This document shows positions 1 to 64,000 of a stretch of 64,000 nt of DNA, piece after piece (position 1 is the first letter of the stretch; each line of letters begins with the position of its first letter). The position numbers and the translations under genes are program-made. The notes under the pieces are model-generated. The model worked only from the letters and a program-made list of their open reading frames with translations, was not told the DNA's origin and searched no databases. This DNA is from Butyrivibrio sp. AE2015. Lineage in GTDB: Bacteria; Bacillota; Clostridia; Lachnospirales; Lachnospiraceae. Location: the NCBI RefSeq assembly GCF_000420825.1, contig NZ_ATVR01000001.1, forward strand, positions 186,001 through 250,000, in the 5' to 3' direction.

Positions 1-1
1 G

Positions 2-1699
2 CAGGAGAATCTTGCGAGCCAGCTATGTGAAGTTCTTTATCCAAATGATAATCATATTGCAGGAAAGGAGCTGAGACTTAAGCAGCAGTATTTCTTTATA
101 TCTGCTTCAGTTCAGACTGCTCTTCAGAGATATCTAAAACATCATGAGGACATTAGAAAGTTCTATGAAAAAAATGTATTCCAGCTCAATGATACGCATC
201 CAACTGTTGCAGTTGCTGAGCTTATGAGACTTCTCATGGATGAATACTATCTTTCATGGGATGAGGCTTGGGATGTAACAACCAAGACCTGCTGCTACAC
301 CAACCATACGATCATGGCAGAAGCTCTTGAAAAGTGGCCTGTAGACCTGTTCCAGAGACTTCTTCCCAGAATTTATCAGATTGTTGATGAGATCAACAGA
401 AGATTTGTTGATCAGATCATGCGCCAGTACTCGGGTTCAGCAGGAATCGATGTTCAGGCCAAGATCAGAAGCATGGCTATTCTCTATGACAACCAGGTTA
501 AGATGGCGCATCTTGCGATTGTAGGCGGACACTCAGTTAACGGTGTTGCAAGGCTCCACACAGAGATCCTTGAAAAGAGAGAGCTTAAGGATTTCTATGA
601 GATGATGCCTGAGAAATTCAACAATAAGACAAACGGTATCACCCAGAGAAGATTCCTTATGCATGCCAATCCTCTTTTGGCTGACTGGGTAACAGAAAAG
701 ATTGGTGATGACTGGATCGTTGACCTGTCACAGATGGAGAAACTCAAAGCTTTTGCTGACGACAAGAAAGCTCAGCAGGAGTTTATGGATATCAAGCTTC
801 AGAATAAGAAGCGCCTTGCCAAATATATCCTGAAACACAACGGAGTTGAAGTTGATCCTAAGTCAATCTTTGATGTTCAGGTAAAAAGACTTCACGAGTA
901 CAAGAGGCAGCTCCTTAATATCCTTCAGGTTATTCATAAGTATAACGATATCAAGACACATCCTAATAAAGACTTCTATCCAAAAACATATATCTTTGGC
1001 GCCAAGGCAGCAGCCGGTTACCTTACAGCAAAGCTTACTATCAAGCTAATCAATGCAGTAGCCGATGTTGTAAATAATGATCCTGATATTGGTGGAAAGA
1101 TCAAAGTTGTATTTATTGAGGACTACAGAGTTTCAAATGCAGAGCTTATATTTGCGGCAGCAGATGTATCAGAGCAGATTTCTACCGCTTCAAAAGAGGC
1201 TTCCGGTACAGGTAATATGAAGATGATGCTTAACGGAGCAGTAACTCTTGGAACTCTTGATGGAGCAAATGTTGAGATTGTTAACGAAGTTGGTGAAGAG
1301 AATGCATTTATCTTTGGTCTTACTTCGCAGGAAGTTATGGATTATGAGAGAAATGGCGGCTACAATCCAATGGACATCTACAACAGCAATCCTAATGTGA
1401 AGAAAGTTCTTGATATGCTGGTAGATGGAACTTTTTCTAAAGACAGAGAGCTCTTTAGACCGCTTTATAACTGCCTTTTAAACACAGTTAATTCCAACAA
1501 GGCAGATCAATACTTTATCCTTAAGGACTTTGAGTCATATCTTGAAGCCCAGAAGAGAATATCTGATGCATATCAGGATAAGAAGCGTTGGGCAAAAATG
1601 GCACTTCTTAATACTGCCAGCTGCGGAAAATTCTCATCTGACAGAACTATTCAGGAGTATGTTGACGATGTATGGCATCTTGATAAGCTTGAAATGTAA
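2..1699 (+). CDS. glgP: Glycogen/alpha-glucan phosphorylase, 5' end outside window
   Basis: This enzyme splits alpha-1,4-glucan with phosphate to release glucose-1-phosphate in the cytoplasm. The reading frame is open from base 2, so the gene starts upstream; about 565 residues remain of a family usually near 800. Family signatures seen are the stretch ending QQYFFISASVQ near the left edge, NDTHPTVAVAE, VQVKRLHEYKRQLLN, and the pyridoxal-phosphate segment GTGNMKMMLNG, whose first Lys is the expected cofactor-binding residue. It ends in TAA; the next gene starts 44 bases on. The C-terminal catalytic half looks complete. The assignment is firm; the preferred substrate (glycogen or maltodextrin) cannot be told. 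Confidence 0.96.
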   Translation, partial: QENLASQLCEVLYPNDNHIAGKELRLKQQYFFISASVQTALQRYLKHHEDIRKFYEKNVFQLNDTHPTVAVAELMRLLMDEYYLSWDEAWDVTTKTCCYTNHTIMAEALEKWPVDLFQRLLPRIYQIVDEINRRFVDQIMRQYSGSAGIDVQAKIRSMAILYDNQVKMAHLAIVGGHSVNGVARLHTEILEKRELKDFYEMMPEKFNNKTNGITQRRFLMHANPLLADWVTEKIGDDWIVDLSQMEKLKAFADDKKAQQEFMDIKLQNKKRLAKYILKHNGVEVDPKSIFDVQVKRLHEYKRQLLNILQVIHKYNDIKTHPNKDFYPKTYIFGAKAAAGYLTAKLTIKLINAVADVVNNDPDIGGKIKVVFIEDYRVSNAELIFAAADVSEQISTASKEASGTGNMKMMLNGAVTLGTLDGANVEIVNEVGEENAFIFGLTSQEVMDYERNGGYNPMDIYNSNPNVKKVLDMLVDGTFSKDRELFRPLYNCLLNTVNSNKADQYFILKDFESYLEAQKRISDAYQDKKRWAKMALLNTASCGKFSSDRTIQEYVDDVWHLDKLEM

Positions 1700-1743
1700 T
1701 ACCGGAAGTAGGCGTTGAGTGTTGTATTAGCGAGGGCAAATCA

Positions 1744-3672
1744 ATGACATATGATAATTTGTTTCACATGGCATTCTATTGTGCAGCAATTTTAGTGACC
1801 TTGACCTCAATTGTTTATACCAAAATACAGAAAAGAACTGATCTCAAGCAAAATAGGCTCTTTCTTTTGATGAACAATTTGGTTATCATCAACGCTTTTA
1901 CGTGTTTGTGCAGTGAGATTTTTGAGTCTTATCAGAATTCATTTTATTTGTTTTACGAGCTTCTGCTAGTATTTCAATTCTTATATTTTTTGATTCATAC
2001 GGCGCTGGCACCGGCGTTGTTCAATTATGTTATGGTGGTTACGGGGAGTCGTTCTGAAATCCCTGTAATCGCCAAAATTCTAAGTGTTATCCTCTTTGGG
2101 GTAAGTGGTTTTTTTGTCATCACAAATCCAATATTTCATTATGTATATTATTATGAAAATATGCGCTTTTACAGGAACTGGGCTGAAGGAATCCTGTATA
2201 TAATCGCGTTGGCCTTTATGATAGTAGCGTTTGTTAATCTGATGCTGTCGTGGAAAGCTTTGAGAAGACGCAGCAGATATGCGCTTGTTTATTTCTTTGG
2301 AATAACGCTTCTGGGCATTTCTGTTCAGTATTTTTATATAGGGATAAAGAGTGAGCTCTTCTGTGAAGCCCTGGCATTAATGGGAGTAATGCTGAGTGTT
2401 GAAAATGAAGATGACCGAATTGATGCAGAGACAGGAGTATACAACCGAAATGCCTTGAAAATGGATGTTGCTCGTGCACTTGCCACAAAGAAATGTCTTG
2501 ACATTATATGCATGAAAATAAGCAACATTGATGCCATAAGCAGGCTTACTGGAGTATCTAACTCAGAAGACATTATTTGTGAAGTGAGCTCATTCTTAAA
2601 GACAGTGGTTTCAAGGCAGTGTATTTATCATGTAAATTCCAATACTATTATCATGATATTTAGGTATGACAGTAATAAGAAGGCTGAAAAGGATATATTA
2701 AGAATCGCTGAAAAAATTAATGAGAGATTTGAAAATGACTGGCTTGTGGGAGGAATGGCAATAAAACTTGAGCCAGTCATTATGCTGTCCTCAGTGCCAA
2801 GTGGTATCCGTTCTTTAGATGAAGTTCTTTACATGGCAGAGTGCCCGATTCCTAAGGATATGGATGGAACCGTACTAAAAGATGAGGCGCTTGGCTTTTT
2901 GATCAGGAGATCAGGTGTTGAGAAAGCTATCTCAAAAGGACTTTCAGAGGGCGCATTTGAAGTATATTATCAACCGACATACAGTATGGATGGACTTAAG
3001 CTCCATGGAGCGGAAGCACTAATAAGACTTCATGATAAGGAATTGGGAGATATCTATCCTGATGAATTTATTCCGATAGCGGAGCAGACAGGATATATCG
3101 ATGAAATAGACGATTTTGTTCTGAGACAGGTGTGTGCATTTATTAAAAGCGGAGAACCCATGAAAATGGGCATGGACTGTATAAATGTTAATCTTTCGGT
3201 TCTCCAGTGCATGAGTGATGGATTTGTTCAAAAGATATTAAATATTGTTAATAGGTATGACATTCCAAGGTCATTTATCAATTTTGAAATAACAGAGTCT
3301 GTATCAGCCAATGATTATGAGCTTTTGAGTGATGTCATAAAAAAACTGAAAGAAAACGGGTTTCAGTTCTCCATGGACGACTATGGAACAGGTTATTCCA
3401 ACATGCACTCACTATTTACACTTGATTTTGATATCGTGAAGATAGATAAGAGTATTCTTTGGGATTCGGAGCTTAGTGAAAGGGGCCAGATTATTCTTGA
3501 AAGCTGTGTGCATATGCTGAAGCAGATGAAAAGAAAGATACTGGTTGAGGGAGTTGAGACAAAAGCACATATTGAGAAATTAAAACAGCTTGGAGTTGAC
3601 TATCTTCAAGGTTATTATTTTTCCAAGCCAATAACTAAAAATGAATTACTGGCATATTGTAAGGCGAGATAA
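1744..3672 (+). CDS. Membrane c-di-GMP phosphodiesterase (7TM-like, degenerate GGDEF, EAL)
   Basis: Predicted to hydrolyse cyclic di-GMP at the inner face of the membrane. Residues about 1-215 hold roughly seven hydrophobic segments, a likely sensor. Residues 230-385 are a GGDEF-like fold that begins with TGVYNRNAL but has no GGDEF signature (the site reads IFRYDSN), so it should not make c-di-GMP. Residues 395-640 form an EAL domain with its key residues present: GAEALIRL, INVNLS, NFEITES, MDDYGTGYSN, VKIDKS, VEGVET and LQGYYFSKP. GAGGG lies just before ATG 1744. It heads a three-gene operon with gaps of only 12 and 14 bases, which suggests that c-di-GMP turnover is linked to the two less known proteins downstream. 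Confidence 0.9.
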   Translation: MTYDNLFHMAFYCAAILVTLTSIVYTKIQKRTDLKQNRLFLLMNNLVIINAFTCLCSEIFESYQNSFYLFYELLLVFQFLYFLIHTALAPALFNYVMVVTGSRSEIPVIAKILSVILFGVSGFFVITNPIFHYVYYYENMRFYRNWAEGILYIIALAFMIVAFVNLMLSWKALRRRSRYALVYFFGITLLGISVQYFYIGIKSELFCEALALMGVMLSVENEDDRIDAETGVYNRNALKMDVARALATKKCLDIICMKISNIDAISRLTGVSNSEDIICEVSSFLKTVVSRQCIYHVNSNTIIMIFRYDSNKKAEKDILRIAEKINERFENDWLVGGMAIKLEPVIMLSSVPSGIRSLDEVLYMAECPIPKDMDGTVLKDEALGFLIRRSGVEKAISKGLSEGAFEVYYQPTYSMDGLKLHGAEALIRLHDKELGDIYPDEFIPIAEQTGYIDEIDDFVLRQVCAFIKSGEPMKMGMDCINVNLSVLQCMSDGFVQKILNIVNRYDIPRSFINFEITESVSANDYELLSDVIKKLKENGFQFSMDDYGTGYSNMHSLFTLDFDIVKIDKSILWDSELSERGQIILESCVHMLKQMKRKILVEGVETKAHIEKLKQLGVDYLQGYYFSKPITKNELLAYCKAR

Positions 3673-3684
3673 GGGGATAAGAAT

Positions 3685-4350
3685 ATGGTTGAATTAACGA
3701 ATGATGAGAAGAGAATATTAGCAGCAATTTCTTTTTGCTCAGAAGAGATAGAGAGTGGGAATCTTTGTGACGCAGATATTAAACTGCTTGAAGAAATGAG
3801 AGAAGTGAAAAAATATCTGGGAGAAAAATATCCTTCCTACACTTTTGAAATAACAGGATGTGATCCCAAGGCGGGAACCATCCGTGATTATAATGAGTGG
3901 TATTATAAGGCCCTGGAAGTAGAAAGAGATTCAGCTTTTATTGCCACATCAAAAGAAATAGGGGATAAGTATGAAATAAAGGATGATTTTTATGGGGAAA
4001 TAATCAAGAATGAAGCATTAAAGCAGTTAAAAGAGATACTTTCCAAACAGGAAATCCCGATAATCAAGATAGAAATTAGTTTTTGGGAGTGTTTGGGGAA
4101 CGAATACAAAGAGGATATTTCTGCCAAGGAAGTTCTGAATGGAAAAATTTTGGCTGGAAATGATATAAAAATTTTTTTGGATGATACCAAAATAGTCGAT
4201 AAAAACTACCAAAAGACCATAAAGCAAGTGGAAAACGCATTAAAAAACGAAGGTATTTGTGGAGAAGTATACATTGTAGTTATCAAGGATTTTGAAGCTG
4301 ATCCGGTAAAAGACAGACTTTTTTCTGACAGTTTTTCACTGGATCACTAA
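3685..4350 (+). CDS. Unknown 221-residue cytoplasmic protein
   Basis: I do not recognise this protein. It is soluble-looking, charged and rich in Lys, Glu and Ile, with no signal peptide or membrane segment. The first 50 residues look helical, and the middle contains a motif-like run GTIRDYNEWYYKAL. The ATG follows AAGGGGA at a good distance. It lies 12 bases after the EAL gene and 14 bases before the Mbeg1-like gene, so all three are probably co-transcribed. The coding sequence is as AT-rich as its neighbours and shows no sign of decay. No function is proposed. Confidence 0.8.
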   Translation: MVELTNDEKRILAAISFCSEEIESGNLCDADIKLLEEMREVKKYLGEKYPSYTFEITGCDPKAGTIRDYNEWYYKALEVERDSAFIATSKEIGDKYEIKDDFYGEIIKNEALKQLKEILSKQEIPIIKIEISFWECLGNEYKEDISAKEVLNGKILAGNDIKIFLDDTKIVDKNYQKTIKQVENALKNEGICGEVYIVVIKDFEADPVKDRLFSDSFSLDH

Positions 4351-4364
4351 TAGGGGATTATTGT

Positions 4365-5819
4365 ATGGGCGGTGAATGTGCTAGTAATATGACTGTTGAA
4401 GAGATTGTACTTATCAACAACCTGTTGTATTGTGAAAATCTTGGTGGTCCAAGAGGTACATTTCTTTCAAAGAATCAGGAATCGAGAACCATTGGCGATT
4501 ACATCAATGGGGTTCTTAGAAATGCTGCCCAAATTGAAAACGATAAAGAATACAGCACCGGAGTTACCGGGGCAGAGTATAAGGAAATCATGTGGGCGAT
4601 AAGGCCCAACGAGCACCTTAAAAACATAGTGATAAAAGAAGTCCATTATGAAAGCGAAGCAGCTGGTGGTGGAAGAAGCGCATATCTTTTTGATCCGTCT
4701 TGTAATGAAGCTATAGTGGCATTTAAAGGAACGCAAAGTGACGCTGAGTGGATAGACAATGTTTCAGGATTGTATCAGGTTCCTACAGAGTATCAGAGTA
4801 ATGCTCTTTCCTGGTTCAGAACATTGGATTTTAGCGGATGTGACATTATTACAGTAACAGGCCACTCCAAGGGCGGTAACAAATCAAAATTCATTACTAT
4901 CATGGATGACCGTGTGGATAGCTGCTTTTCTTTTGACGGGCAGGGCTTTTCTGACGAGTTTATACAGAAGTATGCAGTAAGGATCAGACAGAATCAGCAT
5001 AAGATAACCAATATAATTGCAGAGAGCGACTTTGTAAATATTCTTCTGAATGATGTTGGAAAAAAACAGTTTTATCTTGGAACAAATTATGGAAGGCTGG
5101 GATTTGCGGAGAATCATTGCGCAAATGCAATTGTTTTTTATGACAGCATAGGAGGAATGTCAGTGTGGAAAGCTTCCGGTCAGGACAAGAAAATGTCGGA
5201 TCTGGATGAAATGTTAAATAGCTTTATCAGGTCAGTCAGGATGACCACCAGAGAAAAAGTGGCCAGGATGCTGGGAAACGTTATTGTAAATGCCAAGGGT
5301 GGCAATACGGATAATTTGATATATGCTTTTTCAGATGAAAAATACTCAGATAGTGCAGCGCAGCTTATTGCATATGTTTTCAGATATAAGGCTGAGAAAC
5401 CTGAAATAGTAGCGTCCTTAAGAGAGGTGCTCAGTCAAAATGGTTTTAACACAGAAATGCTGGGGCTGGTGGACTTCATAACCAATCACGACATTCTCAT
5501 GGAATTTATAGGAAAAAAGCCTGGTGCAGTCCTTAGTATATTAAAAATGAGACATGCACCGGAGAGTATAACAGAATTTCTAAGAAGTCATCAGGAATTG
5601 TTTGGGCTATTAGTTCTGGTGGCACAAAAAATGAGAAAGATCAATCCTCTGCGCTATAGTGGAAAGGATCTTAATGCTGAAGATGAAAGCATAGTCATAA
5701 GAGCAGAATCAGGTTTTGTTATTTCAAAGAGAAAAATCCGCCTAATTGCTGAAAGTGCGCTGATACTTATAGTAATACTTATAATAAGTTTTCTGTTTGT
5801 AATAAAGCCGCAAATTTAG
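4365..5819 (+). CDS. Mbeg1-like (DUF2974) alpha/beta hydrolase with C-terminal membrane anchor
   Basis: This resembles the Mbeg1-like or DUF2974 branch of the class 3 lipase fold. The features are AIVAFKGTQSDAEWIDN around residues 110-125, a nucleophile elbow VTGHSKGGNKS near residue 165 with Ser in GHSKG, and CFSFDGQGFSDEF about 20 residues later, which is typical of the family. The C-terminal half is helical and unassigned. The last 25 residues are a single hydrophobic segment, so the catalytic part probably sits in the cytoplasm, tethered by its tail. There is no N-terminal signal. It is the last gene of the EAL operon. Its 3' end overlaps the convergent AraC-type gene by 4 bases. The substrate is unknown. 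Confidence 0.82.
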   Translation: MGGECASNMTVEEIVLINNLLYCENLGGPRGTFLSKNQESRTIGDYINGVLRNAAQIENDKEYSTGVTGAEYKEIMWAIRPNEHLKNIVIKEVHYESEAAGGGRSAYLFDPSCNEAIVAFKGTQSDAEWIDNVSGLYQVPTEYQSNALSWFRTLDFSGCDIITVTGHSKGGNKSKFITIMDDRVDSCFSFDGQGFSDEFIQKYAVRIRQNQHKITNIIAESDFVNILLNDVGKKQFYLGTNYGRLGFAENHCANAIVFYDSIGGMSVWKASGQDKKMSDLDEMLNSFIRSVRMTTREKVARMLGNVIVNAKGGNTDNLIYAFSDEKYSDSAAQLIAYVFRYKAEKPEIVASLREVLSQNGFNTEMLGLVDFITNHDILMEFIGKKPGAVLSILKMRHAPESITEFLRSHQELFGLLVLVAQKMRKINPLRYSGKDLNAEDESIVIRAESGFVISKRKIRLIAESALILIVILIISFLFVIKPQI

Positions 5820-6730
5820 TTCGGATCAGTTGAGGCCATATAGCGCTCCTTTATAAACTGCTCAACCTGCCTTAAGTGTTCTTTGCTTCCGGCCTTGGTA
5901 TCACTTTTGGGAAGAGATTTACGGTATTGTGATGGCGAAAGCTTTTTTTCCTGCCTGAATGCCTTAGAGAAGACCAAAGGATCGGAGTAGCCGCAGGAAA
6001 TTGCAATTGACTCAATGGATAAGGATGTCAGTTGAAGGAGTTCTGTAGCCTTTGCAATACGATAGCTTGAAAGATACTGCTGTGGCGATATCCCAAGACG
6101 ATTTTGAAAAAGTGTATACAGATAACTTCGATTGATACAGACATAGTCCGCTATGTCTGTTACTTTTATGGGATTGCAGTAATTACTTCTTACGAAGGCC
6201 TGAGCTTTTGTGACATAGTCATTGTCTGTTCCGGAATCGCTTTTGGGCGTGACGCTTAAACCTGAAGCGAGTACAGACAGGAACATTGCTAAAAGACCTG
6301 TTCGACGTAAATCGTCTTCAACACTGAAAGTGTTGTGGTCCATCATATCTTTTATAAGATTGTAAATTGTTTCGGATTTATCGCTTTTAAATATTGGCTG
6401 CTGTACTGATAAGCCGAGCTGCGAAACAATTGATTCAGCTTTTTTTCCACCGAAACCTATCCATGTATATGTCCAGGGGTCTTCCTCATCAGCCACATAA
6501 TAAGCCAGTTCATCGGGTACGATCAAAAATCCGTAATTTTCTTCCAGGGGATAGTTTTTTCCGCCAATAGAAAAAGAGCCTTTGCCGCTCATGATGTAGT
6601 GGATCATAAAATGAGGTTTGAGCGCTGGGCCAAAGCTATGGTGAGCCTCAGTTTTGGACATTCCGCAGCAATATACATATAGGTCATCTGATTCTTCAGT
6701 ATTAAAAAGAAGTTTATATGCTTTTTCCAT
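5816..6730 (-). CDS. AraC-family transcriptional regulator
   Basis: A 304-residue regulator with an N-terminal cupin-like ligand domain (residues about 15-150, including MIHYIMSGKGSFSIGG) and a C-terminal pair of helix-turn-helix motifs (about 185-285). The AraC signature is clear: YVCINRSYLYTLFQNRLG and then ISCGYSDPLVFSKAFRQ. Proteins of this layout usually sense sugars or oligosaccharides and control nearby uptake or glycosidase genes, but no such genes are adjacent here. It faces away from the xpaC-telA pair across a 139-base gap. AAAGGA precedes the ATG, and a TATAAT-like box lies at 6756-6761 on the minus strand. Confidence 0.92.
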   Translation of the reverse strand: MEKAYKLLFNTEESDDLYVYCCGMSKTEAHHSFGPALKPHFMIHYIMSGKGSFSIGGKNYPLEENYGFLIVPDELAYYVADEEDPWTYTWIGFGGKKAESIVSQLGLSVQQPIFKSDKSETIYNLIKDMMDHNTFSVEDDLRRTGLLAMFLSVLASGLSVTPKSDSGTDNDYVTKAQAFVRSNYCNPIKVTDIADYVCINRSYLYTLFQNRLGISPQQYLSSYRIAKATELLQLTSLSIESIAISCGYSDPLVFSKAFRQEKKLSPSQYRKSLPKSDTKAGSKEHLRQVEQFIKERYMASTDPN

Positions 6731-6797
6731 TTGTCTATCCTTTCTGTTAATCGGTATTATAGCATAAATAAATGCGTATAATTTGCGTTTTCATAAG

Positions 6798-6826
6798 TTG
6801 AATGTCTATTTCTTTTACTGTAAAAT
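6798..6826 (+). promoter_or_regulatory. Putative sigma-A promoter of xpaC-telA
   Basis: TTGAAT (6798-6803) and TAAAAT (6821-6826) are 17 bases apart, in the gap between the divergent AraC and XpaC genes. The predicted start is near 6833, leaving a leader of about 37 bases before the GGAGG site and GTG start at 6870. Confidence 0.5.
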
Positions 6827-6869
6827 ATACTTGCATTTGCGATTTATCTGTATGCAGTGGAGGCTAGTT

Positions 6870-8039
6870 GTGGATAATAATACTCAGGAAGTAATAAGAG
6901 CCAGCGGTGAGATTTTAAAAAGTGTGACCGCGGCCATAGATAAAAACGATTATAGCAGGCTTGCCAGTGATATTACAAACACCATAAAGTCAGTAAGCTT
7001 TGAAACAAAAACAACATACACAAGCGGAAACAGATCTTATCAGAATCAGAGCTATACAAGGACAGCTCAACCCCAAAAGTATCCGTTTTTCGCCAAAAAA
7101 GTCAGTAAATATAATGGTCTTTTAGATATTATAATTGGGGGTTCAATATTTGCGTGCATACTTCCGCTTGCTATTGTAGGTGGGGTTTTGGGAGGTATGG
7201 CATATGGAATTCCGGCTGCAGGTCTTTTGGCAGTGAATGCGATAGTTGTTTTGGCCGGAATAAGTAAACTTAAATTTGCCAAGCTTTTTCATCAGTATGG
7301 CAATATTGTGGGTAGCAACGAATATTTCAAGATCTCAGATCTTGCCAAGGCTGCTCTCAAGTCAGATTCTGAAGTGTTAAAAGATATTAAGAAGATGATA
7401 AAAAAAGGTTATCTGCCAAGAGCAAGGCTTGATGCTACAGAAACAACCTGTATGATAACAGATGAAGCTTATCAGCTTTACCTTGGTGCTGAGAAAGACA
7501 GACTTGAGAGAGAAAAAAGAGAGCTTGATCAGCAGAAGGCGGCAATAAACTTGGACAGCCGATCCAGAGAAAACCTTACAGGAGTAGAAGCAATCCTTGC
7601 TGACGGTGAGGAATACATTCAGTACGTTAGAGCTACTAATGATATCATTCCTGATACGGAAGATATGTCTAATAAGCTTTACAGACTTGAGAGCATCATG
7701 AACAGGATCTTTGGGCAGGTGAAAAAGAACCCTCAGAGCGCTGATGATCTTCACAAGCTTATGAACTATTATCTTCCAACTACCAAAAAACTTTTGGAAG
7801 CATATGTGGAATTGGATAGACAGACGGTTCAGGGAGAGAACGTTCAGCAGACCAAAAATGAGATAGATTCCGCAATGGATACGATAAATGAAGCTTTTGA
7901 GAAGCTTTTAGACAGTCTGTTCCAGGATATGGCATGGGATATTTCTTCAGATATTTCTGTTATGAAGACCATGATGGCGCAGGATGGACTTACAAGTGAA
8001 GGCGGCATGGCGATGCAGACTATGCCAAGGTCAGAGTGA
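6870..8039 (+). CDS. XpaC-like membrane protein, partner of TelA
   Basis: This matches the XpaC family (named after 5-bromo-4-chloroindolyl phosphate hydrolysis), found beside TelA-type tellurite-resistance genes. I chose GTG 6870 because GGAGG (6859-6863) lies 6 bases upstream; an in-frame TTG at 6783 has no such site and gives an odd Phe/Tyr-rich leader. The protein is then 389 residues. A soluble N-terminus is followed by two hydrophobic segments containing GGSIFACILPLAIVGGVLGG, a small helical module YFKISDLAKAALKSDSEVLK with the basic sequence KKGYLPRARLD, and a long charged helical region. telA follows after 66 bases. The function in this clade is not known; stress or toxic-anion resistance is inferred from the pairing. 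Confidence 0.82.
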   Translation: MDNNTQEVIRASGEILKSVTAAIDKNDYSRLASDITNTIKSVSFETKTTYTSGNRSYQNQSYTRTAQPQKYPFFAKKVSKYNGLLDIIIGGSIFACILPLAIVGGVLGGMAYGIPAAGLLAVNAIVVLAGISKLKFAKLFHQYGNIVGSNEYFKISDLAKAALKSDSEVLKDIKKMIKKGYLPRARLDATETTCMITDEAYQLYLGAEKDRLEREKRELDQQKAAINLDSRSRENLTGVEAILADGEEYIQYVRATNDIIPDTEDMSNKLYRLESIMNRIFGQVKKNPQSADDLHKLMNYYLPTTKKLLEAYVELDRQTVQGENVQQTKNEIDSAMDTINEAFEKLLDSLFQDMAWDISSDISVMKTMMAQDGLTSEGGMAMQTMPRSE

Positions 8040-8105
8040 TTAAAATTGTGATATGAACAGCGAATCAGCTGTTAATTGTATTGTATGAGGATTTAGGAGG
8101 AAAAA

Positions 8106-9266
8106 ATGGGAGTAGATTTAGAATTTGATGCAGCACCAGCTGCACCATCACTGACATTTGGGGCAGAGGAGCAGGCTCAGACAGCTACAGCTAAGGCACC
8201 TGAAGAGGAGAAAAAAGACAACGGAAATATTGCGATGGAAGCTCAGCTTTCAGCTGAAGAGCTTAAGCAGGTAGATGAGTTCAGCAAGCAGATTGATATT
8301 TCTAATTCAACAGGCATCATGAACTATGGTGTTGGCACACAGAAAAAGCTTGCAGATTTTTCAGAGAAAGCAATTGATAATGTCAAGACCAAGGACATGG
8401 GCGAAGTTGGTGATATGATCACTGACCTTGTTACACAGCTTAAGAACTTCGATGTTGAAGAGGAAGAAAAAGGCTTAAAGGCATTATTCAAAAAGAGTGC
8501 CAACAAGATTGAGTCATTAAAGGCCAAATACAGCAAGGTTGAGACAAATGTCCAGACAATCAGTAACGAACTTGAGAAGCATCAGGTAACACTTATGAAG
8601 GACGTTGAGCTTTTGGATAGAATGTATGATCTTAACCTCAATTATTTCAAAGAGCTTACAATGTACATCCTTGCAGGTAAAAAGAGACTTGAAGAAGAGA
8701 GAAACACTACTCTTGTAGAGCTTCAGAAAAAGGCTGCAGAATCAGGTCTTCCTGAGGACGCTGAGAAGGCAAAAGACTTTGCTAACAAGTGCGACAGATT
8801 TGAGAAAAAGATCTATGATCTGGAACTTACAAGAACAATTGCAATGCAGACAGGTCCACAGATCCGCATGGTCCAGAGTTCTGACACAGTAATGGCTGAA
8901 AAGATCCAGTCAACAATCGTAAATACAATTCCGCTTTGGAAGAACCAGATGGTAATCGCCATTGGTATTGAGCATGCAACTCAGGCTGCTCAGGCAGAGC
9001 GCGAAGTTAACGATATGACCAATAAGCTCCTTAGAAAGAATGCAGATGCACTTAAGACAGCTACTATTGAGAGTGCAAAAGAAGCAGAGAGAGGAATTGT
9101 TGATATTGAAACTCTTAAGCATACAAATGAGTCTCTTATCTCAACTCTCGATGAAGTGTTAAAGATTCAGACAGAAGGCAAGACAAAGCGTCGAGAAGCC
9201 GAGGCAGAGCTTGCTCAGATTGAGAATCAGCTTAAAGATAAGCTTTTGGAAGCTGCAAAGAACTAA
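8106..9266 (+). CDS. telA: TelA/KlaA-family toxic anion resistance protein
   Basis: A 386-residue cytoplasmic, almost entirely helical protein of the TelA family, linked in other bacteria to tellurite and other stress resistance; its biochemical role is poorly known. Family features are VDEFSKQIDISNSTGIMNYG near residue 58, the central LDRMYDLNLNYFKELTMYI block, and TGPQIRMVQSSDTVMAEKI followed by IPLWKNQMVIAIG. A long coiled coil ends the protein. A strong AGGAGG lies just before ATG 8106. It follows xpaC and is closed by a hairpin terminator at 9287. Confidence 0.93.
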   Translation: MGVDLEFDAAPAAPSLTFGAEEQAQTATAKAPEEEKKDNGNIAMEAQLSAEELKQVDEFSKQIDISNSTGIMNYGVGTQKKLADFSEKAIDNVKTKDMGEVGDMITDLVTQLKNFDVEEEEKGLKALFKKSANKIESLKAKYSKVETNVQTISNELEKHQVTLMKDVELLDRMYDLNLNYFKELTMYILAGKKRLEEERNTTLVELQKKAAESGLPEDAEKAKDFANKCDRFEKKIYDLELTRTIAMQTGPQIRMVQSSDTVMAEKIQSTIVNTIPLWKNQMVIAIGIEHATQAAQAEREVNDMTNKLLRKNADALKTATIESAKEAERGIVDIETLKHTNESLISTLDEVLKIQTEGKTKRREAEAELAQIENQLKDKLLEAAKN

Positions 9267-9286
9267 GATTTAAGAATATAAATGAG

Positions 9287-9322
9287 GGGGCGTAGAACCA
9301 TCAATGATTCTATGCTCCTTTT
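9287..9322 (+). terminator. Rho-independent terminator of xpaC-telA
   Basis: GGGGCGTAGAA pairs with TTCTATGCTCC, allowing two G-U pairs, around a short loop, and is followed by TTTT. It lies 20 bases past the telA stop. Confidence 0.7.
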
Positions 9323-9346
9323 ACTTATATGGGAAGGTAATACAGG

Positions 9347-11197
9347 ATGAGAGACGACATAAAGTTCCATGCATTTATGAAGATGACCAGAGAAGCGGCA
9401 AACGTATCTCTTGAGGAGACTGGAAAAGGGCTTTATACAAAGAGTATGATGGCGCAGATTGAAAAAGGAACAACTCTTCCTGACTATATGATGCGTAACC
9501 GTATCATGTCCAGACTGGGTATTTCATCAGAAGGCTATGAGGACTTTTTGCAGCCTGATGAATACAAAAGATATCAAAAGAGAATGGAGCTTATTAAGCT
9601 CATAGAGTCCAAAAAATTTGCTGAAGCAGAAGAGCAGATTGATCAGGTGATTTTCGATGAAGATCTAAACCTGAATAAATTAGAGCTTCAGTTTTATTAT
9701 GACATGAAGGCAAGATGCCTACACTTTAGGAAGGCGCCGTGGTGCGAAGTCCTTAAGATGTATAAAAAAGCTTGCTCTCTTACTATGATATTGGAAGAAG
9801 TAAAAGAAAAGAAATTTGGAGTATGGGCGATTTTAGAATACTTTTTGCTGTTTAAATTTTTTGAGTCCGGAGCAGAATGCTCAGATTCAACTGAAGAAAT
9901 CTCTATGCTTGCAGAAATATGTATGTCAGTACTCGATCACCTCGAAAAATCCTCAATGGATGCTATGGGAAAGTCAAAGGTTTATACTGCCGGTGTTGTT
10001 GCACTTGGAAGAATTGCAGCGGTAGATAACTACAATGTGGTTGATAAAGATTCTTTGATGAAATTATACGACAGGGCGTTAGAATACTTAAAAGAGAAGA
10101 GCCGAAGCTATTACATATTTGAGATTCTTGAAGATAAGCTAAGAATATCGAAAGAAAAAGGCCTTGAAGAAGTTTATGATGATTCGAAAAGGCTTTTGGA
10201 GCTGTTTTCAAATATTTATAGCCAGAATGATGTCGAAGGTCATATGGATTATAACTGCTACATCTATAGGGATTCAGATATATACTGTATAGGCGATGTA
10301 ATAAAATCCAGAAGACAGATGCTTCAGATAAGCAGGGAAGAACTAGCTGACAGAGTAAAATGCTCTTACAGGACACTAATGCGTATTGAAAATGGAGCAA
10401 TTTCGGCGCAGAAGGCTGTGTTGAGGCCTATTATGGAAGAACTTAATCTCAACTGCGATTACACGAGGTCAGATATTATCACAACTGATAAAGAAGTGCT
10501 GAACAAGTATCATTTGCTGATCAACACCATCAATAACGCGATAAATAGTGATTTTAGAAAAACATATGATGAATTAAACAACATGATAGATTTTTCTTAT
10601 GCTACAAATGTCCAAGTTTGGGACAGTGTAAAATACGACTTGCTTATGGTTGAGGGTAAGATTAATACAGAACAGTATGTAGAGAAAATGAAAAAAGATC
10701 TGGAACTGACTCTGTCTATTCCAATTTCCGAAATCGAAGCTGGATATTTTCTTCATGCGGAGCTGATGCTGTTAAAGGGCATAGTAGAGTACACTATGGA
10801 TGAAAATGAAAACAGTCATTTGATGAAGCTTTTGGATAATTATTGCAATGAACATGAATCCGAAGGATACCCTGCAAATTATGGATTTTATGAGGCTATA
10901 ATGATATGGATTGCAGATGTATACAGTGATGAAAATAATATTGAAAAGGTTGAAGAAATAGCGAAAAAATTACTTCTGTTAGAATTGAAGAGTCATAGAT
11001 TGTTTGAACTACATGGCGCTATGTATATGTTGCTAAGAAATGAAGCCAAAATAATAGCAGAAAGCAAGATGTATTATGAACAGAGCATTGATAAAATTAT
11101 TCGCATATGTGATTTTATCAACAACTCTGTCCATAGAGATTTCTATATTTCAATCAAACAAATGATTGATGAAGATAAAGATTGGAAGCATTACTGA
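9347..11197 (+). CDS. Large regulator with two XRE helix-turn-helix domains and TPR-like helical repeats
   Basis: A 616-residue protein with a duplicated layout. A first XRE-like domain lies at residues about 6-60 (SMMAQIEKGTTLPDYMMRN and RLGIS), then a helical-repeat region to about 305. A second, more canonical XRE domain spans about 312-368 (SRRQMLQISREELADRVKC then TLMRIENGAISAQ), followed by a second helical-repeat region to the end. HTH plus TPR-like repeats is the plan of peptide-binding regulators of the RRNPP group (Rgg, PlcR), which are normally near 300 residues with one HTH. The gene overlaps tail to tail by 7 bases a small gene for an apparently exported peptide. Both HTH units look intact. 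That it senses the peptide is inference. Confidence 0.85.
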   Translation: MRDDIKFHAFMKMTREAANVSLEETGKGLYTKSMMAQIEKGTTLPDYMMRNRIMSRLGISSEGYEDFLQPDEYKRYQKRMELIKLIESKKFAEAEEQIDQVIFDEDLNLNKLELQFYYDMKARCLHFRKAPWCEVLKMYKKACSLTMILEEVKEKKFGVWAILEYFLLFKFFESGAECSDSTEEISMLAEICMSVLDHLEKSSMDAMGKSKVYTAGVVALGRIAAVDNYNVVDKDSLMKLYDRALEYLKEKSRSYYIFEILEDKLRISKEKGLEEVYDDSKRLLELFSNIYSQNDVEGHMDYNCYIYRDSDIYCIGDVIKSRRQMLQISREELADRVKCSYRTLMRIENGAISAQKAVLRPIMEELNLNCDYTRSDIITTDKEVLNKYHLLINTINNAINSDFRKTYDELNNMIDFSYATNVQVWDSVKYDLLMVEGKINTEQYVEKMKKDLELTLSIPISEIEAGYFLHAELMLLKGIVEYTMDENENSHLMKLLDNYCNEHESEGYPANYGFYEAIMIWIADVYSDENNIEKVEEIAKKLLLLELKSHRLFELHGAMYMLLRNEAKIIAESKMYYEQSIDKIIRICDFINNSVHRDFYISIKQMIDEDKDWKHY

Positions 11198-11412
11198 TTA
11201 ACATTTACGCGATGAGTAGGAAAGTGTGACTGAAGAGTAACGATATTTTCCTCAGATACAGATGTTTCACCAACTAAATCACTTACAGAAACAGTTGTTG
11301 TCTCAGTGTTTGTATTTGTATTGTATGAAACAGTAATGAATGGAAATGAAATAGTAATTGTGAGATTAAAAATAACAAGTACAAGAACAAGTAAGTTACT
11401 AATTTTTTTCAT
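11191..11412 (-). CDS. Small exported peptide, possible signalling pro-peptide
   Basis: A 73-residue product. It starts MKKISN, continues with a hydrophobic stretch to about residue 30, and then has a polar Asn/Thr/Ser/Val-rich tail ending in SHFPTHRVNVNQ. This reads as a signal peptide plus a short secreted part. A strong GGGAGG lies 9 bases before the ATG, and a promoter-like pair sits at 11449-11477. The stop lies inside the 3' end of the double-HTH regulator gene. There are no cysteines and no lipobox. I recognise no family. Convergent pairing of a short exported peptide with an HTH-TPR regulator is known for Rgg/SHP systems, which is the basis for suggesting a signalling role. Confidence 0.68.
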   Translation of the reverse strand: MKKISNLLVLVLVIFNLTITISFPFITVSYNTNTNTETTTVSVSDLVGETSVSEENIVTLQSHFPTHRVNVNQ

Positions 11413-11448
11413 TTTTTGTGTCCTCCCAATAAGATTAGTTTATTTATA

Positions 11449-11477
11449 AAAATAAAATAAAAATAACATGATTTCAA
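11449..11477 (-). promoter_or_regulatory. Putative promoter of the small exported peptide gene
   Basis: On the minus strand TTGAAA (11477-11472) and TATTTT (11454-11449) are 17 bases apart. The -35 box overlaps by two bases the end of the 19-bp inverted repeat at 11476-11528, the place where an activator would be expected to bind. Confidence 0.45.
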
Positions 11478-11528
11478 GTGACAGAGTATTTTACTTTTAT
11501 GGTTTTTTTGTAAAATACTCTGTCACTT
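11476..11528. repeat. Perfect 19-bp inverted repeat, operator or terminator
   Basis: The left arm AAGTGACAGAGTATTTTAC (11476-11494) is exactly complementary to the right arm at 11510-11528, around a 15-base T-rich spacer. It lies between the divergent peptide and glycosyltransferase genes. Reading rightward it is followed by TTTCTTT, so it could end transcripts from the regulator gene; equally it abuts the -35 box of the peptide gene and could be a binding site. The stem is AT-rich and lacks the GC core usual in the other terminators here. Confidence 0.75.
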
Positions 11529-11602
11529 TTCTTTAGCACTGTAAAATTTTATTATGTTATTAACAACAGAACTTATATTTGATGAAAGGAGGCTAAATAT
11601 TT

Positions 11603-12475
11603 ATGAGTGAAAAGAATATCAGTGTGATCTTACCGGTTTATAATTCAGAAAAAACAATAGCAGAATGTATAGAAAACGCTCTACTTAGCCTTCGAGAGAA
11701 TGATGAGCTTATAATAATTGATGACGGCTCGACAGATAATACACCAGATATATGTATGGATTATGCATGGAAATGTCCCAATATAGTTTATAAGCAGCAG
11801 GATAACAGAGGTCTTTTTCTGGCAAAGCTTGAGGGTATCAGAGTTTCCAGGGGAGAGTATGTAAGCTTTATCGATGCCGATGATGTCTGCGCTGAAAAAA
11901 GATATACAGTAATGCACTCTGTGGCAGCTGCAAATGATGCTGATATTATATTTTTTGGAGCAATAATCAAAAGAGAAGGTTTTGATACAAAGGTTTATGA
12001 TTCAGAGATGTTCCCAGGAAGTTACTCAAGCAAAAAGGTAATTGATTCCTTTGGGAAAATGCTCTTTGGAAAACTTGATAGTGATGACAATTCTTATACA
12101 GGTTACCTTTGGAATACACTGATCAAGAGGGAAGCACTATGTGGCATGGAAGAATATGCCGGAGAAAAGATCCGCTATTATGATGATGAGATAATTATGC
12201 TTCATGCGCTTATGAAGGCTGATAAATGCGTTGTTTCCGAGAAAAAACTGTATCGATATGATTATTCAAGCTATAAAGCAATAAGAAAAAAGAAATCCTA
12301 TGGTCCACAAAATTGGGAAAATATAGTTACAGTCTATAATCTCAAAAAAGAGATGGCGATTGAAAATGATATTTATAACAGTGAGATAAAGTCCCGCCTT
12401 TCAACTTTTTTAGGACCAATCTCCTTTATGAGATTTATCATTGGTCAGGACTCTGCGGTGCCAAAGGCGTTTTAA
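11603..12475 (+). CDS. Family 2 glycosyltransferase (GT-A fold)
   Basis: A 290-residue cytoplasmic glycosyltransferase starting ISVILPVYNSEKTIAECIENAL. It has the nucleotide-binding IIIDDGSTDNTPDIC and the metal-binding DADD in GEYVSFIDADDVC. Such enzymes move sugars from nucleotide donors onto surface polysaccharide or lipid carriers. AGGAGG (11585-11590) precedes ATG 11603 by 12 bases. It stands alone, with no polysaccharide cluster, and shares its upstream region with the inverted repeat and the small peptide gene. That it is a target of the neighbouring regulator is inference. The tail after residue 220 is short and has no membrane segment. Confidence 0.88.
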   Translation: MSEKNISVILPVYNSEKTIAECIENALLSLRENDELIIIDDGSTDNTPDICMDYAWKCPNIVYKQQDNRGLFLAKLEGIRVSRGEYVSFIDADDVCAEKRYTVMHSVAAANDADIIFFGAIIKREGFDTKVYDSEMFPGSYSSKKVIDSFGKMLFGKLDSDDNSYTGYLWNTLIKREALCGMEEYAGEKIRYYDDEIIMLHALMKADKCVVSEKKLYRYDYSSYKAIRKKKSYGPQNWENIVTVYNLKKEMAIENDIYNSEIKSRLSTFLGPISFMRFIIGQDSAVPKAF

Positions 12476-12492
12476 ATATTATGAAGGGAAAA

Positions 12493-12528
12493 AATAAGAC
12501 CCAGTCAGATGACTGAGTCTTATTTTTT
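12493..12528. terminator. Bidirectional terminator after the glycosyltransferase
   Basis: A 15-base stem AATAAGACCCAGTCA/TGACTGAGTCTTATT with one mismatch and a 2-base gap (in practice a 4-base loop) is followed by TTTTTT on the plus strand. The minus strand also ends in a T run, so it can serve both the plus-strand glycosyltransferase and minus-strand galT. Confidence 0.8.
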
Positions 12529-12563
12529 ATATCATAGGAATTGCTTCCTATGATATAAAAAAT
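12522..12563. repeat. Perfect 19-bp inverted repeat between convergent genes
   Basis: The arms at 12522-12540 and 12545-12563 are exactly complementary around TTGC; the core is TATATCATAGGAA. The T-rich left arm overlaps the tail of the previous terminator. GCTTCCT (12543-12549) could instead pair with AGGAAGC (12574-12580), so two exclusive folds are possible. Confidence 0.65.
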
Positions 12564-12583
12564 CGCTCCGCTAAGGAAGCGCA

Positions 12584-12659
12584 CTCGCGCGAATGGAAAA
12601 TGTTGCATAAATGCAACCGCGCTCGGCGCGAGAATGTCGCAAGCGACATTCTTTTTTTT
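12584..12659 (+). terminator. GC-rich stem with nested hairpin and second plus-strand terminator
   Basis: CTCGCGC (12584-12590) can pair with GCGCGAG (12626-12632) and enclose GTTGCA/TGCAAC. Next comes a strong terminator, GAATGTCGC/GCGACATTC (12632-12651) with loop AA and eight T. Together with the two upstream hairpins it fills the whole 186-base gap between the glycosyltransferase and galT. Confidence 0.65.
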
Positions 12660-12661
12660 CA

Positions 12662-14197
12662 TTATAGAGTTTTTACAAAGCGATCGAAAGCTTCCTGTCC
12701 TTCTGGAGTTCTTTTGTAAACTCCGGCGTCTTCAAGAACATGCATGAATACTTCACCAATCTCGTTCTGGATAATGCCATCGATATTTGTTTTATCGATG
12801 TGATCATATTTTTTGCTGAAGGCATCAACCCAATCAGCGTGCTTTTCAAGAACTTCGTCTTTTCTTATATCTTTTCCTGAAAGGATTGCTTCTTTAAGAT
12901 CAGCCATCTCCTTCTTGAGTCTTGCAGGAAGTACCGCAAGGCCCATAACTTCAATAAGACCGATGTTCTCCTTTTTAATATGATGAAGCTCTGCGTGAGG
13001 GTGGTATACACCGAGAGGATGCTCATCTGTTGTAATATTGTTTCTAAGAACAAGGTCAAGCTCGAAGTCTTCGCCGCGTTTTCTTGCGATAGGAGTAATA
13101 GTGTTATGAGGTGTTCCATCTGTTTCAGCATAGATAAATGCTGCTTCGTCTGTATAGCTTCTCCACTTATTTAAGATCACATCAGCAAGTGCAATTACCC
13201 TATTTACCTCAGGAGCAGAAATCCTTATAACTGACATAGGCCATTTTACAATGCCTGCCTTAACATCCTCAAAGCCTTTAACTGTAAAGGTTCTCTCAAC
13301 AGGGGCCTTTGCCATAGCAAAAGTATAATGTCCGCCCTGGAAGTGGTCATGACTTAAGATTGAACCACCAACGATTGGAAGATCCGCATTGGACCCTACA
13401 AAGTAGTGAGGGAACTGTTTAACAAAATCAAAGAGCTTGCAGAAAGTATCATGCTCAATTTTCATAGGAATGTGCTTTGAATTAAACACGATACAGTGCT
13501 CATTGTAGTAAACATATGGAGAATACTGGAATCCCCATTTTGAGTTCTGGATTGTTACAGGAATGATCCTGTGATTCTCTCTTGCAGGGTGATCAACTCT
13601 TCCTGAATAGCCCTCATTTTCCCAGCAAAGCTGACATTTAGGGTAGCCTGACTGCTTGGCATTTCTTGCAGCGGCGATTGCCTTAGGGTCTTTTTCCGGC
13701 TTTGAGAGATTGATTGTAATATCAAGGTCGCCGTATTCTGTAGGAGCGATCCATTTCATGTCCTTGGAAATGCGGTATCTTCTGATGTAATCTGTGTTCT
13801 TTGAAAATTCATAGTAGAAGTTTGTAGCTGCCTCAGGACTTTCTGCGAACTTTTCATTGAATTTTTTGATGATATTGCTTGGTCTGTCTGTGAGCTCGCC
13901 CATGAGCTTTGTATCAAACAGGTCTCTGTAGACAATGCTGTCATTTTCTAAAATACCATTGGCAGCGGCATAGTCATCGAGCACCTTAAGAACATTTTCA
14001 AGGAATGTTCCCTTTTCAATCTCTTCAGATGGAAGCTCTTTTGCCAGGGCTTCAATGTCTGCTGCTTCATAATCAGCAGCATCTATTCCAAGATCAATAA
14101 GAATTGAATTGATAGCGTAGATCAAATCTTCTTTTTCTATAAGGCCCTGTTTAAGGGCATATGCAACAAGGTTATTGATTGCGTTTTGTATATCCAT
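12662..14197 (-). CDS. galT: UDP-glucose--hexose-1-phosphate uridylyltransferase, class II
   Basis: Swaps UMP between UDP-glucose and galactose-1-phosphate in the Leloir pathway. The length of 511 residues and the sequence fit the Firmicutes class II enzyme rather than the shorter E. coli type. Signatures are CQLCWENEGYSGR, EHCIVFNSKHIPMKI, ILSHDHFQGGHYTFAM near residue 285 and ARKRGEDFELDLVLRNN; the His-x-His-type motif of the family is represented by SHDHFQGG. GAGGAG precedes the ATG. It lies 73 bases downstream of galK on the same strand, and a hairpin between them may tune its expression. Confidence 0.95.
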   Translation of the reverse strand: MDIQNAINNLVAYALKQGLIEKEDLIYAINSILIDLGIDAADYEAADIEALAKELPSEEIEKGTFLENVLKVLDDYAAANGILENDSIVYRDLFDTKLMGELTDRPSNIIKKFNEKFAESPEAATNFYYEFSKNTDYIRRYRISKDMKWIAPTEYGDLDITINLSKPEKDPKAIAAARNAKQSGYPKCQLCWENEGYSGRVDHPARENHRIIPVTIQNSKWGFQYSPYVYYNEHCIVFNSKHIPMKIEHDTFCKLFDFVKQFPHYFVGSNADLPIVGGSILSHDHFQGGHYTFAMAKAPVERTFTVKGFEDVKAGIVKWPMSVIRISAPEVNRVIALADVILNKWRSYTDEAAFIYAETDGTPHNTITPIARKRGEDFELDLVLRNNITTDEHPLGVYHPHAELHHIKKENIGLIEVMGLAVLPARLKKEMADLKEAILSGKDIRKDEVLEKHADWVDAFSKKYDHIDKTNIDGIIQNEIGEVFMHVLEDAGVYKRTPEGQEAFDRFVKTL

Positions 14198-14222
14198 GAT
14201 AACTCCTCATATTTAAAGCTTA

Positions 14223-14257
14223 AATGCCAGGAGCAGCTATATTTTGCTCCTGACATT
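14223..14257 (-). promoter_or_regulatory. Hairpin between galK and galT
   Basis: CAGGAGCA (14228-14235) pairs with TGCTCCTG (14245-14252), with four more pairs (AATG/CATT) after one mismatch. There is no clear T run on the minus strand, so a processing or attenuation role is likelier than full termination. Confidence 0.45.
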
Positions 14258-14270
14258 ATTAAAAATCAGA

Positions 14271-15452
14271 TCAGATAACTTCAGGGCCACCGCCGATTTC
14301 TACTGTATAGAATGTTGCTTCGTAGCCGATTTTGTTCTTGTAGTTCTCGCCAACAGTCTTTTTGAAGTTATCGATTGCTTCATCTTTTACGATAGAAACA
14401 GTGCAGCCACCAAAGCCGCCGCCTGTCATACGTGAGCCGATAACACCGGGAACCTTCCAGGCTTCTTCTGCAAGAGTATCAAGCTCAATGCCTGTTACAT
14501 CATAGTCATCGCGAAGTGATTCGTGGGACTGTCTCATAAGCTTTCCAAAGTGCTCAAGATCTCCATCCTTAAGGGCTTTAACGGCTTCAATAGTACGCTG
14601 GTTCTCGTATACTGCATGTTTAGCCTTTTTCTGCATATCAGGATCTGTTAAAAGATCTTTATTAGCCTCGAACTCTTCGATGGAAAGATCGCCAAGCCCT
14701 TTGATATCAAGCTTTTTCTGAAGGATAGAAAGAGCTTCTTCACACATGCTGCGACGAGCGTTGTACTGAGAATCTGTGAGTTTGTGCTTTTTATTTGTGT
14801 TTGTAACGATGATCTTTGCACCGTCAAGTTTAATTGGTGCGTATTCAAAAGAAAGATCAGCTGTATCAAGGAAGATAGCGCTGTTTTCTTGTCCCATTGC
14901 TACTGCAAACTGATCCATGATACCGCAGTTGCAGCCGTTGAAGTTGTTCTCAGAATACTGACCGATAAGAGCAAGCTCCTGGTTTGTTACTTCAAATCCA
15001 TAGAGGTCTCTTAAAACAAAACCTGTAAGAACTTCAAGGGATGCAGATGATGAAAGTCCTGATCCGTTAGGGATGTTTCCGTAGATCACCATGTCAAAGC
15101 CTGTATCAAGCTTCATGCCTCTTTTTTCAAAGGCCCAGACAACTCCCATAGGATAATTGGTCCAGCCTGCAGATTCTGAAGGAGCAATTGTGTCATCGAG
15201 GCAAAATGAAACAACACCAACCTTATCCTGATTTAAAGAAAAGAGCTGAATCATTCTGTCATCTCTTTTTGCAGCTGCTGCATAAGTACCGATGGTAAGA
15301 GCACAAGGGAAAACATGACCTCCGTTGTAGTCTGTATGTTCTCCTATAAGATTAACTCTGCCCGGAGCAAAGTATGCTTTTACATTTTCTTTTTTTCCAT
15401 AAGCCTTCTCGAAGCTTTCAAGAACAGCTTTTTTCATTTCCTGATCGATCAT
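14271..15452 (-). CDS. galK: Galactokinase
   Basis: Phosphorylates galactose to galactose-1-phosphate with ATP, the first Leloir step. The 393 residues match the family length. GHMP-kinase motifs are all present: APGRVNLIGEHTDYNGGHVFP at the N-terminus (given here in part), the ATP loop NGSGLSSSASLEVL near residue 130, and GSRMTGGGFGGCTVSIV near the C-terminus. AAGGAGG lies directly upstream of the ATG, and a TATAGT-like -10 box follows further up. galT is next on the same strand; galE is not in the window. Confidence 0.97.
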   Translation of the reverse strand: MIDQEMKKAVLESFEKAYGKKENVKAYFAPGRVNLIGEHTDYNGGHVFPCALTIGTYAAAAKRDDRMIQLFSLNQDKVGVVSFCLDDTIAPSESAGWTNYPMGVVWAFEKRGMKLDTGFDMVIYGNIPNGSGLSSSASLEVLTGFVLRDLYGFEVTNQELALIGQYSENNFNGCNCGIMDQFAVAMGQENSAIFLDTADLSFEYAPIKLDGAKIIVTNTNKKHKLTDSQYNARRSMCEEALSILQKKLDIKGLGDLSIEEFEANKDLLTDPDMQKKAKHAVYENQRTIEAVKALKDGDLEHFGKLMRQSHESLRDDYDVTGIELDTLAEEAWKVPGVIGSRMTGGGFGGCTVSIVKDEAIDNFKKTVGENYKNKIGYEATFYTVEIGGGPEVI

Positions 15453-15561
15453 ATAACCTCCTTGGTTTTAACCAGACAAATATGTATTTTGTGACTATAT
15501 ATTACCCCTTTAAACTACTTATAATAAATATCTCTTTGTTTTATAAGCCTGTCAAAATGTT

Positions 15562-15594
15562 AAAAATAAAGCTCCCCTATTGTAATAGGAGAGC
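15562..15594 (-). terminator. Terminator after the membrane-anchored TPR-like gene
   Basis: On the minus strand GCTCTCCTAT and ATAGGGGAGC form a stem around TACA and run into TTTATTTTT. It ends the transcript of the gene at 15608-16267 before galK begins. Confidence 0.7.
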
Positions 15595-15607
15595 CGGAAA
15601 ATAAACA

Positions 15608-16267
15608 TCAAAAAGTTACAAGTGGAGCTTTTTTCTTTTGAGTGGGAGTCTCAACACCGAGCATGTTAAGAATCTGATTTTTGCTTAATGAGTTTAGGTT
15701 TTTGGCAATTGGTATGAGACCATCGATCTTTTTCTGAATCTCTTCTTCATTCAGGCCAAGCTTTGTTTTGTACATGTCTACAAGAAGTCTGTAGGTTCCG
15801 GAGATATCGGTTCTTGTTTTAACGGCAAATTCCAAGACATTGGCAGCGTCCTCAAATCTTCCTGCGTTATATAAAAGCTCTCCCCAGTTTTGCAGGGCAC
15901 GTACTAAAGTGGTGTAATTCTGATCGTATTGAGTAAGGGCGGTAATATTGGCAGTTCCATATTCAAGCTTTAGATCGGTATTGCTGATTCCGGTGAAATT
16001 GACTATTTTTTCAAATTGCAGTGCCTTTAATTCATCTTCGGCTTTTTGAAGCGCTTCATTGTCTCCTGCGGTATCAAAGGGAAGCAGGTGGTAAGGAATA
16101 TGTATATATTCAAGGTTTTCCAGGCTTTTTCGTCTTACGCTGTTGGCTTCTCGTTCTTTTTCCCAGAAGTCAGCTTCCTTTTTTTCTATCTTTCTGGATA
16201 CCCTTCGCATGCTGATATTAAAAAAGACAGCAAGTATAATGAAACTTGCTAAAAAAGGTAATTTCAT
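15608..16267 (-). CDS. Unknown membrane-anchored protein with TPR-like helices
   Basis: A 219-residue protein with one N-terminal hydrophobic segment (KLPFLASFIILAVFFNI), then a basic, coiled-coil-like stretch (RRVSRKIEKKEADFWEKERE). The C-terminal part has TPR-like helices such as ALQNWGELLYNAGRFEDAAN. The positive residues directly after the membrane segment suggest a cytoplasmic C-terminus. AAAGGAT precedes the ATG. It is transcribed away from vanW, 67 bases apart, and has its own terminator. No function can be named; a scaffold role is only a possibility. Confidence 0.72.
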   Translation of the reverse strand: MKLPFLASFIILAVFFNISMRRVSRKIEKKEADFWEKEREANSVRRKSLENLEYIHIPYHLLPFDTAGDNEALQKAEDELKALQFEKIVNFTGISNTDLKLEYGTANITALTQYDQNYTTLVRALQNWGELLYNAGRFEDAANVLEFAVKTRTDISGTYRLLVDMYKTKLGLNEEEIQKKIDGLIPIAKNLNSLSKNQILNMLGVETPTQKKKAPLVTF

Positions 16268-16334
16268 CTATAATATCCTTTCAGTTAACCGTAATAAGTT
16301 ATGCTTATTTTCATCATAACACAGAGGAAGCATT

Positions 16335-17942
16335 ATGAAAAAATTTTTTGGAGGATTGGTCCTCTTTTTGTCTTTTCTTGTAATCTGGCCAGGAACGCCT
16401 GTAGACGCTGCTGACTCTAAGACAATCGCAAGTGGTGTATATATTGGTTCGCTTGATGTTTCAGGAATGACTGTTGATGAGGCGGGACAGGCAGTTTCGT
16501 CATTGGTTGAAAGTCAGAAAAATTCAGAAATAACGCTTACTGTTGGTGAAGATAAGAATCTTACGATATTCGGCTCTGATCTTGGAATAACATGGGAAAA
16601 CACTGATGTAGTGAAAGAGGCATATGCCCTTGGACATCAGGGGAATATCATCCAGAGATACAAAGCCTTAAAAGATCTTGAGAAATCCAATCATGTTTTT
16701 GAAATCGAATATGGTTTTGATGATGAGGCTCTTGCAGCTATTATTGACAGATGCAGCAGTTCTTTTGACCAGGAGAAAGTCAACTACAGCCTAAAGAAAA
16801 CAGACGAGGGCTTCGTAGTTACTGATGGCCAGACAGGCTATATTGTGGACAAAGAGGCATCTGCTTCTGTAATAAAGAGCTTTATTCAAAATGAGCTCAC
16901 GCCGGAGAATGCTACCATCACACTTTCTGTTAAGGAAGATAAGCCTCTTGGAAGCGCAGAGGATCTGGCAAAGGTAAAAGATGTTCTTGGTACCTTTACC
17001 ACAAGCTATAAAACCTCAGGTGCTGCCAGAAGTGCCAATGTAGCAAATGGTTGTTCGCTTATAAATGGCACTACAGTTTATCCGGGAGAAGAGTTCTCTG
17101 TACTTGATACAATTACTCCATTTACTGAAGCAAATGGCTATTTCCCTGCGGGTTCTTATTTGAACGGACTTGTAGTTGAGAGCGTTGGCGGAGGAATCTG
17201 CCAGGTTTCTACTACACTTTATAATGCAGTTCTTTTGGCGGAGCTTGAAGTTACTGAGCGTCACAACCACTCAATGATAGTTACTTATGTAGAGCCTTCT
17301 GCAGATGCTGCAATAGCAGAATCTGGTGGAAAGAACTTCAAGTTTGTTAATAATACCGAGTATCCTATATATATTGAAGGTTCAACAACATCTGACAAGC
17401 ACATTACCTTTACGATATACGGAGTAGAGACAAGAGACGCCGGACGCAAGGTAAGCTTTAAGAGTGAAGTGCTTGAAACAACACCTGCTTCAGCGGATCA
17501 GTTCGTGTGTGACGGCTCACAGGCTGTTGGTTATGTTGGAACACAGTCAGCTCATCTTGGATACAAGGCTCAGCTTTGGAAGATTGTAACTGAAAATGGC
17601 TCCGAAGTGAGCAGAGAAGTTATAAATAGTAGTAACTATAAGATGGTTCCTAAGATTGTTACAATTGGTACAGCAGGAGCTGATGAGACTGCTATGGCAC
17701 AGATAAACACAGCAATAGCTACAGGTGATGTGGCTACCGTTAAGGCGGTTGCCGGAGCACTTGGTGCAGCCAGAAGTGCAGCAGGAACAGAAAATGAAGC
17801 TGCAGCAGCTCAGGCGGCAGCAGATGCCGTTAATGCGGCAAATGCACAGCTTGCTCAGCAGCAGGCAGAGGCACAGGAAGCGCAGCAGGCAGAGAGTGCT
17901 GAAGGAACAGATACTGCAGAAACTATACAGACAGAAGGCTGA
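16335..17942 (+). CDS. VanW-family exported protein with peptidoglycan-binding-like repeats
   Basis: A 535-residue protein with a clear signal peptide (MKKFFGGLVLFLSFLVIWPG, cleavage likely after VDA). Residues about 35-215 resemble PG_binding_4 repeats, beginning GVYIGSLDVSGMTVDEA. The VanW domain is at about 225-365, with FSVLDTITPFTEANGYFPA and GGGICQVSTTLYNAVL. The C-terminal 100 residues are rich in Ala, Gln and Glu, like a flexible wall-spanning tail. It probably acts in or on the cell wall. VanW was first seen beside vancomycin-resistance genes but is widespread in Clostridia without them, so resistance should not be assumed. Confidence 0.92.
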   Translation: MKKFFGGLVLFLSFLVIWPGTPVDAADSKTIASGVYIGSLDVSGMTVDEAGQAVSSLVESQKNSEITLTVGEDKNLTIFGSDLGITWENTDVVKEAYALGHQGNIIQRYKALKDLEKSNHVFEIEYGFDDEALAAIIDRCSSSFDQEKVNYSLKKTDEGFVVTDGQTGYIVDKEASASVIKSFIQNELTPENATITLSVKEDKPLGSAEDLAKVKDVLGTFTTSYKTSGAARSANVANGCSLINGTTVYPGEEFSVLDTITPFTEANGYFPAGSYLNGLVVESVGGGICQVSTTLYNAVLLAELEVTERHNHSMIVTYVEPSADAAIAESGGKNFKFVNNTEYPIYIEGSTTSDKHITFTIYGVETRDAGRKVSFKSEVLETTPASADQFVCDGSQAVGYVGTQSAHLGYKAQLWKIVTENGSEVSREVINSSNYKMVPKIVTIGTAGADETAMAQINTAIATGDVATVKAVAGALGAARSAAGTENEAAAAQAAADAVNAANAQLAQQQAEAQEAQQAESAEGTDTAETIQTEG

Positions 17943-17956
17943 TCATTGGCAATTAT

Positions 17957-18925
17957 ATGAGAATTGGAAAAATAACTGAGAATGCTTTGAAGCGTTCAGT
18001 TTTAAAACTTATAAAAACAGAATTTAAAGAAAAAACAGGCGCAGCTGTAGGGGCAGACTGCGCTTTTTCTGAATCTAAAAAAGTATTCTCATCTGTAGCC
18101 ACTTACGCTTTGGATGCTAAAGAGGTGGGATATTATGCTGTGGTTAAGGCGGCAAATGGCCTGGCTGCGCAGGGAATCACACCGGATCACGTGGATGTAA
18201 GCATTCTCTTAAGTGAAGACATAGAAGAAAAGCAATTAAAGGAAATAGTAAGGGACTGCATAGATGGCTGTAATGCTGCGGGAACATTATATGCTGGTGG
18301 TCACACAGAGGTTTCCGCAGCAGTAAAAAGACCTGTCATCACAGCAACCTGCGTAGGATATAAGGAAAATGATATTTCTTTTGGAAAGCCCAAAGCGGGA
18401 CAGGCACTAGTAATAAGCAAGTGGGTAGGCCTTGAGGGAACAGCTCTTTTGGCAAAAGAAAAAAAGCAGGATCTTACAACTAAGTATCCGGCGCCCTTTA
18501 TAAATGACGCTATAGATTTTAAGGAATATATGTCTGTAGAGTCAGAGGCTGCAGTCGCCATTAAGTCCGGAGTCAGTGCAGTTCATGATCTCTCAAATGG
18601 CGGAGTTTTTGCTTCTCTTTGGGAAATGGGAGAACGCGCAGGCTGTGGACTAAAAGTAAATTTGAAGAGCATACCTTTGAGACAGGAAACCGTTGAGATC
18701 TGCGAGTTTTTTGAGATAAATCCTTATCAGCTTTTATCAGGTGGAGCGCTTCTTTTTGCCGCAGATGACGGAGAAAAGCTTGTAGATGATCTTAAGAATG
18801 CGGGAATACCTGCTTCTGTCATAGGTTTTTTGCAGGAAGGTAATAGAAAAGATATAATTAATGAAGATGAATCAAGGTTTTTGGAGATGCCACAGGCTGA
18901 CGAGATCCATAAAATCCTTGGATAA
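17957..18925 (+). CDS. PurM/HypE-like AIR synthase-related protein
   Basis: A 322-residue soluble protein of the PurM-like ATP-binding superfamily (AIR synthase, HypE, SelD, ThiL). It shows DAKEVGYYAVVKAANGLAAQG and GGHTEVSAAVKRPVITAT, as well as AVHDLSNGGVFASLWEM, all typical of the fold. It lacks hallmarks of true PurM or SelD, and there are no hydrogenase genes nearby, so the substrate is unknown. The start is weakly marked: no strong ribosome site precedes ATG 17957. It sits 14 bases after vanW and 26 bases before an Lrp-type regulator, and may share their transcript. Confidence 0.82.
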   Translation: MRIGKITENALKRSVLKLIKTEFKEKTGAAVGADCAFSESKKVFSSVATYALDAKEVGYYAVVKAANGLAAQGITPDHVDVSILLSEDIEEKQLKEIVRDCIDGCNAAGTLYAGGHTEVSAAVKRPVITATCVGYKENDISFGKPKAGQALVISKWVGLEGTALLAKEKKQDLTTKYPAPFINDAIDFKEYMSVESEAAVAIKSGVSAVHDLSNGGVFASLWEMGERAGCGLKVNLKSIPLRQETVEICEFFEINPYQLLSGGALLFAADDGEKLVDDLKNAGIPASVIGFLQEGNRKDIINEDESRFLEMPQADEIHKILG

Positions 18926-18951
18926 AGATAATTTGGAGGAGCTTTTTGTTT

Positions 18952-19440
18952 ATGAATACCAGAGAAGAGATATTAAGCATTATTGAGAAAAACAGCCGCA
19001 TTGATGTACATGAACTCAGTGTTCTTCTGGGGGCGGAAGAGATACTTGTTGCCAATGAGCTGAAAGCTCTTGAAGAAGAGGGCGTTATCTGCGGATATCA
19101 TTCAATGATCGACTGGTCTAAGACCAACATAGAAAAGGTCAATGCCCTTATAGAGGTTAAGGTTACACCTACAAGAGGACAGGGCTTTGATAATATTGCT
19201 GAAAGAATTTACAAATATCCTGAGGTTACAAGCGTTTATCTTATGAGTGGCGGTTTTGACCTTATGGTTATTGTTGAAGGTAAATCCCTTTTGGAGGTTG
19301 CAGGCTTTGTAAACAACAAGCTTGCTACTTTGGATAACGTGCTTAGTACAGCTACACACTTCATCCTTAAGAAGTATAAGGATCACGGAACTATCTTGAC
19401 CAAAAAGTACGAAGACACAAGGGAGATCATTACACCATGA
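18952..19440 (+). CDS. Lrp/AsnC-family transcriptional regulator
   Basis: A 162-residue regulator with an N-terminal winged helix (SRIDVHELSVLLGAEEIL then ALEEEGVICGYHSMI) and a C-terminal ligand-binding RAM domain (VTSVYLMSGGFDLMVIVEGK). The family responds to amino acids and controls their metabolism. ATG 18952 lies 11 bases after GGAGGA; an in-frame TTG at 18946 is 5 bases after it and could also be used. The stop overlaps the next start as ATGA, so translation is coupled with the aminotransferase, its likely functional partner. Confidence 0.93.
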   Translation: MNTREEILSIIEKNSRIDVHELSVLLGAEEILVANELKALEEEGVICGYHSMIDWSKTNIEKVNALIEVKVTPTRGQGFDNIAERIYKYPEVTSVYLMSGGFDLMVIVEGKSLLEVAGFVNNKLATLDNVLSTATHFILKKYKDHGTILTKKYEDTREIITP

Positions 19441-20597
19441 GAAATCCAATAGGAAAAAAGGTAGTAGACATCAAGCCTTCAGGAATCAGAAAGTTTTTTG
19501 ACATTGTTCAGGAGACTGAGGGCGCTATATCTCTTGGTGTGGGCGAGCCTGATTTTGATACTCCATGGCACATAAGAGATGAGGGAATTTATTCCCTTGA
19601 AAAAGGAAGAACTTTCTATACATCCAACTCCGGACTTAAGGAGCTTAGACAGGAAGTTTCAAATTATATCAAAAGAACACAGAATGTAACTTATGATCCG
19701 ATAAAAGAGATCTTCATTACAGTAGGTGGATCTGAGGCGATTGATCTGGCTCTTAGAGCTATGGTGGATCCGGGGGACGAAGTTCTGATTCCTCAGCCAA
19801 GCTATGTTTCTTATGAGCCTTGTGCTATTTTAGCTGACGCTGTTCCTGTGATCATAGAGTTAAAAGAGGAAAATCAGTTCAGACTTACTGCAGAGGAAGT
19901 GCTTGAGAAGGTTACTGACAAGACTAAGATTCTGGTTCTTCCATTCCCAAACAACCCTACAGGTGCAGTAATGGGAAAAGAAGACCTTGAAGCTATCGCA
20001 AAGGTTGTTATTGAAAAAGATCTTTTTGTTATCTCTGATGAGATATACAGTGAGCTCACTTACAATGGCAAGCATGTTTCAATCGTATCTCTCCCTGGAA
20101 TGAAAGAGAGAACTATTCTTATCAATGGTTTCTCCAAGGCTTATGCAATGACCGGTTGGAGACTTGGATACGCATGCGGACCTGAAGAGATCATGAAGCA
20201 GATGGTAAAGATACATCAGTTTGCGATCATGTGTGCTCCGACAACCAGTCAGTACGCTGCGGTTGAGGCCCTTAAAAACGGTGATGAAGATGTAAGGATC
20301 ATGCGTGAGGAATACAATCACAGAAGAAGATATCTTTTGAATGAGTTTAAGAGACTTGGACTTCCTTGTTTTGAGCCCTTTGGAGCCTTTTACGTATTCC
20401 CTTCCATAAAGAAGTTTGGAATGAGCAGCGATGAATTCTGTACAAGACTTCTGAAAGAGGAGAAACTTGCTGTAGTTCCGGGAACAGCTTTTGGTGACTG
20501 CGGCGAAGGATTTATTCGTATTTCTTATGCATATTCACTGGATAATTTAAAGCTTGCTATGGAAAGGCTTGAGAATTTCATTAAGAAGATTAATTGA
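19437..20597 (+). CDS. Class I/II PLP-dependent aminotransferase
   Basis: A 386-residue fold-type I aminotransferase, probably acting on aromatic, aspartate or branched-chain amino acids. Motifs are ISLGVGEPDFDTPWH, VLPFPNNPTGAVMG, FVISDEIYSELTYNG, the cofactor Lys in INGFSKAYAMTGWRLGY, and the substrate-carboxylate Arg in GFIRISYAY. Its start is fused to the Lrp gene stop (ATGA), an arrangement that suggests amino-acid-responsive control. Exact substrate specificity is not readable. Confidence 0.93.
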   Translation: MRNPIGKKVVDIKPSGIRKFFDIVQETEGAISLGVGEPDFDTPWHIRDEGIYSLEKGRTFYTSNSGLKELRQEVSNYIKRTQNVTYDPIKEIFITVGGSEAIDLALRAMVDPGDEVLIPQPSYVSYEPCAILADAVPVIIELKEENQFRLTAEEVLEKVTDKTKILVLPFPNNPTGAVMGKEDLEAIAKVVIEKDLFVISDEIYSELTYNGKHVSIVSLPGMKERTILINGFSKAYAMTGWRLGYACGPEEIMKQMVKIHQFAIMCAPTTSQYAAVEALKNGDEDVRIMREEYNHRRRYLLNEFKRLGLPCFEPFGAFYVFPSIKKFGMSSDEFCTRLLKEEKLAVVPGTAFGDCGEGFIRISYAYSLDNLKLAMERLENFIKKIN

Positions 20598-20627
20598 ATA
20601 TACCATTTATGAAAGAGAGTGTGAAAA

Positions 20628-21545
20628 ATGCTTCATATTAAATCCATAGATGATGGGTTAGAGCTTTTTAAGGCTCTTGGTTCAGATGTAAGGGTGGAAA
20701 TAATCAAGATTCTTCTAAACGAGGGATCGCTAAATATGAATGATCTTGCCTGTAAGCTTGGAATCACAAACGGGGCGTTGACGAGTCATATTAAAAAACT
20801 TGAGGAATGCGGCGTTGTTGCAGTATCTTCTGAAGCGCCCGGGCATGGTAATCAAAAGGTGTGCTCGGTTCATTTGGATAAGATTCTGATTGAACTTCAG
20901 GATAAGCCTGTAAACGATAATATTTACACCACTGATATCAAGGTGGGGCTGTTTTCTGATTATTCAGTTTATCCTACCTGCGGACTTGCCAATTCAAGCA
21001 GGCTTATCGGTGAAGTTGATGACACAAGATACTTTGCTCATCCTGACAGATTCGAGGCGGATATACTCTGGTTTACCAAAGGGTATGTTGAGTATATGAT
21101 TCCCAATTTTGTTCCTGCCAATCAAAAGATTGATGAGATATGTATTTCCGCAGAGCTGAGTTCAGAAGCTCCGGGAGTAAATAATGTATGGCCCTCAGAT
21201 ATTTATTTTTATCTGAATGAGACTCTGCTTGGAACATGGACATCGCCTGGAGATTTTGGAGATGTTAAGGGGCTGTTTACACCGGATTGGTGGTTCCCAA
21301 ACTGGAATCAGTATGGAATGCTTAAGACTCTTGTTATAAATCATGATGGAACATTCGTAGATGGAAGAAGGATTTCAGATGTGGTGATAGATGAGCTTGG
21401 ACTCACAGCCAAGAGTCAATTGAAACTTAAACTTGAAGTTCCTGAGGATGCGGAGCATGTTGGAGGACTTACCATTTTTGGCAAGGGCTTTGGCAATTAT
21501 AATCAGGATATCAATATTAAAATTGGATATAGTGCTATAGAATAA
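20628..21545 (+). CDS. ArsR-like regulator with large C-terminal beta domain
   Basis: A 305-residue protein. Residues about 8-85 are an ArsR-type winged helix (FKALGSDVRVEIIKILL, LACKLGITNGALTSHIKKL). The remaining 215 residues look beta-rich with many Trp and Tyr residues (PDWWFPNWNQYGML), a module not found in metal-sensing ArsR proteins and reminiscent of carbohydrate-associated beta folds. No metal-binding Cys pair is seen in the recognition helix. AAGAGAGTG lies before ATG. A sugar-responsive role is only inferred. A terminator follows directly. Confidence 0.82.
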   Translation: MLHIKSIDDGLELFKALGSDVRVEIIKILLNEGSLNMNDLACKLGITNGALTSHIKKLEECGVVAVSSEAPGHGNQKVCSVHLDKILIELQDKPVNDNIYTTDIKVGLFSDYSVYPTCGLANSSRLIGEVDDTRYFAHPDRFEADILWFTKGYVEYMIPNFVPANQKIDEICISAELSSEAPGVNNVWPSDIYFYLNETLLGTWTSPGDFGDVKGLFTPDWWFPNWNQYGMLKTLVINHDGTFVDGRRISDVVIDELGLTAKSQLKLKLEVPEDAEHVGGLTIFGKGFGNYNQDINIKIGYSAIE

Positions 21546-21549
21546 AAAG

Positions 21550-21583
21550 ATGCCACTTCCTGTTCAAGGTAAGTGGCATTTTT
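21550..21583. terminator. Bidirectional terminator between convergent genes
   Basis: ATGCCACTT (21550-21558) pairs with AAGTGGCAT (21571-21579) and is followed by TTTT on the plus strand and CTTTTTAT on the minus strand. It serves the ArsR-like gene and the YhaM-like gene. Confidence 0.82.
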
Positions 21584-21593
21584 GCGTCTTGTT

Positions 21594-22538
21594 TTATTCC
21601 ATTTTTGTTGAATAAATATTGGACTCAAAGAACTTATTGAATCCCTGCCAGCCTGGAGTAGTGATATTTCCAAGAATCTCAGTGAATGTCTCCATCTTGG
21701 CATCTGTGTTGTCGGCAAGGTTAAGAGCAACAGCTTCGATGATGGCAGGCTTCTTTGGAGAACCATATTCAAGTTCGCCATGGTGAGCAAGTATGCAGTG
21801 CTGAAGCTCCTGCTTGAGGATAACAGGGAAACCTTCGATTCCGCGGATCTTTTCTCCGATCATTTCTGTTCCCATAACAATGTGACCAAGGAACTGTCCT
21901 TCGTCAGTGTAGTCGTTTACAGGGTAGAGACTGAGCTCTTTTGTCTTTCCGATATCATGGCAGATGGCAGCTGTTAAAAGAAGGTCTCTGTTAAGAGCCG
22001 GATATGCTGTGCAGTAGAAGTTGCAGAGCTTTGTTACGCTGAGTGTGTGCTCTAAAAGTCCGCCTATGAAGCTATGATGTACAGTCTTGGCAGCGCTGGA
22101 CTTTCTGAAAGCTGTGATGAAAGCTTCATCCTGAATAAAGAATTCTTCCAGGAGCTTTTTGAGATATGGATTCTGGATAGTTCCTATTATTCCAAGGAGC
22201 TCTTTGTACATAACATCGATGTCTTTGGAAGAAACAGGAAGGTAGAGAGATGGATCATACTCGCCTTCGTGGCATTTTCTGGCTCTTTTTACATTGATCT
22301 GGAGAGCTCCGTTAAAACTTGTTACTTCTCCGAATACGTCAATGTAATCTGTGTCATCAAATTCATCTATTCCGTCGCTGTTTGGCTCCCAGATCTTGGC
22401 ATCGATAGTGCCTGTCTTGTCCTGGAGAGTTACAGAGTAGTACTCTTTTCCGTTTTTGGTTGTTGCGCTGAGCTTGTGCTTGCACATGTAGATGTCCGCA
22501 ATGCGGTCACCGGGTGTTAGATCTTTGATAAACTTCAT
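21594..22538 (-). CDS. yhaM: YhaM-type 3'-5' exoribonuclease (OB fold plus HD domain)
   Basis: A 314-residue cytoplasmic nuclease. Residues 1-95 form an OB nucleic-acid-binding domain (YYSVTLQDKTGTIDAKIWEPN). Residues about 150-280 are an HD phosphohydrolase-type domain with HHSFIGGLLEHTLSV, the metal pair in AAICHDIGKTKEL, and CILAHHGELEYGSP. This is the layout of B. subtilis YhaM, a 3'-5' exonuclease acting in RNA turnover. GAGGA precedes the ATG. The htrA-like gene lies 28 bases upstream on the same strand, so the two may be co-transcribed. Confidence 0.9.
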   Translation of the reverse strand: MKFIKDLTPGDRIADIYMCKHKLSATTKNGKEYYSVTLQDKTGTIDAKIWEPNSDGIDEFDDTDYIDVFGEVTSFNGALQINVKRARKCHEGEYDPSLYLPVSSKDIDVMYKELLGIIGTIQNPYLKKLLEEFFIQDEAFITAFRKSSAAKTVHHSFIGGLLEHTLSVTKLCNFYCTAYPALNRDLLLTAAICHDIGKTKELSLYPVNDYTDEGQFLGHIVMGTEMIGEKIRGIEGFPVILKQELQHCILAHHGELEYGSPKKPAIIEAVALNLADNTDAKMETFTEILGNITTPGWQGFNKFFESNIYSTKME

Positions 22539-22566
22539 TAAAAAATCCTCATTTCTAAAATTAAAT

Positions 22567-23916
22567 CTATTTAGTTGTAGAGCTTGACATTGTTGCTTCT
22601 ATCTCAAGTTCTATGTACTCATTTGGAGCCTGTCGCATGACTGTAATTGATATTACATCATCAGGGGAACAGCCTGCAAGCCTTGTTATAAGGTGGTCAT
22701 AGGTGTTGATATCATAACCGTTAAAAGAAGTGATGATATCGCCGCTTTGAAGGCCGGCTTTCATGGCAGGTGAACCCATCTCGGTGCTTGATATGTAAGC
22801 TCCTGAAGGCAGATTCTGGGTATTCTGCATTTCGAGAGGAACTGTTGCGCCGTGGATTCCAAGATAAGGCCTTGGTCTGGCATTTGAAAGGTCCTCGATA
22901 AGGGGCTTTAATTCAGTGATTCCGATTCCGCAGATCTGATTGGTCATGTCTGTAGAATTGTGGGATGTATCTATTATACCGATGACCTGTCCCTTTAAGT
23001 TAATGAGAACACCGGTAGCATCACTGCTTCCGTAGATATCGGTAGTGATCAGCTTATAGCAGGAATCTACAAGATTCATAGGACTCTTTTCTGAAGTGAC
23101 AATTCCATAAGCTATTGAGTCCTGAATACCTATAGGGCTACCAACTGCTATAACAGGAGAACCGGTCAGGCTCCCGGCGCTGGAACTTCCAAGTTCTGCC
23201 GGAGAAATTGTCTGTCTTGTGCCTTCTGCAAGCTGCGTTCTGCGGACTGTAAGCACGCACTGCCCTGTAATAGTGTCGATCAGACTGATCTCAGCAGTTG
23301 CTGTAGCTCCGTCACAGAAAGTTACGCCGATTGACTCAGCATCAGACACGGATGCTGAAGGAACCAGTACATAAAGATTTGTGCCGTTGTCAGCAACAAT
23401 GAGTCCGGATGTGGAGCCTTTTGTCTCATAGGAATCCGTAAACCAGTTGGAGTCGCTTGAGATGGCAGTTACTTTTACGATATTTTTCTCTACCTGAGTA
23501 GTAACCTTTCGAAGAGAAGTGATCATTTTTTCATAGTCGTAAGCGTCAAAAGAATAGGAGGCAATTGCCTGATCAATCTGATCCTTCTGACTCTCCTCAA
23601 GGCTTAAAGCTTCGCTTGCGGCTATCTGATTGTCATCAGCAAACATTTCCTCGGGAGTCAGCTCTTCGCTTGGCTTTTCCTCGGGAAAGGATATCATTTC
23701 CGGTTCATTTTCGGGATAAAGTTTGTCACTGAAAACCGGCTGAAGTATAAGGAATGTAAGACAAGCGACCATTCCGAATATAACTGCCAGTGAAACGGTG
23801 ATGACCGTGCGACGTAGAAGCTTTTTTCTATTTATAGGACGCTGTTTTATCTTTTCACTGATAAAATCAGTATTGGCCAGATTCTCGTTTTTGTTATCTT
23901 CAGGATTAAGTGGCAT
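22567..23916 (-). CDS. HtrA-like membrane protein with PDZ domain but no protease triad
   Basis: A 449-residue protein. The cytoplasmic N-terminus is followed by a membrane segment (ITVSLAVIFGMVACLTFLIL), a trypsin-like fold of the DegP/HtrA family (about 145-345) and a PDZ domain (about 355-440, starting RPYLGIHG and including AMKAGLQSGDIITSFNG). The catalytic sites look lost: the TNxHV position reads LYVLVPSASV, the TDLAVL position reads TGQCVL, and the GNSGG position reads SDATG before VLINLKG. ATG 23916 has GGGGG 8 bases upstream; a TTG at 23931 is less likely. It is probably a peptide-binding or scaffold protein outside the membrane rather than a protease. Confidence 0.86.
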   Translation of the reverse strand: MPLNPEDNKNENLANTDFISEKIKQRPINRKKLLRRTVITVSLAVIFGMVACLTFLILQPVFSDKLYPENEPEMISFPEEKPSEELTPEEMFADDNQIAASEALSLEESQKDQIDQAIASYSFDAYDYEKMITSLRKVTTQVEKNIVKVTAISSDSNWFTDSYETKGSTSGLIVADNGTNLYVLVPSASVSDAESIGVTFCDGATATAEISLIDTITGQCVLTVRRTQLAEGTRQTISPAELGSSSAGSLTGSPVIAVGSPIGIQDSIAYGIVTSEKSPMNLVDSCYKLITTDIYGSSDATGVLINLKGQVIGIIDTSHNSTDMTNQICGIGITELKPLIEDLSNARPRPYLGIHGATVPLEMQNTQNLPSGAYISSTEMGSPAMKAGLQSGDIITSFNGYDINTYDHLITRLAGCSPDDVISITVMRQAPNEYIELEIEATMSSSTTK

Positions 23917-24049
23917 TTCATATTCCCCCAATAAACATTTAACTTATTATAGACGTTTTTATATGTTAAATCTAGCCATGAGGGGGTATAAATGATAAAC
24001 TGTACTTTGGGTAATTGTGTAAAAAAGCATATGTTAAGGACTAGTATTT

Positions 24050-26449
24050 ATGAACGCAAAAGCATTACACGTACTTGAGTACGATAAAATAATAGAAAAA
24101 CTGGCGGATCACGCCACATCGGAGCCTGGAAGAAAGCTCTGCAAAGAGCTCGTTCCTTCTTCAGATATAAATGAGATAAGGAATAATCAGAAAAAGACCT
24201 CTGATGCCATTTCAAGAATATTCAAAAAGGGATCCACTTCTTTTGGTGATAACAGGAACTTTGAGGGAACTCTTAAGGCACTTAAGATAGGAAGCGCTCT
24301 TGAGCCGGTGTCACTTTTGAGGATAGCTGCATTTCTCGACAATGTTAACAGGGTAAAGACCTATGGAAGACCCACAAGAGATGACGAGACAGGGGACTCT
24401 CTCACAGAGTCTTTTGAACTTCTTGAGCCCCTTACTTTTGTGTCAGCTGAGATCAGAAGATGCATAGTGTCTGAGGATGAAATAAGCTCTGATGCAAGCC
24501 CTGCGCTCAAGCATATCAGAAGAGGCATAATGCTCACCAATGACAGAATACATGAGCAGCTTGGCAGGATGCTTAATGGCTCAATGAGGACATATCTTCA
24601 GGATGCTGTTGTCACCATGAGGGACGGCAGGTACTGCATTCCCGTTAAAGCGGAGTACAAATCACAGATAAATGGTATTGTTCACGATCAGTCTTCATCC
24701 GGTTCAACTCTTTTCATAGAGCCGGCAGCAGTTGTAGAGCTTAACAATAAGCTCAGAGAAATGGGTCTTCAGGAAAGTGCTGAGATTGAAAAGATCCTGC
24801 TAGAGCTCAGCCTTAAAGTTGCAGAGCACATAGATTCAATCAAGTACAACGCTGATATCATGACTGATCTTGATTTCATTTTTGCAAAGGCTTCCTATGC
24901 GCTTGAGATAAATGGAACAACACCTGTTTTCAATGACCAGCATGCATTTGATATCAAGAAGGGAAGACACCCTCTTATTGCAAAAGATAAGGTGGTTCCT
25001 ATTGACGTTTATGCCGGAAGAGATTTCGACATGCTCATTATCACAGGTCCAAACACAGGTGGTAAGACTGTTACCCTTAAGACTGTAGGTCTTTTGACAC
25101 TTATGGGACAGGCCGGACTTGCAATCCCTGCAGGGGATAAGTCAGAACTGTCAGTGTTTAATGAGGTCTTTGCTGATATTGGAGATGAGCAGAGTATTGA
25201 GCAGTCTCTTTCTACCTTCTCATCACATATGACCAATACAGTATCGATTCTTGAAAAAGCTGATGAGAATTCACTTTGTCTTTTTGATGAATTGGGAGCA
25301 GGTACTGACCCCACAGAGGGAGCGGCTCTTGCCATATCAATACTTAACGACCTGCACAGCAGAAGGATAAGGACACTTGCAACAACTCACTATAGCGAGC
25401 TTAAGGTTTATGCCCTTAACACTCCCGGAATTAAGAATGCCAGCTGTGAATTTGATGTAGAGTCACTGAAACCAACCTACAAGCTTCTTATCGGAATTCC
25501 CGGAAAGAGTAATGCCTTTGCCATCTCTTCAAAGCTTGGGCTTCCAGACAGGATAATCGAAGCCGCTAAGGAGCAGATCAGCACTGAGGATAAGCGCTTT
25601 GAAGATCTTTTGGCTGACCTGGAGAAGAGCAGAAAGATCATTGAGAATGAGCGACTTGAGATTTCCGAGTACAAAAAAGAAGTTGAGCAGCTTAAGTCTC
25701 AGCTTGAGGAAAAGACTGAAAAGCTCGACAGCCGCAAGGATGACATCATAAGAGAGGCCAACGAAGAGGCCAGGGCTATTTTGCAGGAAGCAAAGGATCT
25801 TGCTGATGAGACCATAAGGACTTTCAGAAAAGCAGGACCAAACGCGTCAATTCAGGACCTTGAGAGAGCAAGGACCAATGTCGGACAAAAGATATCTGAC
25901 AAAAATAAGGCGATTTCCAAGAAGGCTGAAAAGGCAAAAGAAACTCATCCTATATTAAAAGAGTCTCAGCTTAAGCTTGGGGAGTCAGTAAAGATCGTAT
26001 CCATGGGACTTAAAGGAACAGTCAGCTCTAAGCCTGACAAGGATGGCAATCTCTATGTGCAGTGCGGAATCATGAGGACCAAAGCCAACATCAGGGATCT
26101 GGTTCTTATAAAGGATGATGATGCCAAGACGGCTATGAAGAAGTTCTATGGCAGGACAAGCGGAAGTTCAGGTTCAAAGATGGATCTTTCACGTGCTGCC
26201 AGCATCAGGACGGAGATAAATCTTATCGGTAAAAACAGCGACGACGCCATTGCGGCTCTTGATAAGTATCTGGATGATGCCTACATGTCACATCTTAACA
26301 ATGTAAGAGTTGTTCATGGTAAGGGTTCAGGTATCCTTAGGCAGGCAGTACATAATTATTTGAAGGGCGTTCCTTACGTGAAGTCCTTTAAACTTGGGGA
26401 ATTCGGCGAAGGCGATGCCGGTGTTACAATAGTAACTTTTATTAAATAA
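24050..26449 (+). CDS. mutS2: MutS2 family protein (ATPase with Smr nuclease domain)
   Basis: A 799-residue MutS2. Unlike mismatch-repair MutS, these proteins act on recombination intermediates or, in B. subtilis, on collided ribosomes. It has the core clamp region, a Walker A site TGPNTGGKTVTLKT near residue 335, SSHMTNTVSIL, the Walker B site SLCLFDELGAGTDPTEGAAL, a long coiled coil (about 510-640), a KOW-like stretch (VKIVSMGLKGTVSS) and a C-terminal Smr domain with VVHGKGSGILRQAV. The length is typical. AAGGAC precedes ATG 24050. The two-component genes follow closely. Confidence 0.97.
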   Translation: MNAKALHVLEYDKIIEKLADHATSEPGRKLCKELVPSSDINEIRNNQKKTSDAISRIFKKGSTSFGDNRNFEGTLKALKIGSALEPVSLLRIAAFLDNVNRVKTYGRPTRDDETGDSLTESFELLEPLTFVSAEIRRCIVSEDEISSDASPALKHIRRGIMLTNDRIHEQLGRMLNGSMRTYLQDAVVTMRDGRYCIPVKAEYKSQINGIVHDQSSSGSTLFIEPAAVVELNNKLREMGLQESAEIEKILLELSLKVAEHIDSIKYNADIMTDLDFIFAKASYALEINGTTPVFNDQHAFDIKKGRHPLIAKDKVVPIDVYAGRDFDMLIITGPNTGGKTVTLKTVGLLTLMGQAGLAIPAGDKSELSVFNEVFADIGDEQSIEQSLSTFSSHMTNTVSILEKADENSLCLFDELGAGTDPTEGAALAISILNDLHSRRIRTLATTHYSELKVYALNTPGIKNASCEFDVESLKPTYKLLIGIPGKSNAFAISSKLGLPDRIIEAAKEQISTEDKRFEDLLADLEKSRKIIENERLEISEYKKEVEQLKSQLEEKTEKLDSRKDDIIREANEEARAILQEAKDLADETIRTFRKAGPNASIQDLERARTNVGQKISDKNKAISKKAEKAKETHPILKESQLKLGESVKIVSMGLKGTVSSKPDKDGNLYVQCGIMRTKANIRDLVLIKDDDAKTAMKKFYGRTSGSSGSKMDLSRAASIRTEINLIGKNSDDAIAALDKYLDDAYMSHLNNVRVVHGKGSGILRQAVHNYLKGVPYVKSFKLGEFGEGDAGVTIVTFIK

Positions 26450-26465
26450 ATTTTTGGGGGAAAAG

Positions 26466-27167
26466 ATGGTTAGCAAACAGAAAATTCTTATAGTTGATGA
26501 TGACAACAACATTGCAGAGCTCATATCTTTGTATCTGGTAAAAGAGTGCTTTGAGACAAAGATATGCAATGACGGCGAATCTGCGATCAACACTTTTGAC
26601 ACATTTAAACCAAATCTCATTTTGCTTGATCTGATGCTTCCGGGAATTGACGGATACCAGGTCTGCAGAGAGATAAGGACCAGGTCACAGACACCTATCA
26701 TCATGCTTTCCGCAAAGGGAGAGGTGTTTGATAAGGTCCTCGGTCTTGAGATGGGCGCTGACGATTACATGGAGAAGCCCTTTGATTCAAAAGAACTGGT
26801 GGCAAGAGTAAAGGCGGTATTAAGGCGCTTTAAGCCTCAGGTTCAGGAAGCTCCTGAGTCTAATGACAAGGTAGTAAGATATCCTGATCTTGAAATCAAT
26901 ATGACCAATTATTCGGTAAATTACATGGGCGAGCGTGTGGATATGCCACCTAAGGAGCTTGAGCTTTTATACTTCCTTGCAGCTTCACCAAACCACGTGT
27001 TTACACGAGAGCAGCTTCTTGATCAGATCTGGGGCTATGAATATGTTGGCGATACCAGAACTGTAGATGTACATATAAAAAGACTTCGTGAGAAATTAAG
27101 CGATCACGAGAACTGGCGTCTTGCAACAATCTGGGGAATAGGATACAAGTTTGAGGTAACAGAATAA
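26466..27167 (+). CDS. OmpR/PhoB-family response regulator
   Basis: A 233-residue DNA-binding response regulator. The receiver domain has the acidic pair in ILIVDDDNN, the phospho-acceptor Asp in NLILLDLMLPGIDGYQ and the conserved Lys in MEKPFDSKELVARV. The winged helix is at about 130-230 (FTREQLLDQIWGYEYVGDTRTVDVHIKRLR). I chose ATG 26466, which has GGGGG 5 bases upstream; a TTG at 26454 has none. The stop abuts the ATG of the kinase gene with no gap, a standard coupled pair. The target genes are unknown. Confidence 0.96.
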   Translation: MVSKQKILIVDDDNNIAELISLYLVKECFETKICNDGESAINTFDTFKPNLILLDLMLPGIDGYQVCREIRTRSQTPIIMLSAKGEVFDKVLGLEMGADDYMEKPFDSKELVARVKAVLRRFKPQVQEAPESNDKVVRYPDLEINMTNYSVNYMGERVDMPPKELELLYFLAASPNHVFTREQLLDQIWGYEYVGDTRTVDVHIKRLREKLSDHENWRLATIWGIGYKFEVTE

Positions 27168-28604
27168 ATGAAGAGAACTCTTTATCTGAAGTTTCTTCTT
27201 GCCTATCTTCTGTTTGGTGTATTCGGGTTTGTTATTGTTGCCACATTCGTTTACAGCATGACCTATGAGAGACTGCGAAGAGATAAAACTGACAACATGT
27301 ATCAGGTTGCCACTCAGATTGCAAACACGTACGCGGCAGATCTTTACAATAGTGAAACTTCGCTGGAAGCAGTACATACACAAATGGTCACATTGTCCAA
27401 ATATATGGATAATGAACCCATATGGATAATCAACCCTTCAGGCAGACTTGTCCTTGATTCGTCGAGAGTAATAGGACCCGGAGATGAAATAGTGATAGAA
27501 GGCTTTAATCCTTCTGCGCTTGGCGGGTCATACTATACGACCGGCAATTTCTGGGGCTCTTTTAACGAAGATGTCATAAGTGTATTTGCGCCCATAACTG
27601 CCAACTATAAGGTTCAGGCGTATGTCGTTATTCATGAACCTGTATCGGACCTGGTGGAATCGGCCAATGAATTTTTGAATATATCCTACCTTATGCTGAT
27701 AGTTCTTTTCCTGTTGTCCCTGATAATCCTTATCTTTTTTACGGAGCTTGTATATATTCCGCTCAGAAAGATAACCAAGGCGACGGAGCAGTACGCAGCA
27801 GGAAATATGGGATATGAATTTTCGGTTGAGTCTGAAGATGAAATGGGATATCTGGCAGCATCTCTGTCTTATATGGCGGGCGAAATTGCACGCGCAGAGG
27901 ATGATCAAAAGAAATTTATTGCCAATGTTTCTCATGATTTCAGGTCTCCGCTTACATCTATCAGAGGATATCTGGTTGCAATGCAGGATGGCACAATCCC
28001 GCAGGAGATGCACGAGAGATACCTTGGAATTGTAATCAATGAAACTGACAGGCTGACCAAACTTACCAATGAGCTTCTTACCCTGAACAACTTAAACACA
28101 AAGGGTATGATGCTCAACAAATCTGATTTTGATATAAACCAGACTATCAGGAAAGTCGCAGAGTCTTTTGAAGGAACCTGCAGAAATAAAAAGATTGCCA
28201 TTGAGCTGATCCTTACAGATGAGAAGATGCTGGTAAATGCGGATGTGGATAAGATCCAGCAGGTGCTCTATAATCTTGTGGATAACGCCATAAAATTCAG
28301 TCATCATGATTCATCGATCAAGATTGAAACCACAGAGAAACACAGCAAGGTTTTCGTTTCAGTCAAGGACAGCGGAATTGGAATTCCCAAAGAGGATCAG
28401 AAACTTATTTTTGACAGATTCTATAAATCTGATTCTTCAAGAGGAAAGGATAAGAAGGGCACAGGCCTTGGCCTTTCTATCGTAAAAGAAATAATAAAGG
28501 CCCACGAAGAAAATATTAATGTTATCAGTACTCCGGGCGTTGGAACAGAGTTTATCTTTTCACTTCCAAAGTCTGCAGTAATGGATGCTGATGACGAGGA
28601 GTAA
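27168..28604 (+). CDS. Membrane sensor histidine kinase
   Basis: A 478-residue kinase. It has TM1 at about 7-29, an extracellular sensor of about 135 residues, TM2 at about 168-190 (YLMLIVLFLLSLIILIFFTE) and a HAMP linker (YIPLRKITKATEQYAAGNMG). The dimerisation/phospho-acceptor domain has its His in ANVSHDFRSPLTSIRGYL. The ATPase domain has N (LVDNAIKFSHH), G1 (VKDSGIGIPKEDQKLIFDRF) and G2 (GTGLGLSIVKEI) boxes. It partners with the preceding regulator. The order mutS2-RR-HK-trmL, with tiny gaps, suggests a long transcript. The signal sensed is unknown. Confidence 0.96.
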   Translation: MKRTLYLKFLLAYLLFGVFGFVIVATFVYSMTYERLRRDKTDNMYQVATQIANTYAADLYNSETSLEAVHTQMVTLSKYMDNEPIWIINPSGRLVLDSSRVIGPGDEIVIEGFNPSALGGSYYTTGNFWGSFNEDVISVFAPITANYKVQAYVVIHEPVSDLVESANEFLNISYLMLIVLFLLSLIILIFFTELVYIPLRKITKATEQYAAGNMGYEFSVESEDEMGYLAASLSYMAGEIARAEDDQKKFIANVSHDFRSPLTSIRGYLVAMQDGTIPQEMHERYLGIVINETDRLTKLTNELLTLNNLNTKGMMLNKSDFDINQTIRKVAESFEGTCRNKKIAIELILTDEKMLVNADVDKIQQVLYNLVDNAIKFSHHDSSIKIETTEKHSKVFVSVKDSGIGIPKEDQKLIFDRFYKSDSSRGKDKKGTGLGLSIVKEIIKAHEENINVISTPGVGTEFIFSLPKSAVMDADDEE

Positions 28605-28609
28605 TTTAA

Positions 28610-29104
28610 ATGCATATAGTTTTACATCAGCCGGAGATACCACAGAACACCGGAAACATCGGAAGAACATGCGTTGCAACAAACACAAGTCTTCATCTTA
28701 TTGAGCCACTTGGCTTTAGTATCAATGAAAAGGCACTTAAAAGAGCGGGGATGGACTACTGGCCTAAGCTTGACGTTACCAAATATATTGACTACGAAGA
28801 TTTCAAGGCAAAGCATCCGGGAGCCAGGATCTGGTATGCTACGACAAAGGCAAAACACTCTTATACCGATGTTTCTTTTGGCATGGATGATTATATAATG
28901 TTCGGCAAAGAAAGCGCCGGAATTCCAGAGGAGATACTGGTGGACAACGAAGAAACCTGCATTCGAATCCCCATGGGAGAGGACATAAGGTCTTTGAACC
29001 TGTCTAATTCAGTAGCGATAGTTTTATATGAAGCCCTCAGGCAGAATGATTTTAAAGGGCTTGAGAGAGAAGGCGAACTTCACAGGCTTCATTGGAAAGA
29101 GTGA
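28610..29104 (+). CDS. trmL: tRNA (cytidine(34)-2'-O)-methyltransferase
   Basis: A 164-residue SPOUT methyltransferase that 2'-O-methylates the wobble base of certain leucine tRNAs. The signatures are HQPEIPQNTGNIGRTC near the N-terminus, MFGKESAGIPEEIL in the middle and IRSLNLSNSVAIVLYEAL at the knot near the C-terminus. The length fits TrmL exactly. GAGGAG precedes ATG 28610 by a few bases, only 5 bases after the kinase stop. rlmD follows after 4 bases, so the two RNA methylation genes are probably co-expressed. Confidence 0.95.
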   Translation: MHIVLHQPEIPQNTGNIGRTCVATNTSLHLIEPLGFSINEKALKRAGMDYWPKLDVTKYIDYEDFKAKHPGARIWYATTKAKHSYTDVSFGMDDYIMFGKESAGIPEEILVDNEETCIRIPMGEDIRSLNLSNSVAIVLYEALRQNDFKGLEREGELHRLHWKE

Positions 29105-29108
29105 TTGT

Positions 29109-30635
29109 ATGGGAAAAGTAACAAAGACAGATTGCAAATATCAAAAAGATGATCTGCTTACGGTAGAAATAACTGACATAGGAAATGACGGAGAGGGCAT
29201 AGGCAAGGTTGACGGCTATACCCTCTTTATTAAAGATGCGGTAATAGGTGATAAAGTTAGTGCCAAGATAATGAAGGCAAAAAAGAACTATGCCTATGCT
29301 CATTTGGAGAAGGTTTTGGAGCCATCTGTGCACAGGCAGGAAGCAAGATGTCCTATTGCGAGACAGTGCGGCGGATGCCAGCTTCAGAACATGACCTATG
29401 AGAGGCAGCTTGAGTTTAAGCAGAATAAGGTATGGAATAATATTGTTCGCTTAGGCGGATTTGACGAGTCTTTTATCGATAGCATCATGGAGCCAATAAT
29501 CGGTATGGAGGAGCCTTGGCGATACAGGAACAAGGCCCAGTACCCAATTGGAACCGGCAAGAATGGAAAGCCTGTTGCAGGCTATTATGCAGGAAGAACC
29601 CACAGTATTATTCCAGTGGATGACTGTTTTATCGGAGTTGAGGAAAATAAAGAGATTCTTAATGTTGTGCTTGCACACATGGAAAAACATGGAATTGCAG
29701 CTTACGATGAGGCGACAGGCAAGGGGCTTGTAAGGCATGTTCTCATAAGGAAGGGCTTTACAAGCGGACAGATCATGGTGTGCCTTGTTATTAACTATAG
29801 AGGAAAAGCTGTTGGAAATAGCAATGAATTTATAGCGGCTCAGAATGAGCTTGTTAAGAAACTCCAGAATATTAACGGTATGACCAGCATTTCTGTCAGC
29901 ATAAACACTGATAAGACCAACGTTATTATGGGAACAGAGATCCATACTATCTGGGGAAAGGACACAATCTCAGATACTCTGTGCGGTCTTGAGTTTGAGA
30001 TTTCACCTCTTTCTTTTTACCAGGTTAATCCAAAGCAGGCTCAAAGGCTTTACGAGCAGGCAATTACCTATGCCGGCTTAACAGGGAATGAGACGGTATG
30101 GGATCTTTACTGCGGAATTGGAACTATATCTCTGGCTATGGCAAAGACTGCAGGGAAAGTCTACGGCGTAGAGATCATTCCTGATGCAATTGAAGATGCC
30201 AAGCGAAATGCTAAGCGAAACGGCCTTGATAACGCGGAGTTTTTCTGCGGAAAGGCAGAGGAAGTGCTTCCGGAATTCTATGAGAGGCTAAGTAAGGAAG
30301 CCAAGAACGACGGAACAATCGCGGAAGCAGGTATGAGTGGCGAAGAAGACCATGTGAAAGCTCTCCATCCTGATGTGATAGTCGTAGATCCGCCTCGCAA
30401 GGGCTGTGATGAGAAGTGCCTTGAGACGATGCTCAAGATGAGCCCTGACCGCATTGTATATGTCAGCTGTGATTCAGCAACCCTCGCCAGAGACCTGCGC
30501 ATTCTTGCTGATGGCGGCTACGCACTCAATAAGATCCGTGCCTGCGATATGTTCAGTTGGTCCGGCCATGTTGAGACTGTCGTTGCACTATCTAATGGCC
30601 CACTTGGGGACGGGGTTAGTGGGTCATTATTCTGA
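29109..30635 (+). CDS. rlmD: 23S rRNA (uracil(1939)-C5)-methyltransferase-type enzyme
   Basis: A 508-residue RlmD/RumA-family m5U methyltransferase. It has an N-terminal TRAM domain (VEITDIGNDGEGIGKVDGYT), a four-Cys iron-sulfur cluster region (ARCPIARQCGGCQLQNM) and a Rossmann SAM site (VWDLYCGIGTISLAMA). The catalytic part includes VDPPRKGCDEKC and VYVSCDSATLARDL with the catalytic Cys. ATG 29109 is preceded by GGAAAGAG; the in-frame ATG at 29028 lies inside trmL and is unlikely. The family normally ends soon after VETVVALS; here about 13 more codons and the stop come from the palindromic element at 30596. Whether the target is U1939 or another uracil cannot be told. Confidence 0.92.
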   Translation: MGKVTKTDCKYQKDDLLTVEITDIGNDGEGIGKVDGYTLFIKDAVIGDKVSAKIMKAKKNYAYAHLEKVLEPSVHRQEARCPIARQCGGCQLQNMTYERQLEFKQNKVWNNIVRLGGFDESFIDSIMEPIIGMEEPWRYRNKAQYPIGTGKNGKPVAGYYAGRTHSIIPVDDCFIGVEENKEILNVVLAHMEKHGIAAYDEATGKGLVRHVLIRKGFTSGQIMVCLVINYRGKAVGNSNEFIAAQNELVKKLQNINGMTSISVSINTDKTNVIMGTEIHTIWGKDTISDTLCGLEFEISPLSFYQVNPKQAQRLYEQAITYAGLTGNETVWDLYCGIGTISLAMAKTAGKVYGVEIIPDAIEDAKRNAKRNGLDNAEFFCGKAEEVLPEFYERLSKEAKNDGTIAEAGMSGEEDHVKALHPDVIVVDPPRKGCDEKCLETMLKMSPDRIVYVSCDSATLARDLRILADGGYALNKIRACDMFSWSGHVETVVALSNGPLGDGVSGSLF

Positions 30636-30661
30636 CCCCTTAACCCCGTCACTGGGGGCCA
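30596..30661. repeat. GC-rich REP-like palindrome at the 3' end of rlmD
   Basis: The left arm at 30596-30626 (core GGGGACGGGGTTAGTGGGTC) and the right arm at 30633-30661 are imperfect inverted copies separated by TTATTC. The shared core is GACGGGGTTA. The element is far richer in GC than its surroundings and supplies the last codons and the TGA of rlmD. It resembles short dispersed palindromes such as REP elements; that it is repeated elsewhere in this genome is inference. Confidence 0.68.
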
Positions 30662-30894
30662 ATTCCCTCTCTTTGGGCTGCAGTGGAAAGAATATGCAGA
30701 ATAAAAGATAGCCATACAGAAGAGTGCTGTTTATAAAAATGGGCAAATTTATGATTTGTTTCTATATGCGAAGTTAAAGTAAAATGAGCTTTTCTGCACT
30801 CAACCAGCGGTAGAGTTGCAGGAAATCAACCTACGGTTCGTGTAAAAATATGATGATACCGGCTATGTTTGAGTCATGAAAGGAGGTGCCCGAT
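30662..30894. other. Non-coding gap between rlmD repeat and HTH gene
   Basis: No convincing gene is seen here. One weak hairpin, GTAGAGTTG with CAACCTAC (bulged A), lies near 30810-30836. AGGAGG (30881-30886) belongs to the next gene. No clear promoter with good spacing could be chosen. Confidence 0.5.
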
Positions 30895-31509
30895 ATGGAT
30901 CAAATCAAAATTGGAAAATTCATAGCATCCTGCAGAAAGGAACAGGGCATGACTCAGGCAGTCCTTGCCGAGAAGCTCGGAATCAGTGACCGGGCGATAT
31001 CAAAATGGGAGACTGGAAAGTCTATGCCAGATTCCGGGATTATGTTGGAGCTGTGTGAACTTCTGAAAATTAACGTCAACGAACTCCTGTCGGGCGAAAG
31101 AATTATGGCAGAAGCATATGACAAACGGGCAGAAGAAAACCTGCTGGCAATGAGGCGGGAGGTTGAAGAAAAGAACAGGCAGATGCTTCAGACGGAATAC
31201 TGGATTGCGATTCCTGCCGTCATTGCCGGACTGATCATGGTGTTTGTGGCTTCATTTTTAGAGATGCCAGTCTGGCTGCGGATTGCACTTATCGTGTTTG
31301 CTCTAATAATGATATTTACGGTAGCTTTTATCGCTGTGGGCATTGAGCAAAAGGCCGGATACTATGAATGCCAGAATTGCCACCACAGATATGTACCTAC
31401 ATACTGGCAGACAAATCTTGCTATGCACATGGGACGGACAAGGTATATGAAATGCCCGGAGTGTGGAAAAAGAAGCTGGCAGAAAAAAGTTCTTACAAAA
31501 GAAGAGTAA
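30895..31509 (+). CDS. XRE-type HTH membrane protein with zinc ribbon
   Basis: A 204-residue protein. It has an N-terminal XRE helix-turn-helix (about 3-60: CRKEQGMTQAVLAEKLGISD, AISKWETGKSMPDS), a short charged helix, two hydrophobic segments (about 97-145) and a C-terminal four-Cys zinc-ribbon-like part (YECQNCHHRYVP, then MKCPECGKRSW). A DNA-binding domain tethered to the membrane together with a metal-binding tail is typical of some Lachnospiraceae proteins of unknown role. ATG 30895 has AGGAGG 8 bases upstream; a GTG at 30886 overlaps that site and is rejected. A strong terminator follows. Confidence 0.9.
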   Translation: MDQIKIGKFIASCRKEQGMTQAVLAEKLGISDRAISKWETGKSMPDSGIMLELCELLKINVNELLSGERIMAEAYDKRAEENLLAMRREVEEKNRQMLQTEYWIAIPAVIAGLIMVFVASFLEMPVWLRIALIVFALIMIFTVAFIAVGIEQKAGYYECQNCHHRYVPTYWQTNLAMHMGRTRYMKCPECGKRSWQKKVLTKEE

Positions 31510-31516
31510 GCAGACC

Positions 31517-31560
31517 AAGGCTCCTCGCTACTGATTAGGTTCAGTGGCAAGGAGCCTTTT
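31517..31560 (+). terminator. Terminator of the XRE/zinc-ribbon gene
   Basis: AAGGCTCCT (31517-31525) pairs with AGGAGCCTT around an inner stem ACTGA/TCAGT and is followed by TTTTT. Confidence 0.85.
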
Positions 31561-31585
31561 TATGCTTCGTGGTCGCCCATTAGTA

Positions 31586-31687
31586 TTTACGCGTGCTTAT
31601 AGCATTGTATATAATATCTTTGTTGTGACAATCTGGATAAATAGATGTCGCATTCTTGTCAGTTTGAAACTGATCGGAATGCTTTTT
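31586..31687 (+). ncRNA. Possible short RNA: promoter followed by strong terminator, no ORF
   Basis: TATAAT (31610-31615), with TTTACG 18 bases upstream, would start a transcript near 31622. A strong hairpin (GCATTC..GAATGC with inner CAGTT/AACTG, 31650-31682) and TTTTT end it about 65 bases later. No reading frame with a ribosome site lies between. It could be a small RNA, a leader attenuator or simply a second terminator. The rest of the gap up to 31834 is AT-rich and shows only the GGGGG site of the next gene. Confidence 0.3.
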
Positions 31688-31834
31688 GTATATTGATTTT
31701 AAGTTTACAGATAAATATTTTTATGATAAGATTCATTCGCATTTATAAAAAAAATATTAATAAATTCTAAACAGATATTTTATATTTTGGAAAGCGGATT
31801 TGTTTTGTTGACAAGTAACAGGGGGTAATTAACA

Positions 31835-33604
31835 ATGCAAACAGAGCGTGAACTTAGTGGATATCCCAGTATTGATTTGCCGCAGAGTAGGGGCAGTAAG
31901 CTATTTGAGAGAAAACCATTTGTTCCTAATGTGGACATTGTTACGATTCTGAAATTGCTTAGCAGGAAAACCAGAAACAATCCTGCTATAGATTGCGATA
32001 ATTTGAAAGCAACATATCAGGAGCTTATTGATGATTCACATACTCTTTATCTTGCATTTAAACGGATTGGGATTAAGAAAGGCGACATTATAACTATCTC
32101 ATTGCCGAGCAACTATCAGGCAATTGTCTCTTTTCTTGCCTTAAATGAATTGGGAGCAGTTACTACATTCATTGATACATATTCAAGTGAAGAAGATATT
32201 TATCATTATCTGGATATGTACAATTCACCTGTTTTCATATGTTTTTCTGATCTTAAGGCTGATTGTACTGAAATCCTTAAAAAATCTAATGTAAAACACA
32301 TTGTAAAGCTTTCAGAGAATCTTGTTGATTCCAGAGATTTTTGCATGGTTGAGCGTGTTAGCGATGAGATTATAGATTTCCACTCACTTGGTCTTTATGC
32401 AAAAGAGCAGAAGGACACATTCCACCTTCCAAATGGAAATATTGATTCAATGATTCTTTATACCAGTGGTTCAACGGGCCAGCCTAAGGCAGTGGTGCTT
32501 ACAAACAAAAACATATTGGCTGCTCAGATCTATGCAGGAAAGACAAGTCATACAGAAAATATTCATGCCACTAAGACCATGACATGCGTACCTCTTCGCT
32601 ATCCCTATGGCATGGTTACATCTCTTTTAACATCGCTTTTGTGGGGGAAAGAAGCCATCATGACTCCGAGATGGGATAGTGACACGGTTGGGTATTATTA
32701 TGGAAAGAAGCCTAATATTGTATTTGGGTCACCTGCTGTTTTAGATGTCACCATGAGATTCTTACCAGACAAGATGGACTTATCACAGATTTCCCATTTT
32801 ATCTCAGGTGGAGATTTCATGACTGAAAAGCATGCTGAGATTGGGTATGATTTCTTTAAAATGCATAATTGCACTGATGTAGAAATTGGCAACGGCTGTG
32901 GAAATGCTGAGACTGTCAGTATCGGATCTACTCCTGTAGGAGTTCCGCTAAAACAGTCTACTGCCGGGAAAGTGCTGGTTGGCTCTATACCTCTTATCAT
33001 TGATAAAACACTCGATGATAAAAACGAATTAAGTGGAGCCAAAGGCATTATAAAGGAAAAGAGATATTACGAAGAAGGAGAACTTTGCATTTCAGGTAAG
33101 CATGTATTCAAAGAATACTTTGATGAGCCTGACAAAACAAGGATTGCAAAGTTCAAGTACCATGGAAAAGAATTTTTCCGCACCGGTACTATAGGATATA
33201 TAGATGAAGATGGATACTTCACGCCTACAGGAAGAAAGTCCAGATTTTATATCCGCAGCACGGGGCATAAGGTATATATGGATAATGTTCAAAGACTTAT
33301 TTCATGTATCCCAGGAATAGCAGATTGTGCAGTGGTGAAGGTTGTGGATGATGATGAGTTATACATAAACTGGGCTTTTGTAACACTGCAAAAAAGCGGA
33401 AAAAGAATACAGAATCTTGAAGAAAAGATTTGCTATTATTGCAGTAACGGCATTCAGACAACTAATGGGGTTGAAACGCTGAAAGAATATGAGATTCCAA
33501 GAAAAGTGATTGTAGTAGATTCGCTTCCTACGGTGCCGGGCACAGAGAAAATAGATTATAAAAGACTGGAAGAACAGATTGAGGAAGGAAGCTGGTCGGC
33601 ATAA
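31835..33604 (+). CDS. Adenylate-forming (ANL) enzyme, acyl-CoA synthetase-like
   Basis: A 589-residue member of the family that activates carboxylates as acyl-adenylates. Core motifs are MILYTSGSTGQPKAVVLTN (ATP loop, near residue 208), EIGNGCGNAETVSIG, FFRTGTIGYIDEDGYFTPTG with the adenylate-binding Asp, and the C-terminal catalytic Lys likely in GTEKIDYKRLEEQ. Length and domains fit a complete enzyme. CAGGGGG precedes ATG 31835. No thioesterase, carrier protein or acyl transferase lies next to it, so it is an orphan. Fatty, aryl or amino acid substrates are all possible. Confidence 0.87.
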   Translation: MQTERELSGYPSIDLPQSRGSKLFERKPFVPNVDIVTILKLLSRKTRNNPAIDCDNLKATYQELIDDSHTLYLAFKRIGIKKGDIITISLPSNYQAIVSFLALNELGAVTTFIDTYSSEEDIYHYLDMYNSPVFICFSDLKADCTEILKKSNVKHIVKLSENLVDSRDFCMVERVSDEIIDFHSLGLYAKEQKDTFHLPNGNIDSMILYTSGSTGQPKAVVLTNKNILAAQIYAGKTSHTENIHATKTMTCVPLRYPYGMVTSLLTSLLWGKEAIMTPRWDSDTVGYYYGKKPNIVFGSPAVLDVTMRFLPDKMDLSQISHFISGGDFMTEKHAEIGYDFFKMHNCTDVEIGNGCGNAETVSIGSTPVGVPLKQSTAGKVLVGSIPLIIDKTLDDKNELSGAKGIIKEKRYYEEGELCISGKHVFKEYFDEPDKTRIAKFKYHGKEFFRTGTIGYIDEDGYFTPTGRKSRFYIRSTGHKVYMDNVQRLISCIPGIADCAVVKVVDDDELYINWAFVTLQKSGKRIQNLEEKICYYCSNGIQTTNGVETLKEYEIPRKVIVVDSLPTVPGTEKIDYKRLEEQIEEGSWSA

Positions 33605-33730
33605 GTTATAGATGAAAGAGTTTCTAAGAAACTTAAAGATTAATAAATAAAACAATAATAGTTCATTTCTCTAAAGCAATATAGTATAATTTGGTGGATT
33701 GCATAAAACTAAATACTAGAAAAGGGAGAA

Positions 33731-34822
33731 ATGATGGGAAAAATTGGGGATTTTTTAAAAAAGAAAGACATTGAGATTTCTTTAAAGCGATACGGGATTG
33801 ATGCACTTGGAGCCATGGCTCAGGGACTATTCTGTTCGCTTCTTATTGGAACTATCATCAACACAATTGGTACTCAGTTCCATGTTCCATTTTTGATGAA
33901 AACAGTGGCAACCATAGCCGGTACTGACTATACAGTTGGTGGTCTTGCTACAGCAATGAGCGGACCTGCAATGGCAGCAGCTATAGGATATGCTCTTAAG
34001 TGCCCGCCACTGGTTCTTTTTTCAATGATCACAGTTGGATTTGCGGCTAATGCTCTTGGTGGAGCAGGTGGCCCTTTGGCTGTATTGTTCGTCGCAATAC
34101 TTGCAGCAGAATTTGGTAAAGCAGTTTCCAAGGAGACAAAGATTGATATTCTTGTCACACCTCTTGTAACTATTGGCGTTGGAGTATTCTTCTCATGGCT
34201 CATCGCACCACCTCTTGGCAGAGCTGCTATGTGGATAGGAAACCTCATTATGTGGGCAACTGAGCTTCAGCCATTCCTTATGGGAATTCTGGTTTCTGTT
34301 CTTGTTGGTGTGGCTCTTACACTTCCTATTTCTTCAGCAGCAATCTGCGCAGCCTTTGGTCTTACAGGACTTGCAGGCGGAGCAGCTGTAGCAGGGTGTT
34401 GTGCTCAGATGATCGGCTTTGCAGTTATTTCTTTTAAAGAAAATAAGTGGGGCGGACTTATCTCACAGGGAATTGGAACATCCATGCTTCAGATGGGAAA
34501 CATCATTAAAAATCCTAGGATCTGGATCGCTCCAACACTTGCATCAGCCATAACAGGCCCTATTGCTACATGTCTTTTCAAATTGCAGATGAATGGAGCT
34601 CCGGTTTCATCAGGAATGGGAACCTGCGGAATGGTAGGACCTATCGGAGTTTATACAGGGTGGGTTGGCGATGTGGCAAATGGTGCCAAGGCTGCTATCA
34701 CAGGATTTGACTGGTTCGGACTTTTGATGATTTCCATAGTGCTTCCGGCTGTTTTTTCACTTATAATAAATGCAGGTGTTAAAAAACTTGGCTGGGTAAA
34801 AGACGGAGATATGAAACTTTAA
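33731..34822 (+). CDS. PTS EIIC-like membrane protein (PTS_EIIC_2 type)
   Basis: A 363-residue, Gly/Ala-rich polytopic protein with about nine to ten hydrophobic segments and a short charged N-terminus. It resembles the stand-alone EIIC_2 group, with GGLATAMSGPAMAAAIGYA and GAPVSSGMGTCGMVGPIG. No EIIA or EIIB is adjacent, so it may use components encoded elsewhere or may not be a phosphotransferase porter at all. Two ATGs, 33731 and 33734, follow AGGGAG; the second has better spacing. Its stop overlaps the next start as TAATG, so it is coupled to the Mrr-like gene. Confidence 0.85.
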   Translation: MMGKIGDFLKKKDIEISLKRYGIDALGAMAQGLFCSLLIGTIINTIGTQFHVPFLMKTVATIAGTDYTVGGLATAMSGPAMAAAIGYALKCPPLVLFSMITVGFAANALGGAGGPLAVLFVAILAAEFGKAVSKETKIDILVTPLVTIGVGVFFSWLIAPPLGRAAMWIGNLIMWATELQPFLMGILVSVLVGVALTLPISSAAICAAFGLTGLAGGAAVAGCCAQMIGFAVISFKENKWGGLISQGIGTSMLQMGNIIKNPRIWIAPTLASAITGPIATCLFKLQMNGAPVSSGMGTCGMVGPIGVYTGWVGDVANGAKAAITGFDWFGLLMISIVLPAVFSLIINAGVKKLGWVKDGDMKL

Positions 34823-35268
34823 TGTTTAGAGATAATATAATTTATGCAGTTATAGGGGCAGCGGTGGTTTTACTTGCTGTCCTTATACTTTATTTAATTA
34901 AAAGACATAAAATGCGCCCTCTTCCTATGGACGAAATGGAGGGGCATGACTTCGAGTATTACTGCGCGGATCTGTTAAAAGACAACGGCTTTCTTGAAGT
35001 TGAAGTGACTAAGGGCAGTGGCGATTTTGGAGCTGATATTCTTGCTGAAAAAGATGGCGTGACATACGCTTTTCAGTGTAAATGCTACGATAAGCCAATT
35101 GGAGTCAAGGCTATCCAGGAGATATACGCGGGGCGCGACTACTATGGCAGGATGGTTGGTGTTGTCATGACCAATCAGTATTTCACACAGCCTGCTGTGG
35201 AACTGGCTACAAAGCTTAACATCATGCTTTGGGACAGGGGCTATGTGGATAACATGGAAAAGAAATGA
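34822..35268 (+). CDS. Membrane-anchored Mrr-type restriction-endonuclease-fold protein
   Basis: A 148-residue protein with an N-terminal membrane segment (IIYAVIGAAVVLLAVLILYL) and then a compact Mrr_cat domain. The catalytic plan is visible: MEGHDFEYYCADLLKDNGF, the metal-binding Asp in KGSGDFGADILAEKDG, and the Q-x-K in YAFQCKCYDKPIG. It starts on the last base of the EIIC gene stop and lies 18 bases before the DNA glycosylase gene. No methylase or specificity subunit is near, so this is not a usual restriction-modification system. The catalytic side should be cytoplasmic because the basic KRHK follows the membrane segment. Confidence 0.88.
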   Translation: MFRDNIIYAVIGAAVVLLAVLILYLIKRHKMRPLPMDEMEGHDFEYYCADLLKDNGFLEVEVTKGSGDFGADILAEKDGVTYAFQCKCYDKPIGVKAIQEIYAGRDYYGRMVGVVMTNQYFTQPAVELATKLNIMLWDRGYVDNMEKK

Positions 35269-35286
35269 GAAAAACAGGAGCAAAAA

Positions 35287-36114
35287 GTGATAATAGAAAT
35301 TAAAGATGATTTTGATCTTGGGAAAATAGCTGACAGCGGTCAGTGCTTCAGGTTTAACAAGTGCGGAGAAGAGTCGCAGGAGCACTACAGCGTTGCAGCA
35401 TTAGACAAACATGTGCTGGTTAAAAAACTTGACGAAAACAGGTACGAGTTTAGCTGTGACCAAAAAGAATTTGATTCTTTCTGGAAGAACTATTTTGACC
35501 TTAACATTAGTTATGGCGATATTCGCGCAAGGATTGATAAAACCAAAGATGAATATCTTTATAATGCTTCAGAATACGGCAAAGGAATAAGGATTTTGAG
35601 GCAGGATCCGTGGGAAATGCTTATTTCTTTTATCATATCACAGAGAAAAAATATACCTGCTATCAAGGCCTCAATTGAAAAACTCTGCGCTCTTGCTGGG
35701 GAAGTAATTGATGAGGGAGAAGAGTTTGGGAAAATATATTCTTTTCCCACTCCTGAAAAAATAGCAGCTTTATCAATGGAGCAGCTATCATCCTGTAGTC
35801 TTGGATATAGAGATAAGTATGTTCATCAGGCGGCACTTGATGTGGCAAGCGGCGCTGTGGATCTTGATAGATGGGGAAAACTGTCTGATGAAGAGCTGAT
35901 GGAGAATCTCCTTAAATTATTTGGTGTTGGGGTTAAGGTTGCAAATTGTGAGATTCTTTTTGGCTATCACAGGCTGGATGCATTCCCAATAGATGTGTGG
36001 ATAAAAAAGGTTCTTGATGCACATTATCAAAAAGGCTTTTCTTTTGAAAGCTATGCTCCTTTTAATGGGGTTATGCAGCAGTATTTGTTTTTCTATTCAA
36101 GAACAGGAGGGTAA
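35287..36114 (+). CDS. 8-oxoguanine DNA glycosylase (OGG1-like, HhH-GPD)
   Basis: A 275-residue base-excision repair enzyme. The N-terminal OGG domain includes DSGQCFRFN. The helix-hairpin-helix part has DPWEMLISFIISQRKNIPAIK and LFGVGVKVANCEILFGY, where the Lys after GVGV is the expected catalytic residue, followed by the catalytic Asp in DAFPIDVWIKKVL. It likely removes 8-oxoguanine and cuts the strand. CAGGAG lies 7 bases before the GTG start at 35287. It sits between the Mrr-like nuclease and a symporter that starts 5 bases later, so it may share their transcript. Confidence 0.92.
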   Translation: MIIEIKDDFDLGKIADSGQCFRFNKCGEESQEHYSVAALDKHVLVKKLDENRYEFSCDQKEFDSFWKNYFDLNISYGDIRARIDKTKDEYLYNASEYGKGIRILRQDPWEMLISFIISQRKNIPAIKASIEKLCALAGEVIDEGEEFGKIYSFPTPEKIAALSMEQLSSCSLGYRDKYVHQAALDVASGAVDLDRWGKLSDEELMENLLKLFGVGVKVANCEILFGYHRLDAFPIDVWIKKVLDAHYQKGFSFESYAPFNGVMQQYLFFYSRTGG

Positions 36115-36119
36115 TTTCT

Positions 36120-37571
36120 ATGGGGAAAAATGAAGAAAAAAGCGTGATACAAAGGGCCAGTGGCCTTAGGACCGCAGAGTATGTCTGCTATGCATTGGGG
36201 GATGCGGGTGGATGCCTGGTGTTTGGGCTGGTGACTTCAATCCTTCAGACCTACTATACGGATGTACTTATCTTAAGTCCGTTCTTTATCATGATCATGT
36301 TTGTACTGACAAGAGTCTGGGATGCTGTGAACGACCCAATAATGGGGCGTATCTGCGATACAGCGAAGGTCTCTAAACATGGCAGATATCGTGTGTGGTT
36401 TCTTCGCGTGGCAATACCGCTTGCTATAGCATCTATTCTGTTGTTTTGTAAATTCCCGGGTTTTGGTACACCGGGAGATAATCTTCCGGCCTATATTTAT
36501 GCTACAGTGACCTATGTTGCATGGGGAATGATCTATACCATGCTGCAGATTCCTTACGGCTCCCTTGCAAGTGTTATCACTTTGGATGACAAAGAAAGGT
36601 CCAAACTGTCAGTATTTCGTGCTGTTGGTGCGGCTCTTGGTTCTATGCCTGTCATGGTGCTTTCAATGCTTTGCTTTAGCACTGATAAAACAACAGGTCA
36701 ATCCATCGTAAAATATGATGTTCTTTTAACCGGCGTTATTGTCATGGCTCTTTTATCTATGATAGCGCTTCTATTTGCATTCCTTGGTACAAAAGAGAGA
36801 GTGAAGGCGGAGCCAAAGCACCATGAAAAGGGCGCTGCAGGCAAGGCTCTAAAGCTTATCTTTGGGAACAAGTCAATGCTTTCTATCTCTGTAGTAGCAA
36901 TGCTTCTTTTGGCAGGGCAGATGTTTACTCAAAGCTACTATGTATATCTTATCCGCTACTATTTTGGAAAGGGCGGAATTTTTGTATCACTTCCGACTAT
37001 CCTTACCTATATTCCAATGGCAATACTGATGGCATTTACTCCAAAGCTTGCCAGAAAGTATGGCAAAAAAGAGATTACTTCCGTAGGTATGATCGTTGCA
37101 TCAGCAGCGAACTTTTTGATGTTTTTCCTAAAATTTATGAATCCATCAGCAGCACTGATGCCTTTTATGCTTCTTTGCTTTTTCTCAGGATTTGGCTTGA
37201 ACCTTTTTGTTTTGCAGCTGTGGGCTATGGCAGGTGATGCTATTGATGAGATTGAGGTTACAACCGGCAGCAAGGATAATGGAACCGCTTATGCATTTCT
37301 TAATTTCTTCCGCAAATTGGGGCAGGTAATCTCAGCCATTGCGGTAAATGCAGCTCTTTTGGCAATGGGATATTACGACACAGCAAGTACACTGGAATTC
37401 AAGTTTACCGGGGCGCAGCTGTCTTTAATGTACGTACTGGCAACCCTGATCCCTGCGGTAATGTTTGCTCTCATGGCTCTTTTCCTTATCATCTGGTATC
37501 CGCTTTCAAAGGAGAAAGTAACAGAACTTCAGGCAAAAAAAGAAGCATACTTTGGAGTTGATAATCTATGA
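36120..37571 (+). CDS. GPH-family sugar:cation symporter
   Basis: A 483-residue transporter with about twelve membrane segments of the glycoside-pentoside-hexuronide:cation family (MelB, XynB/XylP-like). Signatures are YALGDAGGCLVFGLVTSI at the N-terminus, TRVWDAVNDPIMGRICD in the first loop, and the later loop FFRKLGQVISAIAVNAALL. It moves oligosaccharides or glycosides with H+ or Na+. GGAGGG precedes ATG 36120. Its end overlaps the esterase start as ATGA. With the downstream pentose genes the substrate may be a xylo- or arabino-oligosaccharide; this is inferred from context only. Confidence 0.93.
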   Translation: MGKNEEKSVIQRASGLRTAEYVCYALGDAGGCLVFGLVTSILQTYYTDVLILSPFFIMIMFVLTRVWDAVNDPIMGRICDTAKVSKHGRYRVWFLRVAIPLAIASILLFCKFPGFGTPGDNLPAYIYATVTYVAWGMIYTMLQIPYGSLASVITLDDKERSKLSVFRAVGAALGSMPVMVLSMLCFSTDKTTGQSIVKYDVLLTGVIVMALLSMIALLFAFLGTKERVKAEPKHHEKGAAGKALKLIFGNKSMLSISVVAMLLLAGQMFTQSYYVYLIRYYFGKGGIFVSLPTILTYIPMAILMAFTPKLARKYGKKEITSVGMIVASAANFLMFFLKFMNPSAALMPFMLLCFFSGFGLNLFVLQLWAMAGDAIDEIEVTTGSKDNGTAYAFLNFFRKLGQVISAIAVNAALLAMGYYDTASTLEFKFTGAQLSLMYVLATLIPAVMFALMALFLIIWYPLSKEKVTELQAKKEAYFGVDNL

Positions 37572-38899
37572 GTGATAATAAATTTATAGAAAAAGAAACT
37601 GATTTAGGCAGAATCCGTGGTTTGGAGAGAGAAGGAGATGTAGCTTTCCTTGGAATCCGCTATGCGAGGGCAGAGAGGTTCTCCTACGCGACTTCTGTAG
37701 AAAAGTGGGATGGCACCTATGATGCCACGCACTTCGGCGATGCCTGTACTCAGTACCGTACCTACTTTCCCCATCTTGATGTGCCGGAGCGACTTTTTTA
37801 TCATCGGGAATTCAGAGAGGGGCTGAACTTCACTTATAGCGAAGATTGTCTGAATCTGAATATCTATGCCCCAAAAGATGCTGAGAATGCCCCTGTTCTG
37901 GTATTTATCCATGGCGGCGGGTTTAACTCTATGGCTAACTCTGAAGGATATTTGGACGGAGCAGGGTACACAAAGCGCGGAATCATCCTTGTGTGCATCA
38001 ACTATCGTGTAGGTGCTTTTGGATACATGACGCATGAGGAAATACAGGAAAAGAATGGCCGCGATGGTAACTTTGGCCTGGATGATATTTTAGTTGCCAT
38101 TAAATGGGTAAAAAGACATATCGCTTCCTTCGGCGGCGATGCTGAAAATATCACGGTTATGGGACAAAGCGCTGGAGCGATTTCTCTGCAATACCTCTGT
38201 CTTTCTCAAAAAGCAGAAGGTCTCTTTAAGCGTGCTATCATGCTCTCTGGTGGAGGTCTTTTTCCTAAGAAAGCTAGGCCAAAGCTTTCTTCTGAAACCA
38301 GAGAATACTGGAAAGAAGTAATGAAAATAGCCAGAGTAAAGACTTTAGAAGAATTCCGTCACTTAGATGAAAAAGATGTGATGGCCGCTGTTGAAGTTAT
38401 CAAAACTAAGCGGAATGACAATCTGGTCAACACACAGCCGGTTGTGGATGGCTATCTGTTGGAAGAAGATACGGCGCAGCTTGTGAAACATCCTCTGCGC
38501 ATTGACTATATGGCGGGAACTACATCCAACGATATGTTCAATGTGGTCCTTTACCACATGGCTTGGAAATTTATAAAAAACAACAGGGGATATCGCTATT
38601 TCTTTGATATTGATGCGCCGGGAGATGATAACGGTGCCTTTCATTCTTCGGATCTGAGGTATTTCTTTGGAACTCTTGATAAGAGCTTCCGACCTTATGG
38701 CGAGAAGGATAAGGCTGCGTCAGAACTGATTATAGATTACGTGGCAGCATTTGTAAGAACCGGTAATCCCAACGGAGAGGGGAGACCGATTTGGAAAAAA
38801 GGCGGAAAGCCCCTATATATCTCCAGTGGTGGCTTTAGAATGAAGCGGGCGAATCCTGTTTTGCTGATTCGAAATACCTTTAGGGGAGATCCAAAATAA
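37568..38899 (+). CDS. Type-B carboxylesterase
   Basis: A 443-residue esterase of the carboxylesterase/cholinesterase fold. The early motif is EDCLNLNIYAP, followed by the oxyanion loop in VFIHGGGFNSM, the nucleophile Ser in VMGQSAGAISLQYL and the catalytic His in AFHSSDLRYFFGTL. No signal peptide is present, so it acts in the cytoplasm. Translational coupling to the symporter suggests it removes acyl groups (acetyl, feruloyl) from imported glycosides. It is somewhat shorter than the usual 480-550 residues. That substrate is inference. Confidence 0.9.
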   Translation: MSDNKFIEKETDLGRIRGLEREGDVAFLGIRYARAERFSYATSVEKWDGTYDATHFGDACTQYRTYFPHLDVPERLFYHREFREGLNFTYSEDCLNLNIYAPKDAENAPVLVFIHGGGFNSMANSEGYLDGAGYTKRGIILVCINYRVGAFGYMTHEEIQEKNGRDGNFGLDDILVAIKWVKRHIASFGGDAENITVMGQSAGAISLQYLCLSQKAEGLFKRAIMLSGGGLFPKKARPKLSSETREYWKEVMKIARVKTLEEFRHLDEKDVMAAVEVIKTKRNDNLVNTQPVVDGYLLEEDTAQLVKHPLRIDYMAGTTSNDMFNVVLYHMAWKFIKNNRGYRYFFDIDAPGDDNGAFHSSDLRYFFGTLDKSFRPYGEKDKAASELIIDYVAAFVRTGNPNGEGRPIWKKGGKPLYISSGGFRMKRANPVLLIRNTFRGDPK

Positions 38900-38900
38900 G

Positions 38901-38930
38901 TGTACACAAAAGAGCGAATCTGTATATAAT
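38901..38930 (+). promoter_or_regulatory. Putative promoter of the pentose operon
   Basis: TGTACA (38901-38906) and a perfect TATAAT (38925-38930) are 18 bases apart, directly after the esterase stop. The start point would be near 38937, about 64 bases before the kinase ATG. A short inverted repeat ACTAA/TTAGT follows near 38948 and could be an operator. Confidence 0.55.
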
Positions 38931-39000
38931 TATCTTGTGTTTACCAAAAACTAAAATATTAGTTATATAAGTAAAAGAATGGGGTAAAAGGAGAAAAGGT

Positions 39001-40596
39001 ATGGGTGAAGTAAAAAAGCTTATTGAAGAGGGGAAGACTTTTCTTGGAATCGAGTTCGGCTCTACAAGAATCAAAGCTGTTTTAACAGATGAAAATTATA
39101 ATCCAATAGCATCCGGCTCACATGGCTGGGAGAACAGGCTGGACAACGGAATCTGGACATATACACTTGATGATATCTGGGGCGGCCTTCAGGATTGCTA
39201 TAAGGGTCTTAAAGATGATGTTGAAAAGAAATATGGCATTAAGCTTACAAGCGTGGGGGCTATGGGCTTTTCTGCCATGATGCATGGTTATATGGCATTT
39301 GATAGAGAGGGAAACCTTCTTGTGCCATTCAGAACATGGAGAAATACAATAACAGAGGAAGCTTCTGACAAACTTACAGAGGTTTTCGGATATCATATTC
39401 CACAGAGATGGAGCATTGCCCACCTCTATCAGGCTATTCTTAATAAGGAAGAGCACGTTTCAAAAGTTAATTTCTTTACAACTCTTGCCGGATATATTCA
39501 TTGGCAGCTCACAGGAGAAAAAGTTCTTGGAGTTGGCGATGCTTCCGGAATGTTCCCTATTGATTCAAAAACATGCGATTACAACAAAAAGATGGTTGAG
39601 CAGTTTGATGAACTGGTAGCACCATACTCTTTTGACTGGAAACTTTCTGACATCCTTCCAAAGTCACTTCCTGCAGGTGAAAGAGCTGGTGTTCTTTCAG
39701 AAGAAGGTGCCAAAAAGCTGGATCCATCAGGAGATTTGAAGGCTGGTATCCCGGTTTGTCCTCCTGAAGGAGATGCCGGAACAGGAATGGTAGCAACCAA
39801 CTCAGTTGGAGTTAGAACAGGTAATATTTCTGCTGGAACTTCAGTATTTTCAATGGTTGTTTTGGAGCATGACCTTTCAAAGGCATATCCTGAGCTTGAC
39901 CTTGTTACAACACCATCAGGAGAGCAGGTTGCAATGGTTCACTGCAACAACTGCACATCTGATCTCAACGCATGGGTATCTCTGTTTAGAGAGTTTGCAG
40001 GAGCAATCGGAAAAGACATCGATGATGATACTTTATATGGAACACTTTACCGCAAGGCTATGGAAGGCGACGCTGACTGCGGCGGACTTCTTGCTTACAA
40101 CTACTTCTCAGGTGAGAGTATTACAGGCTTTAATGAGGGAAGACCTCTGTTTGTAAGAAGACCTGATGATAAGTTCAACCTTTCTAACTTTATGAGAACA
40201 CATCTTTATACTGCACTTGGTGCTCTAAAGTCAGGAAATGACATCCTTATGAAGGAAGAAAATGTTAAGGCAGACTTCTTCTTTGGACAGGGCGGATTCT
40301 TCAAGGTTAGAGGCGTTGGCGACAGAGTAATGGCAGCAGCGCTCAATACTCCTATCAAGCTTATGGAGACAGCAGGAGAGGGTGGTCCTTGGGGACAGGC
40401 AATCCTTGCAGGCTTCATGATGCAGAAAAAGGATGGTGAGACTCTTGAGAAATATCTTTCTGATAAGGTATTTGCAAGTGGAAAAGTTGAGACCTGCGAA
40501 CCAAATAAAGGAGATGTAGCAGGCTTTGATGATTTTATGAAGGACTACAGCGCAGGTCTGGCTATAGAGAGAGCAGCAGTTGATTCATTAAAGTAA
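39001..40596 (+). CDS. FGGY-family sugar kinase (xylulokinase/ribulokinase-like)
   Basis: A 531-residue carbohydrate kinase. It begins with the phosphate-binding loop in [16 protein letters not shown], has [16 protein letters not shown] with [26 protein letters not shown] in the middle, and GGQG-like sites [12 protein letters not shown] with [13 protein letters not shown] near the end. It is longer than typical XylB (about 490) and near AraB in length. AraD directly follows, which makes L-ribulose or L-xylulose a sensible substrate, but D-xylulose is also possible since the operon leads to xylulose-5-phosphate. AAGGAG precedes the ATG. Confidence 0.88.
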
Positions 40597-40680
40597 TGTT
40601 ATAAATTGATAAGCCTATCGCAATAATTACGAAGATTAATTAGCGGTCTGATAATAGAATAAACATTGGAGCGTAGAAAA

Positions 40681-41376
40681 ATGTTAGAAGAATTAAAGAA
40701 AAAAGTTTATGAAGCAAATATTTTGTTACCTAAATATGGACTTGTGACTTTTACCTGGGGAAATGTAAGTGCGATTGACAGAGAGAGCGGTCTCTTTGTT
40801 ATCAAGCCAAGCGGCGTTGACTATGACACCATGACTCCTGACGACATGGTTGTTATGGATCTTAATGGTAATAAGGTTGAGGGAAAATTAAACCCATCAT
40901 CCGATACACCTACACATGTTGAGATCTACAAAGCATTTAAGGAAGTAGGCGGTGTTGTTCACACGCATTCATCCTATGCTACAAGCTGGGCTCAGGCAGG
41001 AAGAAGCATTCCCTGCTACGGAACAACTCATGCGGATTATTTCTATGGTGAGATACCATGTGTAAGATGCCTTACTAAGGAAGAAATCGAATCTGCTTAC
41101 GAAGAGAACACAGGACATCTTATTGTGAATGAGTTTGAGCGCATGGGAAAAGACCCTGTGGCTGTACCTGCAGTTCTTTGCAAAAACCACGGTGTATTTA
41201 CCTGGGGCAAGGATGCGCATGAAGCAGTTCATAACGCAGTAGTTACAGAAGAGGTTGCAAAAATGGCCTATAGGTGCGAAACTATTAATCCGGAAGTGAA
41301 GCCAGCTCCGCAAGAACTTCAGGATAAGCATTATTACCGTAAACACGGCGCCAATGCTTATTATGGGCAAAAGTAA
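40681..41376 (+). CDS. araD: L-ribulose-5-phosphate 4-epimerase
   Basis: Converts L-ribulose-5-phosphate to D-xylulose-5-phosphate. The 231 residues equal the E. coli enzyme. Class II aldolase-fold motifs are [37 protein letters not shown], zinc-binding His residues in [16 protein letters not shown], and [23 protein letters not shown] 40681 has GGAG 9 bases upstream; an in-frame TTG at 40666 overlaps that area and is not used. It lies 84 bases after the kinase gene and 40 bases before the transketolase. Confidence 0.96.
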
Positions 41377-41416
41377 TCACTTAGCGAGGGCAGAAAAATA
41401 GAAAGGAAAAATAATT

Positions 41417-42244
41417 ATGACCAATCAGGAACTTCAAAAAACAGCTAATGAAGTCAGAAAAAGTGTTATCACAGCACTTCATGCAGCTGGGGCAGGACAT
41501 CCGGGCGGATCTCTGTCATCAACAGATATTTTTACTTATCTTTACTTCGAAGAAATGAATATCGATCCTAAGGACACAAAGAATGCTGACCGCGATCGTT
41601 TCGTTCTCTCAAAGGGACATTGTGCTCCTGGCCTTTACTCAGTAATGGCAGAGAGAGGATATTTCCCTAAGGAGGAGCTTACAACTCTTCGTAAGCTTGG
41701 TTCAAGACTTCAGGGACATCCAAGTATGCAGTATCTTCCAGGTCTTGACATGAGCAGCGGATCTCTTGGACAGGGAATCTCAGCAGCTTGTGGTATGGCT
41801 CTTTCAGCTAAGCTTGATAACAAGTCATTCCGTGTATACACACTCCTTGGTGATGGAGAGCTTGAAGAGGGACAGGTTTGGGAAGCAGCTATGTTTGCCG
41901 GATTCAGAAAGCTTGATAACCTCTGCGTAATCGTAGATAACAACGGATTACAGATTGATGGACCTATTGATAAGGTATGTTCTCCTTATCCTATCGATGA
42001 GAAGTTTAAAGCATTTAACTTCCATGTAATCAACATTGATGGTCATAATTTTGATGAAATAAGAAAAGCTTTTGAAGAAGCTAAGAATACAAAGGGACAG
42101 CCTACAGCTATCATTGCTCACACAGTTAAGGGCAAGGGCGTTTCATTTATGGAGAATCAGGTAGGCTGGCATGGCAAAGCTCCTAACGATGAAGAGTTTA
42201 AGCTTGCTATGGAAGAATTAGAAAGGACAGGTGCAGCACTATGA
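41417..42244 (+). CDS. Transketolase, N-terminal (thiamine diphosphate) subunit
   Basis: A 275-residue subunit that corresponds to the first domain of one-chain transketolases. It has AAGAGHPGGSLSSTDIFTYL, KGHCAPGLYSVMAERG, and the thiamine-diphosphate motif from LGDGELEEGQVWEA to IVDNNGLQIDG. Split transketolases are common in Clostridia and Archaea. AAAGGAAAA precedes the ATG, and its stop overlaps the start of the second subunit as ATGA. The pair interconverts pentose and hexose/triose phosphates downstream of AraD. Confidence 0.96.
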   Translation: MTNQELQKTANEVRKSVITALHAAGAGHPGGSLSSTDIFTYLYFEEMNIDPKDTKNADRDRFVLSKGHCAPGLYSVMAERGYFPKEELTTLRKLGSRLQGHPSMQYLPGLDMSSGSLGQGISAACGMALSAKLDNKSFRVYTLLGDGELEEGQVWEAAMFAGFRKLDNLCVIVDNNGLQIDGPIDKVCSPYPIDEKFKAFNFHVINIDGHNFDEIRKAFEEAKNTKGQPTAIIAHTVKGKGVSFMENQVGWHGKAPNDEEFKLAMEELERTGAAL

Positions 42245-43182
42245 GCGATGTAAAGAAAATAGCAACAAGAGAGAGTTATGGTAATGCTCTTGCAGAACTC
42301 GGTGATGAGTATCCTAACCTTGTAGTTTTAGATGCTGACCTTGCAGCTTCTACAAAGACAGCAGTTTTCCAGAAGAAATTCCCTGAAAGACACATTGATT
42401 GTGGTATTGCAGAGTGCAACATGATGGGTATCGCAGCAGGACTTGCAACAACAGGAAAGATTCCTTTCGTTAGTTCTTTTGCAATGTTCGCAGCAGGACG
42501 TGCATTTGAGCAGGTTCGTAACTCAGTAGGATATCCTCATCTTAACGTAAAGATTGGTGGAACACATGCCGGAATCACAGTTGGTGAGGACGGAGCCAGC
42601 CATCAGTGTAACGAAGATTTCGCTCTTATGAGCGTTATTCCTGGAATGGTTGTTATGTGCCCTGCTGATGACATTGAAGCAAAGGCTTGCGTACGTGCAG
42701 CAGTTGAGCATGAAGGCCCTGTTTATATCAGATTTGGCCGTGCTGCATGCAGCATCATTAATGACAGACCTGATTACAAATTTGAAATTGGAAAAGGAAA
42801 TGTTGTCAGAGAAGGAAAAGATGTTACAATAGTAGCTACAGGAATTTGCGTAGATTCAGCTTTAAGTGCAGCAGAAATGCTTGCTAAAGACGGTATTTCA
42901 GCAGAAGTAATCAATATCTGCACAATCAAGCCTCTTGATAAAGAGCTTGTAGCAGCATCTGCCAAGAAGACAGGCAAAGTTGTAACAGTTGAGGAACACT
43001 CCGTTATAGGCGGACTTGGAAGCGCTGTATGCGATGCACTTTCTGAACTTGCACCTACTCCTGTAAAGAAACTCGGAATGCAGGATACATTCGGCGAGTC
43101 AGGAACAGCTTCAGAACTTGTTCATAAGTATGGACTTGACGGCGAGGGTGTATACGCATCAGTAAAGGAATTCCTTAAGTAA
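42241..43182 (+). CDS. Transketolase, C-terminal subunit
   Basis: A 313-residue subunit carrying the pyrimidine-binding and C-terminal domains. The conserved catalytic Glu is in HIDCGIAECNMMGIAAGLA, followed by GGTHAGITVGEDGASHQCNEDFA (cited here only by its position, residues 101-123), PVYIRFGRAA, and VVTVEEHSVIGGLGSAVCD. It is coupled to the N-terminal subunit by a 4-base overlap and to rpe by TAATG. Length and gene order are typical of the split enzyme. Confidence 0.95.
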   Translation: MSDVKKIATRESYGNALAELGDEYPNLVVLDADLAASTKTAVFQKKFPERHIDCGIAECNMMGIAAGLATTGKIPFVSSFAMFAAGRAFEQVRNSVGYPHLNVKIGGTHAGITVGEDGASHQCNEDFALMSVIPGMVVMCPADDIEAKACVRAAVEHEGPVYIRFGRAACSIINDRPDYKFEIGKGNVVREGKDVTIVATGICVDSALSAAEMLAKDGISAEVINICTIKPLDKELVAASAKKTGKVVTVEEHSVIGGLGSAVCDALSELAPTPVKKLGMQDTFGESGTASELVHKYGLDGEGVYASVKEFLK

Positions 43183-43835
43183 TGATAATTTTAAGCCCTT
43201 CAATTTTATCTGCAGATTTTACCGTGCTTGGACAGCAGATCACAGAAGCTGACAAGGCCGGAGCAGAGTATATTCATATTGATGTTATGGATGGCACATT
43301 TGTGCCATCCATTTCCTATGGTATGCCGGTTATCAAAAGTATAAGAAAGGTAACTGACAAAGTCTTTGATGTGCATCTTATGATCACAGATCCTATCAGG
43401 TATATAAAGGATTTTGTAGATTCCGGAGCAGACCTTATAACTTTCCATCTTGAGGCCACCTCAAATCCACAGGCAGTAATTGATGAAATCCATAAATATG
43501 GTAAAAAAGCCGGATTATCCATAAAACCAGGCACTTCAGCCCATGAACTCATTCCATATCTTGACAAGGTTGAAATGATTCTTATAATGACTGTTGAACC
43601 AGGTTTTGGTGGACAGAAATTTATTGCTGAAACAATGGATAAGATCCGCGCAACCAGACAGATGTTAGATGAAAAAGGTCTTTCAACTGATCTGGAAGTT
43701 GATGGCGGGATCAATTGTGACAATTTAAAGGAAGTTATAGACGCTGGAGCGAATGTTATTGTAGCTGGATCAAGTATATTCAAAGGAAACATAACAGAGA
43801 ATATAAGTAACTTCAAAGCTATAATAGGCAGATGA
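43182..43835 (+). CDS. rpe: Ribulose-phosphate 3-epimerase
   Basis: Interconverts D-ribulose-5-phosphate and D-xylulose-5-phosphate. The TIM-barrel protein has 217 residues. Motifs are SPSILSADFTVLGQQI, the metal-binding YIHIDVMDGTFVPSISYG, FDVHLMITDP, MTVEPGFGGQKFIAE and LEVDGGINCDNL. It closes the kinase-araD-transketolase run and overlaps the transketolase stop by one base. The 5'-nucleotidase gene starts only 15 bases later, so the transcript may continue. Confidence 0.97.
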   Translation: MIILSPSILSADFTVLGQQITEADKAGAEYIHIDVMDGTFVPSISYGMPVIKSIRKVTDKVFDVHLMITDPIRYIKDFVDSGADLITFHLEATSNPQAVIDEIHKYGKKAGLSIKPGTSAHELIPYLDKVEMILIMTVEPGFGGQKFIAETMDKIRATRQMLDEKGLSTDLEVDGGINCDNLKEVIDAGANVIVAGSSIFKGNITENISNFKAIIGR

Positions 43836-43850
43836 AAGGATTTTTAATTA

Positions 43851-45380
43851 ATGCACATCATTTTTACATCTGATACACATGGACATGTGTATCCAATTAA
43901 CTACGCTACCAATTGCCCCGAGAATGCGGGGCTTTTTTGCATAGCTGCACAAATTTCCAAAGACGGAAATACACTTGTTTTGGATGGCGGAGATTCTCTT
44001 CAGGGAACACCTCTTCTTTCCTATTATTTGGAGCATAAGGACGAATACGATTTCAACCCTGCAGCAGAAGGCTTTAACGCTATGGGGCTTGATTACTATA
44101 CACTTGGCAATCATGACTTTAATTTTGGTTATGATGCTATCCTCGATTTTGTTACTGCTATGAATGCAACACTTATTTCTGCAAATGTAGAGGATAAGAG
44201 AGATGCCCTTGGAATAAAGAAACATGTGATTCATACACTTGAGGATGGCACCAAAGTCGGAATCACAGGAGCTGTTACAGGATACGTTAATGTCTGGGAG
44301 CAGAAGGACCACCTTACAGAGCTTGTAGTTTCTGATCCTGTTGAGGCAGTAAAAAATGAACTTGAAATAATGAAGGATAAATGCGACATAACAGTTTGCA
44401 TTTACCACGGAGGCTTCGAGGAAGATCTTTCATCCGGAGAGCTTTTATCTGATACAACAGAGAATCAGGCATGCAAGATCATGAGAGAGCTTGGCTTTGA
44501 CATTGTTCTTACAGGCCATCAGCATATGGCTGTCGAGGGTATTAGCATAGATGGAAGTTACGGCGTTCAGCCACCAGCAAAGGCTATGAAGTACTGCGAG
44601 GTTTTTGCTGACAGGAAGGATGGAGCCTGGGATATCACATCAAGGCTTGTTCCGGTAAAAGAACCTGATGCAAAATATGCTGAGATCGCTAAAGCCCATG
44701 ATTTCATGGATGATATTAACTCAAAGATCCAGAAGTGGCTCGATGAGCCGATCGGATGCCTTGAAAAGGCTATCGATCCTGAGCCAAAGCTTGAAGTTGC
44801 CATTAAGGGAAGTAAGGTTGCTGCAATATTTAATCAGGTGCAGCTTGAATATACAGGTGCTGACTTCTCATGCACCAGCCTGTCCAATGATCCTCTTGGA
44901 CTTAAGAAGGATATAACAGTAAGGGACGTTCTTGGAATTTACCAGTTCTCCAATACTGTTGAGGTAAAAGAAGTTACAAAGGCCGTTATTAAACAGGCCC
45001 TTGAGAGATGTGCTGAATATTTTGAGATCGATGAAGGTGGAAAGCTTAAGATTTCAAATATCTTTTTACAGCCTAAGATCGAGCATTACAACTACGACTT
45101 TTATGCAGGACTTGAGTATGTTCTGGATATTACAAAGCCTCTCGGCGAGAGAGTTACTCTTTTAAGGAAGATTGATGGAACTGAGCTTGAGGACGATAAG
45201 ACATACACACTTGTTACCAGCAATTACAGAGCTACAGGTACCGGCGGATATGCGTGCATAGGAAACAGCAAAACAGTAAAGAGCTTTCCTGACGAGATGC
45301 CGGATCTTTTGATCGACTACCTTAGAAGGAACAGTCCTGTTAAGGAGATAGTTAACAGCAAGTTGACAGTTAAAGCCTGA
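43851..45380 (+). CDS. UshA-like 5'-nucleotidase/metallophosphatase without signal peptide
   Basis: A 509-residue two-domain enzyme. The N-terminal calcineurin-like phosphatase has HIIFTSDTHGHVYP, LVLDGGDSLQGTPLL, TLGNHDFNFGYD, CIYHGGFEED and VLTGHQHMAVEG, all the metal ligands. The C-terminal 5'-nucleotidase domain (about 310-500) includes YTLVTSNYRATGTGGYACIG. Relatives are normally exported, but this protein starts straight at the metal motif with no signal sequence, so a cytoplasmic role in nucleotide or cyclic-nucleotide turnover is likely. It follows rpe by 15 bases. Confidence 0.92.
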   Translation: MHIIFTSDTHGHVYPINYATNCPENAGLFCIAAQISKDGNTLVLDGGDSLQGTPLLSYYLEHKDEYDFNPAAEGFNAMGLDYYTLGNHDFNFGYDAILDFVTAMNATLISANVEDKRDALGIKKHVIHTLEDGTKVGITGAVTGYVNVWEQKDHLTELVVSDPVEAVKNELEIMKDKCDITVCIYHGGFEEDLSSGELLSDTTENQACKIMRELGFDIVLTGHQHMAVEGISIDGSYGVQPPAKAMKYCEVFADRKDGAWDITSRLVPVKEPDAKYAEIAKAHDFMDDINSKIQKWLDEPIGCLEKAIDPEPKLEVAIKGSKVAAIFNQVQLEYTGADFSCTSLSNDPLGLKKDITVRDVLGIYQFSNTVEVKEVTKAVIKQALERCAEYFEIDEGGKLKISNIFLQPKIEHYNYDFYAGLEYVLDITKPLGERVTLLRKIDGTELEDDKTYTLVTSNYRATGTGGYACIGNSKTVKSFPDEMPDLLIDYLRRNSPVKEIVNSKLTVKA

Positions 45381-45430
45381 AAAGGCATACTATACTTGTG
45401 AAATTATCGTTTTTATGAAGAAGGAATGAT

Positions 45431-46306
45431 ATGTATAAAAGATTAGAAAGAAACGATGCTTGTTGGTGCGGCAGTGGCAAAAAATATAAGAGTTGCCATG
45501 CTGCTTTTGACGATAAACTGATACAGTTCGAGCATCAGGGAATGATAATCCCTGACAGGAGCCTTTTCAAAACTGAAAAGGATATTGAAGGTATCAAAAA
45601 GAGTGCAGTCATCAATATGGCTGTTCTGGATGAGATCAGTGAAAAGATTCATGCCGGAATGAGTACTCAGGAAATTGATGACATTGTTTATAACACAACT
45701 ACCAAGATGGGCGGAATCCCCGCAGATCTTAACTACGAGGGATTTCCTAAGAGTGTATGCACATCTATTAATGAAGAAGTGTGCCACGGAATTCCATCTA
45801 AAGATATTATCCTTAAGGATGGCGACATAATAAATGTTGACTGTTCTACTATACTTGATGGCTATTTCTCTGATTCATCACGAATGTTTTGCATAGGTGA
45901 TGTTTCTCCTGAGAAAAAGAGACTTGTAGATGTTACCAAAGAGTGCCTTGAAGAGGGACTTAAGGCAGTTAAGCCATGGACACCTATCGGAGATATGGGC
46001 AATGCGGTTCATCAGCATGCCTTAAAGAATGGATATACTGTAGTTAGAGAGATTGGCGGACATGGATGTGGAAATGCTTTCCATGAAGAGCCTTTTGTAA
46101 GCTTTGTAAGTAAACCGGGAACAGGAATGCTCATGGTTCCGGGTATGGTATTTACAATTGAACCTATGGTAAACATGGGAACTAACGAGATATTCATCGA
46201 TGAGGACAACGACTGGACTGTTTATACAGCAGATCTTAAGCCATCAGCACAGTGGGAAGTAGAGCTTTTGGTAACTGAGACAGGCTATGAGCTTTTGTGC
46301 TGGTAA
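45431..46306 (+). CDS. map: Methionine aminopeptidase type I with N-terminal SEC-C motif
   Basis: Removes the initiator Met from new proteins. The 291 residues start with a SEC-C zinc motif (RNDACWCGSGKKYKSCH), a known extension in this group. The pita-bread catalytic domain follows with the metal ligands in INVDCSTILDGYFSDSSRMF, GGHGCGNAFHEEPFV and FTIEPMVNMG, and a terminal Glu in WEVELLVTETG. GAAGGAATG precedes ATG 45431. It lies 28 bases before metG, so two steps of methionine use in translation adjoin each other. Confidence 0.97.
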   Translation: MYKRLERNDACWCGSGKKYKSCHAAFDDKLIQFEHQGMIIPDRSLFKTEKDIEGIKKSAVINMAVLDEISEKIHAGMSTQEIDDIVYNTTTKMGGIPADLNYEGFPKSVCTSINEEVCHGIPSKDIILKDGDIINVDCSTILDGYFSDSSRMFCIGDVSPEKKRLVDVTKECLEEGLKAVKPWTPIGDMGNAVHQHALKNGYTVVREIGGHGCGNAFHEEPFVSFVSKPGTGMLMVPGMVFTIEPMVNMGTNEIFIDEDNDWTVYTADLKPSAQWEVELLVTETGYELLCW

Positions 46307-46333
46307 TTGATATAGAAAGACGAGGTTTATTTA

Positions 46334-48370
46334 ATGCAGAACAAGGGTAAATACTATATTACAACTGCGATAGCTTATACATCAGGTAAGCCACACATCG
46401 GAAACAGCTATGAGATAGTGCTTGCTGATGCTATTGCAAGATATAAGAGAAGAGATGGATTTGATGTTCATTTCCAGACAGGATCAGATGAGCACGGCCA
46501 GAAGATCGAGACAAGAGCAATCGAGGCAGGATGTAGCTCACCTAAGGAATTCGTAGATCAGGTTTCAGATACAATAAAGGGCCTTTGGAACCTTATGGAT
46601 ACATCATATGACAGATTCATCAGAACAACAGATGATGATCATGTTAAACAGGTTCAGAAGATATTCAAAAAGTTCTATGACCAGGGCGACATTTATAAGG
46701 GATCATACAAGGGAATGTACTGTACTGAGTGTGAGGCTTTCTACACAGAGTCTCAGCTTAAGGACGGAAAGTGCCCAGAGTGCGGCGGCCCGGTTCACCC
46801 TGCAGAGGAAGAAGCGTATTTCTTTAAAATGAGCAAATATGCTGACAGACTTATTGAGCATATCAACACACATCCTGAATTTATTCAGCCTGCATCAAGA
46901 AAGAATGAGATGATGAACAACTTCCTTCTTCCAGGATTACAGGATCTGTGTGTTTCAAGAACATCTTTCAAGTGGGGAATCCCGGTTGATTTCGATGAAA
47001 AGCACGTAGTATATGTTTGGCTTGATGCCCTTACAAACTATATCACAGGAATTGGTTATGATGCTGACGGCAACAGCTCAGAAGAGTACAAAAAGTGGTG
47101 GCCTGCAGACCTTCACCTTATCGGAAAAGATATCATAAGATTCCATACAATTTACTGGCCTATTTTCCTTATGGCACTTGGTGAGCCACTTCCTAAGCAG
47201 GTATTTGGTCATCCATGGCTTCTTCAGGGCGGTGAAAAGATGAGTAAGTCAAAGGGCAACGTTATCTATGCAGATGACCTTGTTAGTCTCTTTGGCGTAG
47301 ACCCTGTAAGATACTTTGTTCTTCATGAGATGCCATTTGATAATGATGGTGTTATCACATGGGAGCTTTTAGTAGAAAGATTCAACTCAGACCTTGCAAA
47401 TACACTTGGAAACCTTGTAAACCGTACTATTGCTATGAGCAATAAGTATCTTGGCGGCGTTGTGGCTGACAAGAACGTTACAGAGGCAGTAGACGATGAT
47501 CTTAAGGCCGTTGTAACAGGATGCTATGCAAAAGTAGAAGCAAAGATGGATGAGCTTCGAGTTGCAGATGCACTTACAGATATATTTTCACTGTTCAAGA
47601 GATGCAATAAATACATTGATGAGACAGAGCCTTGGGTACTTGGAAAAGACGAGAGCAAAAAGGACAGATTATCAACAGTTCTTTATAACCTTGTAGAAGC
47701 TATTTCTATTGGAGCAGCTCTCCTTGATCCATTTATGCCTGAGACAGCACAGAAGATAAAAGAGCAGCTGAATACTCCTGACAGAGATTTTGATACTCTT
47801 GGTACATTTGGTGTTTGTAAGAACGGAACAAAAGTTACTGAGAATCCAGAGATGCTTTTTGCTCGTAAGGATTTAAAGGATGTTCTTGAGAAGGCTGCAG
47901 AGATAACCAAAAAGCAGAAGGAAGAGTTCGAGAGAACACAGGCTGAAGCCGCAAAGAATCTGGCTAAGGCAGGACTTGCTCCAGCAACTCCTGTAAAGGC
48001 ACAGGAGAGCGAGAAGGCAGAGGCTATTGATATCCCTGCAAAAGAAGAGATTACTTTTGAACAGTTTGGAGCAATGCAGTTCCAGGTTGGTGAGATCATC
48101 AAGTGTGAGGCAGTTGAGAAGTCCAAGAAGCTTCTTTGTTCACAGGTTAAGATCGGAAGCCAGGTTAAACAGATCGTATCAGGAATCAGAAAGTACTATT
48201 CTCCTGAAGAGATGGTTGGCAAGAAGGTAATGGTTCTCGTAAACCTTAAGCCTGCTAAGCTTGCAGGTGTAATGTCAGAGGGAATGCTCCTTTGCGCAGA
48301 GGATGCAGAAGGAAATCTTGCCCTTATGACACCTGAAAAAGATATGCCATCAGGAGCAGAGATCTGCTGA
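46334..48370 (+). CDS. metG: Methionyl-tRNA synthetase
   Basis: A class I synthetase of 678 residues. It has the HIGH-type site YTSGKPHIGNSYEIVLADA, a Cys4-like zinc knuckle (CTECEAFYTESQLKDGKCPEC), the KMSKS loop GGEKMSKSKGNVIYADDL, an anticodon-binding helical domain, and a C-terminal EMAP/tRNA-binding domain (about 575-678, FQVGEIIKCEAVEKSKKLLC). Between them is an Ala/Lys/Glu-rich linker. GACGAGG lies before ATG 46334. No leader hairpin or T-box was seen in the 27-base gap after map. Confidence 0.98.
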   Translation: MQNKGKYYITTAIAYTSGKPHIGNSYEIVLADAIARYKRRDGFDVHFQTGSDEHGQKIETRAIEAGCSSPKEFVDQVSDTIKGLWNLMDTSYDRFIRTTDDDHVKQVQKIFKKFYDQGDIYKGSYKGMYCTECEAFYTESQLKDGKCPECGGPVHPAEEEAYFFKMSKYADRLIEHINTHPEFIQPASRKNEMMNNFLLPGLQDLCVSRTSFKWGIPVDFDEKHVVYVWLDALTNYITGIGYDADGNSSEEYKKWWPADLHLIGKDIIRFHTIYWPIFLMALGEPLPKQVFGHPWLLQGGEKMSKSKGNVIYADDLVSLFGVDPVRYFVLHEMPFDNDGVITWELLVERFNSDLANTLGNLVNRTIAMSNKYLGGVVADKNVTEAVDDDLKAVVTGCYAKVEAKMDELRVADALTDIFSLFKRCNKYIDETEPWVLGKDESKKDRLSTVLYNLVEAISIGAALLDPFMPETAQKIKEQLNTPDRDFDTLGTFGVCKNGTKVTENPEMLFARKDLKDVLEKAAEITKKQKEEFERTQAEAAKNLAKAGLAPATPVKAQESEKAEAIDIPAKEEITFEQFGAMQFQVGEIIKCEAVEKSKKLLCSQVKIGSQVKQIVSGIRKYYSPEEMVGKKVMVLVNLKPAKLAGVMSEGMLLCAEDAEGNLALMTPEKDMPSGAEIC

Positions 48371-48447
48371 TAATATGATTTTAGAGCGAAGCTTTGGAAT
48401 AAATGGTATCATATAAGTATACAAACAATTATGGGGAGGTTTTTCCA

Positions 48448-49401
48448 ATGGTACGCAAAGAGGAATTGACTTACAAATCAAGAGACAGACAGACCATGCT
48501 CCATGCAGTCAGATGGATACCTGAAGATAAGCCGGTAGCTATCTTACAGATCATTCATGGAATGCAGGAATTCATTGATCGTTATGAAGAGTTTGCGAAC
48601 TTTTTGGCAGAAAAAGGCATACTTGTAATGGGGAACGATCATTTAGGACACGGCGGTTCTGTTACAGCCGGAAAGGGTACCTATGGTTTCTTTTGCAAAG
48701 ACGACCCTGCAACGGTGCTTGTACGTGACGCTCACAGATTAAAGAAGATGACTCAGGAAGAGTATCCGGGAGTTCCGGTATTTATCCTTGGTCACAGCTT
48801 TGGATCTTTTGTGGCAAGAGAGTACATCACACGCTATGGCACAGGTATAAATGGTGCGATAATTCAGGGAACTGCCGCTATGCCAAGCGGAACAGTCAAG
48901 TCTTTGAGCACTTTGGTAAGTATTTTACAGGTTATTTTTGGAACAAAGTATCGTTCTGAGATGATCAATAACATGGCGTTCAAGGGATACCTTAAAAAGA
49001 TCCCTGATCATAAGACAAAGTTTGACTGGCTTTCACACAATGAAGAAAGCGTTAATAAATATGTTGCGGATCCGAGATGTAACTTCGTTTTCACTCTTAA
49101 CGGATTTAAGACTATGGCTGAACTTTTGACACGAATTCAGGATGTTGACAGAATGGAAGATATCCCTAAGAACCTTCCTATTCTCATTACAGGTGGTGCT
49201 GAAGATCCTGTTGGAAGTTACGGAGAAGCATTTAGCAAACTTTACGATATTTACAAAAATAAACTTGAGATCAAAGATGTGGAGCTTAAGATTTATGACG
49301 GAATGCGTCATGAACTTCAGCAGGAGATTGGAAGAGAAAAAGTATACGAAGATCAGTATGCTTGGATTATGAGAGTGTTAAAGAGTGGCACTGCAAATTG
49401 A
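48448..49401 (+). CDS. Monoglyceride-lipase-like alpha/beta hydrolase
   Basis: A 317-residue serine hydrolase of the Hydrolase_4 group. It shows ILQIIHGMQEFIDRYEEFA, GNDHLGHGGSV, the nucleophile Ser in VFILGHSFGSFVAREY, the acid in LITGGAEDPVGSYGEA and the catalytic His in YDGMRHELQQE. There is no signal peptide. ATG 48448 has GGGGAGG 8 bases upstream; an ATG at 48403 is in frame but unsupported. The GNAT gene overlaps its end by 17 bases. Lysophospholipid or monoacylglycerol breakdown is the usual role. Confidence 0.9.
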   Translation: MVRKEELTYKSRDRQTMLHAVRWIPEDKPVAILQIIHGMQEFIDRYEEFANFLAEKGILVMGNDHLGHGGSVTAGKGTYGFFCKDDPATVLVRDAHRLKKMTQEEYPGVPVFILGHSFGSFVAREYITRYGTGINGAIIQGTAAMPSGTVKSLSTLVSILQVIFGTKYRSEMINNMAFKGYLKKIPDHKTKFDWLSHNEESVNKYVADPRCNFVFTLNGFKTMAELLTRIQDVDRMEDIPKNLPILITGGAEDPVGSYGEAFSKLYDIYKNKLEIKDVELKIYDGMRHELQQEIGREKVYEDQYAWIMRVLKSGTAN

Positions 49402-49876
49402 CAGATCAAAAATAATGGTAAGGTGTGCTTACCATTCTGATTGGGATGGGGCGATGAAACTTGCATGGGATACTTTTGCAAAGTTTGACGCCCCTGATTA
49501 TTCTGAAGAAGGAATAACCAATTTCAGAAATTTTGTAAATGACGATATGCTCAGAAAGATGTTTGTCGCCGGGCAATATCAACTTTTTGTTGCAGTTTAT
49601 AACGATAAATATCTTGGAATGATTTCTCTTAGAGAACGGAAACACATATCACTTCTTTTTGTAGACGGGGATTACCATGATTATGGCATTGGGACTGCAC
49701 TAGTCAGGTATGTGTCGAAGTATGCTCTTGAAGAAGAGGGGGTGGATGAACTGACAGTCAATGCTGCACCGATAGCTGTTGGTTTTTACCACAAAAGGGG
49801 ATTTAAAGATGTCGCTGAAGAAATGACGGCCGACGGCATCAGATTCACACCAATGAAGCTTTGTTTGAGGAGTTAA
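49385..49876 (+). CDS. GNAT-family N-acetyltransferase
   Basis: A 163-residue acetyltransferase. The acetyl-CoA site is in YHDYGIGTALVRYVSKYAL, preceded by YLGMISLRERKHISLLFVD, and the fold ends with VGFYHKRGFKDVAE. The acceptor is unknown. The GTG at 49385 overlaps the end of the hydrolase gene; ATG 49415 is an alternative start, and neither has a strong ribosome site, so the start is uncertain. Only 3 bases separate it from the YesL-like gene. Confidence 0.85.
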   Translation: MALQIDRSKIMVRCAYHSDWDGAMKLAWDTFAKFDAPDYSEEGITNFRNFVNDDMLRKMFVAGQYQLFVAVYNDKYLGMISLRERKHISLLFVDGDYHDYGIGTALVRYVSKYALEEEGVDELTVNAAPIAVGFYHKRGFKDVAEEMTADGIRFTPMKLCLRS

Positions 49877-49879
49877 CTT

Positions 49880-50680
49880 ATGGGAAAAATTTTTGATTTA
49901 GAGAGTCCTTTGATGCGAGCTCTTACAAGACTCGCAGATGTTATGTGGGTAAATATCCTTACTTTGATATTTGCCATACCACTTATTTTTGAGCAGGTTC
50001 TTTTCCTTGGACCGGCACTTGGCCCAGTTCTTTTTGATGGAGCTGAACTTGATTACAACTACTTCCTTAGCGCAGTATTATGGGCATGGATATTTGGTAT
50101 TATCTGTTCAAGTATTTTAGGACCCGCATGTACTGCCATGCATTTTGTTCTTTTGAAGATTGTAAGAGATGAAGACAGTTATATTACAAAGACCTACTTC
50201 AGATCATTCAAAGAGAACTTTAAGCAGGGAATGATCCTTCAGATCATTAAATTTGCGATAGCTGGAATCCTTGTTTTGGATTTCTTTATCCTGAATAATT
50301 TAAGTGGAATTTACAGATATGCGATCATTGCTCTGAGCGCATTCCTTTATATGGTTTCACTGTACGTATTTCCAATCCTTTCCAAGTTTGTAAATACAAA
50401 TGCAGCAACCTTAAAGAATTCTTTGCTTATGGCAATACTTGCTTTCCCAAAGACAATTCTTATGACTATCATTTCCGGAATTCCGCTTGTTGTTTTTTAT
50501 TTCTTTGACTTAAAAGCTGTTCCGGTACTTATACTTTTGGGATTTGCCGGACCAAGTTATTTAAATGCTATGCTCTACAATGGAACATTCAAGCGATTTG
50601 AGCCTGAAGAGGAAAGCCTCTCTGAAGAGGAAGAGCTCGATGCGGCTATAAAGAAGCTTGATGAGGAAGAGCAGAACTGA
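49880..50680 (+). CDS. YesL/DUF624-family membrane protein
   Basis: A 266-residue protein with about five hydrophobic segments. It starts MGKIFDLESPLMRALTRLAD, the usual opening of DUF624 proteins (B. subtilis YesL), and has the positively charged loop KTYFRSFKENFKQGM after the third segment. The acidic C-terminus (EEESLSEEEELDAAIKKLDE) is longer than in YesL. Relatives often lie beside sugar ABC transporters, but the role is not known. It lies in a close row after the hydrolase and GNAT genes and 26 bases before a GGDEF-like gene. Confidence 0.88.
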   Translation: MGKIFDLESPLMRALTRLADVMWVNILTLIFAIPLIFEQVLFLGPALGPVLFDGAELDYNYFLSAVLWAWIFGIICSSILGPACTAMHFVLLKIVRDEDSYITKTYFRSFKENFKQGMILQIIKFAIAGILVLDFFILNNLSGIYRYAIIALSAFLYMVSLYVFPILSKFVNTNAATLKNSLLMAILAFPKTILMTIISGIPLVVFYFFDLKAVPVLILLGFAGPSYLNAMLYNGTFKRFEPEEESLSEEEELDAAIKKLDEEEQN

Positions 50681-50706
50681 TTGTCTTGTATTATTAGAGG
50701 TGACAA

Positions 50707-52149
50707 ATGAAGAAAGCTCTTGTAACGTGCGCTACAATAGTGCTTATGTTTGCGGTTTTCATGGGAATTGTTTTTGAATCTTACAGGGAAGTGCTAAGAG
50801 ATGGCATTTCCAAGTATGTAAATGAGACAGTCTCTTCGGAGCTTTCTTCAGTGATGTACCAAAAGGATATAAATTACATAAGAATCCGTGATTATCATGA
50901 AGCTTTCGCAAAGGCTCTTACAGGCTATGATATTACAGCAGACAAAAAAGAGATTGAAAGTTGGCTTGAACTCATCGTGAAAAGTACAGATAGCAGTAAT
51001 TCTTTTGTCTGCGATTCAGATGGGAGAGGATATGATGAACGCGGAAAGGATGTAAATGTATATAACTATAATTTCTTTGAGCAGGTGACCGAAGGCTTTG
51101 ATGAAGGAAGCTCAGGTGTGCTCATTATCGAAGAAGAGGCCTTTGGCGGCAGAAGCGTTGCTTTTATAAATGGTGTGAAATTATCAGAAGACACCAAAGG
51201 TTATCTTATATCTATTCTCAATATCGAGAATTTATCCGAAGGAATATTTGAAAAACAGGAGCTTATCGACTACGGTGCGTGGGTTGCTGTCAGGGGTCAT
51301 ATTCTTACCGAGTATGGTGAACGACTCCGTAACAATGATGAGGTTATTGATTATATATGGGAGGCTTTGCCTACGGGCTCTGATCAGAGTAAATTTCAGC
51401 ATGCCATAGCTCAGCGTAATGCTTTTTTTGAGGAAATACCAAAGTACGGGTATATCATTACAGTGCCGGCACCGCTTTCAGGAGGCGCACTCGTGGCTTT
51501 TATCAGTTATAAGAACATGAGCAGGGCTTTGGATGAGCCACTTCATGATTATTATGCGATGTATATTTGGGTTATGGTGCTTCTTGTACTTCTCTGCGTA
51601 AGTCTGTTTTTGGGACATCTTTTAGCTACATTTATTAGCAAAAGAAACAGAAACAAGAAGGACAGAGATGCCAAGACAGGTCTTTTGACTGAAGAATCTA
51701 CTGAAAGGCAGATAAATACATATCTAGGTGAATCAGAAAGCAAATATGGACTTATGTTCCTTATAGCTATTAATGGATTAAAAGGACTGCGAATAGCAAA
51801 AGGTGAGGAAGCTGTGGAGGCAGTTGTAGTAGATTTTGCCAAAAAGCTATCTGAAAATTACAGGGTTTCTGATGTAGTAGGTGAATCTGATAATGGGGAG
51901 TTTGTTGTTTTCATGAAAGATATCAGTGCCGGAAAGGACATCAGAAAGCAAGTTGACGCAATGGTAATGCTTGCGCATGATTTCAAAACTATGAAGGAAA
52001 ATGAAGATGGTGTAGTCTCGCTTAGTGTTGGTGGAGCTGTGGCACCTAAAGATGGCAGAAAATACTCTAATCTTCTCGCTGCATCAAAAGCTGCTTTGAT
52101 AGAGTCTAAAGCTCGTGGAACAGGTCAGGTAGTCTTTTATCACGAATAG
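50707..52149 (+). CDS. Membrane sensor with degenerate GGDEF domain
   Basis: A 480-residue protein. It has one membrane segment at about 5-25, an extracellular sensor of some 250 residues, a second segment at about 283-310 (YIWVMVLLVLLCVSLFLGHL) and a cytoplasmic GGDEF-type domain that begins RDAKTGLLTEESTER. The signature loop reads SDNGEF in place of GGDEF, and the catalytic Gly-Gly-Asp is changed, so synthesis of c-di-GMP is doubtful. It may bind GTP or act as a signalling partner. AGAGGTGAC precedes ATG 50707. Confidence 0.85.
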   Translation: MKKALVTCATIVLMFAVFMGIVFESYREVLRDGISKYVNETVSSELSSVMYQKDINYIRIRDYHEAFAKALTGYDITADKKEIESWLELIVKSTDSSNSFVCDSDGRGYDERGKDVNVYNYNFFEQVTEGFDEGSSGVLIIEEEAFGGRSVAFINGVKLSEDTKGYLISILNIENLSEGIFEKQELIDYGAWVAVRGHILTEYGERLRNNDEVIDYIWEALPTGSDQSKFQHAIAQRNAFFEEIPKYGYIITVPAPLSGGALVAFISYKNMSRALDEPLHDYYAMYIWVMVLLVLLCVSLFLGHLLATFISKRNRNKKDRDAKTGLLTEESTERQINTYLGESESKYGLMFLIAINGLKGLRIAKGEEAVEAVVVDFAKKLSENYRVSDVVGESDNGEFVVFMKDISAGKDIRKQVDAMVMLAHDFKTMKENEDGVVSLSVGGAVAPKDGRKYSNLLAASKAALIESKARGTGQVVFYHE

Positions 52150-52346
52150 GCAATGGTCAAATTGCATATAGAATTTTTAGATTCTTCGTCAATATTTCAG
52201 AATTGTGGAAAAGTCGCCTGATTGCTAGTCAGTTTTGCTAATGAATTGTAAAATATTTGTGAAATAAGTGAATAGTAAATAAACACCTCCACCGCTATAC
52301 TTGTTTATAGCATGAAGCTATTGATGAATTAGGAGGAATATAAGGT
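52150..52346. other. Intergenic leader before the sugar ABC ATPase gene
   Basis: No gene is seen. There is a small GCAAT/ATTGC hairpin near 52150-52166, TATACT and TATAGC boxes near 52300-52312 without a good -35 partner, and the AGGAGG site of the next gene at 52331-52336. Confidence 0.5.
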
Positions 52347-53456
52347 ATGGCAAGTTTATCACTTGAGCATGTAACTAAAGTATATCCTAATGGTTTTGAG
52401 GCTGTTAAAGACTTCAACCTTGAGATTCAGGATAAAGAATTTATTATTTTCGTAGGACCTTCAGGATGCGGAAAGTCAACAACACTTCGTATGATCGCTG
52501 GACTTGAAGATATCTCTTCAGGAACACTTAAGATTGGTGACAGAGTTGTTAACGACGTTGAGCCTAAGGACAGAGATATTGCGATGGTATTCCAGAACTA
52601 CGCTCTGTATCCTCACATGACAGTATATGATAACATGGCATTTGGACTTAAGCTTAGAAAAGTTCCAAAGGCTGATATTGATAAGATGGTTAGAGAAGCT
52701 GCTAAGATCCTTGACCTTGAGAAGCTCCTTGATCGTAAGCCAAAGGCTCTTTCAGGTGGACAGAGACAGCGTGTTGCTATGGGACGTGCTATCGTTCGTA
52801 ACCCTAAGGTATTCCTTATGGACGAACCTCTTTCAAACCTTGATGCAAAGCTCCGTGTACAGATGAGAACAGAGATTGCTAAGCTTCACCAGAGACTTGG
52901 CACAACAATCATCTACGTTACACATGACCAGACAGAGGCTATGACTCTTGGTACAAGAATCGTAGTTATGAAGGATGGTGTTGTTCAGCAGGTTGATACA
53001 CCTCAGAACCTCTATGATAAGCCAGGCAACCTCTTCGTTGCTGGATTCATGGGATCACCTCAGATGAACTTCCTTGATGCAGAAGTTGAAGTACAGGGCG
53101 ACAAGGCTTGCCTCAAGATCGCTGGCCAGTCAATCGAACTTCCACCTGCAAAGGCTAAGAAGGTTATCGAGGGAGGCTACGCTGGAAAGACTGTTACATT
53201 CGGTATCCGTCCAGAAGACGTTGATGATTCAGAGATGGTTGTTAACACATCAAAGGCTGTATTTGAGTCAACAATCAACGTATACGAGCTTCTTGGTGCA
53301 GAAGTTTATCTGTACTTTGATCTTGATAAGTTCCCTATCACAGCTAGAGTTGATTCTCGTACAACAGCTAGACCTGGCGATAAGGTTAAGTTTGCATTCG
53401 ATGTTGAGAAGATCCACATCTTCGACAAAGAGACAGAGAAGACAATCACAAACTAA
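52347..53456 (+). CDS. msmX: Sugar ABC transporter ATPase (MsmX/UgpC/MalK type)
   Basis: A 369-residue ATPase with a nucleotide-binding domain and a C-terminal OB-like regulatory domain, as in MalK. Motifs are Walker A FVGPSGCGKSTTLRM, the Q-loop VFQNYALYPHMTVYDN, signature LSGGQRQRVAMGRAIV, Walker B VFLMDEPLSNLDAKLR and the switch His in TIIYVTHDQTEAMTL. No permeases lie nearby; in Firmicutes a single MsmX-type ATPase often energises several sugar importers. A strong AGGAGGAAT precedes ATG 52347, codons look highly adapted, and a terminator follows. Confidence 0.96.
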   Translation: MASLSLEHVTKVYPNGFEAVKDFNLEIQDKEFIIFVGPSGCGKSTTLRMIAGLEDISSGTLKIGDRVVNDVEPKDRDIAMVFQNYALYPHMTVYDNMAFGLKLRKVPKADIDKMVREAAKILDLEKLLDRKPKALSGGQRQRVAMGRAIVRNPKVFLMDEPLSNLDAKLRVQMRTEIAKLHQRLGTTIIYVTHDQTEAMTLGTRIVVMKDGVVQQVDTPQNLYDKPGNLFVAGFMGSPQMNFLDAEVEVQGDKACLKIAGQSIELPPAKAKKVIEGGYAGKTVTFGIRPEDVDDSEMVVNTSKAVFESTINVYELLGAEVYLYFDLDKFPITARVDSRTTARPGDKVKFAFDVEKIHIFDKETEKTITN

Positions 53457-53469
53457 TATTAAAAATGGG

Positions 53470-53500
53470 AAGGCTATCGCGCGAGCGATAGCCTTTTTTT
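53470..53500 (+). terminator. Strong terminator of the ABC ATPase gene
   Basis: AAGGCTATCGC and GCGATAGCCTT form a perfect 11-bp stem around GCGA, followed by seven T. It separates the ATPase from the regulator gene. Confidence 0.93.
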
Positions 53501-53545
53501 CATGCATTATGTTATACTTATGTTATATTGCAAGGAGGTAGACAG

Positions 53546-54630
53546 ATGATTTCTGCGCAGACTATCAAGGGAAGTATAGATGAGTTAGGAGCAATTACAA
53601 AAGTTGAGCTTTGTGTTATGGACTTAAATGGTGATATTGTAGCTTCTACTACTGAACGGGAAATGCTTGATATTTCTATAATCACAAGTTTTGCACAATC
53701 TCCGGTTGATTCACAGGTTATTGGAGATGTTCATCTGTTTAAGATACTTGACGAAGGTGAGCCTTCTTACGTTCTTTTAGCAAAGGGTGACAGCGAGCAC
53801 GCATATATGGTTGGTAAGATCGGAGTCAGCCAGCTTCAGAATCTTATTGTAGCCTATAAGGAGAGGTACGACAGAAATAACTTCTTCCAGAATCTGCTTC
53901 TTGATAATATGCTTCTTATTGATGTATATAACAGAGCGCGTAAGCTTAAGGTAGAGGTTAATGTACCAAGAGTTATCATTTTGGTCGAGGTGAAGCATTC
54001 CAATGATAATACTGCACAGGAACTTCTCGGAAGCATTATGCACCACATACAGGTGATTATGTAACTGCTGTCGATGAGAACAGTGTCATATTGATAAAGT
54101 CTCTTGCTAAGTCTCAGACATATGAAGAGGTTCAAAAGATTGCTACAACAATTGTGGACATGATGAACACTGAGGCTATGCTCGATGTAAGGGTATCCTA
54201 CGGAACTATAGTGGATGAACTTAAGGATTTGAGCAAGTCATATAAAGAGGCCAAGATGGCTCTTGAGGTTGGAAGGATATTCTATGCTGAAAAGAGGGTC
54301 AATGCCTACAATACATTAGGTATAGGAAGACTTATCTATCAGCTTCCTGAGAGTCTTTGCCGAATTTTCATCGATGAGATCTTTGGTGGAAAAGAAGTTC
54401 CGGATGATCTTGATGAGGAGACTTTAAATACCATCAATAAATTCTTTGAGAACAATCTTAATGTCTCTGAGACTTCAAGACAGCTTTTTGTTCATAGAAA
54501 TACACTTGTCTATAGAATTGAAAAACTGGAAAAGAGCTCTGGACTTGATGTTAGAAAATTTGATGATGCTCTTACATTTAAGATTGCTCTTATGGTAATA
54601 GGATATATGAAATATCTGGAAAACAGGTAA
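53546..54630 (+). pseudogene. CdaR/PucR-type sugar-diacid-like regulator, split by a one-base frameshift
   Basis: The N-terminal part (53546-54064) holds the sensor and the start of the middle domain and stops after GSIMHHIQVIM. The other frame carries on without a gap as YAPHTGDYVTAVDENSVILI and runs to 54630, with the middle domain and a PucR-type HTH (NVSETSRQLFVHRNTLVYRI). A single missing base near 54035-54042 joins the two into one protein of about 361 residues that fits the family. AAGGAGG lies 7 bases before ATG 53546. The flanks are undamaged, so this is either a recent mutation, a sequencing error or a true frameshift site. Its position after the MsmX-type gene is typical of a sugar regulator. 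Confidence 0.85.
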
Positions 54631-54637
54631 AAAAGAA

Positions 54638-54815
54638 GCGGTCCTGTGAAGGACGCATGCACGTTGACTTCAGGCAGAATAAGGCAACCTTACAACACAT
54701 GGAAGGTTCTACTTAGTGCTGCTTCGTTCCCGACCTGACACGGTTCGTAGATTTCCATTGCATAAGACCCGATTCTGCACAAAAGGACTGCTACATGCAC
54801 CCTTCACAAAACCGC
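54638..54815 (-). ncRNA. ffs: Signal recognition particle RNA
   Basis: The minus strand contains the SRP core GTCAGGTCGGGAACGAAGCAGC with its GGAA tetraloop and asymmetric internal loop, which binds Ffh. The ends are complementary over a long stretch: GCGGTT, GTGAAGG and GCATG at the 5' end pair with CATGC, CCTTCAC and ACCGC at the 3' end, and CTTCTTTTTT follows as terminator. The size from these ends is about 178 bases, between the short (about 110) and the long Alu-containing (about 270) forms. A consensus promoter fixes the 5' end near 54815. Confidence 0.92.
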
Positions 54816-54821
54816 TTTATT

Positions 54822-54850
54822 ACTATACTTTGTTTTTTGTATATTGTCAA
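54822..54850 (-). promoter_or_regulatory. Near-consensus promoter of SRP RNA
   Basis: On the minus strand TTGACA (54850-54845) and TATAGT (54827-54822) are exactly 17 bases apart, 6 bases before the predicted RNA start. The -35 box overlaps the stop codon of the Rrf2 gene. Confidence 0.88.
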
Positions 54851-55257
54851 TTTTGATCTATTAAATCTTGAAGACTATAGCTGTTGATGTAGTCATTTAC
54901 TACCTTATCGAGCCCGGCCCAAAAAGGAAGAGTTGAACAGGAATCCGATAATGGACAAGGATTTCCTTCACTACCGGAAACACATTCGATAGGAGTAAGG
55001 CTTCCCTCAACAGTTCGAAGGATATCGCCAATATTACAATCTTTGGGTTCTCTTGCCAGGCGGTACCCACCATTGTTTCCACGCATACTAAGTAAAAAAC
55101 CTGACTTGTTAAGACCAGAAACAATCTGTTCAAGATATTTAACGGTGATATTCTGGCGACTTGATATATCTTTTAGCGAAATGAATTCCCCATTGTCGTG
55201 AAGAGCAATATCCATCATGACTTTGAGGGCATAACGTCCTTTGGTGGAAATTTTCAT
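54847..55257 (-). CDS. Rrf2/IscR-family iron-sulfur regulator
   Basis: A 136-residue winged-helix regulator that begins MKISTKGRYALKVMMDIA, the classical Rrf2 start. The recognition part is SRQNITVKYLEQIVSGL with LLSMRGNNGGYRLAR. Three Cys in ECVSGSEGNPCPLSDSCSTL match the [2Fe-2S] ligand pattern of IscR, so it should sense iron-sulfur status. No isc or suf genes are in the window. AGAGGT precedes the ATG. Its last codon lies within the SRP RNA promoter. Confidence 0.94.
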   Translation of the reverse strand: MKISTKGRYALKVMMDIALHDNGEFISLKDISSRQNITVKYLEQIVSGLNKSGFLLSMRGNNGGYRLAREPKDCNIGDILRTVEGSLTPIECVSGSEGNPCPLSDSCSTLPFWAGLDKVVNDYINSYSLQDLIDQN

Positions 55258-55346
55258 TTATATGACCTCTGAAACAATATATAATAAACTTGTGGAAATA
55301 TGACATGTATATCATATAATAACAAAAAAAGAAATCAATTACCACT

Positions 55347-55871
55347 ATGAAATTAGAAGCAAAATCAAGAGTTATAGACGTAGAACAAGAAGATAATAAG
55401 TACATGAAAGCTGCAATAGCGCAGGCTAAGAAGGCATATAAACTTGGGGAGGTGCCGATAGGATGCGTTATTGTTTATGAAGGAAGGATTATAGGAAGGG
55501 GATACAACAGACGTAATACAGACAAGACTCCGCTTGCTCATGCAGAGATAACAGCTATCAAAAAGGCAGTTAAGGTCATGAAAGACTGGAGACTTGAGGA
55601 GTGCAAGCTCTATGTTACTTTGGAGCCTTGTCAGATGTGCGCGGGAGCTATTGTGCAGGCAAGGATACCAGAGGTCATTATGGCTGCAGAAAATCCAAAG
55701 GCTGGTTGCGCAGGCTCTGTAATGGATATTCTTAATAATCCGGATTTTAATCATCAGGTCACAGTGAAAAAGGGAGTTTTGAAGGAGGAGTGTAGCAAAC
55801 TATTAAAAGATTTTTTTGTTGAACTTCGTGCGAGAAATAAGGCATTGAAGGAGCAGAAAGGAAATCTCTAG
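55347..55871 (+). CDS. tadA: tRNA-specific adenosine deaminase
   Basis: Converts A34 to inosine in tRNA-Arg(ACG). A cytidine-deaminase fold protein of 174 residues with zinc motifs HAEI (in PLAHAEITAIKKA) and PCQMC (in YVTLEPCQMCAGAIVQARI). The family start resembles DNKYMKAAIAQAKKA, which is near residue 17, so the ATG at 55347 adds a short extension; ATG 55404 would cut into the first helix. No strong ribosome site is seen. It faces away from the Rrf2 gene across an 89-base gap. Location beside SRP RNA is common in Firmicutes. Confidence 0.95.
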   Translation: MKLEAKSRVIDVEQEDNKYMKAAIAQAKKAYKLGEVPIGCVIVYEGRIIGRGYNRRNTDKTPLAHAEITAIKKAVKVMKDWRLEECKLYVTLEPCQMCAGAIVQARIPEVIMAAENPKAGCAGSVMDILNNPDFNHQVTVKKGVLKEECSKLLKDFFVELRARNKALKEQKGNL

Positions 55872-57385
55872 TGAGAGTAAGGATTTTTACTAGCTTAATT
55901 GCTCTCGGGATGCTTATAGCATGTACAGCCTGTGGAGCAAAAGAAATTGACTACACCAAAGAAGACCCGGTTACTATTACATACTTAACAATTGGTGAAA
56001 AGCCATCTAATGGCAGGACTGAGGAAGTAATAAAAGAGCTGAATTCTATTCTTGAAAAAGAAGTGAATGCAAGGCTTGATATTTACTACATTCCTTGGAA
56101 AGACTATCTGGAAAACTACAATATTGCATTGGATTCAGGAGATGTTGATCTGGATTTGATCGGTACCGGAAGCGATTGGCTGGATGCCTGGCCGAATGCC
56201 ATAAAAGGCAACTTTTTACCTCTTTCAAAAGAAATGCTTCAGGAGTACTGTCCACAAACATATGCAAACCTGAGAAAAGAAGAATGGGAAAAATGTTCAT
56301 ACAACGGAAGTATTTATATGATTCCGGAGAATGAGTATACCCAGTGGATAAATCACGGATTTATATACAGGAAAGATCTTGCCAGAGAGGCTGGGCTTGA
56401 CAGGGTTAAGTCATGGTCAGATCTGGATAAGTATCTTAAATATGTGAAAAAAGCTCATCCTGATATGCTTCCTTGGGATGCGGATGGTAAGACAGTGATA
56501 CATACTTTGGGCTACCTTATGTCTGCCAGGAAGTATGCGCCTATTTATGAACTGAGCACATACGGAATCTGGGGAGCATATACCGATGATCTGAAAACCA
56601 TAGTTTCTCCTTATTATACAGGTGATGAGTTCCTGGAATATGCAAAACTCATGAAGGATTGGGATGAAAGTGGTATATGGAGAGATGATTTTAGATTTAC
56701 CGGGGATAACACGGAAGAGTTTTTCTCTGGATATACGAGTGTTGTTCAGCATCATACACAGAAGTATTACACAGAAATAAAGCCTACAATGGATGTAATG
56801 ATCCCTGACGCAGAAACGGATTTTTACTGGTTTGGTGAAGAAAACGGCAATTTGATGAAAAACAGTATTCTTCACGGAGCAATGGCAGTTTACAGTGGAT
56901 CCAAGAATCCTGAAAAAGCGCTTATGGTATATGACCTTCTAAGAAATGATCCAAGATGCTACAGATTGATCAATTATGGAATAGAGGGTGTCCAATACGA
57001 GGTCAATAAAAACGGATTATTGGAAAAGCCCAGCGGATATAATGCTGATAGAGATGGAATAGTCATGAATTTCTGGTGGGGAAGAAGGGACGCTCTTGAG
57101 ATTCAGGATTCCTCCTATAATTGGAGTGAATACTATGACCTGATTGATACATATGATAGAAATGCCTATTCATACCCATGGGATAGCGTTCCTTTTTCAA
57201 CAGAGGATATCAATAAAGAGATAAAATCCATAGTAGAAGTGTTCGACAAATACCTTCCGGCGATAACTTATGGTCAGTATGATGTGACACCTGAAGAAGA
57301 GGTGGAGACCTTCAGACAGGAACTAAAAGAGGCTGGGATCGAGGAAGTTACTGCAAAGCTTCAGCGAGTTTTGGATTCATATTAA
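55871..57385 (+). CDS. ABC-type sugar-binding lipoprotein
   Basis: A 504-residue extracellular solute-binding protein. The N-terminus has a lipoprotein signal (SLIALGMLIACTACGAKEI), with a lipobox that can be read at LIAC. The mature part has the family pattern VTITYLTIGEKPSNGRTEEV and later GDVDLDLIGTGSDWLDAW, similar to the YtcQ/LipO-type group. GTG 55871 shares one base with the tadA stop TAG, so expression may be linked. No permease or ATPase is adjacent; it must work with components elsewhere, possibly with the MsmX-type ATPase. The ligand is unknown. Confidence 0.88.
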   Translation: MRVRIFTSLIALGMLIACTACGAKEIDYTKEDPVTITYLTIGEKPSNGRTEEVIKELNSILEKEVNARLDIYYIPWKDYLENYNIALDSGDVDLDLIGTGSDWLDAWPNAIKGNFLPLSKEMLQEYCPQTYANLRKEEWEKCSYNGSIYMIPENEYTQWINHGFIYRKDLAREAGLDRVKSWSDLDKYLKYVKKAHPDMLPWDADGKTVIHTLGYLMSARKYAPIYELSTYGIWGAYTDDLKTIVSPYYTGDEFLEYAKLMKDWDESGIWRDDFRFTGDNTEEFFSGYTSVVQHHTQKYYTEIKPTMDVMIPDAETDFYWFGEENGNLMKNSILHGAMAVYSGSKNPEKALMVYDLLRNDPRCYRLINYGIEGVQYEVNKNGLLEKPSGYNADRDGIVMNFWWGRRDALEIQDSSYNWSEYYDLIDTYDRNAYSYPWDSVPFSTEDINKEIKSIVEVFDKYLPAITYGQYDVTPEEEVETFRQELKEAGIEEVTAKLQRVLDSY

Positions 57386-57394
57386 AAAATATCC

Positions 57395-57451
57395 TACCAA
57401 GTAGTGTTTATCTATGGTAGAATAGCGCTTATAAAATTGTATACATGTATA
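57395..57451 (+). promoter_or_regulatory. Putative aconitase promoter with palindrome downstream
   Basis: TACCAA (57395-57400) and TAGAAT (57418-57423) are 17 bases apart. A perfect 12-base palindrome, TATACATGTATA (57440-57451), lies about 10 bases after the predicted start point, where a repressor could act. Confidence 0.4.
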
Positions 57452-57478
57452 GCGGTTAAAAAGGGTAGGAGGAAAACA

Positions 57479-59770
57479 ATGGTAACAACATACGAAAATG
57501 GATGTTTTTTACTAAATGGAACCACACTTGTTTTAGATGACAACGATGCATCTGCAAAGCTTTCTGCAGAAGGTTTTGACGGTGTAACTAAAGAGCAGGC
57601 AAAAGAAAATACGATATGTTACGGTATTCTGAAAGCGCATAATACATCCGATAGCATGGATAAGCTTTGCGTTAAATTCGACAAGCTTACTTCACATGAC
57701 ATCACTTATGTTGGAATCATTCAGACTGCAAGAGCTTCAGGACTCACTAAATTTCCTATTCCTTACGTTCTTACAAATTGCCACAATTCTCTTTGTGCTG
57801 TAGGTGGAACTATAAACGAAGATGACCACATGTTTGGACTTACAGCAGCACAGAAGTATGGCGGAATATATGTACCACCTCATCAGGCAGTAATTCACCA
57901 GTTTGCAAGAGAGATGCTGGCATCAGGCGGAAGCATGATTCTTGGCTCAGACTCCCATACCAGATATGGAGCTCTTGGAACAATGGCTATCGGTGAGGGC
58001 GGACCAGAACTTGTAAAACAGCTCCTTGGACAGACATACGATGTAGATATGCCTGGAGTTGTAGCTATTTACCTTGAAGGTGAGCCTAAGAAGGGCGTTG
58101 GACCTCAGGACGTAGCGCTGGCTATTATTGGAAAAGTATTCGGCGATGGATATGTAAAGAATAAAGTAATGGAGTTTGTTGGACCTGGTGTTAAGAACCT
58201 TAGCGCTGACTTCAGAATTGGCGTAGATGTAATGACAACAGAAACAACATGTCTTTCATCCATTTGGCAGACCGATGATGAGATAAAGGACTTCTATGAT
58301 ATCCATGGAAGAGCAGCTGATTATAAAGAATTAAAACCTGGAAAAGCTGCCTACTATGATGGTTTGGTAAAGGTTGATCTTGGCTCTATCAATCCTATGA
58401 TCGCTATGCCATTCCACCCAAGTAACGTTTATGAGATTGATGAGGTGAACAGAAACGCAGCTGATATCCTTGCTGATGTAGAGAAAAAAGCAAAGGTAAG
58501 CTTTGGTGATAAGGTTGAGTTCTCCCTCATGAATAAGCTCAAAGATGGCAAGTTCATGGTCGATCAGGGAATCATTGCAGGTTGCGCAGGTGGCGGATTT
58601 GAAAATATCTGTGCGGCAGCAGATATCCTCAAGGGCAAATTCATAGGAAACGACAGATTTACACTTAGCGTTTATCCTGCTTCAACACCTATCTATATGG
58701 AAATAGTTAAAAACGGTGCGGCTGCAACTATCATGGAGTCAGGTGCTATATTAAAAACAGCATTCTGCGGACCTTGCTTTGGCGCAGGCGATACTCCTGC
58801 CAATAATGCATTCAGCATCAGACATTCAACCAGAAACTTCCCTAACAGAGAAGGTTCCAAGGTTCAGAGCGGACAGATTGCTTCCGTTGCTCTTATGGAT
58901 GCCAGATCAATTGCTGCAACAGCTGCAAACAAGGGCGTTCTTACACCTGCTACAGAATTTGTTGGTGACTTTAATAAATACAAATATCATTTTGACAGCG
59001 CAATATACAAGAACAGAGTATTTGATTCTCATGGCGTTGCAGATGACAGTGTTGAGCTTCAGCTTGGACCTAACATCAAGGATTGGCCAAGCATGGTTGC
59101 CCTCACAGACAATCTTCTTTTGAAGGTTGTATCTGAGATCCATGATCCTGTTACAACTACTGATGAACTTATTCCATCAGGCGAGACATCATCTTATCGT
59201 TCAAATCCTCTTGGACTTGCTGAGTTTACACTCTCCAGGAAAGATCCTGCTTATGTAGGCCTTGCCAAGGAAGTATATGCGCAGGAGATAAAGAGACGTG
59301 AAAATGTTCCTATGGAAGAGCTTGATCAGGAGCTTGCAGAGGCAGTAAAGACCATAAAGTCTCAGTTCTCTGATGTAAATAATGCCAATACCGGAATTGG
59401 CTCAACAATATTTGCAGTAAAGCCTGGTGATGGATCAGCCAGAGAGCAGGCTGCTTCTTGCCAGAAGGTACTTGGAGGCTGGGCTAACATTGCCAATGAA
59501 TACGCTACAAAGCGTTATCGCTCAAACCTTATCAACTGGGGAATGTTACCATTTATAATTGACGAGGGAGAGCTTCCGTTTAAAAATAAAGATTATATTT
59601 TTATACCTGGAATCAGAGATGCCGTATATAATAAGAGTGAAGAAATTAAAGCATATGCTGTTTCTGAAAACGGACTTAAAGAGTTTTCATTGAGACTGGG
59701 GAATCTGACTGATGATGAGAGACAGATTATTCTTGATGGATGCTTGATAAATTATAACAGGGTAAAATAA
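57479..59770 (+). CDS. acnA: Aconitate hydratase
   Basis: A 763-residue aconitase interconverting citrate and isocitrate, probably for glutamate synthesis in an anaerobe with a partial Krebs cycle. The iron-sulfur ligands are in [10 protein letters not shown] (region), [13 protein letters not shown] and [15 protein letters not shown], and [19 protein letters not shown] is the usual substrate-binding run. The C-terminal swivel domain includes [21 protein letters not shown] chose ATG 57479, with TAGGAGG upstream; the frame is open earlier without support. The stop overlaps the start of the GH9-like gene as TAATG. The symbol is by function only; the mitochondrial-type subfamily is closer. Confidence 0.93.
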
Positions 59771-61323
59771 TGTTTCTTATTATGAGAGGGAAAAAGAAAA
59801 TACTGGCAGCAGTCGTTGTTACTGCTGTTATAGGAAGCGCCGCAGGCTGCGGCGCTTCTTCTAGTGATACTACAATAGAAGAAAGTGAAAAAAAGACTGC
59901 CAGTTTTGACTATGAGGCTCCTGTCCAGACGCCCAATATCCTGGTGGATCAGAAAGGTTTTTTACCTGATTCTGATAAAGTTGCAGTATTTAGGGGAAAA
60001 GAAATACCGACAACATTTACTGTGAATCGGATCGAAGACGGTACACCGGCTTTCGAGGGCGTTATCCTAAAAGAAACCTATGACGAAGAGCTTGGAGAAT
60101 CCTACGCTCTTGGATATTTTACGGATCTTGTGGAAGAAGGAAGTTACTACATTTGCGCAGATTACCTGGGAGAATCCTATTCTTTTTCTATAGCTGAGAC
60201 TACAGTTTCGGACATTTTCGATGAGGCATGTAAAAAATTCTACTACAACAGGTGCGGAATAGCTCTTTCTGAAAACTATGCAGGTGAAAGTGGCCACAGC
60301 GCCTGTCATACAAACGCAGCCAGACTTCAGGAGGATGAGAGTGTTCAGCTTGATGTCACAGGCGGATGGCACATGGATGAGCAGGCAGACAGGGACACTA
60401 ATGTTGGAAGTAAGATTGCTGAAAACTTTCTTTTGGCGTATGAGATGGATGAGGAAGCCTTTACAGATGAACTTGGAATCCCTGAGAGTGGCAATGGTAT
60501 TCCTGATATTTTGGATGAAATCAGATATGAAGTGGAATGGCTTATCAAAATGCAGGATGATAAAACAGGCGGAGAGCATGGAGCGGCCCTCACAGACAGC
60601 AGCAAGGGCGGAGATGTCATAAATTATCCGGTTGTTGTTACCCCGGTTTCAATGGAGGCAACCATAAATTTTGCAGCTACTTTGGCAAGATTTAGTTATT
60701 TTTATCAGCAGTACGACGCAGAATTTGCAACTACCTGCCTGAGGGCAGCAGATAAAGCCTGGAACTGCTATAGGGTGAATCAGAACATAACTGATGATCC
60801 GTTGGCATTTAAGGCAGCTACTCAGCTCTATAGGGCAACAGGCAGTGATGCCTATAAAGATGTGATCAACGCATTTTTTACAAAGTCAGATTTTGATGAA
60901 CTCTTTAACAGTAATGAAGATGTTTTTATCGGTTCAGTGACATATCTTTCCACTAGCCAGGCCGTTGATGTTGATCAGTGCGGTAAACTCATGAAATGCC
61001 TTATGAAAAGGTCCGGTGAAATTGCTGATAAGTCATCAAAGAGCACATATCTGGTGTCTGACCTTGAGTCGGAAGAAGGATTTCTGAATCTTTTATACGA
61101 CATGAGATGCCTTACTATAACAGATCACATCATATACAATCATGAATACACAACGATAATAGAGAACCATCTTCATTATCTTATGGGAATGAATCCGGAT
61201 GCTATGAATTATGTGACAGATTCAACCGAGAGAACTTATCAGGATGAGGCTGGAAAGGCGGGAATATTAAACGACCCAAGAAATGATGCCCTGCTGATAT
61301 TTATGTTAAGTGTTTTAAAATAA
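59770..61323 (+). CDS. GH9-like lipoprotein with altered catalytic motifs
   Basis: A 517-residue protein. It has a lipoprotein signal with lipobox AAGC (AVIGSAAGCGASS), an Ig-like N-terminal domain of the CelD_N type (about 55-145: NILVDQKGFLPDSDKVAVF) and a GH9 (alpha/alpha)6 domain. GH9 landmarks are DVTGGWHMDEQADRD, IPDILDEIRYEVEWLIKMQ, SMEATINFAATLARFSYFYQ and LHYLMGMNPDAMNYVTD. The nucleophile motif DAGD after GGW is missing, and the NE of the acid motif reads ND in DPRNDALLIFML, so cellulase activity is doubtful. It probably binds a glucan at the cell surface. It is coupled to aconitase by one base. Confidence 0.85.
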   Translation: MFLIMRGKKKILAAVVVTAVIGSAAGCGASSSDTTIEESEKKTASFDYEAPVQTPNILVDQKGFLPDSDKVAVFRGKEIPTTFTVNRIEDGTPAFEGVILKETYDEELGESYALGYFTDLVEEGSYYICADYLGESYSFSIAETTVSDIFDEACKKFYYNRCGIALSENYAGESGHSACHTNAARLQEDESVQLDVTGGWHMDEQADRDTNVGSKIAENFLLAYEMDEEAFTDELGIPESGNGIPDILDEIRYEVEWLIKMQDDKTGGEHGAALTDSSKGGDVINYPVVVTPVSMEATINFAATLARFSYFYQQYDAEFATTCLRAADKAWNCYRVNQNITDDPLAFKAATQLYRATGSDAYKDVINAFFTKSDFDELFNSNEDVFIGSVTYLSTSQAVDVDQCGKLMKCLMKRSGEIADKSSKSTYLVSDLESEEGFLNLLYDMRCLTITDHIIYNHEYTTIIENHLHYLMGMNPDAMNYVTDSTERTYQDEAGKAGILNDPRNDALLIFMLSVLK

Positions 61324-61395
61324 CCACTTTTTACTATCTAAATGACAACCTTTTAATTTGCATGGCACTTTCTTAGGTGTTAATATGGATGAGTC

Positions 61396-62187
61396 ATGAA
61401 TACAAATATTAATGGATTAAACATAAATTACATAGATGAAGGGCAGGGACCACTGCTTGTGATGCTCCATGGCTGGGGCTCCAACATAGATCTTTTTGCC
61501 GGAGTTATAGCTTTTGCGAAGAGCAAATATCATGTGGTGGCGATGGATATGCCCGGATTTGGAAAGAGCGATGAACCGGCAGAGCCCATGAACGTTGATG
61601 CATTTGTGGATTTCGTTATGGCTTTTATCAAAAAGCTCTATCCGGAAGAAAAAGAGGTGATTTTCCTCGGACATTCAATGGGTGGCAGGATTATAATAAA
61701 GCTTGCATCCGGAATCCATGATGGAAGGATAAAGGCTGACTTTTCTATTCCAAAGGTGATCCTTACTGATTCGGCCGGAATTATTCCTGAAAAGACGGAG
61801 GCGCAAAAGAAACGCACAAAGAGATATCACTTCTATAAGAATCTCATAGAAAAAAGCGGATTTTTAAAGATTGATCCCGATGCTCTTAACAAACTCCAAA
61901 AGAAATTTGGAAGTGCCGATTATGCTGCGGCTTCACCTGTTATGAGAAAGAGCCTTGTTATGGCAGTTAATGAGGACCTGGTTCCTTACATGCCATCAGT
62001 AACTCAGCCAGCTCTTTTGATATGGGGCGATAAAGATACAGCAACACCGCTTTCTGACGGACAGCGCATGGAAAAGCTAATGCCGGAGGCTGGACTTGCT
62101 GTGATTAATGGCGCAGGACACTACTCATTCCTTGATAATCCGTATCTTTACAACAGGATTCTTGGAAGCTTTTTAGGCATTGATTAA
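61396..62187 (+). CDS. Alpha/beta hydrolase
   Basis: A 263-residue cytoplasmic serine hydrolase. Motifs are LLVMLHGWGSNIDLFA (oxyanion), VVAMDMPGFGKSDEPAE, the nucleophile Ser in VIFLGHSMGGRIIIKLA, the acid in LIWGDKDTATPLSDG and the His in VINGAGHYSFLDNP. The substrate is unknown. GGATGAG lies before ATG 61396. It is 10 bases upstream of murF, and in many Clostridia a hydrolase of this type precedes murF and ddl, so a link to cell-wall growth is possible. Confidence 0.92.
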   Translation: MNTNINGLNINYIDEGQGPLLVMLHGWGSNIDLFAGVIAFAKSKYHVVAMDMPGFGKSDEPAEPMNVDAFVDFVMAFIKKLYPEEKEVIFLGHSMGGRIIIKLASGIHDGRIKADFSIPKVILTDSAGIIPEKTEAQKKRTKRYHFYKNLIEKSGFLKIDPDALNKLQKKFGSADYAAASPVMRKSLVMAVNEDLVPYMPSVTQPALLIWGDKDTATPLSDGQRMEKLMPEAGLAVINGAGHYSFLDNPYLYNRILGSFLGID

Positions 62188-62197
62188 GAGGTAAAGC

Positions 62198-63799
62198 ATG
62201 TTTTTGATGATAGGAAATATAATAATACTATTACTTGTTCTTGTGATGGCGGTACTGGGACTTAGGTATTACACCCATATGCTCCAGCTATCAAGCTATC
62301 AATTTCAGGGATATTTCAGATTCTTGAGGTCTATTCCACGAAATCTTGTGGCTCATGGAGCATTTCTTCTGGCTATTATTTGTACACTTATAGCAGATGC
62401 AAACGGAATAAGAGTACTGCTTTTATCATTTGTGGTAATGATGGCGCTCTATGTATTTCTTCTTATTTCGTATCTTCCCAAACCTGCCAAAAAGAAATTT
62501 GTTGTTACTGACAGAGTAAAAAGACTATTCATTACTTATGTGGTCATTGCGTTAATTTTCCTTGTGGTTGGGGCTTTGATATCAGGAATTCCAGCAATGG
62601 CAGCAGTTCTTTTCATGGCTCTTTTGCCACTTGTTCCTGCACTTGCCAATCTTATAAATAAGCCAATAGAGAACAGAATAAATCAGTACTTTATCGACGA
62701 TGCAAAGAGAATGCTTAGAGAACATGAGAATCTTCGCATTATAGGTATTACAGGAAGTTTTGGTAAGACAAGTGTTAAGTACTATCTTACGACACTTTTG
62801 TCAGAAGGCTTTAGCGTTCTTATGACTCCTGAAAGCTACAACACTCCAATGGGAATTGTGAGGACTATTAGAGAGCATTTAAAGCCAACACACGAGATTT
62901 TTGTGTGTGAAATGGGTGCCCGTCACCTTCATGACATAAAAGAGATAACTGATATCGTTCATCCTGATGACGGAATAGTTACATCAATTGGCTATCAGCA
63001 TTTAGAGACATTCCACAGCCTTGAGAATATCATAAGTACTAAATATGAGCTGCTTGATGCAGTGGATGAAAAAGAAAAAGCCGAAGGCAAAAAAGAAGGT
63101 AAACACCTTAAGTTTGTAAACGGCGACAATGAGATAATCCGTGCCAATATGAAATATAAGGATGCCATCACTTACGGACTTAACGATGGCAACGATTACC
63201 AGGCAAAAGATATCAGGGTTAACAGCCAGGGAACAACCTTTACTGTTACTTCTCCAAGTGGAGAGACAGCAGAATATACAACAAAGCTCGTTGGAAGACA
63301 TAATGTTGAGAATATAGTTGGTGCAATTGCTGCAGCCAACAGTCTTGGAATCTCAATGTCCAAGCTTAAGATCGCTGTAAGGCGTCTTCAGAGCGTTCCT
63401 CACAGACTTGAGCTCAATAAGCACGGTAATGTATCCATACTTGATGATGCATACAACTCCAATCCAAATGGAGCAAAGGTTGCGCTTGAGACATTATCTC
63501 TTTTTAAGGACCAGGTTAAGATCCTTGTTACTCCGGGAATGGTTGAGCTTGGTGAAAAAGAGGATGAGTACAACAAAGAATTTGGAAGGCAGGCTGCTGA
63601 GGTTTGCGACTACATAATTCTTGTTGGAGAAAAGAACAGTGCTTCAATAAAGGCAGGAGTTCTGGAAAAGGGCTTTGATCCTGAGAGATTGTTTGTAAAG
63701 AATACTCTTAGCGAAGCTACAGCTCTTATGTATGAGATAGATGCAGGAAGAGAAAAAGTTATTTTGCTTGAAAATGATCTTCCGGATAATTATAAATAA
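62198..63799 (+). CDS. murF: MurF-type ligase with N-terminal membrane domain
   Basis: Adds D-Ala-D-Ala to UDP-MurNAc-tripeptide, the last cytoplasmic step of the peptidoglycan precursor. Residues about 1-150 hold three to five membrane segments, an extension typical of some Clostridia but absent from standard MurF. The Mur ligase part has the ATP loop GITGSFGKTSVKYYL, EMGARHLHDIKEITDIV, GRHNVENIVGAIAAANSLG and ILDDAYNSNPNGAKVAL. The ATG follows AGAGGTAAAGC. ddl begins 31 bases later, which supports the MurF assignment over other Mur ligases. Confidence 0.9.
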   Translation: MFLMIGNIIILLLVLVMAVLGLRYYTHMLQLSSYQFQGYFRFLRSIPRNLVAHGAFLLAIICTLIADANGIRVLLLSFVVMMALYVFLLISYLPKPAKKKFVVTDRVKRLFITYVVIALIFLVVGALISGIPAMAAVLFMALLPLVPALANLINKPIENRINQYFIDDAKRMLREHENLRIIGITGSFGKTSVKYYLTTLLSEGFSVLMTPESYNTPMGIVRTIREHLKPTHEIFVCEMGARHLHDIKEITDIVHPDDGIVTSIGYQHLETFHSLENIISTKYELLDAVDEKEKAEGKKEGKHLKFVNGDNEIIRANMKYKDAITYGLNDGNDYQAKDIRVNSQGTTFTVTSPSGETAEYTTKLVGRHNVENIVGAIAAANSLGISMSKLKIAVRRLQSVPHRLELNKHGNVSILDDAYNSNPNGAKVALETLSLFKDQVKILVTPGMVELGEKEDEYNKEFGRQAAEVCDYIILVGEKNSASIKAGVLEKGFDPERLFVKNTLSEATALMYEIDAGREKVILLENDLPDNYK

Positions 63800-63830
63800 A
63801 TGATAACGGTTTTAGGAAAGAAGGCAGTTT

Positions 63831-64000
63831 ATGAAGCTTAAAGTTGCAGTTTTATTTGGTGGAAAAAGTACTGAGCATGAGATTTCAATAATTTCAGCAA
63901 TTCAGGCTATAGGCAGTATCAACAAGGAAAAATATGACATTATCCCTGTTTATATGACAAAGAATAATGACTATTATGTTGGAGAATATGTGGATAAGAT
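63831..64000 (+). CDS. ddl: D-alanine--D-alanine ligase, 3' end outside window
   Basis: The first 56 codons are present. They begin KLKVAVLFGGKSTEHEISI, the conserved N-terminal motif of Ddl enzymes, and continue YDIIPVYMTKNN. It makes the D-Ala-D-Ala used by MurF just upstream. AGGAAAGAAGG lies before ATG 63831. No conclusion on vancomycin-type specificity can be drawn from this part. Confidence 0.95.
   Translation, partial: MKLKVAVLFGGKSTEHEISIISAIQAIGSINKEKYDIIPVYMTKNNDYYVGEYVDK

Follow-up and report, generated by a model that had tools for sequence, protein, structure and literature searches.

PlcR/PapR of the Bacillus cereus group, together with Rgg/SHP and ComR/ComS of streptococci, resembles the locus described here in pairing an HTH-TPR receptor with a nearby peptide gene. 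In PlcR/PapR, an exported pro-peptide is encoded next to the receptor, and in some Rgg/SHP systems the receptor and peptide genes are convergent. All of these have single receptors, PlcR being a single 293-residue chain in 2qfc, whereas here two such units are joined in one chain of 616 residues. Our locus also differs from PlcR/PapR in that its peptide gene is convergent with, and overlaps, the end of the receptor gene, and in its 19-bp repeat arms. A palindromic operator is a shared feature, that of PlcR being TATGNAN4TNCATA in the accessible part of the source (PMC3519770). SHP are described as short and as leaving by PptAB in the available portion of another paper (PMC10075063), in contrast to the pro-peptides of this family, which are 44-77 aa long with basic and hydrophobic, signal-like N-termini. 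That paper also names Qsr/QssR of solventogenic clostridia as RRNPP systems in Clostridia (PMC10075063), and excerpts of a further source group QssR with nine-TPR folds, clan B (PMC12700828), whereas each half of the receptor here is about 300 aa, PlcR-sized.

The locus lies in a window of 64,000 nucleotides, the whole stretch of DNA analyzed, from Butyrivibrio sp. AE2015. The receptor gene (9347..11197, + strand), defined by its ORF and by Pfam and family profiles, encodes two tandem RRNPP-like halves: an N half (residues 1-300; 9347..10246, +), in which half-against-half and PDB profile comparisons place HTH1 followed by TPR-like helices, and a C half (residues 301-616; 10247..11194, +), in which Pfam and the PlcR 2qfc profile match place HTH2 (approximately residues 316-371), again followed by TPR-like helices. 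By their ORF coordinates, the receptor and pro-peptide genes share a 7-bp overlap at their convergent 3' ends (11191..11197), the latter being an ORF of 73 codons (11191..11412, - strand), supported by orthologue alignment, with a basic and hydrophobic N-terminus and GGAGG as its ribosome site. Ahead of it, a promoter scan found a promoter-like TTGAAA-17-TATTTT (11449..11477, -) whose first hexamer touches one arm of a perfect inverted repeat (11476..11528), detected by repeat search, with 19-bp arms at 11476-11494 and 11510-11528 and a 15-nt spacer. Promoter-like matches are at chance level (3 found, 3.4 expected). We propose the repeat as an operator common to the peptide promoter and that of a divergent family-2 glycosyltransferase ORF of 290 aa (11603..12475, +; PF00535, E 2.5e-30), the candidate target gene. 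The observations of the earlier note on this locus, namely two HTH domains with TPR-like helices, a convergent 73-codon gene with a strong ribosome site, a perfect 19-bp inverted repeat next to the peptide promoter and a divergent glycosyltransferase, are real.

When the receptor is cut at residue 300, giving parts of 300 and 316 aa, the family profiles of the two halves prove homologous along their length (hhalign E 1.4e-41 over 287 columns). The second HTH of the window protein is above Pfam cut-offs (HTH_3, residues 319-371); the first gives only a sub-threshold match when the N half of the window protein is searched by itself (HTH_31, E 0.0094) but is clear in the family profile. In PDB searches, the C-half family profile has PlcR 2qfc as its top hit (E 5.5e-20), aligned over profile positions 19-309 of 316, and the N-half family profile matches PlcR (E 2.9e-8), PrgX (E 1.8e-4) and, over ~105 residues, 5w4m/4yv6 (E ~2e-8), the last two being entries titled 'Transcriptional regulator' that we take to be Rgg2-type. 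These searches also match designed TPR proteins, kinesin light chains and other HTH proteins. RNPP_C (PF18768) is present at E <= 0.001 in 6 of 47 fused proteins and exceeds its curated cut-off in one split N half. With the window protein alone, the PDB search found no RRNPP entry and the Pfam search no TPR or RNPP_C family. AlphaFold2 models built from four sequences (the window receptor and three related loci) were discarded as unusable, with pLDDT 48.8 for the whole receptor and 43.4 for the C half. The description of the receptor as "fused or duplicated" was right, since its halves are homologous and are found as adjacent separate N and C genes at six loci. These six split pairs, coupled with the convergent overlapping pro-peptide at two of eight single-HTH receptors (the other six have no such ORF at the receptor end), suggest one old duplication that was inherited as a pair.

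Set against published descriptions, RRNPP receptor homology (HTH plus TPR) is met at the level of the family profiles and not by the window protein alone. In the part of its description available, RRNPP_detector has defaults of 10-100 aa for pro-peptides, -60 to 400 bp away, and 250-500 aa for receptors (PMC10075063). The 73-aa pro-peptide with its 7-bp overlap meets the first two, its export resting on a hydrophobicity rule only; the 616-aa receptor does not meet the third, and fused receptors would therefore escape this tool. Nor does HTH-TPR-HTH-TPR in one chain correspond to the RRNPP architecture of five TPRs, an optional N-terminal HTH and four optional further TPRs given in the excerpted source (PMC12700828). 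The double receptor and repeat arms (AAGTGACAGAGTATTTTAC) without TATGNAN4TNCATA leave the PlcR-subfamily criteria unmet. A key groove asparagine is reported for Rap, PlcR and PrgX in the accessible text of PMC3601992, a criterion that is likewise unmet. Opposite N201, the anchor asparagine of PlcR, the window receptor has W521, and 9 of 31 C halves have N at this alignment position. We found no publication with both RRNPP and Butyrivibrio, and no double-HTH RRNPP receptor in the literature among the titles and abstract openings listed, preprints not being covered. We class the locus as a new subfamily of RRNPP-type systems, one with a double receptor.

Of the 397 genomes sampled from the family, 29 have a match at E <= 1e-20, and several of these carry two to four; scoring was limited to three candidates in each genome, and some matches cover one half only. 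A link to mobile elements was rejected, as searches of viral contigs, plasmids and phages yielded relatives of neither the window protein nor A1. The earlier note had expected a short exported ORF at the same 3' position across genomes. This held at 40 of 58 family 3' ends, where a convergent exported ORF of 44-77 aa lies at the receptor stop codon, as opposed to 3 of 272 control ORFs taken from the same loci; it failed at 16 of the 58 receptors even under relaxed limits, which raise the count to 42. The partner lies within -50..+30 bp of the receptor end at these 40, and export was called by a simple hydrophobicity rule with limits chosen after the ORFs had been inspected. The 58 exclude ORFs without a C-terminal part (L102, L108, L110 and the second ORF of L079, all N half only) and matches without wide flanking sequence (G077 at a contig end, G061, G025:C22, G025:C11, other weak genus hits and G280:C18). 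The pattern first emerged at 10 genus-level loci, of which 7 have the ORF; without them the count is 33 of 48. The pro-peptides of relatives have basic-hydrophobic, signal-like N-termini and no significant common tail motif (IC 9.07, against 8.15-8.98 in 12 shuffles). Tails containing Cys occur in the small ORFs of some relatives. The genome encodes 8 SBP_bac_5 importer-type proteins.

In the 3.7 Mb genome, the complete inverted repeat is present at a single site. Upstream of the pro-peptide, a strong inverted repeat (score >=15) is found at 26 of 42 loci and in 15 of 283 control regions; at score >=12 the counts are 29 of 42 and 33 of 283. The repeat outscores all 40 shuffles at 32 of the 42 loci, the cut at >=15 being stricter. 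It is possible, if unlikely, that the repeat is an RNA element, such as a terminator or attenuator of the receptor transcript, and that the regulator acts elsewhere: the receptor transcript would cross it, and on that strand the 19-bp stem is followed by TTCTTTA. Our terminator scan found none but allowed only loops of 3-8, so that a stem with a 15-nt loop was undetectable. Moreover, a repeat of equal length, with 21-bp arms near the peptide, accompanies the single-HTH receptor L128, a finding that also weakens the idea that arms of about 20 bp reflect four HTHs on four subsites. An RNA element is nevertheless hard to reconcile with the 26 strong repeats, as the 9 bases that follow the stem include at least 6 T in only 4 of them on the receptor strand and 5 on the peptide strand, 13 are located 54-64 bp away from the peptide ATG, many arms have CATGAC-like ends in common, and two arm changes among orthologues are uncompensated. 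At the level of sequence, our comparisons show the architecture with its internal duplication, its recurrence in Lachnospiraceae-level relatives and a recurrent operator-like repeat. A wider regulon was not supported: searching the genome for half-sites (this arm only, <=3 mismatches) returned the two arms and 3 stray matches, against 2 for a control pattern. The proposed link to surface glycosylation remains unproven, since the glycosyltransferase is kept in the four Butyrivibrio orthologues and other relatives adjoin other genes, RiPP-like and secreted-protein genes among them; glycosylation as the output of the module is not shown.

Among these four orthologues, the pro-peptide is invariant in 57 of its 73 columns, and its sole variable block is a tail of 5-6 residues (residues 66-71; codons 11200..11217, -), in which each column varies and a 3-nt indel falls. 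The final NQ, adjoining the gene overlap, is conserved. The earlier note had anticipated a variable core and conserved C-terminal residues; the alignment reverses this, with a leader and core that are conserved and a tail that varies up to the NQ, as judged from sequence. In the receptor, change is fastest in the second TPR domain, where residues 401-520 (10547..10906, +), the proposed signal-recognition surface, have 53-63% mean identity versus 95-99% in HTH windows. Co-divergence of receptor and peptide is suggestive only, since the window receptor is the most diverged of the four in both TPR1 and TPR2. Synonymous divergence is low in pro-peptide codons 1-65 (dS 0.07-0.22; receptor segment means are about 0.9-1.7, where computable) and could mean nucleotide-level constraint. 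Together with the complementarity of the mRNA ends that the convergent overlap entails and the Cys-containing tails, this would suit a small ORF that encodes not a signal but a small effector, secreted or in the membrane (resembling a type I toxin or a bacteriocin, or a cell-envelope peptide), controlled by the adjacent regulator or countered via the antisense overlap. We consider this quite improbable, given that the family profiles of both receptor halves resemble RRNPP receptors and described RRNPP partners are such pro-peptides, that the tail rather than the hydrophobic part varies, and that the ORF also appears within limits at 4 of 6 split pairs, besides the two single-HTH receptors. That the double HTH-TPR protein regulates something else, with the small ORF a chance neighbor, would fit the relatives without a detectable partner and the variable surroundings but is scarcely tenable against the excess over control ORFs (Fisher p 8e-34; 37 of 55 and p 1e-31 without the three close orthologues), even with p taken only as a guide because the loci are related.

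The recurrence of the partner ORF and the RRNPP-like character of both halves at family-profile level support the reading of the locus as a peptide-signaling pair, and we think it very probable that it is a self-contained RRNPP-type signaling module with a doubled receptor. In such a module, the pro-peptide would be exported via its signal sequence and cut near the C-terminus, and a short peptide including the variable tail would be re-imported by an oligopeptide permease and bound by the receptor in its TPR groove, with the C half as the likeliest site. The receptor, a covalent duplicated pair with both HTHs in one chain, would bind the long inverted repeat and switch the divergent peptide and glycosyltransferase promoters, resulting in autoinduction. 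Production, export, processing, import and binding of the peptide, the direction of regulation and the role of each half are inferred or not shown. More broadly, an ancient duplicated RRNPP receptor pair may have become a covalent or tightly co-inherited hetero-pair that forms a widespread Lachnospiraceae class, with the C half sensing the peptide and the diverged N half acting as an in-built dimer partner or a second sensor, an arrangement that would let a single chain read a long operator of two parts and integrate two inputs; this broader proposal could prove right or wrong with about equal chance.

If true, these systems would provide a ready-made catalogue of signal-receptor-operator sets that adjoin RiPP-like, secreted-protein and glycan genes, as well as a natural example in which a homodimer-type peptide receptor has been converted into a hetero-pair on a single chain. 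Lachnospiraceae are abundant in the rumen and gut, and what we describe would be a compact peptide-signaling kit of a rumen bacterium that recurs across its bacterial family.

The arrangement described in the earlier note was found in full. A gene for a 616-residue double HTH-TPR regulator, the putative receptor (9347-11197, forward strand), converges on a 73-codon gene for a predicted pro-peptide (11191-11412, reverse strand), their ends overlapping by 7 bp. The latter is divergent from a family-2 glycosyltransferase gene (11603-12475, forward strand; Pfam), and the region between them contains an inverted repeat with perfect 19-bp arms and a 15-nt spacer; this repeat occurs in full only once in the 3.7 Mb genome. 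Upstream of the receptor (6783-9266) lies a gene pair for a Halogen_Hydrol (PF10112) protein and a TelA family protein, the TelA-family gene holding the same position in 4/4 orthologues (the window and its three closest relatives, all from Butyrivibrio). Between the glycosyltransferase gene and the one that follows it, 12495-12660 forms a stack of strong hairpins (fold z-score -7.7), of which a genome search found no further copy apart from its own palindromes; the intergenic distance is 187 bp here and 61-113 bp in the three orthologues.

After dividing an alignment of 47 full-length relatives at residue 300, we compared the N half (residues 1-300) with the C half (residues 301-616). Their mutual alignment spans 287 columns (probability 100%, E 1.4e-41), which indicates a duplication that took in both the HTH and the TPR regions. 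On this alignment the regulator is a single chain made of two receptors, bearing out the earlier suggestion of a fused or duplicated receptor; the halves also occur as adjacent separate genes in six loci (L095, L098, L099, L104, L109 and L124, the last from genome G024). Each half was searched as a profile of 31 rows. That of the C half matches PlcR (2qfc) at positions 19-309 (E 5.5e-20); that of the N half finds 5w4m and 4yv6 over about 105 residues (E about 2e-8), as well as PlcR (E 2.9e-8) and PrgX (E 1.8e-4). Entries 5w4m and 4yv6, which carry only the listing name "Transcriptional regulator", are presumably Rgg2-type. Hits to designed TPR proteins, kinesin light chains and other HTH proteins, which are to be expected with these folds, were obtained as well. 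Pfam RNPP_C is present in 6/47 full-length proteins and in the N half of one split pair (34.5 bits, above the curated cut-off of 26.5). For the window protein alone, a Pfam scan gave no RNPP_C or TPR family and a PDB search no RRNPP entry; the assignment to RRNPP regulators rests on the family profile, not on this protein by itself.

Within the genus, a match at E <= 1e-8 was found in 11/79 genomes, the window's own included; the close orthologues, at 68-71% identity, come from Butyrivibrio sp. Su6, B. proteoclasticus P18 and Butyrivibrio sp. RGIG9232, and the other genus matches are weaker. Matches at E <= 1e-20 were found in 29/397 sampled genomes of the family. A class-wide sample, with three candidates scored per genome, gave matches in 8/391 genomes, four from the same genus and four from outside the family, the latter being single proteins only, whose open frames span 314-333 aa. 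We built a quick tree from 114 receptor sequences, either halves or singles; it was rooted at the midpoint and has several long branches. The N halves (47 fused, 6 split) group together in it, apart from a second group made up of the C halves (also 47 fused and 6 split) and eight single-HTH receptors (SH-aLRT 98). The simplest reading of this tree is one old duplication, followed by inheritance as a pair, fused or split; by the same grouping, the single receptors are C-type. Another locus (L064, 2995-7197) carries a tandem of two full-length double receptors with a convergent pro-peptide at the second only. Among the three receptor matches listed for genome G120, two (L065 and L069) have one in-frame TAG each with a convergent pro-peptide still behind it, which could reflect decay or recoding.

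The earlier note had proposed looking for a short exported ORF at the same 3' position across homologues, and such an ORF is common there. To be counted, a frame had to be convergent and 35-90 codons long, have a ribosome site, begin with basic residues and contain a hydrophobic stretch, and its end had to fall between -50 and +30 bp relative to the stop codon of the receptor. These limits were chosen after the ORF listing had been viewed. Forty of 58 receptor 3' ends passed (split C halves and fragments counted), compared with 3/272 other long ORFs in these loci (at least 180 codons, measured stop to stop). With the ten genus-level loci where the pattern was first noticed (7/10 positive) set aside, the count is 33/48. 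Relaxed limits add two (L028, +63 bp; L068, -70 bp), giving 42/58, and leave 16/58 ends without such an ORF. The 42 pro-peptides are 44-77 aa long (median 56), and 26 of their ORFs overlap the receptor end. Split pairs have the ORF inside the limits in 4/6 cases (L095, L098, L099, L109), farther away at L124 (+115 bp), with none found at L104; single receptors have it in 2/8. From these counts, the putative peptide gene travels with the receptor. The two positive singles (L123 and L128, genome G001) are C-type receptors of 313-314 aa, each overlapped by a convergent 60-aa exported ORF. They amount to a single-receptor form of the module within the genus.

A variable core with conserved C-terminal residues, as the earlier note expected, is not what the four orthologues display. 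In the pro-peptide 57/73 columns are invariant and ten others have scattered changes, whereas columns 66-71, directly before the final NQ, each vary and include a 3-nt indel. Conservation of NQ may be forced, because it adjoins the stretch shared with the receptor's last codons and extends into it. Receptor identity is 95-99% in the HTH windows and 53-63% across residues 401-520 of the second TPR domain. A variable tail and a fast-changing TPR region are as expected of signal and reader, which is suggestive only, the comparison having four sequences with the window the most diverged throughout. Synonymous divergence between species is low in codons 1-65 of the pro-peptide gene (11218-11412), with dS of 0.07-0.22, less than in most receptor segments; this is a hint that the nucleotide sequence is constrained or was exchanged recently.

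An inverted repeat scoring at least 15 is present within 220 bp upstream of the pro-peptide start in 26/42 loci versus 15/283 other upstream regions (Fisher p 2.6e-17; 12 neighbours sharing a family repeat excluded from the control), and one scoring at least 12 in 29/42 versus 33/283. By this enrichment, the putative operator is a family feature. Half of the strong repeats (13/26, including the four from the window and its three orthologues) sit 54-64 bp from the ATG, and the outer part of many arms is CATGAC-like or GTGACAGAG-like. T-rich tracts follow 4/26 on the receptor strand and 5/26 on the peptide strand; our terminator scan was restricted to loop lengths of 3-8 and could not have detected the window repeat's hairpin. 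In the window each arm touches or contains a -35-like hexamer of one divergent promoter, with such matches no more frequent than expected by chance. Arms of about 20 bp might be taken as a sign of doubled HTHs; single-HTH receptor L128 has equally long arms, so arm length is no evidence for four-headed binding.

By inference from RRNPP biology, the pro-peptide would be exported and processed, re-imported by a permease (the genome contains 8 SBP_bac_5 proteins) and bound by the C half, and the receptor would then switch both the pro-peptide and glycosyltransferase promoters. At the column of N201, which we take to be the anchor asparagine of PlcR, the window receptor differs in having W521, and 9/31 C halves have Asn; this counts against carrying the PlcR model over unchanged. 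An asparagine is described as key for Rap, PlcR and PrgX (PMC3601992).

The default receptor length of RRNPP_detector is 250-500 aa (PMC10075063), in contrast to 616 aa here, and a structural phylogeny published in 2025 gives the architecture as five TPRs, to which an HTH and four extra TPRs may be added (PMC12700828). Word look-ups gave no hit for "Lachno" in PMC10075063, PMC9765709 and PMC12700828 and none for "two HTH" in the latter two, and our literature search found no double-HTH RRNPP-type system described. Given this and the known receptor sizes and architectures, we call the module, as predicted from sequence, a new double-receptor subfamily of RRNPP-type systems.

Across the whole genome, no further half-site with up to three mismatches to the window arm was found above control, which points to local control by the putative receptor. 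The glycosyltransferase gene is at the identical place in 4/4 orthologues. A Pfam scan of ten neighbours at other loci gave a family for 7/10; matches comprise a radical SAM-SPASM protein beside a 41-aa Cys-containing ORF (L025), a radical SAM protein (SPASM just below cut-off) beside a 43-aa Cys/Gly-rich ORF (L096), ThiF behind a 30-aa ORF (L091), Big_2 (L026), VWA (L107), EAL (L099) and a sub-threshold HEPN match (L066). Since the neighbours differ between loci, the module looks like a portable switch, of which glycosylation would be at most the output of the window's clade.
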